DNA from: Psychroserpens sp.
GTDB lineage: Bacteria; Bacteroidota; Bacteroidia; Flavobacteriales; Flavobacteriaceae
Length of the DNA stretch: 64,000 bases
Assembly: GCA_017643165.1 (NCBI GenBank)
Contig: JAEPNY010000001.1
Location: 62,001-126,000, forward strand
Direction: 5' to 3'
Under the pieces are notes generated by a model. That model did no database searches, was not told the origin of the DNA, and saw only the letters and a list, made by a program, of their open reading frames with translations. Below, one piece after another: positions 1-64,000 of this stretch. How positions within the stretch are numbered: position 1 is the first letter of the stretch; each line of letters begins with the position of its first letter. The position numbers and the translations under genes are program-made.

Positions 1-10
1 CAAATTGAAG

Positions 11-84
11 TGGAGCATATCGGAGTCGAACCGATGACCTCTACGCTGCCAGCGTAGCGCTCTAGCCAGCTGAGCTAATGCCCC
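11..84 (-). tRNA. tRNA-Ala (anticodon GGC)
   Basis: Read on the minus strand this folds as a complete cloverleaf. The 7-bp acceptor stem is GGGGCAT/ATGCTCC with one G-U pair and an A discriminator. The anticodon stem CTACG/CGTAG encloses loop CTGGCAG, giving anticodon GGC (alanine, codon GCC). The T-arm has the standard TTCGACT loop. No CCA is encoded. It lies 2 bases past the stop codon of the stress-protein gene on the same strand. Confidence 0.95.
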
Positions 85-86
85 AT

Positions 87-884
87 TTATTTTAATCCGG
101 ATAAGACCAAGACAGGCATGGTCGAAATGTGGAAATCTTTCTTTAATATGATATTGCTTTCCCAAAGCTTAGCAAAGAAACCACGCTTACGTCTCACAAC
201 ACAAAGTAAGTCTGGCTTATTTTCCTTGTAATGTTCTAGTACACCTTGATATGTAGTAGCGTTTTCTGAATAGGTTTTATTGGTGATCATTGCTGTCAGA
301 TCCTCGTTAAGGTCAAAATCTCCGTCATTGTGATACGACGTTTTCACCAACAGAATATTTAGCACTGACTTGAATTGATCCTTAATTGATTTAAGCGGGT
401 TTAAAGCCTTATCGTTTTTAATGACTGCCGACTTCATCGCTAAAAGAATCTTCACAATTGGTTTGTATACATAGCCCTCAGGAACAATCAATGCAGGAAT
501 ATTGGTTTGTTTAACGATCTTTCCTGAAGTCTTGCCAAGATAGACCTCTTCTTTGATTGAATTAGTTCTTGGCTCAAGAACTATAAGGTCTATATCAAGC
601 TCTTCACATACTAATTCAATGGTTTTAATAAGCTTACCTTTAAATGTTTTAACGATCACCTCAACACCGCGCTGATCAATCTTATCTACATGACTATTTA
701 AAAATTCTAAACTTTCACGCTCTAAAATATGATCCACCTTAATCATAGTGCCAGCCTTAGTATATACATTAAATATTTGAACGACATATACCTTGGCACC
801 AAATGCTTTTGCAAAATCAACCGCATATTGCAAGTGACTTACAGCATTTTTTGAGGATCCTACAGGAACGAGAATAGACTTCAT
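87..884 (-). CDS. Universal stress protein, tandem UspA domains
   Basis: The 265-residue product starts with MKSILVPVGSS, a typical UspA beta-1 strand. I chose the ATG at 884 rather than a start further upstream (to 1031) because the longer form runs into the divergent acetyltransferase gene and adds residues unlike the family. Residues 1-140 form one UspA fold ending in GKTSGKIVKQTNIPALIVPEG, a variant of the Gx2Gx9G nucleotide-binding motif. Residues 145-265 look like a second, degenerate UspA domain that lacks this motif. Two-domain USPs are common in Bacteroidota and are cytoplasmic stress-associated proteins. The ligand and trigger cannot be read from the sequence. Confidence 0.85.
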   Translation of the reverse strand: MKSILVPVGSSKNAVSHLQYAVDFAKAFGAKVYVVQIFNVYTKAGTMIKVDHILERESLEFLNSHVDKIDQRGVEVIVKTFKGKLIKTIELVCEELDIDLIVLEPRTNSIKEEVYLGKTSGKIVKQTNIPALIVPEGYVYKPIVKILLAMKSAVIKNDKALNPLKSIKDQFKSVLNILLVKTSYHNDGDFDLNEDLTAMITNKTYSENATTYQGVLEHYKENKPDLLCVVRRKRGFFAKLWESNIILKKDFHISTMPVLVLSGLK

Positions 885-901
885 ATTCAAAATTTTAAAA
901 G

Positions 902-909
902 TAAATTTG
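902..909 (+). promoter_or_regulatory. Putative -7 promoter element for the acetyltransferase gene
   Basis: TAAATTTG matches the Bacteroidota -7 consensus TAnnTTTG and lies about 30 bases before the ATG at 939, which gives a short leader. No convincing TTTG -33 box is visible upstream. Inferred from consensus only. Confidence 0.45.
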
Positions 910-938
910 CATAAATTTTCGTAAAGGTAACTATTAAT

Positions 939-1439
939 ATGATACGTAAGGCAACTCTTCAGGATATCGATAGTATTATACCCATTACTAAAGCATGTGG
1001 GCAATATATGATTAGCAAGGGGATCTATCAATGGAATGACTATTATCCCAATAGAGCTGCTTTCGAAAATGATGTTGACCGCGATGAACTATACGTCATT
1101 GAAATAGACGGAAATGTTATTGGTTGTATTGTCATTTCCACCCTGAAAGATGACGAATATTTGGATGTAGATTGGATTACAACTAGTGACAACAGTATTT
1201 ATGTCCACCGATTGGCTATTCATCCTAAATACCAAGGAAATGGTCTAGCGCAACAACTTATGGATTTCGCTGAAGATTGGGCACGTACCAATAAGTTTGA
1301 GTCCATTAGACTCGATACCTTTTCTAAGAACGAAAGAAATCAGAAGTTTTACGAACTTCGTGGCTATCAAAAACTATCCGATATTTATTTTCCGAAGCAA
1401 AGTGAATATCCATTTCACTGTTACGAACTATTGCTTTGA
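939..1439 (+). CDS. GNAT family N-acetyltransferase
   Basis: This 166-residue protein has the GNAT layout. After an N-terminal strand and helices there is the acetyl-CoA pyrophosphate-binding signature VHRLAIHPKYQGNGLAQQL (the R/Q-x-x-G-x-G/A loop) at about residues 88-106, followed by the LDTFSKNERNQKFYELRGYQK segment typical of motif B. It would transfer an acetyl group from acetyl-CoA to an unknown amine. The final stop overlaps the start of the MATE gene, so the two are probably cotranscribed and translationally coupled. The substrate is not predictable. Confidence 0.85.
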   Translation: MIRKATLQDIDSIIPITKACGQYMISKGIYQWNDYYPNRAAFENDVDRDELYVIEIDGNVIGCIVISTLKDDEYLDVDWITTSDNSIYVHRLAIHPKYQGNGLAQQLMDFAEDWARTNKFESIRLDTFSKNERNQKFYELRGYQKLSDIYFPKQSEYPFHCYELLL

Positions 1440-2770
1440 ACACAGAAATAAATCTTAAAAATATCAACAAATTAGCAATCCCAGCCTTAATCGCAGGTGT
1501 TGCCGAACCTATACTATCACTCACCGATACTGCTATAATAGGTAATATTGAGGTCAATGCTGCCGAATCTTTAGCCGCTGTTGGTGTGGTAGGTACTTTT
1601 ATTTCGATGTTGATTTGGGTTCTAGGGCAAACCAGAAGTGCCATCTCATCAATCGTATCACAGCATTTAGGAGCTGATCAACTAGATAAGGTGAAAAATC
1701 TACCTGCTCAGGCTATTTTTATTATCACCTCAGTAAGTATTTTAATCATCATCACCACATTGCCTTTTGCTTCACAGATCTTTAAACTTTACAACGCCTC
1801 AGATCTTATACTAGATTATAGCGTTGACTATTACCGCATACGTGTATTTGGCTTCCCATTTACATTATTTACTATTGCCGTTTTTGGTACGTTTAGAGGA
1901 TTACAAAATACCTTCTATCCAATGATCATTGCTATTATAGGAACAATCGTAAATATTGTTTTAGACTTTATTTTGGTCTACGGAATAGAAGGATTTATTG
2001 AACCGATGTATATCAAAGGTGCTGCATGGGCAAGTGTTGTTGCGCAAATTACAATGGCCTTTACGGCGGGCATGTTCTTGCTTGCCAAGACAGATATTTC
2101 GCTTCGTATCACATTCCCATTTAATAAAGAGATCAAGAATTTTATACTCATGATCTTAAACCTATTTGTAAGAACAATAGCGCTCAATGCCACATTGTAT
2201 TTCGCAACGCGCTTTGCAACATCTTATGGCACCGAATACATCGCTGCCTATACAATCGCTATCAACTTGTGGTTCTTAGGTGCATTTATTATTGACGGAT
2301 ATGCTAGTGCTGGTAATATCCTGTCTGGAAAATTTCTAGGCGCAAAAAATTACAAAAAATTAGTGGAGTTAAGTCGGTTTTTAATGAAATGTGGTATTGG
2401 TGTTGGAATTATCCTTTTCATCGTTGGTCTATTATCTTACAATTTTATTGGCGCTGTATTTACCAAAGATCAGGCTGTACTTACCGAATTTTATAAGATC
2501 TTTTGGATTGTAATGGCAATGCAGCCGTTCTGCGCATTAGCTTTCATTTATGACGGTATATTTAAAGGGATGGGTAAGATGAAATTTCTTCGAAACTTAT
2601 TACTTCTATCTACAGTACTGGTATTTATTCCAATATTATTTTTACTAGATAGTTTTGACCTTAAACTTTACGCTGTTTTTATTGCCTTAACCTTATGGAT
2701 AATAGCGAGAGGAATTCCTTTAATCATAAAATTTAGACAACTGTTTTTGTCCCTTTCGCAAAAGACGTAA
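1436..2770 (+). CDS. MATE family efflux transporter
   Basis: The 444-residue product is almost entirely membrane segments (about 12), with the MATE N-terminal pattern LAIPALIAGVAEPILSLTDT and a second homologous half beginning near residue 230. The start is a TTG at 1436 overlapping the preceding stop codon. The next in-frame methionine (MLIWV, about residue 58) would cut off the first helix, so TTG is preferred. MATE proteins export cationic drugs or metabolites in exchange for Na+ or H+. The coupled GNAT gene suggests a joint detoxification role, but that is inference. Confidence 0.85.
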   Translation: MNTEINLKNINKLAIPALIAGVAEPILSLTDTAIIGNIEVNAAESLAAVGVVGTFISMLIWVLGQTRSAISSIVSQHLGADQLDKVKNLPAQAIFIITSVSILIIITTLPFASQIFKLYNASDLILDYSVDYYRIRVFGFPFTLFTIAVFGTFRGLQNTFYPMIIAIIGTIVNIVLDFILVYGIEGFIEPMYIKGAAWASVVAQITMAFTAGMFLLAKTDISLRITFPFNKEIKNFILMILNLFVRTIALNATLYFATRFATSYGTEYIAAYTIAINLWFLGAFIIDGYASAGNILSGKFLGAKNYKKLVELSRFLMKCGIGVGIILFIVGLLSYNFIGAVFTKDQAVLTEFYKIFWIVMAMQPFCALAFIYDGIFKGMGKMKFLRNLLLLSTVLVFIPILFLLDSFDLKLYAVFIALTLWIIARGIPLIIKFRQLFLSLSQKT

Positions 2771-2797
2771 CTTTGACCGATAACGAGAAGAATTAAT

Positions 2798-2947
2798 ATG
2801 CATTTGCTATTTATTTTTTTACAGGAAGAACCAAAAGATACTGGATATGAAATTGGTTATGCCATTGGTCAAAACCTTCCATATGTCATCTTTATAGTTT
2901 TTGCATACTTTATATTTCGTTATTTTAAAAACAAATCAAAAGATTAG
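2798..2947 (+). CDS. Small single-span membrane protein (49 aa)
   Basis: An ATG-initiated ORF of 49 codons encodes an N-terminal hydrophobic stretch, a short charged segment (EEPKDTGYE), one membrane span (YVIFIVFAYFIFRYF) and a basic tail (KNKSKD). It sits between the MATE gene and a second tiny ORF, in the same direction as queD. Nothing in the sequence gives a function. The membrane-span-plus-basic-tail layout, with an end 3 bases before the next ORF, argues that it is translated. Confidence 0.5.
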   Translation: MHLLFIFLQEEPKDTGYEIGYAIGQNLPYVIFIVFAYFIFRYFKNKSKD

Positions 2948-2950
2948 CTC

Positions 2951-3049
2951 ATGGATTTCATGTCATTTTTAAGTGGAAACGGATTGTTCCTAATTTTAGG
3001 AATTGTACTAGTAGTAGTGTATTTTGTAAACCGAAATAAACGTAGATAA
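2951..3049 (+). CDS. Very small membrane protein (32 aa), coupled to queD
   Basis: This 32-codon ORF encodes one hydrophobic span (GLFLILGIVLVVVYFV) followed by the basic tail NRNKRR, the usual stop-transfer arrangement. Its TAA overlaps the ATG of queD by one base (TAATG), a typical translational-coupling junction, and it begins 3 bases after the preceding 49-residue ORF. The function is unknown. Tight spacing on both sides is the main support that it is real. Confidence 0.5.
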   Translation: MDFMSFLSGNGLFLILGIVLVVVYFVNRNKRR

Positions 3050-3501
3050 TGAGTAACATCCGAATTACGAAGCAGTTTTCATTCGAAACTGGTCATGCAC
3101 TTTATGGTTATGATGGTAAATGTAAAAATGTGCATGGTCACAGTTATCGCCTAGACGTCACGGTTATTGGTCAGCCGATTGCAGATACGTCTAATGTGAA
3201 ATACGGAATGGTAATTGATTTCGGTGATCTAAAAAAAATCGTAAAAGAAGAAATTGTTGATGTATTCGATCATGCTACCGTATTCAATAAAAATACACCG
3301 CATGTTGAACTGGCGAATGAATTGAAAAATCGTGGACATAATGTAATCCTTGCTGATTACCAGCCAACAAGCGAAATGATGGTCATCGATTTTGCACAAA
3401 AGATTAAAAAACGACTCCCTGAGACGATTCAGTTACATTCTTTAAAATTACAAGAAACAGCGACCTCTTATGCGGAATGGTTCGCTTCAGATAATGACTA
3501 A
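3049..3501 (+). CDS. queD: 6-carboxy-5,6,7,8-tetrahydropterin synthase (QueD)
   Basis: This 150-residue member of the PTPS/QueD family converts 7,8-dihydroneopterin triphosphate to 6-carboxytetrahydropterin, a step in 7-deazaguanine (queuosine) synthesis. The zinc ligands are His16 and the His29/His31 pair in NVHGHSY, and Cys25 in KCKNVHGH is in the catalytic-nucleophile position expected for QueD. The length is normal for the family. It overlaps the downstream lpxH start by 8 bases, suggesting a shared transcript although the pathways differ. A role in pterin rather than queuosine synthesis is possible, but the Cys motif favours QueD. Confidence 0.88.
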   Translation: MSNIRITKQFSFETGHALYGYDGKCKNVHGHSYRLDVTVIGQPIADTSNVKYGMVIDFGDLKKIVKEEIVDVFDHATVFNKNTPHVELANELKNRGHNVILADYQPTSEMMVIDFAQKIKKRLPETIQLHSLKLQETATSYAEWFASDND

Positions 3502-4270
3502 TCCTACATACATAGATGTTCCTGAGGGTAAGAAGATTTATTTTGCTTCCGATAATCATTTAGGCGCGCCTACTAATGAAGATTCTTTACCTCGTGAGAA
3601 GAAATTTGTGGCCTGGTTGGACCATGTAAAAGATGATGCTGCTGCTATTTTTTTATTAGGTGATTTATTCGATTTTTGGTTCGAATACAAAAAAGTAGTA
3701 CCTAAAGGATTTGTAAGAACTTTGGGGAAACTCGCAGAGATTAGCGATTCTGGAATTCCAATCTATTTTTTTGTTGGCAATCATGATTTATGGATGAATG
3801 GCTATTTTCAAGACGAACTAGGTATCCCAGTATTTCACAACCCACAAGAATTCTTATTCAATAAAACCTCATTTTTTATTGCACACGGTGATGGCTTAGG
3901 ACCTTACGATAAAGGCTATAAGCGAATGAAAAAAGTATTTACTAATCCAATATTTAAGTGGTTGTTCAGGTGGTTACATCCAGATATTGGCGTTCGAATC
4001 GCACAATACCTTTCGGTTAAAAATAAACTTATCTCAGGTGAACACGATGCCAATTTTTTAGGCGAAGATAAAGAATGGTTAATACTATATAGCAAATCAA
4101 AATTGGAAGAAGATCATCGCGATTATTTTGTTTACGGTCATCGTCACTTACCAATGGAATTTGAACTTTCAGAACGCTCGAAGTATGTCAATTTAGGTGA
4201 TTGGATCCAATACTACACATATGGTGTCTTTGATGGAACAAATTTCGAATTAAAGACTTTCAAAGACTAA
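3494..4270 (+). CDS. lpxH: UDP-2,3-diacylglucosamine diphosphatase (LpxH-type)
   Basis: A 258-residue calcineurin-like metallophosphoesterase with the complete metal-binding set: D20-x-H22 (SDNHLG), GDLFD with D57, GNHD (N96, H97), HGDG and GHRH. The LpxH family hydrolyses UDP-2,3-diacylglucosamine to lipid X in lipid A synthesis at the inner face of the cytoplasmic membrane. I chose ATG 3494 because the conserved fold begins right after it; a longer start at 3470 lies inside queD. It converges with the MFS gene, the two reading frames overlapping by 4 bases. Another phosphoesterase specificity cannot be excluded, but length and motif order fit LpxH. Confidence 0.8.
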   Translation: MTNPTYIDVPEGKKIYFASDNHLGAPTNEDSLPREKKFVAWLDHVKDDAAAIFLLGDLFDFWFEYKKVVPKGFVRTLGKLAEISDSGIPIYFFVGNHDLWMNGYFQDELGIPVFHNPQEFLFNKTSFFIAHGDGLGPYDKGYKRMKKVFTNPIFKWLFRWLHPDIGVRIAQYLSVKNKLISGEHDANFLGEDKEWLILYSKSKLEEDHRDYFVYGHRHLPMEFELSERSKYVNLGDWIQYYTYGVFDGTNFELKTFKD

Positions 4271-5538
4271 TCATCTTCTTTTTCATGGGCTTTTAGATCT
4301 TTAGTCAGATCTAGCTTAGGAAATGACGGCAATACAACACCTGTCATTAATACGGTATAGATCGTCATTACACCGCCAAAAACAACTGCGTTTATAGTCC
4401 CTAAATATTTAGCGGCCAATCCACTTTCAAAAGCACCTAATTCATTAGATGAACCTACAAACATAGAGTTTACAGAAGCCACTCGCCCACGCATATGGTC
4501 TGGTGTTTTAAGTTGGAGTATCGTTTGACGAATAACCATTGACACGCCATCAGTTACACCACTTAAGAAGAGCGCTACAAGTGAAATAGTAAAGACAGAC
4601 GATAAGCCAAAGGTGATAATACAAACTCCAAATCCAAATACCGCAGTCAGTAGCTTCAATCCTGCATTTTTACTTATAGGAATATATGCTGTAATCAGCA
4701 TGGTCAAGAATGCGCCTACAGCCGGAGCAGCGCGTAAAATCCCGAACCCTTCAGAACCCACTTTAAGAATGTCTTGTGCAAAAACTGGTAAAAGCGCTAT
4801 TGCACCGCCAAAAAGAACGGCGATCATATCTAATGTTAAGGCACCCAATATCGCTTTAGTCTTAAATACAAACTTTACACCTTCTTTTAAACTATCAAAA
4901 ACGGGCTCTCCAATTTTCGGATTTAAGATTGGTTTCTTTCTAATTTGAGTCAGTACCAATAGTGCGAACATAACTAAGCCGAATACAATACATAATGACC
5001 ATTGTACACCAATCCAGTTGATTGAAAATCCCGCAAACGCTGGTCCTAAAACTGTAGCCATTTGCCAAGTTGAGCTATTCCATGTCGCTGCATTTGGATA
5101 GATTTTTTTCGGAACGATTAAGGCCACTAATGAAAAAATAGTAGGTCCAAAAAAGGATCTTAAAAACCCACCAAAGAATACCAAAGCATAAATTCCTATT
5201 AATATCCGGTTGGTCGGCCAATCACCAACTAACTCAGGTGTAGTAAGCAAGAATAAGCCTAAACTTATTAAAGAAAAAGCTGCAATACATATCCCTAATA
5301 GATTTCGTTTTTCACGTTGGTCAACTATATGTCCAGCGAACAATGCCATGGTAAAGGCCGGAATGATCTCCATGAGTCCAATAAGTCCCAACGACCACGG
5401 ATCCTTAGTTAAGGAATACACTTGCCATTCGATGATAATAAATTGCATAGACCATCCAAAAACTAAAGCAAAACGGAGTATCAAGAAAATATTGAATTCT
5501 CTATAACGAAGTGCAGCGTATGGATCTTGCTTAGACAT
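4267..5538 (-). CDS. MFS transporter
   Basis: This 423-residue protein has about 12 predicted membrane segments. The loop between TM2 and TM3 carries GHIVDQREKRN, a match to the major-facilitator G-x3-D-x2-GRR-like signature, and the pattern partly repeats in the second half (SGVTDGVSMVIRQT). Overall it resembles the MFS branch annotated as enterobactin-exporter-like or DHA3-type drug exporters. It ends with a charged cytoplasmic tail. It lies 2 bases downstream of recJ on the same strand, so the two are probably cotranscribed. The substrate is unknown. Confidence 0.8.
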   Translation of the reverse strand: MSKQDPYAALRYREFNIFLILRFALVFGWSMQFIIIEWQVYSLTKDPWSLGLIGLMEIIPAFTMALFAGHIVDQREKRNLLGICIAAFSLISLGLFLLTTPELVGDWPTNRILIGIYALVFFGGFLRSFFGPTIFSLVALIVPKKIYPNAATWNSSTWQMATVLGPAFAGFSINWIGVQWSLCIVFGLVMFALLVLTQIRKKPILNPKIGEPVFDSLKEGVKFVFKTKAILGALTLDMIAVLFGGAIALLPVFAQDILKVGSEGFGILRAAPAVGAFLTMLITAYIPISKNAGLKLLTAVFGFGVCIITFGLSSVFTISLVALFLSGVTDGVSMVIRQTILQLKTPDHMRGRVASVNSMFVGSSNELGAFESGLAAKYLGTINAVVFGGVMTIYTVLMTGVVLPSFPKLDLTKDLKAHEKEDD

Positions 5539-5540
5539 GC

Positions 5541-7229
5541 TTATACTTTGATATCTCTCAATTTTAACTGTAGACTTACATTACCTTGCCAGTGATTTTC
5601 ATCTATTGAATATGCCGCATTAAAGGCTTGTTTATTTTTGATTAGATCTAATTTCTTGCCTAAATTAAAACCAATTCCGGCTATTGATTGATCATTTGAT
5701 GTAAGCGTAAGTCTTAAATGTTTGTCGTCTTCACCAATGCATTTGCCATAGCCGCTGTCTCGCAAGTTCTCTGTCATGAATACAGGTGTCATATTGCCTG
5801 GACCAAACGGCGCAAATTGTTTTAAAATCCTATAAAATTTAGGCGTAATAACCTCAAATGGAATTTGCGCATCTATGTGGATTTCTGGCGTTAATAGATG
5901 CTTATCTATAGTGGTTGACACATAGGTTTCAAAAGCTGTTTTGAAAGCCTGATAATTTTTTTCCTTTAATGTTAGTCCGGCAGCGTATTTGTGCCCGCCG
6001 AACTGTTCAATATGTTCACTACATGCTTCAAGAGCATTGTATACATCAAAGCCTTTCACGGATCGTGCCGATGCAGCTAATTTATCACCACTTTTCGTGA
6101 ATACTAATGTAGGTCTATAATAGGTTTCCGTTAAACGGGAAGCAACAATTCCAATAACACCTTTATGCCATGACGGATCATAAACCACTGTGGTAAACCG
6201 ATCTTCTTCTTTTAGATCTTTAATTTGAGCTAAAGCTTCCTTGGTGATGGAACGATCAGCTTCTCTTCGATCCATATTGAATGTTTCGATCTCACGTGCA
6301 TAACTCTGTGCTTCTACAAGATTCGTCTCAGTGAGAAGGCTTACAGCATAGTTGCCATGCTTCATTCGTCCGGCAGCATTGATTCGCGGTGCTACAATAA
6401 AAACGACATCTGTTATGGTTAAATCTTTCTTCTTTACCTGATCAATTATAGCTTTTATTCCAGGGCGTGGGCGTGTATTAATGACCTGTAATCCAAAATA
6501 AGCTAAGGCACGATTTTCTCCTGTAATTGGTACAATATCGGCACCTATTGCCGTAGCAACAAGGTCAAGATACTCCCCAAGATCCTGAAACGTTTCTCCA
6601 TGTTTAGATGCTAAAGCTTGAACAAGTTTAAAACCAACACCGCAACCACACAATTCTTTATAAGGGTATTCGCAGTCATCGCGTTTAGGATCTAAAACAG
6701 CTTTGGCCTTGGGTAGTTTTGAGCCTGGTCTGTGATGGTCACAAATAATAAAATCAATGCCTTTTTCCTTAGCATAACTTACCTTATCGAGAGCTTTTAT
6801 GCCACAGTCAAGTGCGATAATCAACGTAAAGTCGTTATCATGTGCAAAGTCGATGCCTTTAAAAGAAACCCCATAACCCTCATCGTAGCGATCGGGAATA
6901 TATGTTGCAATATGATCGGTTCGTGTTCTTAAGTAAGAGGACATTAAAGCAACAGAAGTTGTGCCATCGACGTCATAATCACCATAGACTAGAATATTTT
7001 CGTTGGCTGTTATTGCTGATTCAATACGCTTGACTGCTAGATCCATGTCCTTCATTAAGAACGGATCATGAAGATCATCAACACTTGGTCTAAAAAATGA
7101 TTTTGCATCATTAAAAGTTTCAATACCTCTTTGAACTAATAAAGATGCGACAAAGGAATCCACCTGAAGTTCTTTTGCTAAATCAGCAACAGCTTTAGGG
7201 TTAGGTTTTGGTTTGATTGTCCAACGCAT
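5541..7229 (-). CDS. recJ: Single-stranded-DNA-specific exonuclease RecJ
   Basis: This 562-residue protein has the RecJ/DHH family motifs in order: D84-x-D86-x-D88 in YGDYDVDGTTS, the D164-H165-H166 motif in ICDHHRPGS, the DHHA1 domain with GVIGIVASRL, and the glycine-rich FGGHKYAAGL. RecJ degrades single-stranded DNA 5' to 3' in recombination, mismatch and base-excision repair, and needs Mn2+ or Mg2+. The length matches the family (about 560-580). The start ATG is supported by the conserved MRWxIKPKP opening seen in flavobacterial RecJ proteins. It is the probable first gene of a recJ-MFS unit. Confidence 0.93.
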   Translation of the reverse strand: MRWTIKPKPNPKAVADLAKELQVDSFVASLLVQRGIETFNDAKSFFRPSVDDLHDPFLMKDMDLAVKRIESAITANENILVYGDYDVDGTTSVALMSSYLRTRTDHIATYIPDRYDEGYGVSFKGIDFAHDNDFTLIIALDCGIKALDKVSYAKEKGIDFIICDHHRPGSKLPKAKAVLDPKRDDCEYPYKELCGCGVGFKLVQALASKHGETFQDLGEYLDLVATAIGADIVPITGENRALAYFGLQVINTRPRPGIKAIIDQVKKKDLTITDVVFIVAPRINAAGRMKHGNYAVSLLTETNLVEAQSYAREIETFNMDRREADRSITKEALAQIKDLKEEDRFTTVVYDPSWHKGVIGIVASRLTETYYRPTLVFTKSGDKLAASARSVKGFDVYNALEACSEHIEQFGGHKYAAGLTLKEKNYQAFKTAFETYVSTTIDKHLLTPEIHIDAQIPFEVITPKFYRILKQFAPFGPGNMTPVFMTENLRDSGYGKCIGEDDKHLRLTLTSNDQSIAGIGFNLGKKLDLIKNKQAFNAAYSIDENHWQGNVSLQLKLRDIKV

Positions 7230-7251
7230 GCACTAATATAGAAAATTTTCG

Positions 7252-7674
7252 CTACACATTGTGATAGTGAATGGATGTTTTTACCTCAGCAAATCTTCTA
7301 AACATTTCCATGACACCACAATATTTTTCTATAGATAAATCTACAGCCTTTTTGATTTTATCTTCATCAAGTCCATCACCATAAAAGTGATATTCTACAG
7401 AAACAGTATGATAATATTTAGGATGCTCATCAGTTAGTTCGCCGTAAGTGTCGATTCGAAAATCTGAAAATGGGACTTTCATCTTCTTTAATATAGAAAC
7501 TACATCCAACCCAGAACAACCTGCTAATGACGAAAGCATCATCGCCTTTGGCCTTAAACCAGAATTGTATCCACCGTGTTCCTGTGATGTATCCATCAGC
7601 AACGTTTTTCCACTCGGATTATCAGAATCAAATTGTAAGTTCCCTTTCCAATGCGTGACTACTTTATCAGACAT
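7252..7674 (-). CDS. OsmC family protein
   Basis: A 140-residue OsmC/Ohr-fold protein. The two conserved cysteines are visible: Cys53 in LSSLAGCSGLDVV and Cys119 in IEKYCGVM, the redox pair that reduces organic hydroperoxides in characterised members. The middle EYHFYGDGLDEDK segment also fits the family. It is encoded divergently from an AhpD-like gene 57 bases away, so the intergenic region could hold shared promoters for two peroxide-related genes. The actual substrate is not shown by the sequence; many OsmC-like proteins remain uncharacterised. Confidence 0.85.
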   Translation of the reverse strand: MSDKVVTHWKGNLQFDSDNPSGKTLLMDTSQEHGGYNSGLRPKAMMLSSLAGCSGLDVVSILKKMKVPFSDFRIDTYGELTDEHPKYYHTVSVEYHFYGDGLDEDKIKKAVDLSIEKYCGVMEMFRRFAEVKTSIHYHNV

Positions 7675-7731
7675 ATCTAGATATTTTTTCGTTTCTTGTT
7701 AACTCAAAAATACCATTAAAAAAACAAACCT

Positions 7732-8334
7732 ATGGCATTAGTTACACCATTATCTCCAGAGCACGATCCAGAAACAAAAGAACTTGCTGAATTCTTTAAT
7801 GAAACCCTTGGATTTTGCCCAAATTCTGTACTCACAATGCAGCGCAGACCAGCAATCTCAAAAGCATTCATCAACCTCAACAAAGCTGTTATGGCTAACG
7901 AAGGACGCGTGACTTCAGCATTAAAACGTATGATTGCCTGGGTATCAAGTAACTCTACTGGTTGTCGTTATTGTCAAGCGCACGCCATTCGCGCAGCTGA
8001 ACGCTACGGCGCCGAACAAGAACAATTAGATAATATTTGGGAGTATCGTACGCATCCCGCTTTTTCTGATGCAGAACGCGCTGCGCTGGATTTTAGCTTA
8101 GCAGCTTCTCTCGTTCCAAATGCAGTGAATGCAGACATCAAAAAACGTCTATATGAGCATTGGGATGAAGGAGAAATTGTTGAGATGCTGGGTGTAATTT
8201 CACTTTTCGGATATTTGAACCGCTGGAATGATTCTATGGGCACTACTATGGAAGAAGGCGCGATTGATAGTGGAAATCAATATTTAGGTAAACACGGATT
8301 TGAAGTAGGCAAACACGACGGATCACAATATTAA
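7732..8334 (+). CDS. Carboxymuconolactone decarboxylase / AhpD-like peroxidase family protein
   Basis: A 200-residue all-helical protein with the AhpD-type core Cys78-x-x-Cys81-x-x-His84 (GCRYCQAHA), the thiol pair and histidine that give AhpD-fold proteins alkylhydroperoxidase activity. It matches the peroxidase-related (uncharacterised, longer) branch rather than the short gamma-carboxymuconolactone decarboxylases. It is divergent from an OsmC gene, which supports a peroxide-defence context. A zinc-ribbon membrane gene begins 3 bases after its stop and is probably cotranscribed. Cytoplasmic; substrate unknown. Confidence 0.85.
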   Translation: MALVTPLSPEHDPETKELAEFFNETLGFCPNSVLTMQRRPAISKAFINLNKAVMANEGRVTSALKRMIAWVSSNSTGCRYCQAHAIRAAERYGAEQEQLDNIWEYRTHPAFSDAERAALDFSLAASLVPNAVNADIKKRLYEHWDEGEIVEMLGVISLFGYLNRWNDSMGTTMEEGAIDSGNQYLGKHGFEVGKHDGSQY

Positions 8335-8337
8335 TTC

Positions 8338-8844
8338 ATGGAAGATTTATTTTGTCCGAATTGCAAAGAATCGATATCTAGAATAGAATTCGAATGCTCA
8401 AATTGCAAGTTTCCTTTGTCTGGTTCAGAAAAGGAAAAAGCGATTTTCATTGGTCGTCAAATTTCAAATCGATCAAAAATTGATGATGCAAAGACGTCAC
8501 AAAACAAGGTTAGGATCATTTTATACATAATTGGAGGTTTTCAATTATTGAATGCCCTAATTGGAATACTTAATGGATTTGATGCTAGCAGCTATCTGTT
8601 TTATTTGATTTTAGGCTCAATCTTTATTGTATTTGGCTATTTATCCCCTAAAAAACCTTTAGTTTTTATTTCATTGGCCTTGATCCTACTACTTGGCTAT
8701 TATGCGTTTTTATATAGTATAAGTCCGAGATATCTTACCCAAGGTCTGATATGGAAAATTGTTTCTGTATCGTTTTTGGCTTATGGATTGGTAAAATCTT
8801 TAGAAGAGCGACAATTAAAAAAACAAAACAAATTTCTAAATTAA
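8338..8844 (+). CDS. Zinc-ribbon membrane protein, function unknown
   Basis: The 168-residue product opens with a two-knuckle zinc ribbon (Cys6-x2-Cys9 and Cys20-x2-Cys23). A polar linker of about 35 residues follows, then four hydrophobic segments between about residues 60 and 155, and a lysine-rich tail. Such zinc-ribbon plus membrane-domain proteins are widespread small proteins without a defined activity. It is 3 bases downstream of the AhpD-like gene. I do not recognise a more specific family. Confidence 0.65.
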   Translation: MEDLFCPNCKESISRIEFECSNCKFPLSGSEKEKAIFIGRQISNRSKIDDAKTSQNKVRIILYIIGGFQLLNALIGILNGFDASSYLFYLILGSIFIVFGYLSPKKPLVFISLALILLLGYYAFLYSISPRYLTQGLIWKIVSVSFLAYGLVKSLEERQLKKQNKFLN

Positions 8845-8858
8845 ACTTCAAAAGAAAC

Positions 8859-8888
8859 TTTAGGTATTTAAATTCTTGTCTATATTTG
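8859..8888 (+). promoter_or_regulatory. Putative promoter of attenuator unit 1
   Basis: TATATTTG at 8881-8888 is an exact fit to the TAnnTTTG -7 consensus. TTTA at 8859-8862, 18 bases upstream, is one mismatch from the TTTG -33 box. The ATG of the leader ORF follows only 9 bases after the -7 element, so the transcript would be nearly leaderless. Confidence 0.55.
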
Positions 8889-8897
8889 TTATCGTAA

Positions 8898-9008
8898 ATG
8901 AACAAAACAATAGTACATATCGCACCAAAATCACTGATGTATCAGTGGGATTATCGAGGAATTAGCGAAGAATTTTCTCGGTCTAGGGCGTTATGTATCT
9001 ATTTTTAA
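8898..9008 (+). CDS. Leader peptide 1 (36 aa), putative attenuator leader
   Basis: A 36-codon ORF starts with ATG immediately after a consensus promoter and ends with IYF-stop, 46 bases before an intrinsic terminator hairpin. It has no hydrophobic span and no homology I can recognise. No single amino acid dominates: it holds single His, Trp and Cys and several Arg, Ser, Ile and Tyr residues. Its codons 30-32 contain the sequence able to pair with the 5' arm of the terminator, which argues for a regulatory leader peptide rather than a functional protein. The cue it senses is unknown. Confidence 0.5.
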   Translation: MNKTIVHIAPKSLMYQWDYRGISEEFSRSRALCIYF

Positions 9009-9081
9009 TTATGAATTAAACTGATTTAAACAGAAAAATTATAAAAAGAGAACAGCGTCCAAAGTATTGGGCGCTTTTTTT
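8986..9081 (+). terminator. Transcription attenuator 1 (terminator with alternative pairing)
   Basis: The terminator is GCGTCCA (9055-9061) pairing with TGGGCGC (9068-9074), followed by seven T residues. GGGCGTT at 8986-8992, inside the leader ORF, can instead pair with AGCGTCC at 9054-9060 (7 pairs, two of them G-U). The two helices are mutually exclusive. The pentamer GGGCG occurs identically in both competing strands. Confidence 0.55.
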
Positions 9082-9267
9082 GTGAATAAATTTTAAAATT
9101 TTGAAACTGAAATTTAAAAGTTAAACCATATCGTATTTGAAGAGTAAGCAATTGATGCACAAACACTTGCAAAAGACCTCAAATATCTGCACAAACGCGG
9201 ACAGGAACATCCATGCAAAAAATCAACTTAACTATTTGATTTTCAATATATTAAATTAAATAAATTG
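9082..9267. other. Spacer between the two attenuators, no gene recognised
   Basis: AT-rich sequence between terminator 1 and promoter 2. A 34-codon ORF (9155-9259, plus strand) exists but has neither a promoter nor a recognisable product. I see no other structure. Confidence 0.5.
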
Positions 9268-9298
9268 TTTGGATTTTAAAAAATAGTTTTCATCTTTG
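9268..9298 (+). promoter_or_regulatory. Putative promoter of attenuator unit 2 / TPR gene
   Basis: TTTG at 9268-9271 and CATCTTTG at 9291-9298 (one mismatch from TAnnTTTG) are separated by 19 bases, the expected Bacteroidota -33/-7 spacing. Transcription would start near 9304, about 50 bases before the second leader ORF. Confidence 0.6.
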
Positions 9299-9355
9299 CA
9301 TCGCAGAATTAATACTAATAGCTGCATTAAATAAATAACAATAATAACAGAAGCC

Positions 9356-9433
9356 ATGCTAAAACGTACAGCAGTATTTCAAATTATGATGAATGACATC
9401 GCATCATTCATGTGGCTTCGGAACTTTCTGTAA
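9356..9433 (+). CDS. Leader peptide 2 (25 aa), putative attenuator leader
   Basis: A 25-codon ORF (MLKRTAVFQIMM..., ending NFL-stop) lies between a good promoter and a terminator, 146 bases ahead of the TPR gene. It is rich in Met (four) and Phe (three) and contains the only Trp near its end. Its last codons contain GCTTCGGA, the antiterminator strand. A ribosome that finished translation to the stop at 9431-9433 would cover that strand and favour termination; a ribosome stalled earlier would leave it free. This is the classic logic of leader-peptide attenuation, inferred here from sequence only. Confidence 0.55.
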   Translation: MLKRTAVFQIMMNDIASFMWLRNFL

Positions 9434-9484
9434 TTCTTTTCCAGACAGGATCCGAAGCAAATCAAAACTGTTTCGGATTTTTTA
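9415..9484 (+). terminator. Transcription attenuator 2 (antiterminator/terminator pair)
   Basis: GCTTCGGA (9415-9422) and TCCGAAGC (9451-9458) form a perfect 8-bp antiterminator helix. ATCCGAA (9450-9456) and TTCGGAT (9472-9478) form the competing terminator, followed by a T-run to 9483. Both helices use the same TCCGAA strand, so only one can form. Confidence 0.68.
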
Positions 9485-9579
9485 TTCCCGACAACTTCGA
9501 ATAAAACCATCTGATCAGTTTTAATGTCGCAAATAGAATGTGACGATTAAAACAATAATAACCTTTAAAAAGGAAAATA

Positions 9580-10161
9580 ATGGAAACGAATTTAAATAAC
9601 CTATATCTGTTTAGAGCACTCGATGCTTATCCATATGAATTGGAAAAGGCTGTTGAAGCGTTGAACTACGCACTAAGCTATGATCCTGAAAATGCAAAAG
9701 CCTTGCATTTAATGGCCAAGATCTGTGATGAGCAATTGAATGACTTCAATGCAGCCAAAGACTTTTACGAAAGAGCTTTAGCAAGCCGTATGGACATCCC
9801 AGATTTATATCCTGATTACATCAGATTTTTGATCAATAATGATGCGCCGGAAGAAGCACAGAGGCTTATTGACTTCGCAAAATCCGTTAGAGGTATTGAT
9901 AAAGCAGGTATCGCAATTGTACAGGCTCAGTTGTTTGAAAGCCTAAATCAATTTAGCGAGGCTGAAAAGGCCGTAAAAGAAGCAAAGCAGCTTGCACTGA
10001 ATGAAGGATTCATCAGTTTTGCAGACACTATGCTATCGCGTTTAAAGCGCAAGCGTAAAGTTCAAGAAAACGAAAAACGAGTCCAGGAACATCAATCGAA
10101 AAAAGAGGAAGAAGCCAATAAAACGAATTGGTTTCAAAATCGATTGAATAGTTTGTTGTAA
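9580..10161 (+). CDS. TPR-repeat protein
   Basis: The 193-residue, highly helical protein contains three or four tetratricopeptide-like repeats between about residues 20 and 150, for example ALNYALSYDPENAKALHLMAK and AKDFYERALASRMDIPDLY. A basic, glutamate/lysine-rich coiled C-terminus (about 150-180) follows. There is no signal peptide, so it is probably a cytoplasmic adaptor. It is the first full gene downstream of two attenuators, which suggests its synthesis is conditional on translation status or an amino-acid signal. I cannot assign a partner or pathway. A stable hairpin without a U-tract follows its stop. Confidence 0.75.
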   Translation: METNLNNLYLFRALDAYPYELEKAVEALNYALSYDPENAKALHLMAKICDEQLNDFNAAKDFYERALASRMDIPDLYPDYIRFLINNDAPEEAQRLIDFAKSVRGIDKAGIAIVQAQLFESLNQFSEAEKAVKEAKQLALNEGFISFADTMLSRLKRKRKVQENEKRVQEHQSKKEEEANKTNWFQNRLNSLL

Positions 10162-10163
10162 TT

Positions 10164-10190
10164 ATTCCCCTGTTCATCTTTCAGGGGAAT
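10164..10190 (+). other. 3'-UTR hairpin of the TPR gene
   Basis: ATTCCCCTG (10164-10172) pairs perfectly with CAGGGGAAT (10182-10190) across a 9-base loop, starting 3 bases after the TPR stop. It lacks a U-tract, so it is more likely an mRNA-stabilising or processing structure than a terminator. Confidence 0.5.
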
Positions 10191-10206
10191 TCATGAGGTT
10201 TAATTA

Positions 10207-10280
10207 GAGTGTTTATAGTGTAACGGCTCGCACGAGAGGTATGTCCTCTAAGATCAAGTTCGACCCTTGATGAACACTCA
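10207..10280 (+). ncRNA. tRNA-like sequence with a compact anticodon arm
   Basis: The sequence folds as a near-complete tRNA. The acceptor is GTGTTTA/TGAACAC (one G-U), extendable to 9 bp with the flanking GA/TC. Then come TA at positions 8-9, a D-arm GTGT/GCAC with loop AACGGCTC, and a T-arm TCAAG/CTTGA with loop TTCGACC. The anticodon stem AGAGG/CCTCT closes a loop of only 5 bases (TATGT); a 4-bp stem would give a 7-base loop with ATG at the anticodon place. It is either a decayed tRNA or a non-decoding tRNA-like RNA. It lies between the TPR gene and the SusC-like gene and ends just before a strong terminator. Confidence 0.5.
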
Positions 10281-10305
10281 ACCGTGAACAGTTGCTAATT
10301 TGGTT

Positions 10306-10340
10306 AATGCACTGAGATAGTTATCTCGGTGCATTTTTTT
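10306..10340 (+). terminator. Strong intrinsic terminator after the tRNA-like sequence
   Basis: ATGCACTGAGA (10307-10317) pairs with TCTCGGTGCAT (10324-10334), giving 11 bp with one G-U pair and loop TAGTTA, followed by at least six T residues. It would end transcripts of the TPR gene and tRNA-like region before the SusC-like gene. Confidence 0.85.
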
Positions 10341-10464
10341 GACATCTAATTACACTCACTTATTCAAAAATGGAATTTAACTCAGTCAAAAGATGAGTTC
10401 ACTCAATTGATATTTTTAAAACGTATAGGTCCTAATAGTTTTGAATAAATCTAATCCTCTAGAT

Positions 10465-13302
10465 ATGAAAACTATTCCTCGCTATTACATCATTATACTT
10501 TTACTCTTCGGTATCAACGCGATCACAAACGCACAAAACGGTAAAGTAAAAGGCATACTTACCTCACCTGAAGATGGACTTCCTTTACCTGGAGTATCCG
10601 TAATTATTAAAGGCACGACGGTAGGCACGCAAACAGATTTCGATGGTGAATACAGTATTACTTGCGATGTTGGCGATACGCTAGTATTCAGTTTTATTGG
10701 GATGCAAACACGTGAGGTTATTGTAACGGAACAAATGTTCAGTATCAAAAACAACAACTTCAAAATTGACTACTTCAAAGTGGCTATAATTAAAAGTGAT
10801 GCCTATAAAAAAGCATTAGAATCACAGAGCGATTTAAAATTAAAAATAAAAAGTATAGACGACGGAAAAGATGCAACCTATAAGAACTATTATGACGTAT
10901 ATAGAATTAAAGATTTCAATTTCGAAAAGGACAGTGTCAACATCACCTATTTTGACCCTGACATTTTTTATGAAATACGAACAAGCTCGATGCTGGGTAT
11001 TCAATTTGTTCGTAATCAGAACCTTCCAAAGCTGCAATCTACATTTTCACAAGGTGCCTCTAGCAGTGGCGTCTTAAGTTTTCAAGGTCCAGAAACTGGA
11101 AATATTTTTTCTTATGGGCCAAGACTAGATAATCTTCAATTTGATGGAAGCAATTACCCTTATGACATTAACGGTAGACCTGTTCCTTTTGGAAGTGGCC
11201 AAGGAGCTCGTTTAAGCGCATACGATAATTCAATTATTGAACCCTCGGTAATTTCCTCAAACACTGTTAATCTTAGTCTTTCAACGGACGAAAAATTACT
11301 AGAGTTCGGATATAACAATCAATCAAATCGCGATCTCTTTAATCAAGAACGACGTAGTAGTAACTTCTTCGATATCCATTTTAAATCATTAAATAAATAT
11401 AAAACGCGTACAAACTGGTCTGGCTTAGTGAAATACGGAAAAATTATAGATAGACAGCCGAATATTAATGGATTCATCAACAACGTACTTTTAAATTCGT
11501 GGGCTACTCCAGCCAGCTTTAGCAATAGTCAAGGGTACTTACTAAATGGGAGTCAGCGTCGATTTTCTGAGCAATTCAATAACCCATATTGGTTGCTAAA
11601 CACCAATAGAAACAATGAAGAAAACCAAAGCTTTTTAGGATCTGTAAAAATTAAAAAATGGCTCAATGATAAGCTATCTATATTAGGGCAAGTTGATTTC
11701 AATCATACTAATGACGGGCAACGTTTTGCAGTTCCATTACATACTGCTGGATTCGACACTGGGTTTGCATCGGAAAAAGACATCCTAAGAAATGATCTTC
11801 GTATAGCCTTTCATTTAAATTATGAGAAGTGGTTTAATGATCTCCATTTTGAACTTAATTCTGTAGTACACTTCAACAACGAACTCATGAAATATCGATT
11901 CGATGAGCGTCGTGATTTTGCGTCAATTGTTTTTGAAGATCCTCAATTCTCCAATACCGAGAGACAAAAATTACATCGAAACAGTCTTACGCTTTCTAAT
12001 AGTTTTATGGTAGACTTACATGAGCCAGAATTAGAAATAAAGCTCACCAATAATAGTTACCTGTCATCTATTCAAAATAATAAATTGTTCCTTCCGAACT
12101 TACAATTAAGACTTAAGGTGGACCACTTACTCGAGCTATATGATTTTAATCATATTGATCTCACGGCATCAACCTCTATGGCAATAAACGAACCTGATTT
12201 ATTCTACAACAATAGAAGTCATAACAGTTTATTAATTACACCAATGGAAAGCCTCCAATTCACATCCAACAACGACCTATTTTTGAACAATTCAATCGGA
12301 CTTGAGGAACTAAGAACAATTGAATTCGGTACGTCGATAGGATTCTCAACACATCCATTTAGGTTCGATTTTAATGCAAGTTATTATGATAGATTAACGA
12401 AAAATGCATTGTATCCTATTTTAGGCAACACCACTTTTGTTCTTGACAATGTAGGTGACATAAGTAACAAAGGGTTTGAACTTACGTTCAATACAGATAT
12501 AAGTATCGATGACCATTTGAAATATTCGTCGCGAGTAGTATTTTCAAAATATCGCACGGAAGTTCTAAAACTTAATAACGAACAGAGTGCCATTCCTATC
12601 GCTGGATTTGCAACCGTATCAAAACAACTAATTGTAGGTGAACAGGCAGGCATTATTGTTGGTACGGCATATGAAAGAGATGGAAATAATAATCTAATTA
12701 TAGGGGATGACGGATTTCCTTTGGTTGCAAACACAACTCAAATTATTGGTGATCCTGTACCAGACTATAATCTAGGTTTGGATAACACATTTAATTTCAA
12801 AGGATTTACACTGAATGTTCTGCTAGATATTCAAAAAGGCGGCAATGTCTGGAATGGCACTCAAAATACATTGAATTACCTTGGAACATCACAGCAGTCG
12901 GCTTCAGACCGATCAATAACAAACTTTATTTATCCTGGTGTTACGCTTCAAGGTGATGTTAACACGGTTCCCGTGGATTTTTATGCTGCTGAAAATGACA
13001 TTTCACAGAATAGATTCGTTCGCTACGGTTATTCAGGAGTTGATGAAGATGCTATTGAAGATGGCCGTTATGTCAACTTGAGATCCATCAATTTATCATA
13101 CAACTTTAAGCCTGATAAAAAAGATGCCTTTTTTAGAGAAGTTGACATTGTTATCTATGCAAATAACCTCTTGACCTGGACCAAATTTGATGGAGCTTCA
13201 CCCTACAGCAATCTCTATGATGGCCCTTCTGCACAAGGACTTAATTTCTTCAATTTACCTATGACTACTGAAATCGGTTTCAAACTCGATATAAAACTTT
13301 AA
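10465..13302 (+). CDS. SusC/RagA-like outer-membrane beta-barrel lacking the plug domain
   Basis: The 945-residue product has a signal peptide (1-23, ending NAQ) and a carboxypeptidase-regulatory-like beta-sandwich (about 25-91, with DGLPLPGVSVIIKGTTVGTQTD). A non-standard 90-residue linker follows, then a SusC-type barrel from about 186 to the end, including the family hallmarks QGPETG, LQFDGSNYPYD and ISNKGFEL, and terminal FxLDIKL. The usual plug motifs (VDG, VLKDA, GVIIITTK) and TonB box that should follow the N-terminal domain are absent. They are found in the next gene, 3 bases downstream. The start is ATG 10465, which places the signal peptide at the N-terminus; a TTG at 10441 is less likely. 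No SusD gene is adjacent. Confidence 0.85.
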   Translation: MKTIPRYYIIILLLFGINAITNAQNGKVKGILTSPEDGLPLPGVSVIIKGTTVGTQTDFDGEYSITCDVGDTLVFSFIGMQTREVIVTEQMFSIKNNNFKIDYFKVAIIKSDAYKKALESQSDLKLKIKSIDDGKDATYKNYYDVYRIKDFNFEKDSVNITYFDPDIFYEIRTSSMLGIQFVRNQNLPKLQSTFSQGASSSGVLSFQGPETGNIFSYGPRLDNLQFDGSNYPYDINGRPVPFGSGQGARLSAYDNSIIEPSVISSNTVNLSLSTDEKLLEFGYNNQSNRDLFNQERRSSNFFDIHFKSLNKYKTRTNWSGLVKYGKIIDRQPNINGFINNVLLNSWATPASFSNSQGYLLNGSQRRFSEQFNNPYWLLNTNRNNEENQSFLGSVKIKKWLNDKLSILGQVDFNHTNDGQRFAVPLHTAGFDTGFASEKDILRNDLRIAFHLNYEKWFNDLHFELNSVVHFNNELMKYRFDERRDFASIVFEDPQFSNTERQKLHRNSLTLSNSFMVDLHEPELEIKLTNNSYLSSIQNNKLFLPNLQLRLKVDHLLELYDFNHIDLTASTSMAINEPDLFYNNRSHNSLLITPMESLQFTSNNDLFLNNSIGLEELRTIEFGTSIGFSTHPFRFDFNASYYDRLTKNALYPILGNTTFVLDNVGDISNKGFELTFNTDISIDDHLKYSSRVVFSKYRTEVLKLNNEQSAIPIAGFATVSKQLIVGEQAGIIVGTAYERDGNNNLIIGDDGFPLVANTTQIIGDPVPDYNLGLDNTFNFKGFTLNVLLDIQKGGNVWNGTQNTLNYLGTSQQSASDRSITNFIYPGVTLQGDVNTVPVDFYAAENDISQNRFVRYGYSGVDEDAIEDGRYVNLRSINLSYNFKPDKKDAFFREVDIVIYANNLLTWTKFDGASPYSNLYDGPSAQGLNFFNLPMTTEIGFKLDIKL

Positions 13303-13305
13303 ATC

Positions 13306-16300
13306 ATGAAAAAGACAGTTCAATATTTAGCATTCTTATGCATTTCATTTTTAATCCTAATATCACAAAGCGCATTTGATAAAGAAGATCAAGAAGCAAG
13401 CTCTATTGAAAAAATCTATGCACAAACGGATCGCCCGTTTTATTTTCCTGGAGAAACTGTATGGTTTAAAGCCTATCTCGTAAAAGAAAATAACACAGCC
13501 TCTCAAATGAGCGATATTGTCTATGCACAACTTATATCACCAAAAGGAGATGTTGTACGATCTCTTAAACTAGGCGTCAACGATGGTTCTGTTTATGGTG
13601 ACTTTGTGATACCAGAATCGTGGGTCGGTGGTATTTATAAACTCAAACTTTTTACTAACTGGATGCGAAATTTTGGTGAGGACAATCTATTTACAAAGGA
13701 TGTCATGATTCAGAAAATAGTTAAGCCGAATGTATTATTAAGACTAGATTTCGAAAAAGAAGGCTACGGTCAAAATAGTTTGGTTCGCGCATCATTCAAT
13801 GCAAAAGATTTAAAAAACACACCATTACGAAATGTCCTCCTTAATTACACCGTATCTGTAAAAGGGGAACGCATCATTACTAATAGTATTAGCACTAATG
13901 CCGAAGGCGATGCAACGCCAGAGTTTACATTACCATCAGACCTTAAATCGGCCGATGTTGTGCTTAATGTTCGTGTCCCGTATAATGGTTCAATAGAGTC
14001 CATTTCAAGAGCAGTTCCTGTTGTACTTGACACTATTGATCTTCAATTTCTACCTGAAAGTGGTATGGTTGTCAGTGGCGCCGAAAATACCATAGCTTTC
14101 AAAGCCTTAAATGAATTCGGGAAACCTGTAGATGTTAGCGGTATTATCGTAAATAGTAAAGGCGACTCTATTACGTCCTTCTCAAGTTTTCATGATGGAA
14201 TGGGTAAATTAACTTTGTCTGCAATACATGGCGTCGATTACCTTGCTAAAATAAAAGAACCATTCGAATCGCATCGTTTTATTCCACTTCCTGAGGTTTT
14301 TAAAAAAGGAACCCGTTTTTCAGTTCAAACTTCAGATAATCAAGCAATAATTACATTACATTCAACTGAAAAAGATGCCATTACACTAGAGGTATCTAGT
14401 GCCGATAAAAAGTTATTCGAAAAGCGCGTTTCCCCTAAGAAGAATCAGATCAAAATAAACACCAAAGGATTCCCAATGGGAATTACGAAATTCAGCTTCA
14501 AAGATGCGTTTGGATTTGTTTTAGCCGAACGATTAGTTTTTATAAATCCAACCCATAATTTAGACATATCACTTGAATTGGATAAAGAAGTTTACCAAAC
14601 TAGAGAAAAAGTCAATCTAAAAATTCAAACTCTAGATCAAAATGGCAATCCATTACCCTCAAATTTATCCATAGCTGTTGCTGACAACAAACTGTTATCT
14701 TTTGCCGACGACAAGCAAGACCATATACTGTCCTATTTATTATTATCATCTGAATTGAACGGGAAAATACACGAACCTCATTTCTATTTTAACCCAGAAG
14801 AACCTAAATCAATTGAAGCTTTAGATTACCTCATACTTACGCATGGTTGGCGAAATTATGTTAGTATGCCAAAGTTAGATCTTGATACCGTTTCATTCTT
14901 GCCAGAACAAGGAAGTATTCAAACAGGTTCGGTTGTTGACCGCAATGATAATCCAATTGAAGCAAATCTCATTCTTATGGATCGTAAAGGCAGTAAGGTT
15001 TTAGACTTTAAAACTAAGCCTGATGGTACGTTTAGCTTTAAATACACTAATGATAACTATCTGTATTTGTTGGCTTATCGCGAAGATGGTCAAAAGCTTA
15101 AGATTAAAAAAAATCATATGGTACCATTTAACCCAAATATAAAACTAAGACGATCAGCCGTTAACAATCAAAACGTTAAGACCTATAAACAGAAAATTAC
15201 TTCACCACGCGAGGTCGTAGAAGGTGCGGTTGCTGTGGCCTCGGTTTCCTTAGATGAGAATTTGTCCGAATTAGAATCTGTAGTTGTTACGGGATATAGA
15301 GGCGTGACACGTAACAGTTCGGTGACCTCATCTTTATCAACTGTTAGTTCAGAAGAGATTATTAGCGTTCCTATAAATTCTATCGATGAATTGCTACAAG
15401 GACGTGCAGCAGGCGTTAATATAGCTACGGCTTCTGGACAAGCAGGACAAAGTACAACCATAGTAATAAGAGGGAGAGCCAGCATTTCTGGTGATATAGA
15501 ACCCTTATTCATAGTTGATGGTATTCCCGTAAGTCAAACTACATTTCGATCGCTAAATAGTTCAGAAGTGGAACATATAAGTGTATTGAAGGACGCGGCA
15601 GCAACAGCTATTTACGGAAATCTTGGTGCTGGAGGTGTGATTATTATATCAACCAAAAGTGGTGGACACATTAATAATTATAATAAGAAACGCTTAAACA
15701 ATAAGCTGTTTTACAACTACACGATTGAATCATTTTACAATTATAACCCTTCAGGAATTCATGAGCCAAGACAATACTATGTTCCTAAATATATGGGAGA
15801 TGAACTTCCTGAAGAGCGCACTGATTTCAGACAAACCATTTATTGGAATCCAGTTGTACAAACCGATGAAAATGGTTGTGCTGAACTTGAGTTTTATAAC
15901 AGCGATGCCATAACGTCATTTAGCGTGACAGCAGAAGGTATTGGTTATAACGGCATGTTAGGAAGGCAAACCAAATCTTATGCTACAAAAAAACTATTTA
16001 ACGTTGATTTTAAAGCGCCAAATTATATGGTCCTTGAAGATCTTGTTAAATTACCTATAACTCTTACTAACGAAAGCGACTCATTAATCAATGCTGAAAT
16101 GGAAATTAAATTACCTGAGGGTTTAACGCTTTCCGAAGATTATCAGAAGAATTTCTCCATTGAAGCTAACGGCACAATAACCACCAATATTTCAGTCGTT
16201 CCAACCCAAACAATTAAAAATGGTCGTATTGAAATGCTAGTAAAATCGGAGGACTATAAAGATCAGGTAACCAAAAAAGTCACTGTTCTGAGCCCGTATT

Positions 16301-17886
16301 TTCCTGCGCGTACGTCAATTTCTGGAGCCAAATCAATTCAATTCAAATTCGATATTAAAAATAGCGTATCAGGCAGTATACGCGCTGATCTTAACATTTA
16401 TACCAATGTTGTTGGTGATGTCATGGATGGTATAGAATCATTGATAAGAGAACCATATGGTTGCTTCGAACAAACTTCATCTGCAACCTATCCCAATATT
16501 ATGGTTCTGAAATATCTAAGAGCTACAAATAAAATTAACCCTGAAGTTGAAGAAAAAGCTTTGGCTTTTATAGCAAAAGGTTACAGGCGACTTAAAGGAT
16601 TTGAAACAAAGGAAGACGGATTTGAATGGTTTGGTAGAACACCGCCTCATGAAACGCTAACAGCATTCGGTTTAATGGAATTCACAGAAATGCAAGACGT
16701 CTATCCAAAAGTTAGTCAAAAGATGATCGATAGAACCAAAAGATGGTTACTGAGCCGCAGAAACGGAACTGGTGGGTATTATAAAAGCACAAAAGGATAT
16801 ACTAGTTTTACAAAGTCGCCCGAAAGTGTCGCTAATGCCTACATCGTTTATGCACTGTCGTCAGTTGGTGTAAAAAATGAAATCAATCTTGAGTATGAAA
16901 CCGCATATAAAGAAGCGATGCAGAGCAATGACACCTATAGAATGGCTTTAATGGCACTTGCCAGCCATAGTCGTAAAAACTATCCGAATCGAGATTTGTT
17001 ATTAAAGAAAATAAAACAATCCGTTACGATTAACGGCTTTGATAATTTGCCTGTAGAACATACGGTAGTCAATTCATATGGCAACTCTAAACATATAGAA
17101 ACCGTTGCTTTCACACTGTTGGCTTTAATGACAGAATCAGATGAAAACAAATCGCTCATAACTCAAGGGATTGAACAACTTCTAAACCTCAGAAAATACA
17201 ATAGATTTGGGTCTACGCAGGCCACAGCAATGGCATTAAAAGCACTTATTTATTATGCACAACTTCAAAGTGAAATTACGCTTAATGATAATGATATCGT
17301 TGAATTTATCATAAATGGTCATTCCGTAACTCAAAAATTATATTTGGATGATACAGGTAAGATCAAAATTGATAATATAAACCAATATTTTTCCGAAGGT
17401 GAACAGCTCGTGGAAGTTAAATTTTATAATTCTAAGTCCTCATTCCCATATTGTTTAACGGTGGACTGGGATAGTTATATCCCAGAATCTTCACCCAACA
17501 CTTTTGTGGATCTTGAAACCACAATCAAAAAATCAACTTGTGTTGTGGGCGATAATGTATCTATGACCATTGCTGTTTCAAATGAGAAATCCTATGCTCT
17601 AGGAATGGTGACCAGCATTATTGGAATGCCTTCAGGAACCACTGCCCAACCATGGCAACTAAAACAGTTATTAGAAACAGAGCAAATCGCTTACTACGAA
17701 GTATTTGATAATTATCTAGTGTTTTACTGGCGAAACTTTGAGCCTTTGGAAACTAAACAATTAAGGCTGGATCTAAAAGCTGATATCGCTGGAACATATA
17801 AAGCACCAGCAAGTACCGCATACTTGTATTATGGTGACGAATTCAAAGTATGGAAATCCGGAACTGAAGTACAGATAAATAATTGA
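13306..17886 (+). CDS. Alpha-2-macroglobulin-like thioester protein with an inserted SusC-type TonB plug domain
   Basis: This 1526-residue exported protein begins with a signal sequence and macroglobulin domains (IYAQTDRPFYFPGETVWFKAYL, about residues 36-57, is a typical MG1/MG2 opening). Residues about 651-787 are a SusC-type plug: a TonB-box-like VVVTGYRG, LLQGRAAGVNI, IRGRASISG, LFIVDGIPV, EHISVLKDAAATAIYG and GGVIIISTKSGG. The A2M domain follows (IYWNPVVQTDENG), then the thioester domain with Cys1053-x-Glu-Gln1056 in YGCFEQTSS and the alpha/alpha toroid helices. In known A2M proteins the Cys-Gln thioester traps proteases. The plug and its partner barrel, encoded just upstream, imply an outer-membrane complex; this is inference. 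Confidence 0.85.
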   Translation: MKKTVQYLAFLCISFLILISQSAFDKEDQEASSIEKIYAQTDRPFYFPGETVWFKAYLVKENNTASQMSDIVYAQLISPKGDVVRSLKLGVNDGSVYGDFVIPESWVGGIYKLKLFTNWMRNFGEDNLFTKDVMIQKIVKPNVLLRLDFEKEGYGQNSLVRASFNAKDLKNTPLRNVLLNYTVSVKGERIITNSISTNAEGDATPEFTLPSDLKSADVVLNVRVPYNGSIESISRAVPVVLDTIDLQFLPESGMVVSGAENTIAFKALNEFGKPVDVSGIIVNSKGDSITSFSSFHDGMGKLTLSAIHGVDYLAKIKEPFESHRFIPLPEVFKKGTRFSVQTSDNQAIITLHSTEKDAITLEVSSADKKLFEKRVSPKKNQIKINTKGFPMGITKFSFKDAFGFVLAERLVFINPTHNLDISLELDKEVYQTREKVNLKIQTLDQNGNPLPSNLSIAVADNKLLSFADDKQDHILSYLLLSSELNGKIHEPHFYFNPEEPKSIEALDYLILTHGWRNYVSMPKLDLDTVSFLPEQGSIQTGSVVDRNDNPIEANLILMDRKGSKVLDFKTKPDGTFSFKYTNDNYLYLLAYREDGQKLKIKKNHMVPFNPNIKLRRSAVNNQNVKTYKQKITSPREVVEGAVAVASVSLDENLSELESVVVTGYRGVTRNSSVTSSLSTVSSEEIISVPINSIDELLQGRAAGVNIATASGQAGQSTTIVIRGRASISGDIEPLFIVDGIPVSQTTFRSLNSSEVEHISVLKDAAATAIYGNLGAGGVIIISTKSGGHINNYNKKRLNNKLFYNYTIESFYNYNPSGIHEPRQYYVPKYMGDELPEERTDFRQTIYWNPVVQTDENGCAELEFYNSDAITSFSVTAEGIGYNGMLGRQTKSYATKKLFNVDFKAPNYMVLEDLVKLPITLTNESDSLINAEMEIKLPEGLTLSEDYQKNFSIEANGTITTNISVVPTQTIKNGRIEMLVKSEDYKDQVTKKVTVLSPYFPARTSISGAKSIQFKFDIKNSVSGSIRADLNIYTNVVGDVMDGIESLIREPYGCFEQTSSATYPNIMVLKYLRATNKINPEVEEKALAFIAKGYRRLKGFETKEDGFEWFGRTPPHETLTAFGLMEFTEMQDVYPKVSQKMIDRTKRWLLSRRNGTGGYYKSTKGYTSFTKSPESVANAYIVYALSSVGVKNEINLEYETAYKEAMQSNDTYRMALMALASHSRKNYPNRDLLLKKIKQSVTINGFDNLPVEHTVVNSYGNSKHIETVAFTLLALMTESDENKSLITQGIEQLLNLRKYNRFGSTQATAMALKALIYYAQLQSEITLNDNDIVEFIINGHSVTQKLYLDDTGKIKIDNINQYFSEGEQLVEVKFYNSKSSFPYCLTVDWDSYIPESSPNTFVDLETTIKKSTCVVGDNVSMTIAVSNEKSYALGMVTSIIGMPSGTTAQPWQLKQLLETEQIAYYEVFDNYLVFYWRNFEPLETKQLRLDLKADIAGTYKAPASTAYLYYGDEFKVWKSGTEVQINN

Positions 17887-17923
17887 AACGATTGATGGTT
17901 AGATGAAGCTGGTTTCAGTTCTT

Positions 17924-17953
17924 AAATACGTCAGATTTTTTCTGGCGTATTTT
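17924..17953. terminator. Bidirectional terminator between the macroglobulin gene and rsmI
   Basis: AAATACGTCAGA and TCTGGCGTATTT form a long stem (one G-U) with T-rich flanks on both strands, placed between two convergent genes. Confidence 0.75.
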
Positions 17954-18624
17954 TATTTCTTGCCACCAACTATAATTACGATCTCGCCTTTAGGTGGTTT
18001 ATTCGTATAGTAATCTAAAACTGTTTTCGCCGATCCTCTGATTGTCTCTTCATAAAGTTTAGTCAGTTCTCGTGATACCGAAACTTGTCTGTCCTCACCA
18101 AAGAACTCACAAAAATTGGTGAGCGTTTTGATCAACTTGTGTGGGCTTTCGTAAAATATCATGGTTCTGGGTTCTTCAGCTAGTAACTTTAATCGCGTTT
18201 GACGCCCTTTTTTAACTGGAAGAAAGCCTTCGAATACGAATTTATCATTAGGCAACCCTGAATTAACCAATGCAGGAACAAATGCCGTTGCTCCCGGTAA
18301 ACATTCAACCTCGATAGAATGTTCTACACAAGCTCTAGTCAATAAAAATCCTGGGTCAGATATAGCGGGTGTACCAGCGTCGCTAATTAACGCAATTGTC
18401 ATTCCTCCCTTTAATTTTTGTATGAGCCCATCCACCATTTTATGCTCGTTATGCATATGGTGACTTTGCATTGGTGTGCTAATCTCAAAATGCTTTAGTA
18501 GCTTGCCCGATGTACGCGTATCTTCAGCTAAAATCAAATCAGATTCGTTCAAAACTTCAACAGCTCTAAAGGTCATGTCCTTAAGATTTCCTATGGGCGT
18601 TGGAACGATAAATAGTTTACTCAT
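17953..18624 (-). CDS. rsmI: 16S rRNA (cytidine(1402)-2'-O)-methyltransferase RsmI
   Basis: The 223-residue protein is a SAM-dependent tetrapyrrole-methylase-fold enzyme that 2'-O-methylates C1402 of 16S rRNA in the decoding centre. The opening LFIVPTPIGNLKDMTFRAVE and the motifs ILAEDTRTSGKLLKHF and ALISDAGTPAISDPG are RsmI signatures; VECLPGATAFVPALVNSGLP and FEGFLP complete the fold. It is slightly shorter than proteobacterial RsmI (about 280) because the extreme C-terminal extension is absent, which is normal in Bacteroidota. It is convergent with the macroglobulin gene. Confidence 0.93.
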   Translation of the reverse strand: MSKLFIVPTPIGNLKDMTFRAVEVLNESDLILAEDTRTSGKLLKHFEISTPMQSHHMHNEHKMVDGLIQKLKGGMTIALISDAGTPAISDPGFLLTRACVEHSIEVECLPGATAFVPALVNSGLPNDKFVFEGFLPVKKGRQTRLKLLAEEPRTMIFYESPHKLIKTLTNFCEFFGEDRQVSVSRELTKLYEETIRGSAKTVLDYYTNKPPKGEIVIIVGGKK

Positions 18625-18714
18625 TTGTAAGCGAATTCAGTTCAAATTTACGATGTTTTACCTTATTTTAACGCAACCTTTTACGATATTTATCGTCTTG
18701 AAAGAAACCAACCT

Positions 18715-21700
18715 ATGATAAGAAAACTACTGTCTCTTCTTTGTTTTATTGTCATCTCCGGAAATGCTATAAGCCAAACAACTGATCTTTCTATCGTTGC
18801 TCAAGCTCAAGACTTATCTGGATCAGATATATCACAGGTGGCCATTTTTCAGGATTTCCAGTATGTAGTAACAATTATTAACTCAGGCAACGCAGTTTCT
18901 GATGCTTCGTTCGAAATCACGATGGATAATGAACTTATCAATCTAACATTAGACGGAATTTCTTCACAAAATAACAATGGTGGAGCCAGTGATGCCTCTA
19001 ACTTACAATTAGCGGGAAGTGTTCTCACGGGAACCATTGCTACTCTTCCTGCTGATTCAAGCGTCGATATCCTCATCCTAGTTACAGCACCAATTAATAT
19101 TGGCGGAATCGCCATCAATGCGATTATTTCTGCACCTGATGGCACGACCGATACCAATACTTCAAATAACCAATCATTAATCTCTATCGATGTTATTGAC
19201 GTACCTATAGATTTTTCCATTACGCATAGTCAAATCACACCTACAGAAGGTACTCCAATTGCTGCATGGAATGATACAGTAACCTATCAATTCACCATAA
19301 CTAATAATAGTTCTATTGATTATCCTTTAAGTGAATTCAGTGCTAACTTAGAACTCATTTCCGATTTAGCATTTGGAAGACCAAATGTTCGACTCGAATC
19401 TATTAATTGTATCAGTTCTTCTAATGGTACGGAGTGTCCAGACTTCCCGTCTCCATCAGGACAGATTGTATCCATTAGCGGTGATCAAGACATGTTTCAA
19501 TATGGAACACCTCATCTGTTTACTTCTGGTGGCTCAATAACGGTAGAAATGGTATATCGTTATTTAGATCCTTCCTGCGGAACGGAAACCGGTACGCTAT
19601 TCGTTGCTAGTTTAATTCGACTAGAGCTTTTTGGAAATCAAACGAATGAGTCGTCTAGTGTTTCAAATGCAGTCATCACCGAATTACTAGAAGCAGAGCC
19701 TTGTCTGTTGACGGATATTTGTATCGATACCATTCAGATCAATCCTGATCCAACAACCATGGTGAATTGGGAAGAAGAGGTGACTTTTGAAACAACAATT
19801 TGCAACAATGGCCCTCTTGATGGAAACGTGGCATTCTTTCTAACAAACCTCACGCCTTTAATAGAATGGGATATTATATCGGCAGAATGCACAGGTACTA
19901 CAGGTTCAATATCTTGTGACGATATTTTTATAACTATTGATGACCTGTTTTGGGTTAGCGATGCTTTTATTCTTCCAGTTGGTGCGACAGTTACTATAAC
20001 TACAGTAGTCACTTTTTTTGAACCGGAATGTACTTTAAATAATTTGAATAATCTGGCGCATGTGAGAAGTGGTACAAATCTTTTGGAATCTGATATTTTC
20101 GATTCTAATATTGATAATAGCACACAAAGTGATTTTGTGATGTTGCCAGATACTGAGGCTTGTCCGTTTTTGGATATTGGCGTTACAAAAACGCAAATTG
20201 ATCCAGAATTACCTCAAGGCGGGTCAATGGATAATACGACTCAAGTAGGAAATGTGACCTATGAAATTACGGCGTTTAACTTTAGTGATGAAGACACCGT
20301 TATTGAATTGGTTGATCTTACGAGTACTTCGGCTAATGAAGTCCCTTATTTAGGAACGCTATTGTCTATTGAATGTGTCTCTACGACTGGTGGTGCTGAA
20401 TGTTTTGAAATCACAAATTCGGCAATTGGAGAAGCATTAGACGGAATACCTCAGGCTGGAACACCTGATATATTTTGGGAAATTACAGAAGAAGATAATT
20501 GGGTTTTACCTGCCAATAGTTCGGTGACATTCATAGCAACAGTAGCTTGGGAAACTGACTGTTCAATAGATCCAATTCCGGTTAATAATGAAGTGTCTAT
20601 TAATCACGCAAACTCATCGTTTGATAATAATACATCCAACAATTCTGATGAAGTAATTACTTATTTTGCACCTTGTGTGGACTTAGTTGTTCAAACCTTC
20701 CCAGAATTTACACAGGTCAATGTTAATCAATCCTTTGATTGGATTGTTGATATTACGAACAGTGAAAACAGTTCGAACGCTATAAATATTTCCTTTGAAG
20801 ATATCATTAACGATGTATTTTCAATAAACGGTGCACCTACGTGTGAGGTTACAAATGGAAATGCTAATTGCATAACAAACCTTCAAATCACAGACAACGT
20901 AATTACAGGAGACATAAGCAATATGGATGCAGGATCGACAATTCGAATTCGCATTCCGGTAGTTTCCCCAAGCTTCGGTGGAGCCTACAATAATATTGCA
21001 TCGGCTACAGCAAATGAAACTGATAACAGAGAGGTTTCACCAGAAACCAATACCTCTATTAGTAATGTACAAATTGTGGCGCCTTTGCTCGATAAAAATT
21101 ATGTGCCAGAAACAATTTTTATCGGTGAAGAAAGTGTGTTAACCTTTTCTATTTCTAATCTGCCTTCGAACCCGTCTCAAAGTGATATTTCATTTACAGA
21201 TGTTTTTCCAAATAATATTGTCGTTGTTTCAGCGCCTGAATGGGTGGAAAGTAATGGCTGCACAGCTACATTCATTGGTAACACAGGAGATAATTTTGCT
21301 GGAGTAAGTGATCTTACTTTTCCAGACGATGTTAGTTCCTGTACCTTTAGTGTAACGGTCACCTCAACTATTGAGGGCGAATTTTTGAATGATACTACGA
21401 ATTTTCAAGACCAAAACAACATAGACACTTCAGGAGTTAGTGCGCTTCTAACGGTATTGGATGACACCTCAGATGTAGATATTGAAGTTCTGAAGTCGGT
21501 TTCGCCCGAAGAAGCTGAGATTGGCGACGAGGTTACCTTTACAATACAGATTACAAATTTAGGCACGACAGACGCAAATGCTGTCGAAATATCTGATCAA
21601 TTACCCGAAAGTTACAATCTGGTATCATTTACTTCAAGTATGGGTGTTTTTGATCCAAATACTGGAATTTGGACCGTTGATACATTAAATCCAAACCAAG

Positions 21701-22116
21701 GAGAAACATTAACCTTAACAGTTGCTATAGAATCGGTGTTAGACCTTAATAATATTGCCACTCTAAATAATCTACAACAACCTGATCAAAACAGTTCAAA
21801 CAATACAGATAATGCAAGCGTATTTGTAGATGGATGTGTCCTAATCTCGGAAGGGTTTTCACCTAACGGCGATGGCACTAATGATTTCTGGGAAATTGAA
21901 TGCATAGAGCTTTATCCTGAAAACATAGTGAAAGTATTTAATAGACTGGGCGTTCAAGTCTATGAGTCTGAAAATTATCAAAATAATTGGGACGGCGTAG
22001 CAAATATGGGCTTATTAAGATCCTCGAATAGACTTCCAGTGGGCGCCTACTTTTACATTGTTGAACTTAATCAGGAATTAAGTCCAAGAACAGGATGGCT
22101 CTATCTTAACTATTAG
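18715..22116 (+). CDS. DUF11-repeat surface protein with a type B type IX secretion C-terminus
   Basis: The 1133-residue secreted protein has a signal peptide (MIRKLLSLLCFIVISGNAISQ). It continues with several DUF11-like conserved repeats (patterns TITNSGNAVSDASFEITMD and FTIQITNLGTTDANAVEISD) containing paired cysteines and very acidic, Asn/Ser/Thr-rich loops. The last ~90 residues, beginning EGFSPNGDGTNDFWEIE and containing VKVFNRLGVQVYES and GAYFYIVEL, form a gliding-motility-associated CHU_C-type domain, the type B sorting signal of the type IX secretion system. It is likely a large cell-surface or released adhesin-like protein. The ligand is unknown. The gene converges with, and overlaps by 11 bases, the DoxX-like gene. 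Confidence 0.85.
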   Translation: MIRKLLSLLCFIVISGNAISQTTDLSIVAQAQDLSGSDISQVAIFQDFQYVVTIINSGNAVSDASFEITMDNELINLTLDGISSQNNNGGASDASNLQLAGSVLTGTIATLPADSSVDILILVTAPINIGGIAINAIISAPDGTTDTNTSNNQSLISIDVIDVPIDFSITHSQITPTEGTPIAAWNDTVTYQFTITNNSSIDYPLSEFSANLELISDLAFGRPNVRLESINCISSSNGTECPDFPSPSGQIVSISGDQDMFQYGTPHLFTSGGSITVEMVYRYLDPSCGTETGTLFVASLIRLELFGNQTNESSSVSNAVITELLEAEPCLLTDICIDTIQINPDPTTMVNWEEEVTFETTICNNGPLDGNVAFFLTNLTPLIEWDIISAECTGTTGSISCDDIFITIDDLFWVSDAFILPVGATVTITTVVTFFEPECTLNNLNNLAHVRSGTNLLESDIFDSNIDNSTQSDFVMLPDTEACPFLDIGVTKTQIDPELPQGGSMDNTTQVGNVTYEITAFNFSDEDTVIELVDLTSTSANEVPYLGTLLSIECVSTTGGAECFEITNSAIGEALDGIPQAGTPDIFWEITEEDNWVLPANSSVTFIATVAWETDCSIDPIPVNNEVSINHANSSFDNNTSNNSDEVITYFAPCVDLVVQTFPEFTQVNVNQSFDWIVDITNSENSSNAINISFEDIINDVFSINGAPTCEVTNGNANCITNLQITDNVITGDISNMDAGSTIRIRIPVVSPSFGGAYNNIASATANETDNREVSPETNTSISNVQIVAPLLDKNYVPETIFIGEESVLTFSISNLPSNPSQSDISFTDVFPNNIVVVSAPEWVESNGCTATFIGNTGDNFAGVSDLTFPDDVSSCTFSVTVTSTIEGEFLNDTTNFQDQNNIDTSGVSALLTVLDDTSDVDIEVLKSVSPEEAEIGDEVTFTIQITNLGTTDANAVEISDQLPESYNLVSFTSSMGVFDPNTGIWTVDTLNPNQGETLTLTVAIESVLDLNNIATLNNLQQPDQNSSNNTDNASVFVDGCVLISEGFSPNGDGTNDFWEIECIELYPENIVKVFNRLGVQVYESENYQNNWDGVANMGLLRSSNRLPVGAYFYIVELNQELSPRTGWLYLNY

Positions 22117-22465
22117 ATCTTAATTGATTACCTAAGAAATACGATACGAATAAAATCGGAATTGCATACACCGAAAGACCAACACCATGACCAGCGTCAA
22201 GGTGAGCTGCCGATGCCAATACCAAATCAAAAAAGAATCCAGCATATGCCCATTCGGTGAGCCATTTGCTTTTTCTCCAAAGGATCATGATAACGCCTAA
22301 TATTTTTAAAATAGCTAGAGGCCAAACAATATATGTGGGATAATTCAACTGCTCAAAAAAGCCTTTTATCATTTCTGTATTGAAGACATACATCTGGGCT
22401 GAGTACAGAAATATTATGGATAACAAGATGGTTGCAATCCAATAAATAATCGTCTTAGTTTTCAT
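22106..22465 (-). CDS. DoxX-like small integral membrane protein
   Basis: The 119-residue protein has four hydrophobic segments. The first begins IIYWIATILLSIIFLYSA, followed by an NTEMIKGFFEQLNYP loop and WPLAILKILGVIMIL, and there is a conserved-looking AHLDAGHG loop before the last span. This layout matches the DoxX-like family common in Bacteroidota. Members are inner-membrane proteins with no firmly established enzymatic role. It overlaps the end of the convergent DUF11 gene by 11 bases. Confidence 0.75.
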   Translation of the reverse strand: MKTKTIIYWIATILLSIIFLYSAQMYVFNTEMIKGFFEQLNYPTYIVWPLAILKILGVIMILWRKSKWLTEWAYAGFFFDLVLASAAHLDAGHGVGLSVYAIPILFVSYFLGNQLRSNS

Positions 22466-22486
22466 AAACTTAGCAGTCGGAAATGC

Positions 22487-23218
22487 TTATTGAAACTTAC
22501 GTTCAATTATCGCCATAAAGCGTTCTTCGTAGTCTTCTTTGTCAGTCCAGTTATTATAGTCTGGCTTCACCATGGTATTAATGAGATTCAAAGCATCTTC
22601 ATAAGAGGTCATTGTTTTAATCTGTGACACAACGCGTTCATAATCTTCATTCTTTCCATCAAATAAATGCTTTATAAATGCGATTTTATCATTAAGACCA
22701 ATATTAAGGCCGCCATTTTTTAATTGTTCGTTTAAAGATTTTCTTTGGCGCTCTTTAGCTTCACTTAAAGGCTCAAATTCTGGTAGTTCTTCAAATCCTG
22801 CGGCAATATCTTCAATATGTTCGGTTGCTTTTGGTTCGGCCACAACGGTTTCAACCATCTCGTCAACTTGTTGAGACTCTTGCGGCATTTGGGCAACCAT
22901 ATCTTTAATTTTTTCCATTACTGGTTCATAGATCTGATCATCTTCCTTTTCATCTAAATTCACATAGATTTTGTCTTCGATTTCAATGTTATCACTCACT
23001 TTGTTGTTAAACGCCGTATCCAACATTCCGAAGAAAGAAGAATCACTACCAATTGTTGGCCAATCACCCTCAAAATTTTCATTTGCGAATTTCAGTACAC
23101 TCAATTTTTCATAAAGTGCAGCCGCTTCAGCATGCATTTTCGTAACATCCTCCTTGCCTTTCAGCTTCAGAATTCTGTGTGCAATACTTATCAAATCCGC
23201 TTCAAGCTTCTTCTTCAT
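22487..23218 (-). CDS. Conserved acidic cytoplasmic protein, function unknown
   Basis: The 243-residue soluble protein has no signal peptide. It has an N-terminal helical segment (MKKKLEADLISIAHRILKLKGK), a central strongly acidic low-complexity region (about residues 85-150, rich in Glu, Asp and Val) and a C-terminal helical domain (NIGLNDKIAFIKHLFDGKNEDYERVVSQI, about 170-243). I have the impression that it matches a flavobacterial conserved hypothetical family, but no function can be read from it. It is followed on the same strand by the DoxX-like gene 21 bases away. Confidence 0.7.
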   Translation of the reverse strand: MKKKLEADLISIAHRILKLKGKEDVTKMHAEAAALYEKLSVLKFANENFEGDWPTIGSDSSFFGMLDTAFNNKVSDNIEIEDKIYVNLDEKEDDQIYEPVMEKIKDMVAQMPQESQQVDEMVETVVAEPKATEHIEDIAAGFEELPEFEPLSEAKERQRKSLNEQLKNGGLNIGLNDKIAFIKHLFDGKNEDYERVVSQIKTMTSYEDALNLINTMVKPDYNNWTDKEDYEERFMAIIERKFQ

Positions 23219-23320
23219 AATTTTTATATTTTATTCAGTTTAGATTTTTGTTTTTTAATAAATTTACGCCACCTTTATACGAAACGACGAATCAGTTGGT
23301 TTTAGTGTTAAAATTACAAA

Positions 23321-23968
23321 ATGTTTCTCGAAAATACAGTAAATCATAAAGAACAATTTGGATGGATTGAAGTGATTTGCGGTTCAATGTTCTCAGGTAA
23401 AACCGAAGAATTGATCCGACGCTTAAAACGTGCCCAATTTGCAAGACAAAAGGTTGAAATCTTTAAACCTGCAGTTGATGTTCGATATGATGAGGACATG
23501 GTCGTCTCGCACGATGCTAACGAGATTCGCTCTACACCTGTTCCTGCCGCTGCTAATATTCCGATTTTAGCTGATGATTGTGACGTTGTAGGAATTGATG
23601 AGGCTCAATTTTTTGATGACGAAATTGTAAGAGTCTGTAACGATCTCGCCAATAAAGGTATTCGCGTTATCGTAGCTGGATTAGACATGGACTTCAAGGG
23701 AAATCCATTTGGTCCAATGCCAAATTTAATGGCTACTGCTGAATATGTTACGAAAGTTCATGCCATATGTACTCGAACTGGTAATCTTGCCCAATATAGT
23801 TACCGAAAAGCAGCAAGTGATGCACTTGTATTACTTGGTGAGGTAGATGAGTACGAACCATTAAGTAGGGCTGCATATTATAAAGCTATGCTCCGAGATA
23901 AAATCCGACAGATGAAAGTAAACGATGCCGAGGAAGTATCAAATAAAGATAAAAAATCTAATGCCTAA
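23321..23968 (+). CDS. tdk: Thymidine kinase
   Basis: A 215-residue type II thymidine kinase phosphorylating thymidine to dTMP with ATP. The P-loop is G21-SMFSGKT-28 and the catalytic acid is Glu94 in [25 protein letters not shown] is the family's conserved segment before the lid. The usual zinc lasso keeps only part of its cysteines: CTRTG occurs, but the second pair is replaced in LAQYSYRK. The reading frame ends with a lysine-rich tail that overlaps the alr start by 8 bases, so the two genes are coupled. Confidence 0.92.
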
Positions 23969-25070
23969 AGCATCCGAAACGGTACTCGAAATTGATCTAA
24001 ATGCGCTTAAGCATAATTTCAACTTTATAAAATCTAGACTTCATACTAACACAAAAATATTAGCCGTCGTAAAGGCGTTTGCCTACGGGAGTGACCCAAC
24101 TGTGATTTCCAAGTTCTTAGAGGATCTAGGAGTAGACTATTTTGCTGTCGCCTATGTGAATGAAGGTGCTGCGCTCAGAGATGCTGGAATTACCACACCA
24201 ATTCTTGTTTTGCATCCTCAACCCATAAACTTCAAAACTTTAATCGATCGCTGTTTAGAACCAAGTCTTTACAGTCCCAAAATATTGAATGAATTTATTC
24301 AAGTAGCTGAACAGAAAAATCAAAAAGATTATCCTGTACATATCAAATTTAATACAGGGTTAAACCGTTTGGGATTCTGGGAAAATGATGTAGACTACAT
24401 CCACTCTAAACTATCTGAAACATCAGCAATTAAAGTCAAATCATTATTTTCTCATTTGGCAGCAAGTGAAGACAACAATGAGAAGGTATTTACAACGCAT
24501 CAAATCTCTAATTTTAAGCAGATTTCAGAAGAATTCAGTAATAAATTTGGTTATCAACCCATGCTTCATCTTACAAATACGTCGGGCATATTAAACTATC
24601 CTGAGGCGCATTTAGATATGGTGAGAACCGGAATTGGATTATACGGTTTTGGAAATAGCTCTGAAATTGACGCTTTATTAAAACCTGTAGCAACTTTGAA
24701 ATCCATTATTTCTCAAATTCATATGATCGAGAAAGACGAGACCGTTGGTTATAATCGTGCATTCAAAAGCCCTGGGTTTGGAAAGACAGCTACCATTCCT
24801 ATTGGACATGCCGACGGCATAGGTCGTCAATATGGTAATCAAAACGGTTATGTTATGATTCATAATCAAAAAGCCCCAATTATTGGTAACGTTTGCATGG
24901 ATATGATCATGGTAGATATTACCAATATTGAATGTTCAGAAGGTGATGAGGTTGTTATATTTGGTCAAAATCCTTCAGCTGTAGATTTTGCTGAATCTGC
25001 TCATACCATTTCTTATGAAATTCTTACAGCAATTTCACAACGGGTTAAGCGTATTTATCTAAATAGTTAA
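23961..25070 (+). CDS. alr: Alanine racemase
   Basis: A 369-residue fold-type III PLP enzyme interconverting L- and D-alanine for peptidoglycan. The N-terminal [12 protein letters not shown] and the PLP lysine Lys38 in AVVKAFAYG are diagnostic. The second catalytic region [27 protein letters not shown] and the [11 protein letters not shown] segment are complete. I place the start at ATG 23961, inside the last codons of tdk. The PLP motif AVVKAFAYG differs slightly from the usual VVKANAYG (Phe in place of Asn), as seen in some Bacteroidota racemases. Confidence 0.92.
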
Positions 25071-25150
25071 CAGGACTTTAGCACTGTTTGTGACTTTTTA
25101 ACTACATTAGTGTCACATTAACATTAACTAACAATTAAAATTTTCACATT

Positions 25151-25552
25151 ATGTTAAAAGAGTTCAAGGAGTTTGCGATGAAAGGCAACCTGGTTGATAT
25201 TGCTGTTGCATTTGTAATGGGTGCAGCCTTCAACAAAGTGGTCACCGCATTTACAGGAGGAATTGTATCACCTCTAATTGGTTTAATATTCGATACAAAT
25301 TTCAAAGATTTAAAATGGATAGTAAAAGAAGGAACAGCTAATGATGCCGGAGAAGTAGTTGGAGAAGTAGCTGTACTCTATGGAGATTTTATAACCAACT
25401 TATTAGACTTTATTATCGTGGCATTTGTTATGTTCATGCTTATCAAAGGCATTAATAAATCTAAGAAGAAAGAAGAGCCAGCACCAGAGGCGCCAGCAGG
25501 TCCAACGGAACTTGATCTCTTAACAGAAATTAGAGATGCTCTTAAAAAATAG
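25151..25552 (+). CDS. mscL: Large-conductance mechanosensitive channel MscL
   Basis: The 133-residue protein has the MscL pattern: N-terminal amphipathic helix (LKEFKEFAMKGNLVD), TM1 with the pore-lining VAFVMGAAFNKVVTAFTGG motif, a periplasmic loop, TM2 (FITNLLDFIIVAFVMFMLIKG) and a cytoplasmic helix beginning after KKKEE. It opens under membrane tension to relieve osmotic downshock. It has its own intrinsic terminator, so it is probably monocistronic. Confidence 0.95.
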   Translation: MLKEFKEFAMKGNLVDIAVAFVMGAAFNKVVTAFTGGIVSPLIGLIFDTNFKDLKWIVKEGTANDAGEVVGEVAVLYGDFITNLLDFIIVAFVMFMLIKGINKSKKKEEPAPEAPAGPTELDLLTEIRDALKK

Positions 25553-25584
25553 GTAACGAACGCTACACTATATATTCTAACTTT

Positions 25585-25615
25585 AACCGCTTCATAATCG
25601 AAGCGGTTTTTTTTG
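25585..25615 (+). terminator. Intrinsic terminator of mscL
   Basis: AACCGCTTC pairs with GAAGCGGTT (9 bp), followed by an eight-T run. Confidence 0.9.
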
Positions 25616-25647
25616 ATTTTTTTATGATCATACAACGATTTAATAGC

Positions 25648-25655
25648 TAAATTTG
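25648..25655 (+). promoter_or_regulatory. Putative -7 promoter element of asd
   Basis: TAAATTTG matches TAnnTTTG and lies 26 bases before the asd ATG. No clear -33 box. Confidence 0.45.
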
Positions 25656-25680
25656 TCTGTTCATTTTTAGTACAAATCAT

Positions 25681-26670
25681 ATGAAAGTAGCTGTTGTTGG
25701 TGCCACAGGTCTTGTTGGTAACGTTATGCTTAATGTTCTTGAAGAACGAAATTTTCCTGTCACAGAGTTAATCCCGGTCGCTTCTGAACGATCTATCGGG
25801 AAATTAATTTCATTTAAAGATAAGGACTTCCCTGTTGTTAGCATGCAGGATGCTATAGATATGAAACCAAATATGGCGCTCTTTTCAGCTGGAGGAGGCA
25901 CCTCTTTAGAATGGGCACCAAAATTTGCTGATGCTGGTATCACAGTCATTGATAATTCTTCGGCTTGGCGAATGGACAGAACAAAGCAACTTGTGGTTCC
26001 AGAAATTAATGCAGACGCACTCACTACAAATGATAAAATCATAGCCAATCCAAATTGTTCAACTATACAAATGGTTGTTGCCTTAGCGCCACTACATAAG
26101 ACCTATAAAATAAAACGAATAGTAGTCTCCACATACCAATCAATTACTGGTACAGGCGTGAAAGCGGTTAGGCAATTAGAAAACGAAATGGCAGGTGTAC
26201 AGGGTGAAATGGCCTATCCTTATCCAATACATCAAAATGCCATACCACATTGTGACGTTTTTGAAGAAAACGGATACACAAAGGAAGAAATGAAATTAGT
26301 AAGAGAAACTCAAAAAATCTTAAATGATAATACCATTGCAGTTACTGCTACTGCCGTTCGAATTCCAACTGCAGGAGGTCATAGTGAAGCGGTAAATGTT
26401 GAGTTTGAAAATGACTACGATCTTAAAGATGTTAGGCGGTTATTAAATGACGCACCTGGTGTGATTGTTCAGGACAATATCGATGTCAACACGTATCCAA
26501 TGCCAATCTATGCGAATGGAAAAGATGATGTTTTTGTTGGAAGACTACGTCGTGATGGTTCTCAGCCTAATAGCTTAAATATGTGGATTGTAAGTGACAA
26601 CCTTAGAAAAGGAGCTGCGACAAACACGGTTCAGATCGCTGAATATCTATTGTCAAAGCATCTCATTTAA
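25681..26670 (+). CDS. asd: Aspartate-semialdehyde dehydrogenase
   Basis: The 329-residue enzyme reduces aspartyl phosphate to aspartate semialdehyde with NADPH, at the branch point to lysine/diaminopimelate, threonine and methionine. It starts with the NADP-binding VAVVGATGLVGNVML and has the catalytic Cys126 in IANPNCSTIQ. The RIPTAGGHSEAVNVEF segment carries the conserved substrate-binding and catalytic histidine. The length is normal. Monocistronic between the mscL terminator and a non-coding stretch of about 200 bases. Confidence 0.95.
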   Translation: MKVAVVGATGLVGNVMLNVLEERNFPVTELIPVASERSIGKLISFKDKDFPVVSMQDAIDMKPNMALFSAGGGTSLEWAPKFADAGITVIDNSSAWRMDRTKQLVVPEINADALTTNDKIIANPNCSTIQMVVALAPLHKTYKIKRIVVSTYQSITGTGVKAVRQLENEMAGVQGEMAYPYPIHQNAIPHCDVFEENGYTKEEMKLVRETQKILNDNTIAVTATAVRIPTAGGHSEAVNVEFENDYDLKDVRRLLNDAPGVIVQDNIDVNTYPMPIYANGKDDVFVGRLRRDGSQPNSLNMWIVSDNLRKGAATNTVQIAEYLLSKHLI

Positions 26671-26868
26671 AGTCGAATTCTTCAGGTAGGGTTTTATCGT
26701 CTATACTTGTTTAAATAGTGATCACAAATTACTGTTCACGATTCTTTGCATTTAACATTTTATTAGTCAAAAAATACTCTTGTTGTCTGATAAAAAGTGT
26801 ATTACAACTAATTAATTGTAGAGAATCCTGATTTAGTAATTATATTTATGATCCAAATTTTACTATAG

Positions 26869-28236
26869 ATGTTAAAAAATTACCTAAAATTCCTTAGCAT
26901 TTTCGCAATTGTTTTAATCGCTTCTTCGTGTAGTGAAGATGATAACTATGTGCCTGTTGTAATCGATACGAACAATGATATTGCTGTAGTAGCTCAAAAT
27001 TCATTTGTTGATATCGATGTTTTAGCTAACGATTCCAATATACCTGAAAATGGATTACTGTCAGCGACTAGCACCCTAAATGGTACAGTTGAGGTGATTG
27101 ATGCTAACAATACACCTAATGATCCTTCAGACGATATCATAAGATATGTACCTAATGCTGTCTTTGTAGGCGAAGATACATTTGAATACGAAATCTGTGA
27201 TGGAGGTAATAACTGTGGAACTGGAACAGTGACTGTAACTGTAACTCCTGTTTCTCCTGTAAGTCTTGATTTAGAGAATATGCCATATGCGACCCTTTCA
27301 GAATACAATTTCTTTGATGGCGCTCTTAAAGAATTAAATCCAGTATTTGGTGTGTTACCTTATGATTTAAATTCCGCTTTATTTAGTGATTATGCACATA
27401 AAAAACGTTTTGTATGGATGCCAGAAGGCACAAAAGCAAACTACAACAGTGATTTTACACCTTTAGATTTTCCATTGCGCTCAGTAATTATAAAGAATTT
27501 CTATTACGATAATGTTCAACCGTCGGGAGCTACAAGAATTATAGAAACGCGCCTAATGTATATGACTGAAGACGGATGGGAATTTGCTAAATACGTTTGG
27601 AACGACGAACAAACTGAGGCTACATTTACAAATGCAGGTAGTTTTACAAATGTTGAATGGATTGAAAATGGAATCACCAATACAGTGAATTACAGAATTC
27701 CTTCAAGAAATGAATGCTTTACCTGTCATAATAAATTCGGAACTCCTGTTCCAATTGGACCTAAACCTCAAAATTTAAATCGTGATTTGACATATGAAGA
27801 CGGTACTATGAACCAACTTCAAAAATGGATCGAATACGGATACTTAGAAAACAATTTACCAACCGAAATAGTTTCCACCGTAAAATGGGATGATGAAACT
27901 CAAGATTTAGAGCTCAGAGTGCGATCGTATATTGATATCAATTGTGCGCATTGTCATTCTGATGAAAGCTATTGTGAATATCGTCCAATGCGTTTTGGAT
28001 ATCAAGAAAATGACGACTACGTCAATATGGGTGTTTGTGTAGAACCCGATACGCAAATAAACGGAACTAGTTTTATAGTCACCCCAGGGAATGTAGACAC
28101 CTCTGTTTTACGTTTTCGAATTAATTCTACCCAAGAATCAAATCGAATGCCAATTATTGGTAGAACTTTAAAGCATGAAGAAGGTGTAAGACTAATTGAT
28201 GAATGGATCAACGCTCTTAACGGCGCTTGTGAATAA
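26869..28236 (+). CDS. Diheme c-type cytochrome-like lipoprotein
   Basis: The 455-residue protein has a lipoprotein signal (LIASSCSED, lipobox Cys at about residue 22). A cadherin/Big-like beta-sandwich follows (about 30-125, with NDSNIPENG and GEDTFEYEICDG). The C-terminal domain begins YATLSEYNFFDGALKELNP and continues with LPYDLNSALFSDYAHKKRFVWMPEGT, matching the SO2930/TIGR03806 family as I remember it. Two heme c sites are visible: Cys283-FT-Cys-His287 and Cys359-AH-Cys-His363. It is probably an outer-membrane-anchored electron-transfer protein. It lies 21 bases ahead of the FG-GAP/UnbV gene, and the pairing suggests a common function. The redox partner is unknown. Confidence 0.75.
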   Translation: MLKNYLKFLSIFAIVLIASSCSEDDNYVPVVIDTNNDIAVVAQNSFVDIDVLANDSNIPENGLLSATSTLNGTVEVIDANNTPNDPSDDIIRYVPNAVFVGEDTFEYEICDGGNNCGTGTVTVTVTPVSPVSLDLENMPYATLSEYNFFDGALKELNPVFGVLPYDLNSALFSDYAHKKRFVWMPEGTKANYNSDFTPLDFPLRSVIIKNFYYDNVQPSGATRIIETRLMYMTEDGWEFAKYVWNDEQTEATFTNAGSFTNVEWIENGITNTVNYRIPSRNECFTCHNKFGTPVPIGPKPQNLNRDLTYEDGTMNQLQKWIEYGYLENNLPTEIVSTVKWDDETQDLELRVRSYIDINCAHCHSDESYCEYRPMRFGYQENDDYVNMGVCVEPDTQINGTSFIVTPGNVDTSVLRFRINSTQESNRMPIIGRTLKHEEGVRLIDEWINALNGACE

Positions 28237-28257
28237 TATTATAAACAACAAATCAAC

Positions 28258-30294
28258 ATGAAAGCAAAATTACTATTAATCGTATTCTTTTCTTTAGCGT
28301 TTTGTACGCTATCTTTTGCTCAACCTGCAAATGATGATATGAGTGGAGCGATTCCAATTACACCTTCTCCTGAAGGAACTGGATGTCTCTCTCCAACTTT
28401 TTATCTTCCATTCTCTACTGATGGTACCACAGATAGTGGTGTTCAAGGAGGGTGTAGACAATCTGGTTTAGATCAGTTCTTTACATGGACTGCAACTGAA
28501 ACTGGACTGTTCTTTTCATCACAAAACCCAGGAAATCCGGGAATCGTCGTATTCGATTCAACAGGTACGGTGGAAATCGCCTGTACAGATACGTTCGCTA
28601 CAGAAACAATTAGTGGATGGAACGTTGGTGATGACCTAATCATTCAAATCTATGATTTTCAGGGAACTTCTTTATCAGATGTAGCGTTCTGTTTAGAAGC
28701 TGTAGATTTTGTTGTGCCACCGCCAATGCCAATTACCTTTAGTGATTCTAGTGCTCAAGCCTCTGGAACCTATAAAATTGGTGTGGTTGATATGAATGGT
28801 GATAATTTAGATGATATCGTCTCAATCTCACAATCCTTTGTAAACATCAAAGAACAAACGCCTGGTGCATCTGGTGGTTTTACCAATAGAACTATTAATA
28901 CACCTAGTGCAGACTTTCTTCCTACATGGAGTATGGCTGCCGCTGATTATGACAGAAATGGACAAATGGATTTGTTATACGGAAATGGATCAGGTGTAAC
29001 ATTTATGAGAGCAAATGCTAGTGGTACAGGATATACGGAGATTTCTGGTGCAGAATATGTATTTTCTCAACGTTCAAATTTTGTTGACATTAATATGGAC
29101 GGTAACTTGGATGCATTCGTATGTCATGACGTAGCACCAAACGTATATTACATTAATGATGGAAGTGGAAATCTTACCTTTAATCAAGGTGGGCTAGGAG
29201 ACTATCCATCAGGTGGAAATTATGGTTCAATCTGGATAGATTATGATAACGATCGTGACCTTGACATGTTTATAGCAAAATGTGGTGGTGAAGAAGCAAG
29301 AAGAATCAACCAGATGTTTACCAATGACGGTTCAGGTAATTATACCGAAAACGCAGCTGCAATTGGTTTAGCAGATCCAATGCAAACCTGGTCCGCTGCT
29401 TGGGGAGATTTTGATAATGATGGCGATATGGATGTGTTTGTTGGTGCAAGTTCTGGTCCCCACAAAATGATGCGAAACGACAATAACTTCTTTACTGATG
29501 TATCTACGGCTTCTGGAGTGAATTCACTTACCACAAACTCAACGGAAACTGTGACTTTTGATTTCGATAATGATGGAAACTTAGACCTGGTATCTGGTGG
29601 AAACATTCTTTTTGGAAATGGTGACATGACCTTTACTGTATACACTAATGTATTTCCTGGTTCAGGAGCCTACGGTGATTTAAATAATGATGGATATATA
29701 GATGCCTTTAATGCAGGTCGAGTTTATTCTAATAATGCAGAAACTGGAAATAACTGGATAAAAATACACACAGTTGGAACAACAAGTAACGTGCATGGAA
29801 TTGGGGCGCGAGTAGAAGTACACACACCAACTGGAGTAAGAATAAGAGATGTAAAAAGTGGTGATGGATTCAGATACATGAATTCTTTAAATACACATAT
29901 CGGAATAGGATCTGATACGAGTATTAGTCATATTATTGTTTACTGGCCAAATTCAGATTGTGAAACATTCTTAAATCCAGCTATAAATTCAGCCTTCACA
30001 GCTGTTGAAGGAAGCGGAACGACATGTGATACACTAGGATTAAACGACGATGAGGCACTGGCAACAGATTTGATCTTATCACCTTCTCCAGCTGACAACG
30101 AATTAAACATTAAAACAGATCTCAACTTACAAGATGCATTCTTTAGCATTTACGATTTAAGTGGACGACGCATTATGACCAATGCACTTAATGATTCGAG
30201 AACCATAGATGTCTCACAATTAAGTACAGGAAATTACATACTGAGCATAATGTCGGGTACGACAATAAAGAATCAAAAGTTTGTGAAAAACTAA
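28258..30294 (+). CDS. Secreted FG-GAP/VCBS and ASPIC/UnbV repeat protein, type IX secreted
   Basis: The 678-residue protein has a signal peptide (ending LSFAQ) and an N-terminal PPC-like beta domain with cysteines (about 24-150). A run of VCBS/FG-GAP calcium-binding blades follows (about 165-480, e.g. DMNGDNLDDIV, DYDRNGQMDLLYG, DFDNDGDMDVFVG), then an ASPIC/UnbV domain (GIGARVEVHTPTGVRIRDV). The C-terminal type A sorting domain runs from about 600 (LSPSPADNELNIKT) to QKFVKN. It is a paralogue of the next gene, sharing long near-identical stretches. Probable cell-surface or secreted propeller, ligand unknown. It lies 21 bases after a diheme-type lipoprotein gene. Confidence 0.85.
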   Translation: MKAKLLLIVFFSLAFCTLSFAQPANDDMSGAIPITPSPEGTGCLSPTFYLPFSTDGTTDSGVQGGCRQSGLDQFFTWTATETGLFFSSQNPGNPGIVVFDSTGTVEIACTDTFATETISGWNVGDDLIIQIYDFQGTSLSDVAFCLEAVDFVVPPPMPITFSDSSAQASGTYKIGVVDMNGDNLDDIVSISQSFVNIKEQTPGASGGFTNRTINTPSADFLPTWSMAAADYDRNGQMDLLYGNGSGVTFMRANASGTGYTEISGAEYVFSQRSNFVDINMDGNLDAFVCHDVAPNVYYINDGSGNLTFNQGGLGDYPSGGNYGSIWIDYDNDRDLDMFIAKCGGEEARRINQMFTNDGSGNYTENAAAIGLADPMQTWSAAWGDFDNDGDMDVFVGASSGPHKMMRNDNNFFTDVSTASGVNSLTTNSTETVTFDFDNDGNLDLVSGGNILFGNGDMTFTVYTNVFPGSGAYGDLNNDGYIDAFNAGRVYSNNAETGNNWIKIHTVGTTSNVHGIGARVEVHTPTGVRIRDVKSGDGFRYMNSLNTHIGIGSDTSISHIIVYWPNSDCETFLNPAINSAFTAVEGSGTTCDTLGLNDDEALATDLILSPSPADNELNIKTDLNLQDAFFSIYDLSGRRIMTNALNDSRTIDVSQLSTGNYILSIMSGTTIKNQKFVKN

Positions 30295-30300
30295 ACAATC

Positions 30301-30333
30301 AAGCCTCTAAATTAACAACTTAGAGGCTTTTTT
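30301..30333 (+). terminator. Intrinsic terminator between the FG-GAP paralogues
   Basis: AAGCCTCTAA pairs with TTAGAGGCTT (10 bp), followed by six T residues and then ATT. Confidence 0.85.
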
Positions 30334-30373
30334 ATTACTTTTATGCACTTTCTTAAACAATAAAGCTAAATCT

Positions 30374-32821
30374 ATGAGAAAAATTACTTTGTTATTTGTA
30401 CTGTTATGTACATCAATAATGTTTTCACAAACATTAAACCAACCAGCAAACTGGCCTAATAGCAACTGGTCAATAACAGGTAGCTATAATACGAATCCTA
30501 ACGCTTTTGAAGGAAATCCAACAGTAGACCCAAATTTTGCATTCGACGATGACGACGCAGGAAATGGTAACCCTGATAATATTGCTGCCGAATCTCCAGT
30601 AATCGATTTAACTCCTGCTTCTAATAACGGAGAGAACTGGATTACAGTTGGATCAAGTTATATCTATCATTCTTTAGGAGGTCTTTTACAAATACAGTAT
30701 TGGGATGCTGACGCGGGAAGTTGGATAGTTTGGGGATCTACATTACCAGGAACAACAACAAACGTTAATGATAACTTCTGTTCTGGAAATCCAGTCGGAA
30801 TCACATCAGACCCATTGGATATCTCAGGTTTTTCTGCAAATCAATTATCAAATTTCAGATATAGAATATCATATGACGATTCAACTGTTGGTGGATTTTG
30901 GGATTGGGGATGGTGTTTTCAATCACCAACAATTAGCTCACAAACACCACCAGCATGTCCTAACGTAACAAACCTGTCTGCTTCTAATATCACAATTACT
31001 TCAGCAGATATTACATGGCAAGCTGGAGGATCTGAAACAAACTGGGAAATTGTTATTCAAAGTCCAGGTTCTGGAATCCCATCGGGATCAGGAACACCTA
31101 CAACAGATAACAACCCTTATATGTTATCAAATTTAAACCCTTCGACATCTTACGAGATTTATGTGAGAGGATTTTGTGGTGGCAGTGATTACAGCAATTG
31201 GGTAGGCCCTTTAAATATCACAACGTTGACACCAGCCAGAGTAAACTTCATTAGAACTAATATGGGAATTACTGGATATGATCTTGCGGTTGTTGATATG
31301 GATGGTGATAACTTAGACGATATTGTTTCTGTAAGTGGTAATAATGTTAATGTGCATTATCAATTACCAGGTGGTGGTTTCAATGAAGTTGATATACCAA
31401 CACCTACGGCAGATTTCTTACCAACTTGGAGTATGGCTGCAGCGGATTACGATAGAAATGGATATACTGATTTACTTTACGGAAATGGATCTGGAGTAAC
31501 ATTTATGAGATCTAACAATAGTGGAACAGGCTTCTTCGAAAGTTCAGGTTCACAATATGTGTTCTCACAACGATCAAACTTTGTGGACATTAATAATGAT
31601 GGACATCTAGATGCTTTTGTTTGTCACGATGTTGCACCAAATGTCTATTATATAAATGATGGTGGTGGTAACCTAACATTCTATCAATCTAACGTAACAG
31701 CAGGTGCTCCTGTTAATTTAGGAGACTATCCATCTGGTGGAAACTATGGTTCTATCTGGATCGACTATAACAACGATCGCAATATTGATATGTTTATTGC
31801 CAAATGTGGTGGTGAGACAGATCGTAGACGTAATAACATGCTCACTAATAATGGTGATTTTACATATACAGAAAATGCTACTGCACTCGGATTAGATGAT
31901 CCAATGCAGACCTGGTCGTCGTCTTGGGGAGACTTTGACAACGATGGTGATATGGATCTGTTCGTTGGTGCTAGTTCTGGAGCGCATAAATTATTAAGGA
32001 ATGATCTAGGTTCATTTGTTGATGTTACTACTGCAGCCAATGTAAGTTCAGCACCTACTGGACATGAGAATGTTAGTCATGATTTTGATAATGATGGTTT
32101 CTTAGATATCGCTTGTAATGGAATGATTATGTACGGTAAAGGCGATATGACCTTTGAAGATCTTGACAATACGCAAATAGATTATAAAAACGGTTCTTTC
32201 GGAGATTTGAATAACGATGGCTATATCGATACATATTACAATGGTGAGATGTATAGAAATGCTGCACTTTCAGGAAATAACTGGATTAAAATAAATACTA
32301 CTGGAGTTCAAAGTAATATCGATGGAATTGGAGCACGTGTAGAAATCTATACTGCAAGTGGAATTCAAATAAGAGATGTACGTAGTGGAGAAGGGTTTGA
32401 ATATATGAGTACTTTAAATACGCATTTCGGAATTGGTAGTGATACAGCTATAACGCACATCATTATCTACTGGCCTAATTCTGGGTGTGAGGCATTCATT
32501 AATCCTCCAATTAATCAAGCATTTAATGCTGTTGAAGGATCTGGCGTGTCATGCGATACATTGGGTGTTGATGATGAAGACCTGTTAGCTAGCGATATTA
32601 TTTTATCACCAACTCCTGCAAAAGATGTTTTAAATATCAATACAGGATTAAATCTTGAAAACGCCGTTTATAACATCTATGATCTTAATGGAAGACGTGT
32701 AATGACAAACTCGTTTAACAATACTAAAACGATCGATGTGTCACAATTAAGTTCAGGAAATTATATCTTAAGTATCTTATCAGATGCTACGATAAAAAAT
32801 CAGAAGTTTATAAAGCAATAA
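30374..32821 (+). CDS. Secreted FG-GAP/VCBS and ASPIC/UnbV paralogue with a fibronectin III domain
   Basis: The 815-residue paralogue of the preceding gene. After the signal peptide it has a different N-terminus: a jelly-roll/MAM-like domain (about 30-190) and one fibronectin type III domain (about 195-285, LSASNITITSADITWQAGG). The shared part follows: VCBS/FG-GAP blades (DYDRNGYTDLLYGNGSGVTFMR and others), an ASPIC/UnbV domain and a type A type IX sorting domain ending QKFIKQ. The tandem arrangement with conserved cores and divergent N-termini points to duplication followed by N-terminal domain replacement. Confidence 0.85.
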   Translation: MRKITLLFVLLCTSIMFSQTLNQPANWPNSNWSITGSYNTNPNAFEGNPTVDPNFAFDDDDAGNGNPDNIAAESPVIDLTPASNNGENWITVGSSYIYHSLGGLLQIQYWDADAGSWIVWGSTLPGTTTNVNDNFCSGNPVGITSDPLDISGFSANQLSNFRYRISYDDSTVGGFWDWGWCFQSPTISSQTPPACPNVTNLSASNITITSADITWQAGGSETNWEIVIQSPGSGIPSGSGTPTTDNNPYMLSNLNPSTSYEIYVRGFCGGSDYSNWVGPLNITTLTPARVNFIRTNMGITGYDLAVVDMDGDNLDDIVSVSGNNVNVHYQLPGGGFNEVDIPTPTADFLPTWSMAAADYDRNGYTDLLYGNGSGVTFMRSNNSGTGFFESSGSQYVFSQRSNFVDINNDGHLDAFVCHDVAPNVYYINDGGGNLTFYQSNVTAGAPVNLGDYPSGGNYGSIWIDYNNDRNIDMFIAKCGGETDRRRNNMLTNNGDFTYTENATALGLDDPMQTWSSSWGDFDNDGDMDLFVGASSGAHKLLRNDLGSFVDVTTAANVSSAPTGHENVSHDFDNDGFLDIACNGMIMYGKGDMTFEDLDNTQIDYKNGSFGDLNNDGYIDTYYNGEMYRNAALSGNNWIKINTTGVQSNIDGIGARVEIYTASGIQIRDVRSGEGFEYMSTLNTHFGIGSDTAITHIIIYWPNSGCEAFINPPINQAFNAVEGSGVSCDTLGVDDEDLLASDIILSPTPAKDVLNINTGLNLENAVYNIYDLNGRRVMTNSFNNTKTIDVSQLSSGNYILSILSDATIKNQKFIKQ

Positions 32822-32846
32822 CTTTAAAATAAGAGTTGTTAAACTC

Positions 32847-32877
32847 AGCCTCTGCTCTAATGCGGAGGCTTTTTTTG
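32847..32877 (+). terminator. Intrinsic terminator after the second FG-GAP gene
   Basis: AGCCTCTGC pairs with GCGGAGGCT (9 bp, one G-U), followed by a seven-T run. Confidence 0.85.
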
Positions 32878-32913
32878 TTTATTTTTGATACAACATAATA
32901 AGACGAACCTATC

Positions 32914-35082
32914 ATGAGAAAAATTTCATTTATACTTATTACTTTAATAATGTTTAGCAATTGCAAAGAAGAAGCAAAAAACCAAAAAGAGGACATCGTG
33001 GTTAACTATCCTGAAACAAAACAGGTAGACACTGTTACTAATTATTTTGGTACAGAGGTTAAGGACCCATACCGTTGGCTTGAAGATGACAGAAGTGAAG
33101 AAACCGAGTCTTGGGTAGAAACACAAAACGAAACTACTTACGGCTACTTAGATAACATACCTTATCGTGAGGAACTGAAAGAACGACTTACGAAACTTTG
33201 GAATTATGAAAAGCTCGGTTCTCCATTTAAAGAAGGTGATTACACCTATTTCTATAAAAACAATGGATTACAAAACCAATATGTCATTTATCGCTATAAA
33301 ACAGGTGAAGATCCAAGTACAGCAGAAGTGTTTTTAGACCCTAATACGTTTAAAGAAGACGGAACGATATCATTAGGTGGAGCAAGTTTCTCGAATAATG
33401 GTAAAATTTTGGCTTATGCCATTTCCGAAGGAGGAAGCGATTGGAGAAAGATTCTGGTTATGGATGTAGAGTCTAAAGAAATTATCGAAGACACACTAGT
33501 TGACATCAAATTCAGTGGTATGTCTTGGTATAAAAATGAAGGCTTTTACTATTCGAGCTACGATAAACCAGAAGGTAGCGAATTATCAGCCAAAACAGAT
33601 CAGCACAAACTGTATTATCACAAATTAGGGACCAATCAAGATCAGGACGAATTAGTCTTTGGTGGAATTCCTTCAGAAAAGCATAGATATGTTCGCGGTT
33701 ATGTTACAGAAGATAACCAATACTTACTAATTTCGGCAAGTATATCCACTTCAGGTAATAAACTATTTATGAAAGACCTTTCAAAACCAGGAAGTCCTTT
33801 AGTGACCATTCTAGATCATACTGATAGTGACACTTATGTAATTGATAATATTGGTAGCAAACTTTATCTGGTTACGAATTTAAATGCGCCCAACAAGAAA
33901 ATTGTAACGACCGATGCATCTAATCCGACCCCAGATTCTTGGGAGGATTTTATTCCTGAAACTGAACATGTATTGAGCCCATCTACTGGTGGTGGTTATT
34001 TCTTTACAGAATATATGGTTGATGCTGTATCTAAAGTTAAGCAGTATGATTACGATGGAAAATTCGTTCGAGATATTGAATTACCTGGAGTTGGAAATGC
34101 TGGTGGTTTTGGTGGTAAAAAAGAAGACAACGTAGATTATTATTCTTTCACCAATTATCATACGCCTAGTAGTATTTACAAATTCAATGTTGAAACAGGT
34201 GAATCAGAATTATATTGGACGCCTCAGATTGAATTCAACAGTGATGAATATGAAAGTAAGCAAGTCTTTTACAACTCAAAAGATGGCACAAAAATACCGA
34301 TGATCATCACGCATAAAAAAGGCATCGAACTCAATGGAGAAAACCCAACGATTTTATATGGTTATGGTGGATTTAATATAAGTTTAAATCCAGGCTTTAG
34401 CCTTACCAACGCCGTTTGGATGGAACAAGGCGGAATTTATGCCGTACCAAATCTACGTGGTGGTGGTGAATATGGTAAAGAGTGGCATATTGCCGGAACT
34501 CAAATGCAAAAGCAAAATGTCTTTGATGACTTTATTGCCGCAGCAGAATACCTAATCGATAATAACTATACCTCTAGTGACTATCTGGCTATTCGAGGAG
34601 GTTCTAATGGCGGATTATTAGTTGGTGCTACAATGACTCAGCGACCGGACTTAATGAAAGTTGCGCTGCCTGCAGTAGGTGTGTTAGATATGCTTCGATA
34701 TCATACGTTTACGGCAGGTGCTGGTTGGGCATATGATTATGGAACTTCAGAAGACAGCAAAGAAATGTTCGAATATCTAAAAGGTTATTCTCCAGTTCAT
34801 AACGTAAAAGAAGGTGTTGAGTATCCTGCAACCATGGTTACCACTGGTGATCATGATGATCGTGTGGTTCCAGCACATAGTTTTAAATTTGCTGCAGAAT
34901 TACAAGCAAAACAATCTGGAAACAACCCAACCTTAATTAGGATTGAAACCGATGCAGGTCATGGGGCAGGTACGCCAGTGAGTAAAACCATTGAACAATA
35001 TGCAGATATTTATGGATTCACCTTATACAATATGGGCTTTGATGTATTGCCGAGTAAGACAAAAGAGAAAGTTAAAGGTTAA
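32914..35082 (+). CDS. Prolyl oligopeptidase (S9A family), probable lipoprotein
   Basis: The 722-residue enzyme has a lipoprotein-like signal (MFSNCKEE, Cys at about residue 17), the N-terminal [20 protein letters not shown]-type start, a seven-bladed propeller and the S9A hydrolase domain. The catalytic Ser564 is in [11 protein letters not shown]. The aspartate is in the [12 protein letters not shown] segment and the histidine in [11 protein letters not shown]. It cleaves short proline-containing peptides. Anchoring to a membrane, if the lipobox is used, would place it on the periplasmic or outer side. Confidence 0.9.
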
Positions 35083-35103
35083 AAATCCAGCTTAATAAAA
35101 TAT

Positions 35104-35132
35104 AAGCCGTTCCTATGGGACGGCTTTTTTTG
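35104..35132 (+). terminator. Intrinsic terminator of the prolyl oligopeptidase gene
   Basis: AAGCCGTTCC pairs with GGGACGGCTT (one G-U) across a TAT loop, followed by a seven-T run. Confidence 0.9.
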
Positions 35133-35135
35133 TAG

Positions 35136-35143
35136 TACTTTTG
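35136..35143 (+). promoter_or_regulatory. Putative -7 element for the ABC ATPase gene (near-leaderless)
   Basis: TACTTTTG fits TAnnTTTG and ends 7 bases before the ATG at 35151, so the mRNA would start at or just before the start codon. No -33 box is visible. Confidence 0.4.
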
Positions 35144-35150
35144 CAAGGCT

Positions 35151-36062
35151 ATGTTAACTGTAAAAAATCTTTCTTTTTCATATGAATCCTTTCCTGTTTT
35201 AAAGGATTTAAATTTCAATGTGCAGCAAGGAGAACATTTGGCGGTTATAGGTGAAAGTGGATCTGGTAAAAGCACACTTCTTAAACTTATATATGGTGAA
35301 TTCGATCTTATTGAAGGTGAAATTCATTGGAAGAACTCACAGGTACTTGGTCCTAAATTCAATCTTGTTGTAGGCTATGATTTCATGAAATACGTAGCGC
35401 AAGAATTCGACCTCATGCCCTATACCTCGGTAGAAGAAAATGTTGGTAAATTCTTATCTAATTTTTTCCCAGAAGAAAAGCAACAACGAACCGCAGAGCT
35501 ATTAGACGTTGTAGAGTTAAAACCATTTGCTAAAACGAAAGTAAAAACACTTTCTGGCGGACAAAAACAACGTGTAGCGCTTGCAAGAGCCTTAGCTAAA
35601 GAACCTGAAATTCTGTTACTAGATGAACCCTTTAGTCATATTGATAATTTTAAAAAGCAATCTTTAAGACGTAGCGTTTTTAACTACTTGAAATCAAAAA
35701 ACATCACCTGCATCGTAGCCACTCATGATAAAGAAGACGTCTTGGGTTTTGCCGATCATATGATGCTACTCAATAATCAAAAAATAGAGGCTTATGCCAC
35801 GCCAGAAAAGCTATTTAAGAATCCTGGCACACCGCTAATCGCTTCATTCTTTGGTGAATATAACAATATTGACAATGCCATTGTATATGCGCATCAACTG
35901 AAGATTGTAGAATCGTCCGCATTAAAAGTGGTTGTAAAACACAGCTATTTTAGAGGCAACTTCTATATGATTGAAGCTTTATATAACGATGATCAGATTT
36001 TCTTCGAAAGTGACAGCCCATACAATCCGAATACAATTATTCGTTTAGAAATCGTAAAGTAA
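35151..36062 (+). CDS. ABC transporter ATP-binding protein
   Basis: The 303-residue single NBD has Walker A G34-ESGSGKST, the signature LSGGQ at 134-138 and Walker B ILLLDEPFSHID at about 157-168, ahead of the H-loop ATHDKED. The C-terminal ~80 residues look like a TOBE-type regulatory domain. No permease or binding protein is adjacent, so its partner must be encoded elsewhere. The organisation resembles the import-type (MalK/PotA-like) ATPases. The gene is monocistronic between terminators and opposite to the minus-strand biosynthetic operon. Confidence 0.8.
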   Translation: MLTVKNLSFSYESFPVLKDLNFNVQQGEHLAVIGESGSGKSTLLKLIYGEFDLIEGEIHWKNSQVLGPKFNLVVGYDFMKYVAQEFDLMPYTSVEENVGKFLSNFFPEEKQQRTAELLDVVELKPFAKTKVKTLSGGQKQRVALARALAKEPEILLLDEPFSHIDNFKKQSLRRSVFNYLKSKNITCIVATHDKEDVLGFADHMMLLNNQKIEAYATPEKLFKNPGTPLIASFFGEYNNIDNAIVYAHQLKIVESSALKVVVKHSYFRGNFYMIEALYNDDQIFFESDSPYNPNTIIRLEIVK

Positions 36063-36082
36063 CTATAACAATTCTGCTTGTT

Positions 36083-36652
36083 CTAATACGTAAAAGCAAG
36101 GAAACGGCCGCAATGTGATAGTGAAAAAGATATGTTTAGCGGTACTTCTCGATTATAAATAGTCGGAATTCCATTAATGTTTTTTTGAACCGAAAGTCGA
36201 CATTTTGTTATTCCTAAAGTTCTTGAAAGACTGGATATAAGCATTTTTCTAATGCAGAAACTTTGCTGCCAATGATTTGTCTCATCAGATTGATAAACTT
36301 CAATAGATTTTGAGAATGATTTATCTATTTTGGCATATGTATGTACATAATCTTCCGTGGTAGATGAATTCGTATAATAATGTTTATCATCAATACTTAC
36401 AATGCCATTGGTTTCATTAAAGATCTGACATTTAAGTCTTCTCGGGTTAAAAAATCGTACTTGAAATTGTTGAAGGTGGGCTTTATATGCCGCTTCTTTC
36501 ATGCTCCATAGTCGCCAAAATGATTGATGTGGATCTTTAGAAGATAATATTAAAGATTGCTCTTCCAGAGTAAATAGCTTTTCTAAGACTCTAGGGCATT
36601 GCCATTTAGCAGATATAGTTTTTAAATCGACTATATCATTTCCAATAATCAT
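36083..36652 (-). CDS. 4'-phosphopantetheinyl transferase family protein
   Basis: The 189-residue protein carries the two Sfp/AcpS-superfamily motifs: GNDIVDLK near residue 4-11 and FWRLWSMKEAAYKAH (W-x3-KEA) near residue 47, where Asp and Glu coordinate Mg2+. It transfers the phosphopantetheine arm from CoA to a carrier protein. It overlaps the ACP gene by 4 bases and is the last gene of the operon, so it most probably activates the ACP encoded next to it rather than the housekeeping one. Confidence 0.8.
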   Translation of the reverse strand: MIIGNDIVDLKTISAKWQCPRVLEKLFTLEEQSLILSSKDPHQSFWRLWSMKEAAYKAHLQQFQVRFFNPRRLKCQIFNETNGIVSIDDKHYYTNSSTTEDYVHTYAKIDKSFSKSIEVYQSDETNHWQQSFCIRKMLISSLSRTLGITKCRLSVQKNINGIPTIYNREVPLNISFSLSHCGRFLAFTY

Positions 36653-36903
36653 GCGGCCTTAAGTTTTTCTGTAATGATTTCCATTGCGGCCTTTACAGAC
36701 AGCATACGTTCCATATCCTCATTCTCAATTCGTATATCGAACTCGTCTTCAACATCTAAAACAACGTCTACAAGATTTGCAGAATTAATTTTTAAGTCAT
36801 TAATAAAATCTGTGTCTTCAGTAAGGATTGCGAATGCTGCTTCGTCTTGAATATAAGGTTGAACAATCGTTTTGAGTTTTGCAATTAGTTGGTCTTTTGT
36901 CAT
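36649..36903 (-). CDS. Acyl carrier protein (operon-specific)
   Basis: The 84-residue helical carrier protein has the modification serine Ser41 in INDLKINSANLVDVV. The usual DSL triad is changed to NSA, so it is a divergent ACP rather than the primary fatty-acid AcpP. It is flanked by its KAS and PPTase genes with 3-base and 4-base junctions. It would carry acyl chains for the type III PKS operon. Confidence 0.85.
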   Translation of the reverse strand: MTKDQLIAKLKTIVQPYIQDEAAFAILTEDTDFINDLKINSANLVDVVLDVEDEFDIRIENEDMERMLSVKAAMEIITEKLKAA

Positions 36904-36906
36904 AGC

Positions 36907-38178
36907 TTAATTATATCTCTTAAATATAATACATGCGTTGACATCACCAAAACCAAAACTGGCTTTTGCAGCGATATTTATATTCGTTTTAAGTAGTTGT
37001 CTTACTATCTTTTCTTCGGAAATTTTAGAGCTAATTGCTTCGTGAACGTCTTCACAATTGATATTTGGGAAAACAAACTGATCTCGTATTTGAAGGACTG
37101 TAGCTACGCTCTCTATACTTCCTGCTGCGGCTAAACAATGTCCAATCATGGACTTTAAAGAATTTATATATGGGAAATCTGCCTTACTACGACCTAGTGC
37201 ATTTATCCAATTTTCGATTTCTACAGGATCTTTTGATGTTGCTGTTAGGTGTCCATTGATGACGTCAATATCCATAGCTGAAATATTAGCATTCTGTACT
37301 GCCCTTCGTATACATTCCTGAACAGCTTGAGAATTTGGTGCAGTCATGGTCCCACCTTGTCGTTGTCCTCCAGAATTCACATGTCCACCCAGTACCTCAG
37401 CATAAATGTGAGCCTTACGCTCTAACGCACTTTCTAAAGATTCTAAAACCAAAGCTCCTGATCCTGCTCCAGGAACAAATCCTGATGCTGTTGCACTCAT
37501 AGGTCTTGAGCCTTGTTCTGGTGCATCGTTATACTTATACGTCATCACACGCATGGCATCAAATCCTCCCCAAAGATATGGTCCGGCATCACTACAACTT
37601 CCAACCAACATACGTTTTGCGTGGCCGTTTTTGATACGTTCATACCCCATTAGAATTGCTTCAGTGCCAGTGCTACATGCCGAAGAATTAGTGGTTACCT
37701 GATTGCCTAATCCTAAAATTCCTCCTAAAAATGCTGAGATACCACTCGCCATCGTTTGAACCACAACTGTACTTCCCAAGCGCTTAACTTGGAGTTCATC
37801 AAGTTTATAAATTGCTTCACGAAACTTTTCTACTCCAGAGGTCCCTGTTCCAAATATAGTTCCGCTATCAAAATCTAAATTAGAATCGGCAGCAATAGAA
37901 AACCCTGCATCTTTCCATGCATCCATTCCAGCAATACATCCATATAAGATTCCTGAACTATTAAATCCTCGTAATTGAAGCGGTGTTAGATATTCTAGTT
38001 GTTTTTCTTCGGAAATTTTAGGAGCTCCCGCTATACAGCATGAAAACTTCAAGTCGGCCAATTCTTGTTGAAATTCAATGCCTGAATCCCCTCGTTTTAT
38101 CGCATTCTTAAAGGCTTTAATTCCAACACCATTTGGTGCTACTACTCCCATTCCTGTAATGACAACTCTTTTATTCAT
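36907..38178 (-). CDS. Beta-ketoacyl-ACP synthase (KAS II-like)
   Basis: A 423-residue condensing enzyme with the Cys-His-His triad: Cys168 in NSSACSTGTEA, His310 in INGHLTATSKDPVE and His347 in SMIGHCLAAAG. The INGHLTAT sequence replaces the usual NAHGTST, so it is an unusual member, but the catalytic residues are all present. It would elongate the acyl chain on the operon's ACP. It overlaps the dehydratase gene by 8 bases. Confidence 0.88.
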   Translation of the reverse strand: MNKRVVITGMGVVAPNGVGIKAFKNAIKRGDSGIEFQQELADLKFSCCIAGAPKISEEKQLEYLTPLQLRGFNSSGILYGCIAGMDAWKDAGFSIAADSNLDFDSGTIFGTGTSGVEKFREAIYKLDELQVKRLGSTVVVQTMASGISAFLGGILGLGNQVTTNSSACSTGTEAILMGYERIKNGHAKRMLVGSCSDAGPYLWGGFDAMRVMTYKYNDAPEQGSRPMSATASGFVPGAGSGALVLESLESALERKAHIYAEVLGGHVNSGGQRQGGTMTAPNSQAVQECIRRAVQNANISAMDIDVINGHLTATSKDPVEIENWINALGRSKADFPYINSLKSMIGHCLAAAGSIESVATVLQIRDQFVFPNINCEDVHEAISSKISEEKIVRQLLKTNINIAAKASFGFGDVNACIIFKRYN

Positions 38179-38611
38179 GCTTAATCATTCCTGATATTAG
38201 TCCGCGACACACCAGCTCGTTTTTTTCATTATACAACTGAACCTTACATTTTAATTTATTAAACCGAAAGCGCTCTTTTCTTGACACTACTCTAACTTTC
38301 TCACCTGGGAAAACAGGAATAAAGAAGTCTATTTGACTTGAAGTTAACGCAACTTGTGGTTTGAATTCGTTCGTTATTTCTGATTTGAACATATAGATTC
38401 CTAAGCAAACCAATCCTATTTGTGCCATACATTCTGTAAGAATTACTCCAGGTGTTATCGGATAGTCTTTAAAATGTCCTTTATAAAAATCTGCCTTAGC
38501 GTCGAACGTATAAAATCCTGTAATGCTTTCTTCAGTTACATCAGTTATTTTATCCACAAACAAAAATGGCTCTTGATAAGGCAGGCACGCTATGATCTGA
38601 TCTGATGTCAT
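38171..38611 (-). CDS. 3-hydroxyacyl-ACP dehydratase (FabZ-like hotdog protein)
   Basis: The 146-residue hotdog-fold protein has the FabZ signature: His46 in YKGHFKDYPITPGVILTE and Glu60 in LTECMAQIG, the catalytic pair that removes water from 3-hydroxyacyl-ACP. It lies between the reductase and the KAS genes, giving the operon an elongation cycle in miniature. Confidence 0.85.
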   Translation of the reverse strand: MTSDQIIACLPYQEPFLFVDKITDVTEESITGFYTFDAKADFYKGHFKDYPITPGVILTECMAQIGLVCLGIYMFKSEITNEFKPQVALTSSQIDFFIPVFPGEKVRVVSRKERFRFNKLKCKVQLYNEKNELVCRGLISGMIKHE

Positions 38612-38615
38612 CTAA

Positions 38616-39410
38616 TTAACTTATATGTTCCCCTCCATCGACAGGAATTACACAACCGTTGATCCAAGCGGCTTCATCTTTAGACAACAGATACACCATA
38701 TTGGCAACATCTTCTGGCTGTGTTAATCGTTTAAATGGATTTCTACGTATGGTATATTCTTTTATTTTTTCACTTCCTGGAATCATTCTTAGTGACGCTG
38801 TATCTGTGACTCCAGCTTGAATACAATTGGCTCGAATACCATAAGGAGCGTACTCTAAGGCAATATTACGCGTGATGGCTTCTAAGGCAACCTTTGCGGC
38901 AGAAACAGCAGCGTAATGACGCCACGCTTTAGAATTTCCCTCACTAGTAAAACTGACGATTCTAGCATCTTTGGAAAAGAGATCCGATTCAAAAATTGCT
39001 TTCGTCCAATCATATAGACTAATGGCCATCGCATTAATGGTTAATTCGAAATCATCATGTTTTAAGGTAGGTTCATCTTGATCGACCATAGGTTTTAGAT
39101 TACCCTTGGCAACGCTATGCACTAATGTTCGGATAGAACCTTCTCTTATCAATTCTTTTAACTCCGAAATGACTAAGTCACGTTTTTCAGATTTGAAAGC
39201 ATCGAGATTATATGATTTAAACGCAACATTTTCAGAAATTATCTCTTGAAATTCAGTATTGATAGATTCCTCTTGGGATCTAGAATTGCGATGCACAATA
39301 CAAATATTCATACCGTGTTTAGCTAATTTTTTAGCAGTTGCTAATCCTAAACCGCTAGAACCTCCTAAAATTAAAGCCCAGTATTTCTGTTGTTTAAATT
39401 CTCTTACCAT
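38616..39410 (-). CDS. SDR family reductase, enoyl-ACP-reductase-like (FabL type)
   Basis: The 264-residue short-chain dehydrogenase has a Rossmann motif GGSSGLGLATA and a catalytic pair Tyr166-x6-Lys173 (YAAVSAAK). This Tyr-x6-Lys spacing is typical of FabI/FabL enoyl-ACP reductases, not the Tyr-x3-Lys of ketoreductases. The C-terminal PEDVANMVYLLSKDEAAWINGCVIPVDGG is standard for SDRs. It overlaps the PKS gene by 7 bases. Whether it reduces enoyl- or ketoacyl-ACP is not settled by sequence alone. Confidence 0.8.
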   Translation of the reverse strand: MVREFKQQKYWALILGGSSGLGLATAKKLAKHGMNICIVHRNSRSQEESINTEFQEIISENVAFKSYNLDAFKSEKRDLVISELKELIREGSIRTLVHSVAKGNLKPMVDQDEPTLKHDDFELTINAMAISLYDWTKAIFESDLFSKDARIVSFTSEGNSKAWRHYAAVSAAKVALEAITRNIALEYAPYGIRANCIQAGVTDTASLRMIPGSEKIKEYTIRRNPFKRLTQPEDVANMVYLLSKDEAAWINGCVIPVDGGEHIS

Positions 39411-40456
39411 TTCAATAATATGCGTTGTGCCGAGAAACCAGGGCCAAAACTGAGCATGAGTCCAGTTTCTCCATGTTGTGGCTTTTTATCCATGAATCGC
39501 TCAAGTACATATAAAACCGTCGCGCTACTCATATTTCCGTATAATTTAAGAACTTCTTTTGTATCATCAATATTTTTGCCCAATGCACCAAACAAGTCTT
39601 CTACGGTCTGAACAATTTTTTTACCTCCAGGATGAAATATCAAATGGTCTATGGCTTCAATACCATAACCATTTCGTTCAAGAAACGGATGCACTATTTT
39701 AGGAAAATGTTCCGCGATAGTCTCGGGAACAGATTTATCTAAGATCATCTGTAAGCCAGTATTGACTAATTTAAAACCCATCATGGTTTCTGCATCATAA
39801 AAATGATACATGGCTTCATCTAAAATTTCCGGACCAGTTTCATCCTCATAGGAGGATAATATCACACTGGACGCGCCATCACCAAATATTGCCGCGCTAA
39901 CAATATTAACCATCGAATAATCGTCAAGTTGAAAAGTTGCTGTTGGTGATTCAACGGCTATCACAGCTGCTCGTTTATTAGGATTTGCCTTAAGAAAGTT
40001 TTTTGCATAAATAACACCAGACACACCTGCTGCGCAGCCCATTTCTGTGACAGGGAGCCTAATGATATCTTGATTCATTTTCAAATTATTAATGAGATAT
40101 GCGTCCATGGACGGAATCATAATTCCTGTACAACTAACCGTAATGATATAATCAATATCAGTAGGTTTCAATCCTGCTTTATCTAAGGCCTTGACCAAAG
40201 ACTGTTCAGCTAATTTGACGACTTCACGCGAATAAATATCATTCTTTTCTTCGAAGGACGTTTTAGTAAATACCTCTTCGGCATCCATAATAGAATAACG
40301 TCTATCAACACCAGCGTTTTCAAACAGCTTGATCACTTTGCGCTGAAATCGTTCCTCTTGACCTGATAGCCACAGATTAAGAAATGGAATTATTTCCTTT
40401 GTTTCTCTTGTGTATTTTGGTAGTTGCTTCGCAACACTTGTAATCTTTACGCTCAT
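39404..40456 (-). CDS. Type III polyketide synthase
   Basis: The 350-residue chalcone-synthase-fold enzyme has the full catalytic triad: Cys141 in EMGCAAGVSG, His275 in LIFHPGGKK and Asn308 in LYGNMSSATV. It condenses a starter acyl unit with malonyl-CoA without a carrier domain, likely giving alkylpyrones or alkylresorcinol-type products; this is inference from family and context. I prefer ATG 40456, giving an ATGA overlap with the upstream methyltransferase stop, over a longer form from 40504. Confidence 0.88.
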   Translation of the reverse strand: MSVKITSVAKQLPKYTRETKEIIPFLNLWLSGQEERFQRKVIKLFENAGVDRRYSIMDAEEVFTKTSFEEKNDIYSREVVKLAEQSLVKALDKAGLKPTDIDYIITVSCTGIMIPSMDAYLINNLKMNQDIIRLPVTEMGCAAGVSGVIYAKNFLKANPNKRAAVIAVESPTATFQLDDYSMVNIVSAAIFGDGASSVILSSYEDETGPEILDEAMYHFYDAETMMGFKLVNTGLQMILDKSVPETIAEHFPKIVHPFLERNGYGIEAIDHLIFHPGGKKIVQTVEDLFGALGKNIDDTKEVLKLYGNMSSATVLYVLERFMDKKPQHGETGLMLSFGPGFSAQRILLKW

Positions 40457-41172
40457 TCTTTTATTGACTTCAGTATCCATTGAAAGCGGAAGGCCCATTT
40501 CCATTTTATTCTATAAGATGCGTTTAATTGTTTTGAAATTGATTCTAATTCACTTCGTTTAAATCCGCGCAAAACCGAAGTCAACCCATCTTGAACAATG
40601 GTTTGATTTCGTATGGTCAAGGATAAAAGTTTAAATAAATAGTAGGCCAATTTATGTCTATGCAAATCATTAACAACAATTCCTAATTTAGCTTTTTCCA
40701 ATACGGGTTTTATAAATGACAGTAATTCTGACTCTTTGAAATGATGCAAGAACAATGTCGCTAAAACTACATCGTATTCAAGCGTGTTGAATTCCTCCGA
40801 AAAGATGTCCATTGTTTTAAATTGAATATTGTCATACTGATTTGAACTTTCTTTCGCATAGGCAATAGTATGTTTATTCGCGTCAATTCCAATTAGATTG
40901 AAATTATAGCCGTTTTGTATTCCATAACGCGAAATCTCTCTTAAGATATCACCCCCTCCACAACCCAAATCTACTATAGTCACCGGAATAGATTTATCAT
41001 GGGATTTCAAAACATATTTTAGTCCATTTCGTGTTACGATGTTACCACCCAGCCATTGATTAATACTTGCCAGTTTATCTAAGGCGTCATGTAAGATTGG
41101 ACCTTTGTAGTCTAAATCATCCATGATTTCTTGTTCATCACTACGATATTTTGTTGAAACTAAAATACTCAT
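40453..41172 (-). CDS. Class I SAM-dependent methyltransferase
   Basis: A 239-residue class I methyltransferase with motif I IVDLGCGGGDIL (about residues 77-88) and an acidic motif II region NLIGIDANKHTIAY. It would methylate the polyketide product or an intermediate; whether O- or C-methylation is not visible. It overlaps both neighbours by 4 bases (ATGA with the PKS start, and the oxidoreductase stop), so it is translationally coupled in the operon. Confidence 0.8.
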   Translation of the reverse strand: MSILVSTKYRSDEQEIMDDLDYKGPILHDALDKLASINQWLGGNIVTRNGLKYVLKSHDKSIPVTIVDLGCGGGDILREISRYGIQNGYNFNLIGIDANKHTIAYAKESSNQYDNIQFKTMDIFSEEFNTLEYDVVLATLFLHHFKESELLSFIKPVLEKAKLGIVVNDLHRHKLAYYLFKLLSLTIRNQTIVQDGLTSVLRGFKRSELESISKQLNASYRIKWKWAFRFQWILKSIKE

Positions 41173-42308
41173 TCAATTTGCATGACTTTACCATGGGTTC
41201 TTTTGATTATATGTGGTAATAACCCAGGCATCAGTTTTAATAGTTGAAGTAAAAATTCTGACAACCTGGGTTTATTAAATAATTTCGCAACGATACGGCC
41301 AGTTTTAAGTCGCTTTTTAAACGCCGCGTTCCATTCTCTAAGATACTGTTTTTCTAAAGCTTCTCTGTTATCTATGGTTCCATTAAACCACTTAATAATT
41401 AGTTGTGAGGCCATTTGAGCACTTTTAATTGCCATTCCCATTCCATTCCCGCATAATGGATGAATAAGCGCTGCAGTATCACCACACATTATGATGTGGT
41501 GCTCCACAGGTTTTTTGTCTTCAAATGAAATTTGGCTTATAGTTAAAGGTTGATCAAAAACAGGCGTGGTAGATTCAAAAATATCTTTTAAAAATTTATT
41601 CTTGAAGATGATTTGCTCCTGAAAATCCTCAATACTTTTGTGTTTTTTAAACGACTTATAAGACGTGATATAGCAGAGATTTATAGCGTTTGTTTCTACT
41701 TTTGAAACGCCGCAATAACCGCCTTCAAAATTGTGTAGTGCTACAAGGTCATCAGGGAATGTACCATTCACATGAGTCTTAACCGCAAGATATGGTGATT
41801 TTCTTTGAATGAATTGCCGATTAAGTTTCACATCTAAATTTGATCGCTTGCCGTAAGCTCCAATCACAAGCTTAGCTGTATAGTGTTGTTGATCATTAGT
41901 TACAACATTAAACTTGTCGTCAGCATATTGAACGTTCTTAACCTGAGCTCTCAACAATTTTGCACCTTTTTCTTGTGCTTTTTCAACAAGTGCATTATCG
42001 ATGCAATAGCGACTTATACCAAATCCTCCAAGGGGTAATGACGTAGAGATTGACTGACTTTTTACTGTAGAAAGTTCAAATCTATCAATTTGTTTGGCGC
42101 CTAGTGCGAATACCTCAATTCCCAGATACTCTAGATATGGTAATACTTCATTGGAAATATACTCGCCACAAACTTTATGTTTCGGATATGTATTCTTTTC
42201 AATGACCAATACATTGAGATCCGCTTTAGATAAATGTATTGCACAAGACAATCCGGCTAGTCCGCCTCCAATAATAATGATGTCATATGACTTGGAATTC
42301 TGAACCAA
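41169..42308 (-). CDS. FAD-dependent oxidoreductase (geranylgeranyl reductase/hydroxylase family)
   Basis: The 379-residue flavoprotein has an N-terminal dinucleotide-binding GGGLAGLSCAIHL, the PKHKVCGEYIS segment typical of the geranylgeranyl-reductase family of FAD monooxygenases/reductases, and the C-terminal MCGDTAALIHPLCGNGMGMA motif. In this operon it could hydroxylate or oxidise the polyketide ring. Family members also reduce double bonds, so hydroxylase versus reductase activity cannot be decided by inspection. Confidence 0.8.
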   Translation of the reverse strand: MVQNSKSYDIIIIGGGLAGLSCAIHLSKADLNVLVIEKNTYPKHKVCGEYISNEVLPYLEYLGIEVFALGAKQIDRFELSTVKSQSISTSLPLGGFGISRYCIDNALVEKAQEKGAKLLRAQVKNVQYADDKFNVVTNDQQHYTAKLVIGAYGKRSNLDVKLNRQFIQRKSPYLAVKTHVNGTFPDDLVALHNFEGGYCGVSKVETNAINLCYITSYKSFKKHKSIEDFQEQIIFKNKFLKDIFESTTPVFDQPLTISQISFEDKKPVEHHIIMCGDTAALIHPLCGNGMGMAIKSAQMASQLIIKWFNGTIDNREALEKQYLREWNAAFKKRLKTGRIVAKLFNKPRLSEFLLQLLKLMPGLLPHIIKRTHGKVMQIE

Positions 42309-42312
42309 GACC

Positions 42313-42846
42313 TTAATAATTGAACTTATAGTTTACACTAATTTTTACCTTACTTGAAAGGATAAAACTTGAACCGCCTACATCAAAATCTTTTCTATTG
42401 ATCTCAAATTTGCTTTTAAGGTTAAAGCTTTCTTTATTCCCAACAATTTGAACTGGAATTTTCAATGTCTTTTTAATTCCTTTAATTGTGAGATCAACCA
42501 TAACATCGTAAGTCGTATCATTAATGCGTTCAAAAGACTTTGATTGCAATGTTATCTTAGGAAATTTTGTAGCGTCAAAGTAATCAGATTCCAAAAGGTG
42601 CTCGTCTCGGGCGCTATTATCGGTATCAATAGTATTAACAACGACATGTCCTTCTAGATACCATTGCTTATAATCTTCATTAGTAAAATTTGTGGTAATA
42701 GAAGCTGTATTAAATCGACCATCCACATTAATCCCAAGATTTTTGATCTTAAAATCTACAGCTACATAAGTTTCTTTCTCTTGTGCTGTTAGAAAAGTAC
42801 AGGAACTAATGATTCCTACGAGAAGTAATAAAATTTTCTTTTTCAT
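42313..42846 (-). CDS. YceI-family lipid-binding periplasmic protein
   Basis: The 177-residue protein has a signal peptide (MKKKILLLLVGIISSCTFLTAQ) and the YceI lipocalin-like barrel pattern VDFKIKNLGINVDGRF, DYFDATKFPKITLQS and EINRKDFDVGG. YceI-like proteins bind isoprenoid or other long-chain lipids in the periplasm. It lies 4 bases before the FAD-oxidoreductase gene, so it probably belongs to the polyketide operon, perhaps to carry the product or precursor. That role is inferred from position. The cysteine at the signal end could also permit a lipoprotein form. Confidence 0.85.
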   Translation of the reverse strand: MKKKILLLLVGIISSCTFLTAQEKETYVAVDFKIKNLGINVDGRFNTASITTNFTNEDYKQWYLEGHVVVNTIDTDNSARDEHLLESDYFDATKFPKITLQSKSFERINDTTYDVMVDLTIKGIKKTLKIPVQIVGNKESFNLKSKFEINRKDFDVGGSSFILSSKVKISVNYKFNY

Positions 42847-42882
42847 GTATTAAAGATACATGGATTTTGATAAACTTTAGTG

Positions 42883-43338
42883 CTACCATACATCTAAAAT
42901 TTCGAATCTTTCAGTCCTGAATTCTACCATATCACCAACTGTTTTACCAATTAACAGACGTGCAATTGGAGTTTGAGGAGAAATAGCGTAGAAGGTTTTG
43001 CTTCCTACAGTTAGTGCTCCAGTACTAATCGCAATGAAATAGTTAGATTTACTTGTAAGAATTACAGCTCCTAATCCAATAATTTTACTGGTTTTTGACT
43101 GTTTAATTTTATTTAATACTTGGAATTGTTTCTGAATTTGAGCTAATTGTTGTCCTGCTTTTTCGCGTTCTAATTGCACCATAGCTCTTCCGGTTTCATG
43201 TTTATCTCCAGCCGTACTTTTAGTTTCAGATTGTAAGGCATTCTGCAATTCAGAGATCGTTTTTTGAATGGTTGTTAGTCGCTCATTTATAGACTGCTCA
43301 CACTGTTCAAACAGAGCAGTTTTTAGTTGCTCATTCAT
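42883..43338 (-). CDS. GreA/GreB-family transcription elongation factor-like protein
   Basis: The 151-residue protein has an N-terminal antiparallel coiled coil (residues 1-80, TAGDKHETGRAMVQLEREKAGQQL) and a C-terminal Gre/FKBP-like domain ending in ISPQTPIARLLIGKTVGDMVEF, close to the SPxSPxGxALLGKxxGD signature of GreA/B. Proteins like this are often misannotated as ketoacyl synthases in Flavobacteriia. The start is ATG 43338, which matches the helical N-terminus; the longer frame from 43371 falls inside mtgA. It likely binds RNA polymerase; whether it cleaves backtracked RNA is unknown. Confidence 0.75.
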   Translation of the reverse strand: MNEQLKTALFEQCEQSINERLTTIQKTISELQNALQSETKSTAGDKHETGRAMVQLEREKAGQQLAQIQKQFQVLNKIKQSKTSKIIGLGAVILTSKSNYFIAISTGALTVGSKTFYAISPQTPIARLLIGKTVGDMVEFRTERFEILDVW

Positions 43339-44035
43339 AGTCTTTACGTTCTGGATAGGCCAGTGGACCAAAATAATTCATCTGTTTAATAATCCAAGAA
43401 GTCCGCCCCTTAATATAGGATGTTGGAGGATGCGCTTTATAGCGCAACGGATTTGGTAATATTGCGGCTAAGGCCGCTGCTTCTTCCTTAGATAGGTCTT
43501 TGGCAGGCTTACCGAACCAATATTCAGATGCTGCTTCAGCGCCATATATTCCTGGTCCCATTTCAATACTATTAAGATAAACTTCCATAATGCGTTCTTT
43601 GCTCCACATCAGTTCTATCAAGAACGTGAAATAGGTTTCGAATCCCTTTCTTACCCAATTGCGGTGTGGCCATAGAAATACATTTTTTGCAGTCTGCTGA
43701 CTAATTGTACTACCACCTTTAAGCGACTTTCCTTTTTTATTATGCTCTATAGCTCTTTCAATAGCTTCAATATCGTAGCCATGATGCTTTAAATACTTTT
43801 GATCTTCACTGCAGATCACTGCCAATTGTAGATGTATGGATATTTCTTCGATTGGAACCCACTGATGTTCCCAGCCTTTTTCTCTTGCATCAGACAATTG
43901 ATAGTCTCGAATAACCATTAAAGGCGTTATAGGAACAGGTGCCCATTTAAAAACAAAGACCACGACTGCAGTAAGCACAATAAACCAAAAGATTGATTTA
44001 AACAGAAATCTAAATATACGCTTAATAAAGGTCAT
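43331..44035 (-). CDS. mtgA: Monofunctional peptidoglycan glycosyltransferase
   Basis: The 234-residue GT51 enzyme polymerises lipid II. A single N-terminal transmembrane anchor (IFWFIVLTAVVVFVF) is followed by the GT51 motifs EDQKYLKHHGYD, KGGSTISQQTAKN, ERIMEVYLNSIEMGPGIYGAE and the KPAKDLSKEEAAALAAI segment. No transpeptidase domain is present, as expected for MtgA. The product is anchored in the inner membrane with the catalytic domain outside. It overlaps the Gre-like gene by 8 bases and follows the oxidoreductase by 6. Confidence 0.92.
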   Translation of the reverse strand: MTFIKRIFRFLFKSIFWFIVLTAVVVFVFKWAPVPITPLMVIRDYQLSDAREKGWEHQWVPIEEISIHLQLAVICSEDQKYLKHHGYDIEAIERAIEHNKKGKSLKGGSTISQQTAKNVFLWPHRNWVRKGFETYFTFLIELMWSKERIMEVYLNSIEMGPGIYGAEAASEYWFGKPAKDLSKEEAAALAAILPNPLRYKAHPPTSYIKGRTSWIIKQMNYFGPLAYPERKDYE

Positions 44036-44041
44036 GACTAT

Positions 44042-45154
44042 CTAAGAGACTAAATTCGCGAGGTCTTTACCAACAGAACTTCCTATTGCAACACCCATAC
44101 CTCCTAAACGCACACCACAGTACACATTATTGCCTAATTGTGTAACTATTGGGCTTTTCTGATCACCTACTCCCATAATTCCACTCCATCGGTGTTCTAT
44201 TTCAAAAGGTGTATTTGGTATAATTGCAGTTCTTAAATACGTTTCTAAAGCATCTTGAATGCGCTTAGTTTGAGAAAAGTTAGTGGTTTCTTCACCCTTA
44301 ATATCTAGATTTCTACCTCCACCAAATAGAATACGATTATCAATATTTCTGAAGTAATAAAAGCCTTGATCAAAATGAAAGGTTCCTTTGATCTCAAGAT
44401 CTTTAATTGGCGCTGTAATTAGGACTTGTGCCCTGGCAGGTATTACTTCAGTAATCTTTTGTTGCGCTGCAAAACCATTTGTTGCAATAAATAATTTAGC
44501 ACATACCATTTCGAAACCATTAGTCTTAATACTTACAGATCCAGAGCGTTCAGAGAACGATTCTACGGTTACATTATTTAGAATTTTAATCCCTTCTTTT
44601 TGCGCTTTAGTAAGCAAAGCCTCCATCATTTTGCCAGTATCAATCTGACCTTCAAATTGATTAAAACCGAGTTGATCGTGACAACCATTAAATCCGAAAG
44701 TGTTCGATTTAAAACTAAATACATTTTCGTTAAAAAGAGGCTTTAACAATGCGTTCATTGCATCAATCTTGGCACAGCACAGTTCATATAAGCCTTCTGT
44801 CGCCATGTATAATTCATAACCGCCAAATTGCTGATAATTAAGCTTAGCGTCTCCTAGTGTTTCGCGTAAAAGTGCTAATCCTTCGATTCGTTTTTTTACC
44901 AATTGAAATACTTCATCCTCAGAATGACTTTTCAAATCATTGATAATTTCACTAAGGCTACCAAAGCAGGCAAAACCAGCATTCTTTGTACTGGCACCTT
45001 GTGGTAACATACCTTTCTCGAGCACGAGAATATTAGACTTAGGAAATCGTCTTTTAAGTTCTATAGCACAATTCAAGCCAACAATACCACTCCCAACGAT
45101 TACATAGTCGATGTTTGATAACCATGATTTAATTTCCCAATAAGATAAGTTCAT
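44042..45154 (-). CDS. FAD-dependent oxidoreductase, DAO family
   Basis: The 370-residue protein starts near a dinucleotide-binding VGSGIVGLNCAIELKRR, with the LEKGMLPQGASTKNAGFACFG stretch and a C-terminal FAD loop (GVRLGGMGVAIGSSVGKDLA). This is the glycine oxidase/D-amino-acid-dehydrogenase fold. Substrate is uncertain. It is the first of a chain of minus-strand genes (mtgA, gre-like, YceI, then the polyketide operon), all with junctions shorter than 40 bases. Confidence 0.8.
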   Translation of the reverse strand: MNLSYWEIKSWLSNIDYVIVGSGIVGLNCAIELKRRFPKSNILVLEKGMLPQGASTKNAGFACFGSLSEIINDLKSHSEDEVFQLVKKRIEGLALLRETLGDAKLNYQQFGGYELYMATEGLYELCCAKIDAMNALLKPLFNENVFSFKSNTFGFNGCHDQLGFNQFEGQIDTGKMMEALLTKAQKEGIKILNNVTVESFSERSGSVSIKTNGFEMVCAKLFIATNGFAAQQKITEVIPARAQVLITAPIKDLEIKGTFHFDQGFYYFRNIDNRILFGGGRNLDIKGEETTNFSQTKRIQDALETYLRTAIIPNTPFEIEHRWSGIMGVGDQKSPIVTQLGNNVYCGVRLGGMGVAIGSSVGKDLANLVS

Positions 45155-45231
45155 ACGTCTAAATTACGGGTTTTTGCTTTAAGAGTGGACTCCATAAGTC
45201 AACTTAAGAGAACTGAAATATCAGAATAAAA

Positions 45232-45259
45232 AAACTCCGAAACTAAGGTTTCGGAGTTT
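45232..45259. terminator. Intrinsic terminator of the accB-accC operon
   Basis: AAACTCCGAAAC pairs with GTTTCGGAGTTT (12 bp) around a TAAG loop. On the minus strand it is followed by a T-run, so it closes the acc operon. Confidence 0.9.
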
Positions 45260-45266
45260 ATATTTA

Positions 45267-46616
45267 TCAATCTTCAGCTGATGGCATTTCAAAGTCTTCC
45301 ATAAACTTTGTCGTGTAGTTACCAGCGAGATAATCTGGATGTTCCATTAATTGTCTATGAAAAGGAATGGTTGTTTTAATTCCTTCGATTACGAATTCAT
45401 CTAGTGCACGTTTCATTTTGTTGATCGCTTCTTCACGTGTTTGAGCAGTTGTGATCAATTTTGCGATCATAGAATCATAGTTCGGTGGAATAATATATCC
45501 CGCATAAACATGAGTATCTAATCGCACACCGTGACCTCCAGGAGCGTGTAAAACAGTTATTTTCCCTGGTGATGGTCTGAAGTCATTATATGGGTCTTCG
45601 GCATTGATACGACATTCGATAGAATGTAAGTTAGGTGTATAATTCTTTCCAGAAATTGGTACACCTGCCGCAACTAATATTTGTTCCCTAATTAAATCGA
45701 AATCAATTACCTGTTCGGTAATTGGGTGTTCCACTTGGATACGCGTATTCATTTCCATAAAGTAGAAATTTCGATGTTTATCCACTAAAAATTCAACCGT
45801 TCCAGCACCTTCATAGTTAATATATTCAGCAGCTTTTACAGCAGCAAGTCCCATATTATTACGTAGTTCGTCAGTCATAAATGGTGACGGAACTTCTTCT
45901 GTGAGTTTTTGGTGACGGCGTTGCACTGAACAATCACGTTCTGATAAATGACAGGCGCGTCCTGTTGAATCTCCAACAACCTGTATCTCGATATGACGTG
46001 GCTCTTCAATCAGTTTTTCCATGTACATATCGTCATTACCGAAAGCAGCTTTTGATTCCTGACGTGCAGAATCCCAAGCGTCTTTAAGGTCTTCAGGTTT
46101 CCAAACGGCACGCATACCTTTTCCACCACCTCCAGCAGTTGCTTTTAGCATGACAGGATATCCAACTTCCACGGCCAATTTTTTACACTCCTCGAAATCG
46201 GCGATGATACCATCACTTCCAGGAACACAAGGTACGCCTGCTGCTTTCATTGTTGCTTTAGCTGTGGCCTTATCTCCCATTTTGGAGATCATTTCTTCAG
46301 AAGCTCCAATAAATTTAATATCGTGCTCTTCACAAATCTTAGAAAATTTAGCATTCTCAGATAGGAATCCATATCCTGGATGTATCGCGTCGGCGTTAGT
46401 AATTTCTGCCGCAGCAATAATATTTGACATTTTTAAGTACGAATCAGTACTCGATGGTGGACCAATACATACTGCTTCGTCTGCAAACTTTACGTGCAAA
46501 CTTTCAGCATCGGCTGTAGAATAGACAGCCACTGTTTTGATACCCATTTCTTTACAAGTTCTAATAACACGTAGTGCTATTTCACCTCTATTGGCGATCA
46601 ATATTTTTTTGAACAT
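45267..46616 (-). CDS. accC: Acetyl-CoA carboxylase biotin carboxylase subunit
   Basis: The 449-residue ATP-grasp enzyme carboxylates the biotin of BCCP. It has the N-terminal [22 protein letters not shown], the ATP-binding loop [14 protein letters not shown], the lid region and the [15 protein letters not shown] catalytic motif. Together with accB upstream it supplies malonyl-CoA, the extender needed both for fatty acids and for the type III PKS encoded in this window. Confidence 0.96.
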
Positions 46617-46629
46617 AACTTTTAGTTTA

Positions 46630-46699
46630 AAAATTCAATTTCCAAGCACCAAATTCCAATAGTATGGTTTTGGGATTTGTAGATTGGAATTTTCAATTG
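46630..46699. repeat. REP-like imperfect palindrome between accB and accC
   Basis: The two sides of this gap are imperfect reverse complements over about 30 bases, with arms built of repeated AATTCCAA/TTGGAATT blocks. It resembles the intergenic palindromic repeats scattered in flavobacterial genomes. It lies in the transcribed spacer of the acc operon and could fold in mRNA. Confidence 0.45.
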
Positions 46700-47194
46700 T
46701 TATGAAGGATCAACTAAGAATAGAGGTTGATCAAATTCTACTGGCGAAGAATCGTCTACTAAGATCTTAACGATCTTACCTGAAACTTCAGATTCAATTT
46801 CATTGAATAATTTCATCGCTTCAATAACGCATAATACGTCGCCTTCACCTACAGAAGACCCGACCTCAACAAAAACAGGTTTGTCTGGTGAAGGCTTGCG
46901 ATAGAATGTTCCAATGATTGGAGATTTTACAGTAATATATTTTGACTCATCATCAGCGGCTGCTGGTGCTTCTGCTGCAGGAGCTGCTGGAGCAGGAGCT
47001 GCTGGAACAGCGGCAGGAACCGGTTGTGCCACGGGCTGACTCATAGGTATTTGCTGAACAATTGTTGTGCCTTCCCCTTTATCATCAGAACCAGTTCTAA
47101 TGGTGATCTTAACGTCATCCATTTCTAACTTAACCTCACTTGCACCAGACTTGGCCACAAACTTGATCAAATTTTGAATTTCTTTAATATCCAT
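46700..47194 (-). CDS. accB: Acetyl-CoA carboxylase biotin carboxyl carrier protein
   Basis: The 164-residue protein has an N-terminal helical domain, an Ala/Pro-rich flexible linker (about 55-80) and a C-terminal biotinyl domain. The biotin-accepting Lys128 lies in VIEAMKLFNEIES. It shuttles carboxybiotin between AccC, encoded downstream, and the carboxyltransferase. Confidence 0.95.
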   Translation of the reverse strand: MDIKEIQNLIKFVAKSGASEVKLEMDDVKITIRTGSDDKGEGTTIVQQIPMSQPVAQPVPAAVPAAPAPAAPAAEAPAAADDESKYITVKSPIIGTFYRKPSPDKPVFVEVGSSVGEGDVLCVIEAMKLFNEIESEVSGKIVKILVDDSSPVEFDQPLFLVDPS

Positions 47195-47234
47195 AATTAT
47201 TCGTCGTTTTTAATTAGTTAGTCAATAGTTAATC

Positions 47235-48230
47235 TTAAGAATTATACGCCCAGGTAAGGTATATTGCTCCCCAGGTAAATCCACCACCGAATGCAGCGAA
47301 TATAAGTTTATCGTTTTTCTTTAATTGTGATTCGTAATCGTGTAATAGTAATGGCAAGGTAGCTGACGTTGTATTACCATATTTATGAATGTTCATCATC
47401 ACCTTATCAGGGTTTAAATTCACACGATTTGCAGTTGCTTCAATGATACGTTTATTAGCTTGATGAGCCGCTAACCACTGTATATCATCGTTGGTAAGAT
47501 CATTTCGTTTCATAACGCGCTCAGTGACATCAGCCATATTGAACACGGCATTTTTAAATACAGTTCGACCTTCTTGGAATACAAAATGTTTGCCCTCAGC
47601 TACAGCTTCGGGTGTTGATGGATACGATGAGCCACCATATTGTGCGTGTAGAAATTCTCGACCTTCACCGTTACTTCTTAAAATCTCATCTTGTAAACCT
47701 AGTCCTTCTGTGTTAGGTTCAAACAATACAGCACCAGCACCATCACCAAAAATGATGCAAGTTGCTCTATCTTCATAGTTTATCATTGACGAGTTCTTAT
47801 CTGCGCCAATAAGTAATACTTTCTTGTATTTTCCAGACTCTATATAGCTCGATGCTGCTGACATTCCAAATAGGAAACTTGAACATGCTGCTTCTAAATC
47901 GTAAGAAAAAGCATTAACTGCACCTATATTAGTTGCAGTAAAAGCTGCGGTTGAGGCAGCTTTCATATCTGGTGTTGCGGTTGCAACGATTACTAAATCT
48001 ATTTCTTTTGGGTCGACGCCAGTCTTTTGAATCAGGTCCTTGGCGGCATTAATTGCAAGGTAAGAACTTCCTTTGCCAACATCCTTTAAAATTCTGCGTT
48101 CCTTGATGCCAGTTCGAGTGGTAATCCATTCGTCATTTGTATCGACCATCGTTTCTAAGATTTGATTGGTCAATCGATATTCTGGTAAATAAGCACCTAC
48201 TCCTGTAATTGCAGCTGTGATTTTACTCAT
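47235..48230 (-). CDS. fabH: Beta-ketoacyl-ACP synthase III
   Basis: The 331-residue initiating condensing enzyme has the Cys116-His-Asn triad: Cys in DLEAACSSFLFG, His in LAAHQANKRI and Asn in KYGNTTSATLPLLL. It starts fatty-acid synthesis by condensing acetyl- (or branched acyl-) CoA with malonyl-ACP. It precedes accB by 40 bases. Confidence 0.95.
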   Translation of the reverse strand: MSKITAAITGVGAYLPEYRLTNQILETMVDTNDEWITTRTGIKERRILKDVGKGSSYLAINAAKDLIQKTGVDPKEIDLVIVATATPDMKAASTAAFTATNIGAVNAFSYDLEAACSSFLFGMSAASSYIESGKYKKVLLIGADKNSSMINYEDRATCIIFGDGAGAVLFEPNTEGLGLQDEILRSNGEGREFLHAQYGGSSYPSTPEAVAEGKHFVFQEGRTVFKNAVFNMADVTERVMKRNDLTNDDIQWLAAHQANKRIIEATANRVNLNPDKVMMNIHKYGNTTSATLPLLLHDYESQLKKNDKLIFAAFGGGFTWGAIYLTWAYNS

Positions 48231-48361
48231 GTTTATTTTTTAAAAATCGTCTTAAAAAGACAAAAATCGTCAAAAAAAGGTAAAATTTTGAGGAAATTAC
48301 TAAATTTTGCACGAATATGGCGCAAATTAAGTCGTTTTTAAGACATTGAGAAATTAAACAT

Positions 48362-48390
48362 AAAAAAAACGCTCAAAGATGAGCGTTTTA
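48362..48390. terminator. Terminator between rpmF and fabH
   Basis: AAACGCTC pairs with GAGCGTTT across AAAGAT. The T-run lies on the minus-strand side, so it ends the rpmF transcript. Confidence 0.75.
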
Positions 48391-48409
48391 TTATATGCGT
48401 GCATAATAC

Positions 48410-48613
48410 TTATGCTAAGTTTTCTTCAGCTTCAGAGTTATCAATAAGGACTTGACCTCTGTAATATAACTTACCTTCGTGCCAATGAGCTCTGTGATAT
48501 AAGTGTGGTTCTCCTGTAGTAGGACACGTCGCGATCGTAGGAACAGAAGCTTTATAGTGCGTTCTTCTCTTATCTCTTCTTGTTCTAGAAATTTTTCTCT
48601 TTGGATGTGCCAT
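48410..48613 (-). CDS. rpmF: 50S ribosomal protein L32
   Basis: The 67-residue basic protein begins [21 protein letters not shown], the L32 opening, with the conserved [14 protein letters not shown] middle. It lacks the full four-cysteine zinc pattern, having one cysteine in this segment. It is adjacent to DUF177, a conserved neighbour of rpmF. Confidence 0.97.
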
Positions 48614-48622
48614 TTTTATATG

Positions 48623-49177
48623 TTATTTATCCGTTAATAGTTTTTTTAAAGTATTCCAACGAGGATCAATATCCTCGGATGATTCTTTCGCTTCATTTAG
48701 TCCTTTTGGACTTAATTCTTCTAATTTCTTCAGAATATCTGAATCTAAGGTGCCATCTTCAACGCCTGGGTGAATTCGTTTAGCCGGCATAGATAGAATG
48801 ATTAGTTCATATATATACTGCGCTACATTAATTTCATATTCACCATGAGGAATGATTAGTATGTCTTCAAACTCATCATTATACGCTTCACCGAATTTAA
48901 CCACCAAGTCGAACTCTCCTTTTACATCTTGATCATAGGGTTCATTTGTGAGATCACAATTCACATTTACATGACCTGAAATCTCAAAATGCAGCTCTAA
49001 TAGCGTCGTTTTTTTCTCTAATTGTAGTGTTGTATTCACCTCCACATTAGAGAAGTCCTCATATTCAAAATATTCAAAGAACGATTTATCAATCTGATAA
49101 TCAAAATGGTGCTTTCCTAACTTCAGACCCACAAATGGTATCATAAATTCCTTTAGAGGCTTCATCTTCGCATTCAT
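48623..49177 (-). CDS. DUF177/YceD family protein
   Basis: The 184-residue protein has the YceD pattern: FVGLKLGKHHFDYQID, a duplicated beta region, CDLTNEPYDQDVKGEFDLVVKFG and DLIILSMPAKRIHP-type endings. YceD-family proteins are conserved partners of rpmF and are implicated in 23S rRNA maturation or stability; molecular detail is unsettled. It lies 9 bases before rpmF. Confidence 0.88.
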   Translation of the reverse strand: MNAKMKPLKEFMIPFVGLKLGKHHFDYQIDKSFFEYFEYEDFSNVEVNTTLQLEKKTTLLELHFEISGHVNVNCDLTNEPYDQDVKGEFDLVVKFGEAYNDEFEDILIIPHGEYEINVAQYIYELIILSMPAKRIHPGVEDGTLDSDILKKLEELSPKGLNEAKESSEDIDPRWNTLKKLLTDK

Positions 49178-49238
49178 TTTGAGCCTGCAAATATATAACT
49201 TTTTATTAATTAAACCGTGGTTATAAACAAAAAAATGT

Positions 49239-50285
49239 TTATATCTTTTTTGGTGCCTTTTTTAAGGGGTTTTGTGAATATTCATCGTATTCAGATCTAT
49301 TCCTAAACACCTCAATAGCAGTAAATACCGCCTGCTTAAAAGATCCGTTATCTGCTTTCCCTTTACCAGCAATCTCAAAGGCAGTTCCATGATCAGGTGA
49401 TGTTCTTACTTTTTTAAGCCCAGCCGTATAGTTAACACCATGTCCAAAAGCAATGGTTTTAAAAGGAATCAATCCTTGGTCATGATACGATGCTATAATA
49501 GCATCGAAATTTTTGTAGTTCCCCGAACCAAAGAAGCTATCAGCCGAGTAAGGCCCATATACCAGTTTGCCATCATTCTTAATTTTCTCCAATGTTGGGC
49601 GTAATACATCATCATCCTCAGCGCCAATTACTCCATTATCTCCAGCATGCGGATTTATTCCTAGCACAGCAATACGTGGCTTACTAACTCTAAAGTCCCG
49701 TTTCAGTGAAAGATATACGGTATTAATTTTATCGGTAATCAATTCAGATGTAATATGTGACGGCACATCTTTAACCGGTACATGATCTGTTAAAAGTCCA
49801 ACTTTTAAGCTGTCGGTTACCATGAACATTAGGCTCTTTCCTCCAAGTTTTTCTGCCAAATAATCAGTATGTCCAGGAAACTTAAAATTTTCTGATTGAA
49901 TATTATGTTTGTGAATTGGTGCAGTGACCAATACATCTATGGTGTCATTTTTTAATGCTTTAGTCGCCATTTCGAGAGACTTAATAGAATATGCTCCAAT
50001 ATTCTGGTCTTCTTCACCAAAATTAATCTGTACGTTCTCTTTCCATACATTAAAGACATTAATCTTGCCATGTAAAATCTGATCGGTGTGATTGATCCCA
50101 TGAAAACTAATGTTACTCTTAAAATGCTTTTTAAAAAAAGACATGGTCTTAATAGAGGCAAAAATCACAGGCGTGCAAAAATCTAACATGCGATTATCTT
50201 CAAAGGTTTTGATAATTAGTTCTGATCCAATTCCATTGAGATCACCTACCGATATTCCAAGTTTTATTTTTTTGTCTTTTTCCAT
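49239..50285 (-). CDS. pdxA: 4-hydroxythreonine-4-phosphate dehydrogenase
   Basis: The 349-residue enzyme oxidises 4-phosphohydroxy-L-threonine in pyridoxal-5'-phosphate synthesis. It carries the PdxA motifs GISVGDLNGIG, TAPIHKHNI, FPGHTDYLA and the metal-binding SYHDQGLIPFKTIAFGHGVN. I choose ATG 50285, since conserved KIKLGISVGD follows directly; the upstream frame to 50333 extends into the ribE promoter region. It is divergent from ribE. Confidence 0.93.
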   Translation of the reverse strand: MEKDKKIKLGISVGDLNGIGSELIIKTFEDNRMLDFCTPVIFASIKTMSFFKKHFKSNISFHGINHTDQILHGKINVFNVWKENVQINFGEEDQNIGAYSIKSLEMATKALKNDTIDVLVTAPIHKHNIQSENFKFPGHTDYLAEKLGGKSLMFMVTDSLKVGLLTDHVPVKDVPSHITSELITDKINTVYLSLKRDFRVSKPRIAVLGINPHAGDNGVIGAEDDDVLRPTLEKIKNDGKLVYGPYSADSFFGSGNYKNFDAIIASYHDQGLIPFKTIAFGHGVNYTAGLKKVRTSPDHGTAFEIAGKGKADNGSFKQAVFTAIEVFRNRSEYDEYSQNPLKKAPKKI

Positions 50286-50306
50286 TAAGAATCTTTGTAA
50301 TGTCCG

Positions 50307-50314
50307 TAATTTTG
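50307..50314 (+). promoter_or_regulatory. Putative -7 element of ribE
   Basis: TAATTTTG fits TAnnTTTG and lies 31 bases before the ribE ATG, in the short divergent gap shared with pdxA. Confidence 0.45.
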
Positions 50315-50345
50315 CAACTACAAATTTAACCAATTATTCGACATC

Positions 50346-50936
50346 ATGTTTACAGGAATTATTGAAGATTTAGGAACCGTTTCAGAAGTTAAAAAGGACG
50401 GTGGAAATTTGCACCTTACGATAAGTAGTAAGATAACACCCGAGCTTAAAATTGACCAGAGTGTATCACATAACGGCATATGTCTAACTGTTGTGGATAT
50501 CTCAGGTAGCGACTATACGGTTACAGCGATTAAAGAAACTATTGACAAAACCAATATTGGAGATTTAAAAAAGGGTGACTTGGTAAATTTAGAACGCGCC
50601 ATGAAATTAGGAGCTCGACTAGATGGTCACATGGTTCAAGGTCATGTAGATCAAATTGGGACTTGCGAGTCTATATCTGAAGAAGATGGCAGTTGGTTCT
50701 TTACCTTCAATTACGACAGTACTCTTGGAAACGTAACGATTGAAAAGGGATCAATAACGGTTAACGGTGTAAGTCTAACCGTTGTAAATTCAAATAAGAA
50801 TACATTTAGTGTGGCCATTATTCCATACACTTATGAACACACAAATTTCAAAGCCTTTGAAATCGGAACGAAAATTAATCTAGAATTTGATGTGATCGGA
50901 AAGTACATCCAAAGACTCTATGACCTGAGAGTATAG
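50346..50936 (+). CDS. ribE: Riboflavin synthase subunit alpha
   Basis: The 196-residue protein converts two 6,7-dimethyl-8-ribityllumazine molecules into riboflavin. It opens with MFTGIIEDLGTV and is a duplicated lumazine-binding barrel: HNGICLTVVD and VNGVSLTVVN are the two matching motifs, and GARLDGHMVQGHVD is the linker signature. It is convergent with the PID-CTERM-like gene. Confidence 0.95.
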   Translation: MFTGIIEDLGTVSEVKKDGGNLHLTISSKITPELKIDQSVSHNGICLTVVDISGSDYTVTAIKETIDKTNIGDLKKGDLVNLERAMKLGARLDGHMVQGHVDQIGTCESISEEDGSWFFTFNYDSTLGNVTIEKGSITVNGVSLTVVNSNKNTFSVAIIPYTYEHTNFKAFEIGTKINLEFDVIGKYIQRLYDLRV

Positions 50937-50941
50937 GGCTT

Positions 50942-51136
50942 TTAAGTATTTTTTATTTTCTTTCGCACACCGTAAAGTACACCCATAGCAAGAACAACAG
51001 ACACTAACCCATCAATCGGAAGACCCGGCGGAGGTGGTGGCATTGGAGGTGGAGGCGTAGCTCCTTGAGCCGAACATACAAAACTTATTAATACAAATAA
51101 GATAGAGGCTAGGATTTTCTTGTTTTGCATTTTCAT
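50942..51136 (-). CDS. Small PID-CTERM-like protein
   Basis: The 64-residue protein has an N-terminal signal peptide (KKILASILFVLISFVCSAQ), a proline-rich mature part (ATPPPPMPPPPPG) with the LPIDGLVS motif, a hydrophobic stretch (VVLAMGVLYGV) and a basic RKKIKNT tail. This tripartite C-terminus matches the PID-CTERM sorting domain I know from Bacteroidota, thought to be processed by an exosortase-like system. ATG 51136 is the more likely start because the N-terminus is then a signal peptide; the reading frame extends further upstream. Function is unknown. Confidence 0.65.
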   Translation of the reverse strand: MKMQNKKILASILFVLISFVCSAQGATPPPPMPPPPPGLPIDGLVSVVLAMGVLYGVRKKIKNT

Positions 51137-51403
51137 TACGGCGTAAATGTATAAAAAAATAGGTCTCAACAAAATTAAATAGCAAAAAAAACATCCATAA
51201 AACGCAAAAAAAATCGATAAAATACGCCTTTTCGACTAATTTTGTTAACGTTTTATTAAGACCAAAGATATAGTTTTTTATCAAACATGATAGGAAAACT
51301 GCTATTTTTTTAATTTTAATTAATTGTTATCATGCGCATTACAATCAAAATTGAAATGAATTCCTACAATTCAAAAATCAGTTACCTATGCTTTCCAGTA
51401 ATT

Positions 51404-52153
51404 CTAACGATGCATTTGGTCTAAAATTTCAATAACCTCGGCCTTTTTACGAACTGAAACTGGCACATTTTCACCATTATTAAGCATTAAATAACCGCCA
51501 TCTGTTTTAATAAATGCGCTGATATATTGTAGATTAACTAAGTGGCTTTGGTGTACTCTTAAATAACCATAAGACTTGAGCATATCTGAGAAGTACTTAA
51601 GTGTTTTAGTCACAAATATCTTTCGTTTGTCTTTCAAGTGAAACATAGTATTATTACTATCAGATTCACATCTAATAATATCGTCTAAATTAACAATGAT
51701 GATTTTGTCAAGCGTATGCAGCGAAATTTTATTCGGTTTTTTTTCTGGTGCGATTAATGTCTCTTTCAAAATATTAATACGTTCTTGATCTGGTCGTATT
51801 TGTTGTTTCGCACGTTCAATCGCTACCGAAAGATCTTCTTTACTATAAGGTTTTAATACATAATCAATTGCGGCGAACTTAAACGCCTTAATTGCAAATT
51901 CGTCACTTGCAGTAACAAAAATGATTTTTGAATTGATGTCTGGAAAAATCTCTAAAATATCAAATCCCGTACCATCACCTAACATGATATCTAAAAACAA
52001 AATATCAGGTTCTGTCTTACGCAATACTTTCGCGCCTTCTACAACACTTTGTGCAGTATCGATTACCTGAATGTCGCTATGATCGCGTTCCAGATCACGT
52101 TTTAAAAGTTCAAGTGCTTCGGGATAATCTTCTATAATAATTGCTGTCAACAT
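51404..52153 (-). CDS. LytTR-family response regulator
   Basis: The 249-residue regulator has a receiver domain (about 1-115, with the phosphoacceptor Asp in DILFLDIMLGDG) and a C-terminal LytTR DNA-binding domain (about 145-245, including FVTKTLKYFSDMLKSYGYLRVHQSHLVNL). The kinase gene is 2 bases upstream, so the two form a typical LytS/LytR-like pair. LytTR regulators control surface and extracellular functions in many bacteria. The target here is unknown. Confidence 0.9.
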   Translation of the reverse strand: MLTAIIIEDYPEALELLKRDLERDHSDIQVIDTAQSVVEGAKVLRKTEPDILFLDIMLGDGTGFDILEIFPDINSKIIFVTASDEFAIKAFKFAAIDYVLKPYSKEDLSVAIERAKQQIRPDQERINILKETLIAPEKKPNKISLHTLDKIIIVNLDDIIRCESDSNNTMFHLKDKRKIFVTKTLKYFSDMLKSYGYLRVHQSHLVNLQYISAFIKTDGGYLMLNNGENVPVSVRKKAEVIEILDQMHR

Positions 52154-52155
52154 AA

Positions 52156-55100
52156 TTAAAAATCGGTTTCTAATGGTAGTTCAAAATTTATACTGGTTCC
52201 TATTGTGCTTCCACCAGCGTCTTTAATCTCTTCAATGTTTAAAGCGTCTTTCCCAGCAATAGATTCTAATCGTTCTTTGGTCACCTTTAATGCCATAGAT
52301 TGGTGATCTGTTTTTGTTTTTTGCTGCTGCGATTGATAAATACCAATCCCGTTATCTGAAATGCGTACTTTTAGGGTCTCATTAATAGCCTCAAACTGAA
52401 TAGCTAAATGACCTTTACGAGGTCCCTTCAATATACCATGTCGAATCGCATTTTCAACAAACGGCTGAATTAACATTGGTGGTATTAAAATTTCCTCTGC
52501 ATCTAATTCAGAATTCACATCAATTTGATAATCAAACCCTTCCACCGACATCAATTGTTCAACTTCAATATAGTGTTTCAGAGTTTTTATCTCCTGATCT
52601 AAACTAATAGTTTCCTCCCTTGAATTAACAAGCGTTTCTCTTAGTAAACTGGCAAAACTATTGACGGTGTCATTCATCTTTTCAGGTTTGGATGGCGCCA
52701 TTGCTTTGATTCCGTTGAGCACATTAAAGATGAAATGTGGATTCATCTGTAGCCTTAATGCTTTTTGTTCTAGGCTCAACAGATGATTTTCCAACTCTAA
52801 CTGCTTTTTATCACGCGCACTCTTATGCTTTAACCTTTTTATATATTGAATCACCACAACAACTAATATTAGTACAATAATTCCAATAACTAATGCGATA
52901 AACCATGGCTTCTTATGCAAGGGGCTTTCAATAAAAAATGAAAAGCTAATAGGATCACTTTCTAACCATCTGTGATTTCGAGATTGCACAATAAATTTGT
53001 GTTCACCATAATTTAACGCAGAAAATTCTTGGGTGTCATTTGAGGTCCACGGGCTCCATTCATCATCATTTAATTTATAGCGATATGCTATACCATCAGC
53101 ATGATTTAAGTCTATAGACTTATAGGTGAAACTTACTTGCTTTTGTTCAGAAGAAAGTTGCCATACTTTATCAGAATTTGTCCAGTCTACAAGATCAACG
53201 CTATCTATACTATTGTAAGCCACTTTCAGATCTTCTAAATAAATAATTGGCTTTTTAAGGTTTTGATCTGTTTCATAAGGTTCATATTCTGAAAGCCCAT
53301 AAAGCGTTCCGAACCAAAGCCGGCCTTTATCATCTTTATCAACCGCGTTCAAACAGGTTTCTGTTCCTAGGAAGCCGTCATTTCTACCGAAGAAAAATGC
53401 ATCAATTATCTCGTTATCATTATTTATTTGAAGTTTATCTACGCCGCGTTCTGTGCCTGCCCATAGAAATCCTTGGTCATCAACAATGAGTTGATAGATG
53501 TTTTCAGAAGACACATCCTTGGTGCCTTGTAGTTTTCTAAACGTATTAAAATCGGTGTCACTAGACCACCAAATACCTTCGCCAGCGGTTCCGAGAAATA
53601 ACGTATTACGATAAAATAATATAGAGTGTATAGGAACATTTAATTGAAGTACATTTCCTAAATGGGTGACTCGATTTTTTAAAATATATCCTATATGACC
53701 TTGTTGAGAAACATACCAAAGTCTATTGTTGTTATCTACAGCGATTTGATTAAGCTCAAGATCTTCAATGCCTTTTGACCTATTAAAAGTGTTAATTAAA
53801 TTGAAATTATCTGATTGTGCATCATAGGTAAATTGCACGATCCCTTGATCATAAGATGCGGCGTAAATTGTATTATTAACCATTTCAATATCTCGAATTC
53901 GATCAAAAGGAAATTTATTATCTGAATTCCATATTTTAGTGACTTCAATAGAATTGAACAAAGGAGTTTTGGTTTTTACTGATCTTTTCGTTGGCGTTGA
54001 ATCTAAACTGATAGTCCCTTTAAACATAATCCCTTTGCCTTCAGAACCCAACCATAAATTATTACTCTGATCGCTTCTAATCGCTTTGATCTTCACATCT
54101 GAAAAATCATCTGGAATTACTACATCATGTATCCCATTATCATCGAGACGCATTATACCTTTATCAGAGGTTGCGATCCAAATTGCGTCATTTGAATGAT
54201 GAACGGCATAGATCTGATCACCCTTAAGACCTGTTTGCGATGAATAATGCTTAAAACTATTTTGGAAATACTTCACTAATCCGCCACCTGAGGTTGCTAA
54301 CCAAACATTCGACTCTCTGTCTTGAAGCACCTGTTTGACATTTGAAACCGGCAGTCCATTAGAACTATTTAAATAAAATAACTCGGAATTCGTCTCTAAA
54401 TCTATAATGCTTGTGCCATCATTTTCGCTTAAAATCCAAAGCTGTTCATTATTAATGATTGCGCTGGTATTAATTCGGAGTGGCTCTCTTATTAATACGT
54501 CATCTTGACGCTTTGAACTGAATACTAACGTGCCATCATCAAATGTTGAGGCATAGACGTTATCATTATGCATAGACAATGCTACAAATTGTCCTTGTTC
54601 AACCAATTTCACCGATTCATCAGTGTCTTTTAAACTACTCGTGCGCCAGAGCCCACCATTGGTTGCGATCCAATAGTAGCTATCGTGAAAAATGATATCC
54701 TTTATTATCGCATCACCAATGGTTTCAGGCAAACTAATCATTTTTGTTTGGAAGTTTTCCAATACTTCATAAACACCCTTTTTTGTCAATACAAGTATTT
54801 GATCTCTTATGCTAATAACTTTTAATACATGTGGCAAATCGATGGTATTGAAACGGTATTTTGTTTTTACCGTTAACCCAATGTTTGTTCCAATATATAG
54901 AGTGTCTCCTAAAGTTAATAGCGAATTAATGTAATTACTTGAGAGACCATTTGATTCATTATAAACCTCAAAGCGTTCGCCATCAAATTTTGCTAATCCA
55001 CCGCCTTGGGTTCCTAACCATAAGTACCCTTTATAGTCCTGAGCCATGGCGTGAATTTGAGATTGTGGTAAACCATCTTCTAAAGTATATACTTTGATCT

Positions 55101-55176
55101 GATTGTTTTGAGCCCTCGACGCGAAATTCACCAACAGGATTAGACTAAAAAAATAATATGTAAGGGTTACTCTCAA
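52156..55176 (-). CDS. Propeller-type sensor histidine kinase (LytS class)
   Basis: A 1006-residue membrane kinase. It has a signal peptide (ending FASRA), a periplasmic double propeller of two-component-regulator repeats (e.g. TLEDGLPQSQIHAMAQD, WLGTQGGGLAKFDG) to about residue 660, a Y_Y_Y domain, and one TM (PWFIALVIGIIVLILVVVVIQYI, about residue 765-788). The cytoplasmic histidine kinase follows: a dimerisation helix with the phosphoacceptor His at about 814 in QMNPHFIFNVLN, then ATP-binding motifs ENAIRHG and ISDNGIGI. It senses an unknown extracytoplasmic ligand. Confidence 0.92.
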   Translation of the reverse strand: MRVTLTYYFFSLILLVNFASRAQNNQIKVYTLEDGLPQSQIHAMAQDYKGYLWLGTQGGGLAKFDGERFEVYNESNGLSSNYINSLLTLGDTLYIGTNIGLTVKTKYRFNTIDLPHVLKVISIRDQILVLTKKGVYEVLENFQTKMISLPETIGDAIIKDIIFHDSYYWIATNGGLWRTSSLKDTDESVKLVEQGQFVALSMHNDNVYASTFDDGTLVFSSKRQDDVLIREPLRINTSAIINNEQLWILSENDGTSIIDLETNSELFYLNSSNGLPVSNVKQVLQDRESNVWLATSGGGLVKYFQNSFKHYSSQTGLKGDQIYAVHHSNDAIWIATSDKGIMRLDDNGIHDVVIPDDFSDVKIKAIRSDQSNNLWLGSEGKGIMFKGTISLDSTPTKRSVKTKTPLFNSIEVTKIWNSDNKFPFDRIRDIEMVNNTIYAASYDQGIVQFTYDAQSDNFNLINTFNRSKGIEDLELNQIAVDNNNRLWYVSQQGHIGYILKNRVTHLGNVLQLNVPIHSILFYRNTLFLGTAGEGIWWSSDTDFNTFRKLQGTKDVSSENIYQLIVDDQGFLWAGTERGVDKLQINNDNEIIDAFFFGRNDGFLGTETCLNAVDKDDKGRLWFGTLYGLSEYEPYETDQNLKKPIIYLEDLKVAYNSIDSVDLVDWTNSDKVWQLSSEQKQVSFTYKSIDLNHADGIAYRYKLNDDEWSPWTSNDTQEFSALNYGEHKFIVQSRNHRWLESDPISFSFFIESPLHKKPWFIALVIGIIVLILVVVVIQYIKRLKHKSARDKKQLELENHLLSLEQKALRLQMNPHFIFNVLNGIKAMAPSKPEKMNDTVNSFASLLRETLVNSREETISLDQEIKTLKHYIEVEQLMSVEGFDYQIDVNSELDAEEILIPPMLIQPFVENAIRHGILKGPRKGHLAIQFEAINETLKVRISDNGIGIYQSQQQKTKTDHQSMALKVTKERLESIAGKDALNIEEIKDAGGSTIGTSINFELPLETDF

Positions 55177-55254
55177 GTATTAGAAATTAGATAATGCAAC
55201 TTACAATTTTGAACGGATTTTTTAGGATTGAAGTATCTAAATCTTATAAATCAG

Positions 55255-55285
55255 GAAAAGCACTATACAAATACTGCATAGTGCT
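55255..55285. terminator. Terminator downstream of the SH3-domain gene
   Basis: AGCACTAT pairs with ATAGTGCT over a loop of 11 bases, and on the minus strand is followed by a short TTTT stretch, consistent with termination of the SH3-domain gene. Confidence 0.6.
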
Positions 55286-55327
55286 AATCACATGAATCAC
55301 AACATCAACTAATTAACTTCATTCGTT

Positions 55328-56071
55328 CTATTTAAATTCTACATCGCAAGAAACAGCGACGCTAGTTTTATTTGTTTTTGCTTTTTCGAAGACGGCTAAT
55401 GAATTTGTTTGCATTAGTTTATTGTCTTTGAATACGATATAAGAGGTGCTATCTTCAACGCTACAACTTTCATTGTTCTCTGGACATAAACTAATAATAT
55501 CCAGGCCATAGGTTTTGTTTTTGTCATCAAATAGATTTACAAGTTCATGTCTTAATGTTTCTGAATTCACAAAAATCTTATCAACCTCTTCTCCATTTTT
55601 AACCGCTCTAATTTGGAATCGCTTATAGCCTTTAAAGTCTACACCTGCTTCACCAAAAACGAATTTTACGCCTGGATTTTGTTCACTGATCATTGTTTTT
55701 TGAGAGATGAGTCCGCCCCATATCCATCCTATTTCCGGTCCCATTTGCACTTTATACCATCTGCTGGTTACACCATTAATAGTATTTGGAATATTGCTCT
55801 TGGCGAGGAGGCGTACTTTTGTGCCTATTTTTAAGGTGGTAAGTTGCTCACATTGTACTGCTGCACAATCTCTAAGCGCAACTTCATCTGCTAATAAATA
55901 TTGTGTTGCCTTAGTTGCTGATGTCGTGTACACCTCAAATTGGACTTCATTATTTTGAGCGTAGATGTCTGAGGCAATAAATAACATGGCTACAACCATT
56001 AAGGCCTGAAAGATTCTAGACCATGTGTTTTCTTTTCTGTTGTGTGTGTGGATGTTCTTTAAAGTTTTCAT
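55328..56071 (-). CDS. Exported SH3-like domain protein
   Basis: The 247-residue protein has a signal peptide (AMLFIASDIYAQ, about residue 28-41) and an SH3b-like domain at about 55-120 (LRDCAAVQCEQLTTLKIGTKVRLL followed by WYKVQMGPEIGWIWGGLI). A C-terminal domain (FKGYKRFQIRAVKNGEEV, about 135-247) contains several cysteines but no family I recognise. I choose ATG 56071 because it gives a signal peptide near the N-terminus; the frame runs on upstream. Extracytoplasmic; probable carbohydrate or cell-wall contact domain. Confidence 0.7.
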   Translation of the reverse strand: MKTLKNIHTHNRKENTWSRIFQALMVVAMLFIASDIYAQNNEVQFEVYTTSATKATQYLLADEVALRDCAAVQCEQLTTLKIGTKVRLLAKSNIPNTINGVTSRWYKVQMGPEIGWIWGGLISQKTMISEQNPGVKFVFGEAGVDFKGYKRFQIRAVKNGEEVDKIFVNSETLRHELVNLFDDKNKTYGLDIISLCPENNESCSVEDSTSYIVFKDNKLMQTNSLAVFEKAKTNKTSVAVSCDVEFK

Positions 56072-56236
56072 AGTATTATGTTTTATAGGTTTATACTTGT
56101 TTGATACTTCAAAGATATGTGGCGCCTTAGTTGAAATTTTGATGTCTTTAGAATTCGTAGGAAGTGATCTAGAATTCGTTTTAGTTGTTCTAAAAAAACC
56201 TGTTATCTTTAAGGAATTCTTACAAAAACCAACCAA

Positions 56237-59200
56237 ATGAAAACCTTAAAGCTCATTATTGTTTGCCTCTTAATCATACCCTTAAGCTCCCATGGTCAAA
56301 AGCGAAAAAAGAAATCATCGGAACCAGCTGTTATAATCGAAGACAGCTTATTCCATGGTCTGAAATGGCGAAATATCGGTCCGTTTCGAGGTGGTAGATC
56401 TGTGACCTCAACAGGAGTTATTGGACAACCTTTTACCTATTATATGGGTTCAACAGGTGGTGGTGTTTGGAAAACAAATGATGCTGGAATCACCTGGAAA
56501 AATATTTCCGATGGCCATTTTAAAACAGGATCCGTTGGTGCGATTGCCGTTTCTGAAAGCGACCCAAATATTATTGTTGTTGGTATGGGTGAGCATGCAG
56601 CAAGAGGTGTAATGACCTCTATGGGTGACGGAGTTTATATTTCAAAAGACGCAGGAAAAACTTGGACACATGTCGGTCTGGAATCCTCACGACATATTTC
56701 TGATGTGATCATACATCCTGCCAATCCAGATATTATTTATGTTACCGCTCAAGGCGCTCAATATGCACCCTCTAAAGAACGTGGTATCTACAAAACAACC
56801 GATGGCGGTAAAACCTGGAAACAAATTCTTTATGTAGATGATATTACTGGCGCTTCGTCACTGTCTATGGATATGAATAATCCAAGAATTCTCTACGCAG
56901 CGATGTGGCAGCACCGTCGTTATCCTTGGTATATGGAATCTGGTGGTGAAAAATCTGGTCTTTACAAATCTGTTGATGGTGGAGATACTTGGGAAAAACT
57001 AAAAGGTGGTCTCCCTGAAGATTTTGGTAAAGCTGGTATTTCCGTTTCACGTGCCAATTCCGAACGTGTATTTGCAGTGATAGAAGCCGAAGGTAATAAA
57101 GGTGGTGTATATAGTTCGGATAATGCCGGGAAATCCTGGAAACAAGTTAATGGTGATCGTGTGAACATTGCACGCTCATGGTATTACATGGAAATCTTTG
57201 CTGATCCGCAAAATGAAAATATAGTGTATGTGTTAAATGCACCTGTAATGAAATCCATTGATGGTGGTAAAACCTTCTCAAATATTCCTGTGCCTCATGG
57301 TGACAACCATCACTTATGGATCAATCCAAAGGATAACTCTAACCTCATCAACTCTAATGATGGTGGCGCCAATATTTCTTTTAACGGCGGAAAGAGCTGG
57401 AGTACCCAACAAAACCAACCCACATCACAATTTTATCGTGTGATCACAGACAATTTAGTGCCATATCGTGTGTATGGTGGACAACAAGATAATAGTGCTA
57501 TAGGTATTCTAAGCAGAACCAACGATGGTGGTATCGATTGGAAAGATTGGTACTCCGTGGCTGGTGGTGAAAGCGCCTTTATTGCCTTTGATCCTGATAA
57601 CCCAGAAACGATTTATGGTGGCACTTATCAAGGTAATATCAGCAAGTGGACCAAGAGTTCAAGAGAACAAAAATCCATTAAAGAATATCCAGAATTAGGG
57701 TTAAGTATAGCGCCTAAAGACTCAAAATACCGCTACAATTGGAATGCACCAATCATCACCTCGCCACATGATCGATCTGTGATTTACCACGCTGGAAATG
57801 TAGTGTTCAAATCAACGGATGAAGGGCAAAGTTGGTCTGTTGTAAGTCCAGATCTAACAAAAGACGAGAAAGAGAAACACGGACCAGGAGGTGGACCTTA
57901 CACAAATGAAGCTGCCGGTGGTGAAAACTATAATACCATTACTGCGCTTGTAGAATCACAACACGAAGAAGGCGTGATGTATGCCGGAAGTGATTGTGGT
58001 TTAGTGCATATCACCAAAAACGGTGGTCAATCTTGGGATAATATTACACCTGGTAGTGTTCCTGACGGAATTATAAATAGTATTGATATATCCGAACACG
58101 ATCCAGCAACCGCTTATATTGTTGTGATGCGCTACAAGTCTATGGATCTGTCTTCACATATTTTCAAAACCTCTGATTACGGACAATCATGGACGAAAAT
58201 CGTTAACGGACTTGATGATCCGAATGGATTCGCTCGCGTCGTGCGTGCCGATAAAAAACGTAAAGGGTTGCTATACGCGGGAACTGAAACCGGACTCTAT
58301 ATTTCCAATGACGATGGGGCGAATTGGCAATCAGTCAAACTGAATTTACCTGTAGTAGCTATAAATGACTTAATTATTCAAGATAATGATCTTGTTGCCG
58401 CAACTTCGGGTCGTGGTTTCTGGATATTAGATGATCTCAGTGTTTTTCAGAACATGAATTCGAAAGCTGCCAATGTCAAAATATTTCCACCTAAACCAAG
58501 CTATAGAATTTTTGGTGGCACCTCTAATGCTGTCGGGCAAGGTATGAATCCTAGAAGCGGTGTAACCTTCGATTATTATTTAGGAAAAGATGCTGATACT
58601 TTAGATCTCAAACTGGAAGTGCGCCAAAACGGAAAGGTTATTAGAACCTATACTAATAAAAAGCCTAAAGGATTTAAATCCTGGCCTGGTGGACCTTCTG
58701 CGCCGCAAGTATTGCCGTCTAAACAAGGGTATCACCGATTCACTTGGGATTTCAATCGTGAATCATTACCATCAATAGATAAGGTATTTGTGTTTGGTGG
58801 TCACAATGGCTCCGCAGTGGCACCAGGTGACTATGTGTTGCGCTTATCGCTTGGTGATGAGGTAACCGAAACACCAGCAACGATTTTGCCTAATCCTGCT
58901 ATTAATGCCACTGCCACTGATTTTGCCGAACAGCAAGAACTATTGGTAGCATTAGAAAACACAGTTCGTGAAATCCATGAGTCGGTGAATCAAATGCGAT
59001 CGGCGAAGTCACAGCTTAAAGCGTATGCGAAGTTGTTGGAAGGTAATGACAATGCGAAAGCCTTATTAGACAAAGGCAAAGAACTCACTGAGCGTATCAA
59101 TGTTTGGGAAGAGAACCTTGTTCAAGGAAAGCAAAAGACCTTTCAGGATGTGATCAATTTTAATAACCGTCTCAATACGCAACTATTGATTTTAATGGGT

Positions 59201-59377
59201 TATATCAATCAGGCGGATCCTAAAGTGACGAAAGGTGCTAAAGAGCGCTTTTCAGATCTGATGACCGATTGGAATGTTTATGAAAAGGAACGCGATGCGA
59301 TTGTTGCCAAGGAAATGCGAGAATACAACGAGCTGTATAAGTCCTTAGATTTACCAGCGATTATTATTGAAGATTAA
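56237..59377 (+). CDS. Sortilin/BNR-repeat exported protein (glycosyl-hydrolase-like annotation)
   Basis: The 1046-residue protein has a signal peptide ([16 protein letters not shown]) and a large propeller of Asp-box (BNR/VPS10-like) repeats, with the pattern SxDxGxTW seen many times ([43 protein letters not shown]). A C-terminal Ig-like and coiled region begins at about residue 770. Proteins of this type are common in Bacteroidota and often labelled glycosyl hydrolase, but no catalytic residues can be pinned down. Probable surface or secreted protein. Confidence 0.8.
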
Positions 59378-59382
59378 ATAAA

Positions 59383-59408
59383 AAAGCCTTTCAAATTGAA
59401 AGGCTTTT
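59383..59408 (+). terminator. Intrinsic terminator after the BNR gene
   Basis: AAAGCCTTTC pairs with GAAAGGCTTT (10 bp), followed by TTCT. Confidence 0.85.
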
Positions 59409-59417
59409 CTCTTATTA

Positions 59418-59443
59418 AAGGTGGTCCCAACTGGACCACTTTG
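59418..59443. repeat. Inverted repeat near the putative left end of the element
   Basis: GTGGTCC (59421-59427) and GGACCAC (59433-59439) are perfect inverted copies 5 bases apart, and the flanking AAAG/CTTT extends the symmetry with one bulge. The sequence resembles the 3' end of a tRNA, a frequent integrase target, but no intact tRNA is in view. It may also be a second terminator. Confidence 0.35.
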
Positions 59444-59550
59444 TTTTTCCTTCTATTTTATTTTATTTACCTCTATTTAAGTAAATTACAGTGATACTGC
59501 CTATGAATACTGAGAAAATATAATTACTTGAAGTTTCAACAAATTAAAAA

Positions 59551-59574
59551 TATTCGTCCCCTTATTCGTCCCCT
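59551..59574 (+). repeat. Tandem 12-bp direct repeats upstream of the integrase
   Basis: TATTCGTCCCCT occurs twice without spacer (59551-59562 and 59563-59574), 17 bases before the -7 element of the integrase. They are candidate binding sites for the integrase, the excisionase-like protein or a regulator. Confidence 0.65.
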
Positions 59575-59590
59575 ATAACATTATTTAATT

Positions 59591-59610
59591 TATATTTGAC
59601 ATATGTCAAA
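59591..59610 (+). promoter_or_regulatory. Leaderless integrase promoter overlapped by a perfect palindrome
   Basis: TATATTTG (59591-59598) matches the -7 consensus and ends 4 bases before the integrase ATG (59603), so the mRNA would be leaderless. TTTGACATATGTCAAA (59595-59610) is a perfect 16-bp palindrome covering both the TTTG and the start codon: a strong candidate for an autoregulatory operator. Confidence 0.6.
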
Positions 59611-60835
59611 GGCGAAATTTATTCTTAAAGAACCTAAATCAAAAGTAGAAACTTTGGTTTACCTAATTTACAATTATCAATATAGGCGATTTAAATATTC
59701 AACTGGTGAGAAAATTAATCCTAAGTTCTGGAATAAGAAATCACAAAGAGCAAAAGAAACAAAACTATTTAAAGAATATCCAGAATTTAATACTAGACTT
59801 GATATAATTCAAAATGGCATTAATAATGCATTTCGCAAACTGCTAAATGATGGAATTGAAACTAATAACGCAAACCTAAAGGTTGCTCTTGAAAATGAAC
59901 TTTCTGATCACATTGTAAAACCAAAGAAAAAATCTCTTTTATCGTTTATTGAATCATTTATTGAAGAAAGTAAACTTAATAAGAAAACAGGCACAATTAA
60001 GGTATACAAAACCACCTATAAATATCTCAAAGAATTTAATGATAAATATAAGCCTGTCAATTTTGAGACTATTACATTAGAGTTTTATAATCGCTATTTA
60101 GCTTTTTTAAGTAACGATCATGGTCTTTCTGCAAATACTGTAGGTAAACATATTAAGACTATTAAATCATTCATGAATGAAGCAACTGAAAGAGGTGTAA
60201 ATAATAATTTAGAGTTTAGAAATAAGAAGTTTAAAACAATAAGAGAAGAATCTGACAGTATTTATCTTTCTGTTGATGAATTAAACAAAATAGAGAAGCT
60301 TGATCTTTCTTCTAGCCCTCGATTGGAAAAGGTTAAAGATCTGTTCCTGATAGGTTGTTATACTGGTCTTAGATTCTCAGACTTTACACAGATCAAACAA
60401 GAAAATATAAATTCTGACAATACTGTTATTAATATTAGAACGCATAAAACAGGACAACGGGTTTCAATTCCATTGCACAAAACTGTCAGAAATATTCTCA
60501 AAAAATACAATAATAATCTCCCGAAGGCATACACTAATCAAACCATGAACGAATATTTAAAACAAATTGTAAGCCTTGCAGGAATAAAGGAATTAATAGA
60601 AACCACGATTACTCGAGCTGGGAAAATAGAAAAAAACATTTCTCCAAAATATAAACTTGTATCAACACATACGGCGAGAAGAAGCTTTGCCACGAACTTA
60701 TATTTAGCAGAAGTACCAACTATTTCAATTATGAAAATCACAGGTCATAAAACTGAAAAATCATTTTTACAATACATTCGTGTGACCCAAAAAGAAAATG
60801 CAGATAAACTATTAACGCACCCATTTTTTAACTAA
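59603..60835 (+). CDS. Tyrosine recombinase (integrase)
   Basis: The 410-residue integrase has an N-terminal arm-binding region, a SAM-like core-binding domain (about 110-205) and the catalytic domain with Arg257 (TGLRFSDF), Lys in RTHKTGQRVSIPL, His356 and Arg359 (HTARRSF), His382 (TGHKT) and the nucleophile Tyr391 (LQYIRV). All catalytic residues are present, so the enzyme is probably active. It resembles integrases of Bacteroidota integrative elements. Its start overlaps a palindromic operator-like site, and its stop overlaps the next ORF by one base. Confidence 0.93.
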   Translation: MSKAKFILKEPKSKVETLVYLIYNYQYRRFKYSTGEKINPKFWNKKSQRAKETKLFKEYPEFNTRLDIIQNGINNAFRKLLNDGIETNNANLKVALENELSDHIVKPKKKSLLSFIESFIEESKLNKKTGTIKVYKTTYKYLKEFNDKYKPVNFETITLEFYNRYLAFLSNDHGLSANTVGKHIKTIKSFMNEATERGVNNNLEFRNKKFKTIREESDSIYLSVDELNKIEKLDLSSSPRLEKVKDLFLIGCYTGLRFSDFTQIKQENINSDNTVINIRTHKTGQRVSIPLHKTVRNILKKYNNNLPKAYTNQTMNEYLKQIVSLAGIKELIETTITRAGKIEKNISPKYKLVSTHTARRSFATNLYLAEVPTISIMKITGHKTEKSFLQYIRVTQKENADKLLTHPFFN

Positions 60836-61488
60836 TGAATACAATCACTAATAATCAATTTATTGAAAAATTTAAAACAGAACTTGTTAACGCTTCAGAT
60901 CAAAACTACTTAATCGAAAATGAAATCGAACAAATCAAGTACTTCACGATGACTAGAAATACTGAATTTGCGCCAAACCCATTTCGCAGTTACAATAACA
61001 ATAGTACCAATAGTGTCTTTGACTTAAGCAACTTAGGTAATAAAAATCCTATAGTAGATGCATTTCATCACTATCTTAGATTTGAAGAAGTTTCATCATC
61101 AGAAATTCAACATTTAAATAGGGACGCAATTCATCTAGGGACTCAATTGGCTCAATATTTCACGTGGTTAAAAGACTTGAAAGCTAAAAATGAAGCAACA
61201 AAAGTTAAAATCAAATCAAATTTGAATCTTGAACAAAGAATGCTTGCATTATATTATTTAGGCTTGGACTTAAATAAATATGATGACACTAAGACAAGTA
61301 AAATACTTTCTCAAGTATTAAATTATAACCAAGACAATATTAGAAAGAACCTCTCACAACTTTATATTAATAGTCCAAAGAACAAAGTAAGAAAGACGTC
61401 AAATTTTGAAAAGATTATTAAATTATTTGAAGATCAGCAATTTGCCGCTATTAAAAAACGAATTGAGGATGACATGAATTCGTTATAA
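60835..61488 (+). CDS. Hypothetical protein translationally coupled to the integrase
   Basis: The 217-residue soluble, largely helical protein has a central LEQRMLALYYLGLDLNKY segment and a basic C-terminal region. There is no signal peptide, and I do not recognise a family. Its ATG overlaps the integrase stop (TAATG), so it is made in fixed relation to the integrase. It is followed by a terminator. Possible roles in element control are inference only. Confidence 0.6.
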   Translation: MNTITNNQFIEKFKTELVNASDQNYLIENEIEQIKYFTMTRNTEFAPNPFRSYNNNSTNSVFDLSNLGNKNPIVDAFHHYLRFEEVSSSEIQHLNRDAIHLGTQLAQYFTWLKDLKAKNEATKVKIKSNLNLEQRMLALYYLGLDLNKYDDTKTSKILSQVLNYNQDNIRKNLSQLYINSPKNKVRKTSNFEKIIKLFEDQQFAAIKKRIEDDMNSL

Positions 61489-61516
61489 ATAAAATATGAG
61501 GTATACCCCAATAGTT

Positions 61517-61540
61517 ACCCATCTATAAGATGGGTTTTTA
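61517..61540 (+). terminator. Terminator between the integrase unit and the HTH gene
   Basis: ACCCATC pairs with GATGGGT over TATAA, followed by five T residues. Confidence 0.8.
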
Positions 61541-61574
61541 TTTGCGCCATATTCATCATTAAATAAAATTAAAT

Positions 61575-61886
61575 ATGGCAAAAATTGAAATCAACAATTT
61601 TAATATCGCTGACCTAGAACAAGCGATTAAAAATGTATTACTCGAAACAGTTGCTTTAGAAATTAAAAAGCAACTTCGACCTGAAAAGGTTCACATTTCT
61701 TTACTCTCAAGAGAAGCTACGGCTGAGATGCTTTGTATCTCTCTTCCAACTTTAAATCAATGGACAAAATCAGGTATTATTAACGCACATCGTATAGGTG
61801 GTCGTGTTCTATACAAAAGTGAAGATATTTCAAATGCACTTAATCAAGTTAGAACCGAATTAAAGAGAGGGGGTGAATCATGTTAA
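61575..61886 (+). CDS. Helix-turn-helix excisionase-like protein
   Basis: The 103-residue protein has a MerR/AlpA-type winged HTH at residues about 50-95 (LSREATAEMLCISLPTLNQW followed by TKSGIINAHRIGGRVLYKSEDI), the usual layout of phage and integrative-element excisionases that bend DNA for excision. The N-terminal half is a helical extension. It overlaps the following small ORF by 7 bases. Function as a directionality factor or as a regulator cannot be told apart. Confidence 0.75.
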   Translation: MAKIEINNFNIADLEQAIKNVLLETVALEIKKQLRPEKVHISLLSREATAEMLCISLPTLNQWTKSGIINAHRIGGRVLYKSEDISNALNQVRTELKRGGESC

Positions 61887-62095
61887 AAAAGAAAAATGAT
61901 TACTCAGTAATAGTGTTTTTTGAGAACAACATACAACCTAAAAAATGGCAATATGTTCATAAACTCAATGGCTTTTCACTTTTCCTCAATAAAAAGCACC
62001 CTGATTGGCAATATATGAACGTTTATAATCGACGTAACAGTCAGTTTATGAAGCGTTTCGCCAAGAACGATTTTATTCCGCCATTCATTGGCTAG
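61880..62095 (+). CDS. Small hypothetical protein (71 aa)
   Basis: The 71-residue basic protein is rich in aromatic residues (NNIQPKKWQYVHKLNGFSLFLNK) and has no signal peptide or obvious family. It overlaps the HTH gene by 7 bases and lies just before the iteron-like array, so it is cotranscribed with the HTH gene. Confidence 0.55.
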   Translation: MLKKKNDYSVIVFFENNIQPKKWQYVHKLNGFSLFLNKKHPDWQYMNVYNRRNSQFMKRFAKNDFIPPFIG

Positions 62096-62108
62096 TGTTC
62101 TTTTTTTT

Positions 62109-62163
62109 AACCTTTAAATATAAAAACCTTTAAATAACAACCTTTAATTATTAACCTTTAAAT
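62109..62163. repeat. Iteron-like array ahead of rep
   Basis: AACCTTTAAAT occurs at 62109, 62125 and 62153 (three identical copies), and AACCTTTAATT at 62139. The start-to-start spacing is 16, 14 and 14 bases. The array ends 30 bases before the Rep ATG. Repeats of this type are replication-initiator binding sites in plasmids. Confidence 0.7.
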
Positions 62164-62193
62164 GGTTTTAATTAATGTGCAACGATTCAGATT

Positions 62194-63033
62194 ATGATAG
62201 TTAAAAATACTTATGGCTCAAGCGTAGCGTATTCAATTAAACAATTTGGCAGAGCCCCTAAAAACGAGTTTACAGGTTCTTCACTTCAACGCAAGAAGCA
62301 AGACCCCAAGAAAGATACTAAGACAAAGAAAAAAGAAGGTAGTGACAAGGAGCGAAAGGACCGCTCCTTGTCTAGGCGATCGAAACAAAAAATTCGAAAA
62401 AAAATTACCTGCTTTGCTCGGTGTTATAAAAGATTAAGTTTTGTTACGCTCACCTTTCTAAATAAGGTGAGCGATGAACAAGCAGTAAATCTTCTGAGAA
62501 AATTTGTTGATAATGCTAAAAAACGTAGTGAAGATTTTCAATACGTATGGGTTGCTGAACGGCAAACTAAAAATGATGTCTTTGAGGGCAATGTTCATTT
62601 TCACATGATTACTAATAAATATTGGAAAATTGATAAATGGTGGAATTACTGGATTGATCTTCAAGAGAAGAATGGAATTAAACCTAGGGATAAGGATTAC
62701 AAGCCTACATCAGCCTTTGATGTAAAACAATTGAACTCTAATAATATTCGTTCTATTGCTTCTTATGTTACTAAATATGTAACCAAGAATGATGCTAAAT
62801 TTAAATGTCAAGTTTGGAATTGTTCTAAACGTGTTTCACAATTATATACGGACTTTTATACAACAACTGAATACACGGATCAGTTTAAAAAAATGGGAGC
62901 AGTTTTAAAAGAAACTGTAATTAAAGATCAGAACAACAAGCCTTTTCTAAATGTAAAACAAATTGATTTAAATAGAAATACATTACCCATGTATAGAAGA
63001 CTAGATAAAATTAACATGAAACTCAAAAAGTGA
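62194..63033 (+). CDS. HUH-type rolling-circle replication initiator (Rep)
   Basis: The 279-residue protein has a basic N-terminus (about 1-75), then the three motifs of HUH Rep enzymes: motif 1 FVTLTF (83-88), motif 2 His135-Phe-His137 with hydrophobic flanks (NVHFHMI) and motif 3 Tyr191-VTK-Tyr195 (SYVTKYVTK). The HUH pair binds the metal and a tyrosine forms the covalent DNA link. The Y-x3-Y arrangement resembles Reps of ssDNA phages and plasmids. The iteron array just upstream is a natural binding target. The gene is plausibly the replication module of the element; excised circular DNA is implied. Confidence 0.82.
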   Translation: MIVKNTYGSSVAYSIKQFGRAPKNEFTGSSLQRKKQDPKKDTKTKKKEGSDKERKDRSLSRRSKQKIRKKITCFARCYKRLSFVTLTFLNKVSDEQAVNLLRKFVDNAKKRSEDFQYVWVAERQTKNDVFEGNVHFHMITNKYWKIDKWWNYWIDLQEKNGIKPRDKDYKPTSAFDVKQLNSNNIRSIASYVTKYVTKNDAKFKCQVWNCSKRVSQLYTDFYTTTEYTDQFKKMGAVLKETVIKDQNNKPFLNVKQIDLNRNTLPMYRRLDKINMKLKK

Positions 63034-63132
63034 AATTTATAGTTGTTGGTTTATAGAAAATTATCTATATTTACGGTCCCTTAGAATAATGTAATAGCTT
63101 AATTAATCCTTTCATTAATTAAACTATTCAAC

Positions 63133-64000
63133 ATGAAATTTTCGAATAGACTAGTACTTTTAACTGGTTTCTTATTTATTATTTATGGATGTCAGAAAGA
63201 CGACTTCACTGACACTAAAACTGAACTATTCGTACCTAGTATTTCTTCATATATTCTTTATGATGGAGAAGTTCCTGATCACATCTTAAGTTTTGTAAGA
63301 ACTAAATCAGACAATACATTGAAGGTAAATATCTCAGCGAATAATATCAGTTTTTCGAAACATAATGGTTTTAGTCAAAATAGAGAAACTCCTTTAGGCG
63401 TAGTCCAGACAAATAAGGTAGTGCAGGTATATAATGAAAGAAATACTAAATATACATTTAAAGTAACTGATCCGACCAATGCTCAAAGTAAAATCAATTT
63501 AATTGTGGTTGATACAGGAGAAGAAATAATTGAATATTTTATTCAATATATATTTGATCCTAATAACCCTGCGCCAATACTTAATAGTGGTGCTATCGAC
63601 ATGTCTAGATTCACAGGGGCAATGATATTTTATGATTCCAATGGATCGATTATTGGTAATTATATTTTTGATAATGGAATTGAAATACAATCGAGTGGAT
63701 CCACTAACCCTTGTCCTGAAGATGAATCAATTGACCACACAGATAATACTGAATCAAGTACAGGAGGAGGAACTAACGGCGAAACAGATACTGGAAATCA
63801 AGGCTCAACAGAAAACAATACGAGCGGCTCCGGCGAGTTAAATAATACTGATGAACCATGTGGCTTAGAGTGGGAATATGGATGGTGCGGATGTGAAACA
63901 GGTCCTTTAGATGGTCATGCAATCACTGGAAACCCTTGTTGTTCAGGAAGTCCATTAATTGTGACTGATACATGCACTGGTCAAACTTGGAGCAGTAATG
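63133..64000 (+). CDS. Lipoprotein with Thr/Asn/Gly-rich linker, 3'-truncated by window end
   Basis: An ATG at 63133 opens a frame that runs without a stop to 64000 (289 complete codons). The start is followed by a lipoprotein signal (FLFIIYGCQKDD, lipobox Cys at residue 20), a beta-rich region (about 35-185), an acidic low-complexity linker (about 190-240) and a cysteine-rich part (GLEWEYGWCGCETG) beyond it. I know no family match. It sits inside the element, so it may be cargo; the real end is outside the window. Confidence 0.65.
   Translation, partial: MKFSNRLVLLTGFLFIIYGCQKDDFTDTKTELFVPSISSYILYDGEVPDHILSFVRTKSDNTLKVNISANNISFSKHNGFSQNRETPLGVVQTNKVVQVYNERNTKYTFKVTDPTNAQSKINLIVVDTGEEIIEYFIQYIFDPNNPAPILNSGAIDMSRFTGAMIFYDSNGSIIGNYIFDNGIEIQSSGSTNPCPEDESIDHTDNTESSTGGGTNGETDTGNQGSTENNTSGSGELNNTDEPCGLEWEYGWCGCETGPLDGHAITGNPCCSGSPLIVTDTCTGQTWSSN

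Follow-up and report, generated by a model that had tools for sequence, protein, structure and literature searches.

Two genes lie in direct succession on the forward strand of the window (the whole stretch of 64,000 nucleotides of Psychroserpens sp. DNA that was analysed), separated by 3 bases and sharing a reading frame (Table 1). The first open reading frame covers 10441..13302 when a TTG start is chosen mechanically, and its likely start is the ATG at 10465, which gives a protein of 945 residues; the second encodes 1526 residues. According to Pfam, the scanned neighbours of the pair encode a TPR protein, a TP_methylase (presumably RsmI-like) and a DUF11/CHU_C protein. SusD was not found by Pfam among the adjacent genes, the more distant ones having been scanned in part. 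The upstream gene as the source of a plug was rejected, as it encodes the TPR protein.

Table 1. Features of the barrel gene and the alpha-2-macroglobulin (A2M) gene, in positions of the window.
Feature	Position	Strand	Basis
Plug-less SusC-type TonB-dependent barrel gene	10465..13302	+	ORF, Pfam, NCBIfam, structure model, fold search
CarboxypepD-reg-like N-terminal domain (SusC N-terminal extension) of the barrel protein	10549..10737	+	Pfam PF13715, 1.4e-13
Linker, residues about 94-160, mostly pLDDT < 50; site of TonB box and plug in ordinary SusC	10744..10944	+	Structure model
22-strand beta-barrel, model residues 168-945	10966..13299	+	AlphaFold2 model
A2M gene; product with a thioester motif and a SusC plug in mid-chain	13306..17886	+	ORF, Pfam, profile and model comparisons
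MG2 domain	13411..13659	+	Pfam PF01835, 3.2e-14
SusC-type TonB box and plug, residues 643-786 (Pfam Plug 671-778)	15232..15663	+	Pfam, NCBIfam, RagA alignment
TonB-box-like motif LESVVVTGY, directly N-terminal of plug	15271..15297	+	Motif search
Linker from plug to MG7-type A2M domain	15667..15819	+	Alignment
A2M (PF00207) domain	15835..16104	+	Pfam
Thioester domain (TED)	16396..17256	+	Pfam PF07678, 1.2e-28
Thioester motif GCFEQ, residues 1052-1056	16459..16473	+	CxEQ-type motif
MG10 / receptor-binding-type domain at the C-terminus, weakly matched and below Pfam cut-off	17536..17841	+	PF17973, 18.5 bits

The first gene encodes a SusC-type barrel by fold, yet the plug and the TonB box are not in the same chain. 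Pfam matches in this protein are restricted to CarboxypepD-reg domains, the Pfam Plug model does not match it, and its score against NCBIfam TIGR04056 (SusC/RagA, 981 positions) is 182.3 bits, below the cut-off of 368.25 bits, with the best of three matching stretches at model positions 648-981. The AlphaFold2 model (mean pLDDT 83.1, pTM 0.74) has 22 long strands by a manual count of the DSSP list, and the solved fold nearest to it is the SusC of BT2261-2264 (5fq6, TM 0.68-0.69). Residues 94-148 and 156-160 of the model are at pLDDT < 50. A plug hidden inside the barrel protein, named beforehand as the observation that would speak against a split system, was looked for in this model and rejected, none being present.

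The second protein is, judged by its domains, a member of the A2M superfamily: matches above the Pfam cut-offs place MG2 at residues 36-118, Plug at 671-778, A2M (MG7) at 844-933 and TED at 1031-1317, and the CxEQ-type motif GCFEQ is unchanged across 12/12 aligned A2M rows. A structure model built with eight sequences matches A2ML1, CD109, C5, the Salmonella A2M and ECAM with low TM (0.33-0.36) and E of 1e-30 or better, and its plug region is mostly of low confidence. The plug stands in the middle of the chain, with about 640 residues before it and 740 after it, and it matches TIGR04056 at positions 65-206, so that each member of the pair takes a different part of this transporter model; the SusC signature TIGR04057 is also found in the A2M. 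In an ordinary SusC from this genome, TIGR04056 is matched in one piece (1-981). The division recurs in an order-level relative (barrel 592-981, A2M 75-214) and in another order of the same class (barrel 213-981, A2M 75-224). The original prediction had described a SusC-type barrel without plug, followed after 3 bases by an A2M thioester protein with a complete SusC-type plug in mid-chain, and no SusD; the ORF coordinates, the Pfam domains of both proteins and of the adjacent genes, the GCFEQ motif, the divided TIGR04056 match and the plug-free 22-strand model all agree with it. Its further reading, that the macroglobulin would gate the barrel in trans and be coupled to TonB through the plug, is partly supported by the results below; it made no mention of the bait/C3a site as the place of the plug, of plugs passing between SusC and A2M, or of A2M relatives that lack a barrel.

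A profile of the plug-A2M family aligns with residues 66-222 of RagA (E 2.5e-37), and the profile position 839, just before the A2M domain, corresponds to C3 alpha-chain residue 93, which lies just past the C3a segment. By these alignments, the plug occupies the position of C3a in complement C3 and of the bait region in A2Ms, and in the window the place of the bait region holds the plug and its linkers. Among the A2M relatives without a barrel the occupant of this site varies: 24/30 match CarboxypepD-like domains there (E up to 0.01), 4/30 have TonB_C and 2/30 a Pfam plug.

The TonB box has travelled with the plug onto the A2M. We found the motif in 30/30 rows of plug-A2Ms versus 0/30 rows of plug-less barrels (28 distinct in each set, the pairs L094 and L034, and L095 and L041, being repeats, and the A2M row of L035 being cut), the zone searched in the barrels being the 100 residues after the CarboxypepD-reg-like domain, or after residue 80 where its model found no match. 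A first pattern, with L required at the first place, matched 17/30 of the A2M rows and 84/92 ordinary SusCs; a second one, in which I was also allowed first and which was tighter elsewhere, matched all 30 A2M rows and 69/92 ordinary SusCs. Because the second pattern was designed after inspecting the misses, control zones were counted with it, giving 42/627. The genome of the window has matches to TonB_C and ExbD.

The association of the two genes is one-to-one in the genomes sampled. First, all 17 plug-less barrels of the subfamily in an order-level sample of 296 genomes directly precede a plug-bearing A2M, and a separate A2M search of these genomes returned the identical 17 (scores of 925 bits or more, the next A2M being at 68 bits); the alignment-based searches scored two or three candidates per genome. 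Second, the pairing holds in 12/12 cases in the family sample (the window, three inspected together with the order sample, and eight others). Third, across 65 A2M loci, with domain calls scripted on our own HMMs and thresholds and locus L078 tallied by hand, a plug-less barrel lies directly upstream in 35/35 loci with a SusC-type plug versus 0/30 without one, a contrast that the A2M tree traces back to no more than one or two gains. The figure of 0/30 refers to SusC-type plugs by our own model, because Pfam found a different plug in two of the 30 (L259 and L277) that this model missed. Fourth, in a named collection whose genomes are partly shared with the order sample, 7 of 8 barrel ORFs without plug precede an A2M, the eighth being open to the start of the fetched stretch with its plug region outside view, and 0/91 plug-bearing barrels do so directly (88 of them with 1 kb or more downstream). 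The intergenic distance is 2-5 bases in 31/35 loci, with apparent overlaps, from mechanically chosen starts, in the other four. The 35 loci span many genera and two orders. Since the pair is so conserved, a chance origin is excluded, and the absence of co-occurrence in relatives, which had also been named as counter-evidence, is not what these counts give.

In the f5 genomes, a protein joining a plug to a VWA domain is encoded beside the barrel-A2M pair, and each of the 13 f5 loci fetched has, as the next or next-but-one gene upstream of the barrel, one whose protein matches our plug model (11 above 100 bits; those of L076 and L087 at about 50 bits and without Pfam plug). We considered the plug-VWA protein as an obligate component of the pair and rejected this, because its gene is also present at full length in f5 genomes that lack the pair (G319, G299, G166, G219 and G143).

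In trees from quick searches without bootstrap, the plug-less barrels form a single clade (support 100) while a single clade of A2M plugs among SusC plugs is rejected (p-AU 6.1e-5), although not when the genus is taken alone (p-AU 0.164). The A2M plug is 70% identical to the one in an ordinary SusC from its own genome. Because the barrels are one clade while their A2M plugs are not, plugs have apparently been swapped between A2Ms and ordinary SusCs, an exchange which, we argue, would require the A2M plug to function as a plug. A partial Mantel test gives a marginal co-variation of barrel and plug once the A2M backbone is accounted for (partial r 0.27, p 0.049), and one that is not specific, the barrel co-varying with the N-terminal half of the A2M at 0.34 (p 0.009).

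We favour, with a probability of roughly 0.68, the hypothesis that the products of the pair form a single TonB-dependent complex in split form, in which the plug of the A2M closes the barrel in trans. The first protein would be a 22-strand SusC barrel in the outer membrane from which TonB box and plug have been lost, and the second a secreted A2M, most likely periplasmic, that carries them at its bait/C3a site. The plug would insert into the barrel from the periplasmic side, shutting the pore and holding the A2M at the periplasmic face of the outer membrane, a role that an anchor has in other bacterial A2Ms. The TonB box on the plug would make the barrel-A2M pair a target of TonB, whose pull would remodel the plug as in ordinary transporters, and material crossing the barrel would reach the thioester trap at its exit. 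Pulling may also arm the thioester, because proteins of the A2M/C3 type are activated by release of the very site at which the plug is tethered. Sequence and models show the split of the domains, the fold of the barrel, the TonB-box motif on the A2M, the thioester motif, the plug's place at the bait site, the one-to-one linkage and the exchange of plugs, whereas docking in this barrel, the periplasmic orientation, the pull by TonB, the activation of the thioester and the nature of the trapped material are inferred. A tentative extension, to which we give considerably less credit than to its contrary, is that the TonB plug substitutes for the protease-sensitive trigger, with a pull powered by the proton-motive force, instead of cleavage, opening the gate and arming the covalent trap, so that entering material is captured in the periplasm; candidates for what might be captured are a protease, a bacteriocin, a phage part or a peptide. 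If this pull-triggered scheme holds, the TonB_C domains at the bait site of some barrel-less relatives would be a second wiring between A2Ms and TonB.

Other explanations must be weighed against trans-plugging. The plug of the A2M could enter any resident SusC barrel, or merely bind TonB, with the neighbouring barrel being plugged otherwise or left as an open pore. The resemblance of the A2M plug to the ordinary SusC plug of its genome is in line with this, as are the plug-model matches near the f5 barrels and the existence of plug fusions without plug-less barrel (the A2Ms of L259 and L277, the plug-VWA proteins of pair-less f5 genomes). Yet the A2M with SusC-type plug and the plug-less barrel of the subfamily were never found apart in the 35 loci or the 17 genomes, and the resident ordinary SusCs have plugs of their own already, which leaves such promiscuous docking unlikely. 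It is also improbable that the barrel translocates the A2M, whole or in part, to the cell surface, with the plug as leader or stopper. The position of the plug in mid-chain argues against export, as does the fact that both ends of the plug of known transporters are on the periplasmic side; a C-terminal domain of the T9SS type was not found in the A2M by Pfam. In favour of export are the tight coupling of the genes and a precedent for TonB-dependent transporters serving secretion, the Myxococcus transporter Oar being needed for secretion of PopC (PMC6434023).

Trans-plugging also has to be set against the view that the plug is a structural insert without plugging role, the barrel a porin-like pore and the two genes linked by their operon only. 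The variability of the bait site among barrel-less relatives, including the two with Pfam plugs, would suit such a relic, as would the marginal co-variation of barrel and plug. But the TonB-box motif is retained in every plug-A2M row, the plugs are seemingly renewed from ordinary SusCs, which a relic would not need, and an open 22-strand pore would be a burden on the cell; we regard this explanation as very doubtful. Finally, a frameshift, misassembly or gene fission in a single strain is refuted for practical purposes because the split is conserved in the 35 loci, even if one relative (G018) has a broken A2M frame, which contains a run of unknown residues marking an assembly gap.

If the two-protein arrangement is true, nature itself treats plug and barrel as modules that can be separated, and the split system offers a direct test of plug insertion and pulling. 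Gating at the outer membrane would be connected with a thioester trap of the complement type, linking an energised gate and an immune-type trap inside bacteria; this suggests guarding a specific gate as a job for bacterial A2Ms and a possible mechanical trigger for their ancient immune fold. Plugs passing repeatedly between transporters and A2Ms would amount to a domain-swap experiment done by nature. Among the matches listed in open PubMed Central we found no paper that describes a macroglobulin with a plug or a SusC partner without one, and to our knowledge natural TonB-dependent transporters have their plug in the same chain.

The pair combines traits of several known systems. Oar has its own plug, unlike the barrel described here, and PopC is a secreted protease. 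What Oar and PopC share with the present pair is a client protein beside a TonB-dependent transporter (PMC6434023). The A2M shares MG2, A2M, TED and the CxEQ thioester motif with bacterial A2Ms (E. coli ECAM/YfhM, Salmonella SaA2M) and complement C3, and differs from them by a TonB plug in place of the bait/C3a segment. ECAM is periplasmic and anchored to the inner membrane (PMC4498604), whereas a simple pattern found no lipobox in the 30 plug-A2M rows. With SusC/RagA transporters (TIGR04056; the SusCD BT2261-2264, RagAB) the system has in common the CarboxypepD N-terminal domain, the 22-strand barrel, the SusC-type plug and the TonB box, RagA and SusC homologues being the closest relatives of the A2M's plug; here, however, plug and TonB box sit on a second polypeptide, and the adjacent genes scanned are without the SusD lid of the SusCD nutrient importers. 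For FhuA, plug and barrel made as separate polypeptides in E. coli reportedly allow the plug to act on the barrel in trans, as we propose here; that split is a laboratory construct with its plug outside any trap protein, whereas here the plug lies within an A2M.

The two adjacent genes of the original prediction are real (see the table). Their first product was said to lack a plug domain, and its sole Pfam domain type is indeed CarboxypepD-reg; a plug hidden in it was also sought in its AlphaFold2 model, where none is present. The second is, as proposed, an alpha-2-macroglobulin (A2M) with a SusC-type plug, its Pfam domains being MG2, Plug, A2M and the thioester domain (TED).

Features of the window at and after the gene pair
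Feature	Position	Strand	Remark
Barrel gene ORF	10441..13302	+	likelier start ATG at 10465
A2M gene ORF	13306..17886	+	3 bases after the barrel ORF
DUF11 repeat protein with CHU_C type IX secretion domain	18715-22116	+	next + strand gene after the pair

The NCBIfam SusC/RagA model (TIGR04056, 981 positions) matches the window's barrel protein in three stretches, the best covering positions 648-981, and its A2M at positions 65-206; the SusC signature TIGR04057 is located in the A2M. The split is clearest in L264, a pair that belongs to a different order of the class: here positions 213-981 fall on the barrel and 75-224 on the A2M. L031, an ordinary SusC encoded in the window's genome, aligns with positions 1-981 in a single piece. 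The barrel model was computed from an alignment of 42 sequences, made up of the window's barrel, 7 relatives without a plug and 34 ordinary SusCs. It has a mean pLDDT of 83.1 and a pTM of 0.74, and consists of a CarboxypepD domain, a low-confidence linker (about residues 94-160) and 22 long strands, counted manually from the DSSP list. Its closest solved folds are the SusC chains of BT2261-2264 (TM 0.68-0.69). The plug-less barrel of Dokdonia (L098:7007-9427) has just 806 aa and is very divergent, with the pairing retained.

The co-occurrence of the two genes in relatives, set as a check, was found in several samples. First, a search of 296 order-level genomes with the barrel alignment gave 18 matches of at least 335 bits, the next reaching 182 bits or less; 17 of them (that of the window and 16 more) have no plug, and all 17 have a plug-bearing A2M immediately downstream. 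The remaining match (L090), which no A2M accompanies, is an ordinary SusC that itself carries a plug. An independent search of these genomes with the C-terminal part of the A2M returned the same 17 with scores of at least 925 bits; the best score below these is 68 bits. Second, the best-scoring matches in a collection of named genomes gave 78 loci, partly from the same genomes as the order sample, and the listed loci hold 99 barrel-match ORFs, 91 with their own plug and 8 without. A plug-bearing A2M follows seven of the eight and directly follows none of the 91 listed plug-bearing ORFs (for 88 of them the stretch extends 1 kb or more downstream); the eighth (L100) has a frame open to the start of the fetched stretch, with the plug region outside it, and no A2M after it. 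Third, a full-length A2M occurs in 7 of 23 genomes of the same genus, all 7 with the barrel, and the A2M is present in 12 of 299 family genomes at E-values up to 1e-40, with plug and barrel in 12/12 (the window, three from the order sample and eight newly fetched, two of which repeat named loci). At L147, a locus of the named collection, a cut MG-type ORF lies about 6 kb from the plug-bearing barrel. The A2M of genome G018 (L035:12438-17059), one of the seven in the genus, seems split after the plug, but the break falls in a run of unknown residues, an assembly gap.

The A2M family extends to 66 of 395 class-level genomes. We fetched the flanks for 30 of the 64 such genomes outside the window's own family, and the SusC-type plug is absent from 29 of these loci, L264 alone having plug and barrel. 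When the class-level loci, L225 (from a phylum search) and the pair loci are joined, minus 5 duplicates, 35 of 65 A2M loci have a SusC-type plug, and a plug-less barrel lies directly upstream in 35/35 (34 by script; L078, whose ORF start was over-extended, by hand). The fetched stretches of the 30 loci without this plug contain no barrel match (0/30), three of them (L259, L274, L282) having less than 3 kb upstream. On the tree of the A2M backbone, built from 64 rows without L035, only two changes are needed for the plug state, and therefore the contrast of 35/35 with 0/30 does not amount to 65 independent cases. Pfam scans of the bait site in each of the 30 give a different plug in two (L259, L277) and CarboxypepD-like matches in 24. 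A TonB_C domain (PF03544) is found at this site in four of the barrel-less A2Ms (L251, L258, L259, L260) and would connect A2Ms with the TonB system by a second route.

The A2M model (residues 330-1526, 8 sequences) has a mean pLDDT of 66.1 and a pTM of 0.40; confidence is good over most of the MG and TED parts and low over most of the plug region. Among solved folds it is closest to human A2ML1, CD109 and A2Ms, followed by C5, Salmonella A2M and E. coli ECAM; the TM-scores are low (about 0.25-0.36), yet the E-values are 1e-30 or lower. GCFEQ, the thioester motif at residues 1052-1056, is unchanged in 12/12 aligned relatives. By profile comparison, the plug occupies the C3a/bait site of the A2M, because residue 839, directly after plug and linker, aligns to position 93 in the alpha chain of bovine C3; the first 77 residues of this chain make up C3a. 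A simple lipobox pattern matches none of 30 plug-bearing A2M rows and, in the same scan, 3 of 11 long plug-less A2Ms (L233-L235 among L225-L235). The window's genome has a second A2M-like reading frame of 1872 aa (G000:C4:16772-17359). A family of about 910 aa (L032:8390-11119, L036, L037, L038, L040) combines MG domains with a degenerate plug and, in three members, a TonB-box-like motif; it lacks a TED match, and the fetched stretches contain no barrel match.

Plug-less barrels form one clade vs ordinary SusC barrels with support 100 (30 vs 28 rows, 56 of 58 different), and a single clade of A2M plugs among SusC plugs is rejected by 113 log-likelihood units (p-AU 6.1e-5; 30 A2M vs 38 SusC rows, 66 of 68 different). 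The window's A2M plug shares 70% identity with the plug of an ordinary SusC from the same genome, and the Dokdonia A2M plug is nested in a SusC clade; in a genus-only test, one A2M-plug clade is not rejected (p-AU 0.164). We read these trees as repeated replacement of A2M plugs by plugs of ordinary transporters. Across 27 pairs, barrel distances are strongly correlated with those of the A2M (r 0.925 for the C-part, 0.936 for the N-part). Once the A2M backbone is accounted for, barrel and plug are correlated only marginally (r 0.27, p 0.049), and the correlation of the barrel with the A2M N-half is stronger (0.34, p 0.009). Co-variation of barrel and plug does not prove contact.

The TonB box resides with the plug. 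The pattern [LI]-[EDNGQKS]-[EQSDKN]-[VI]-[VI] occurs in the 60-residue zone around the plug start in 30/30 plug-A2M rows (28 distinct), in 42 of 627 control zones taken from these proteins and in 69 of 92 ordinary SusCs; it was revised after an initial count of 17/30 A2Ms and 84/92 SusCs. It is found in 0/30 plug-less barrel rows in the 100 residues counted from the end of the CarboxypepD domain or, if the model of this domain gave no match, from residue 80. TonB_C and ExbD matches are present in the window's genome.

In one group of sampled genomes (f5, L078-L089), the gene next to the barrel on its upstream side, or the one before that, encodes a protein beginning MENNH, with a plug-model match and, by eye, a likely membrane helix. 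Among seven scanned proteins, Plug and VWA (Pfam) occur in five MENNH proteins (L078, L079, L080, L082, L084; YfbK-type in four), and no Pfam domain in the upstream proteins of L076 and L087; a full-length relative also occurs in genomes lacking the pair. Just upstream of the plug-less barrel at L074 (7623-8093), a protein of 156 aa with a signal-like N-terminus consists of two half-plug repeats. In the window, one minus-strand methylase gene separates the pair from the DUF11/CHU_C gene, and protein starts resembling the latter's occur near the pair in L035 and L043.

A mechanism can be proposed in which the A2M plug would close the barrel from the periplasmic side and TonB would act on this plug by pulling. 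In ordinary transporters, the half of the plug that is mechanically weak is believed to be unfolded by such pulling (PMC11658791). Here it would open a gate above the thioester trap and might also arm it. In E. coli A2M, the thioester is freed when cleavage untethers the bait region (PMC4498604). We found no paper on such a pair among the matches listed in a search covering open-access papers, few subscription papers and no preprints, and, as far as we have seen, the combination of a plug-less barrel with a plug-bearing A2M is undescribed. The barrel and the A2M are both members of known families, and both differ from typical members in a defining feature.
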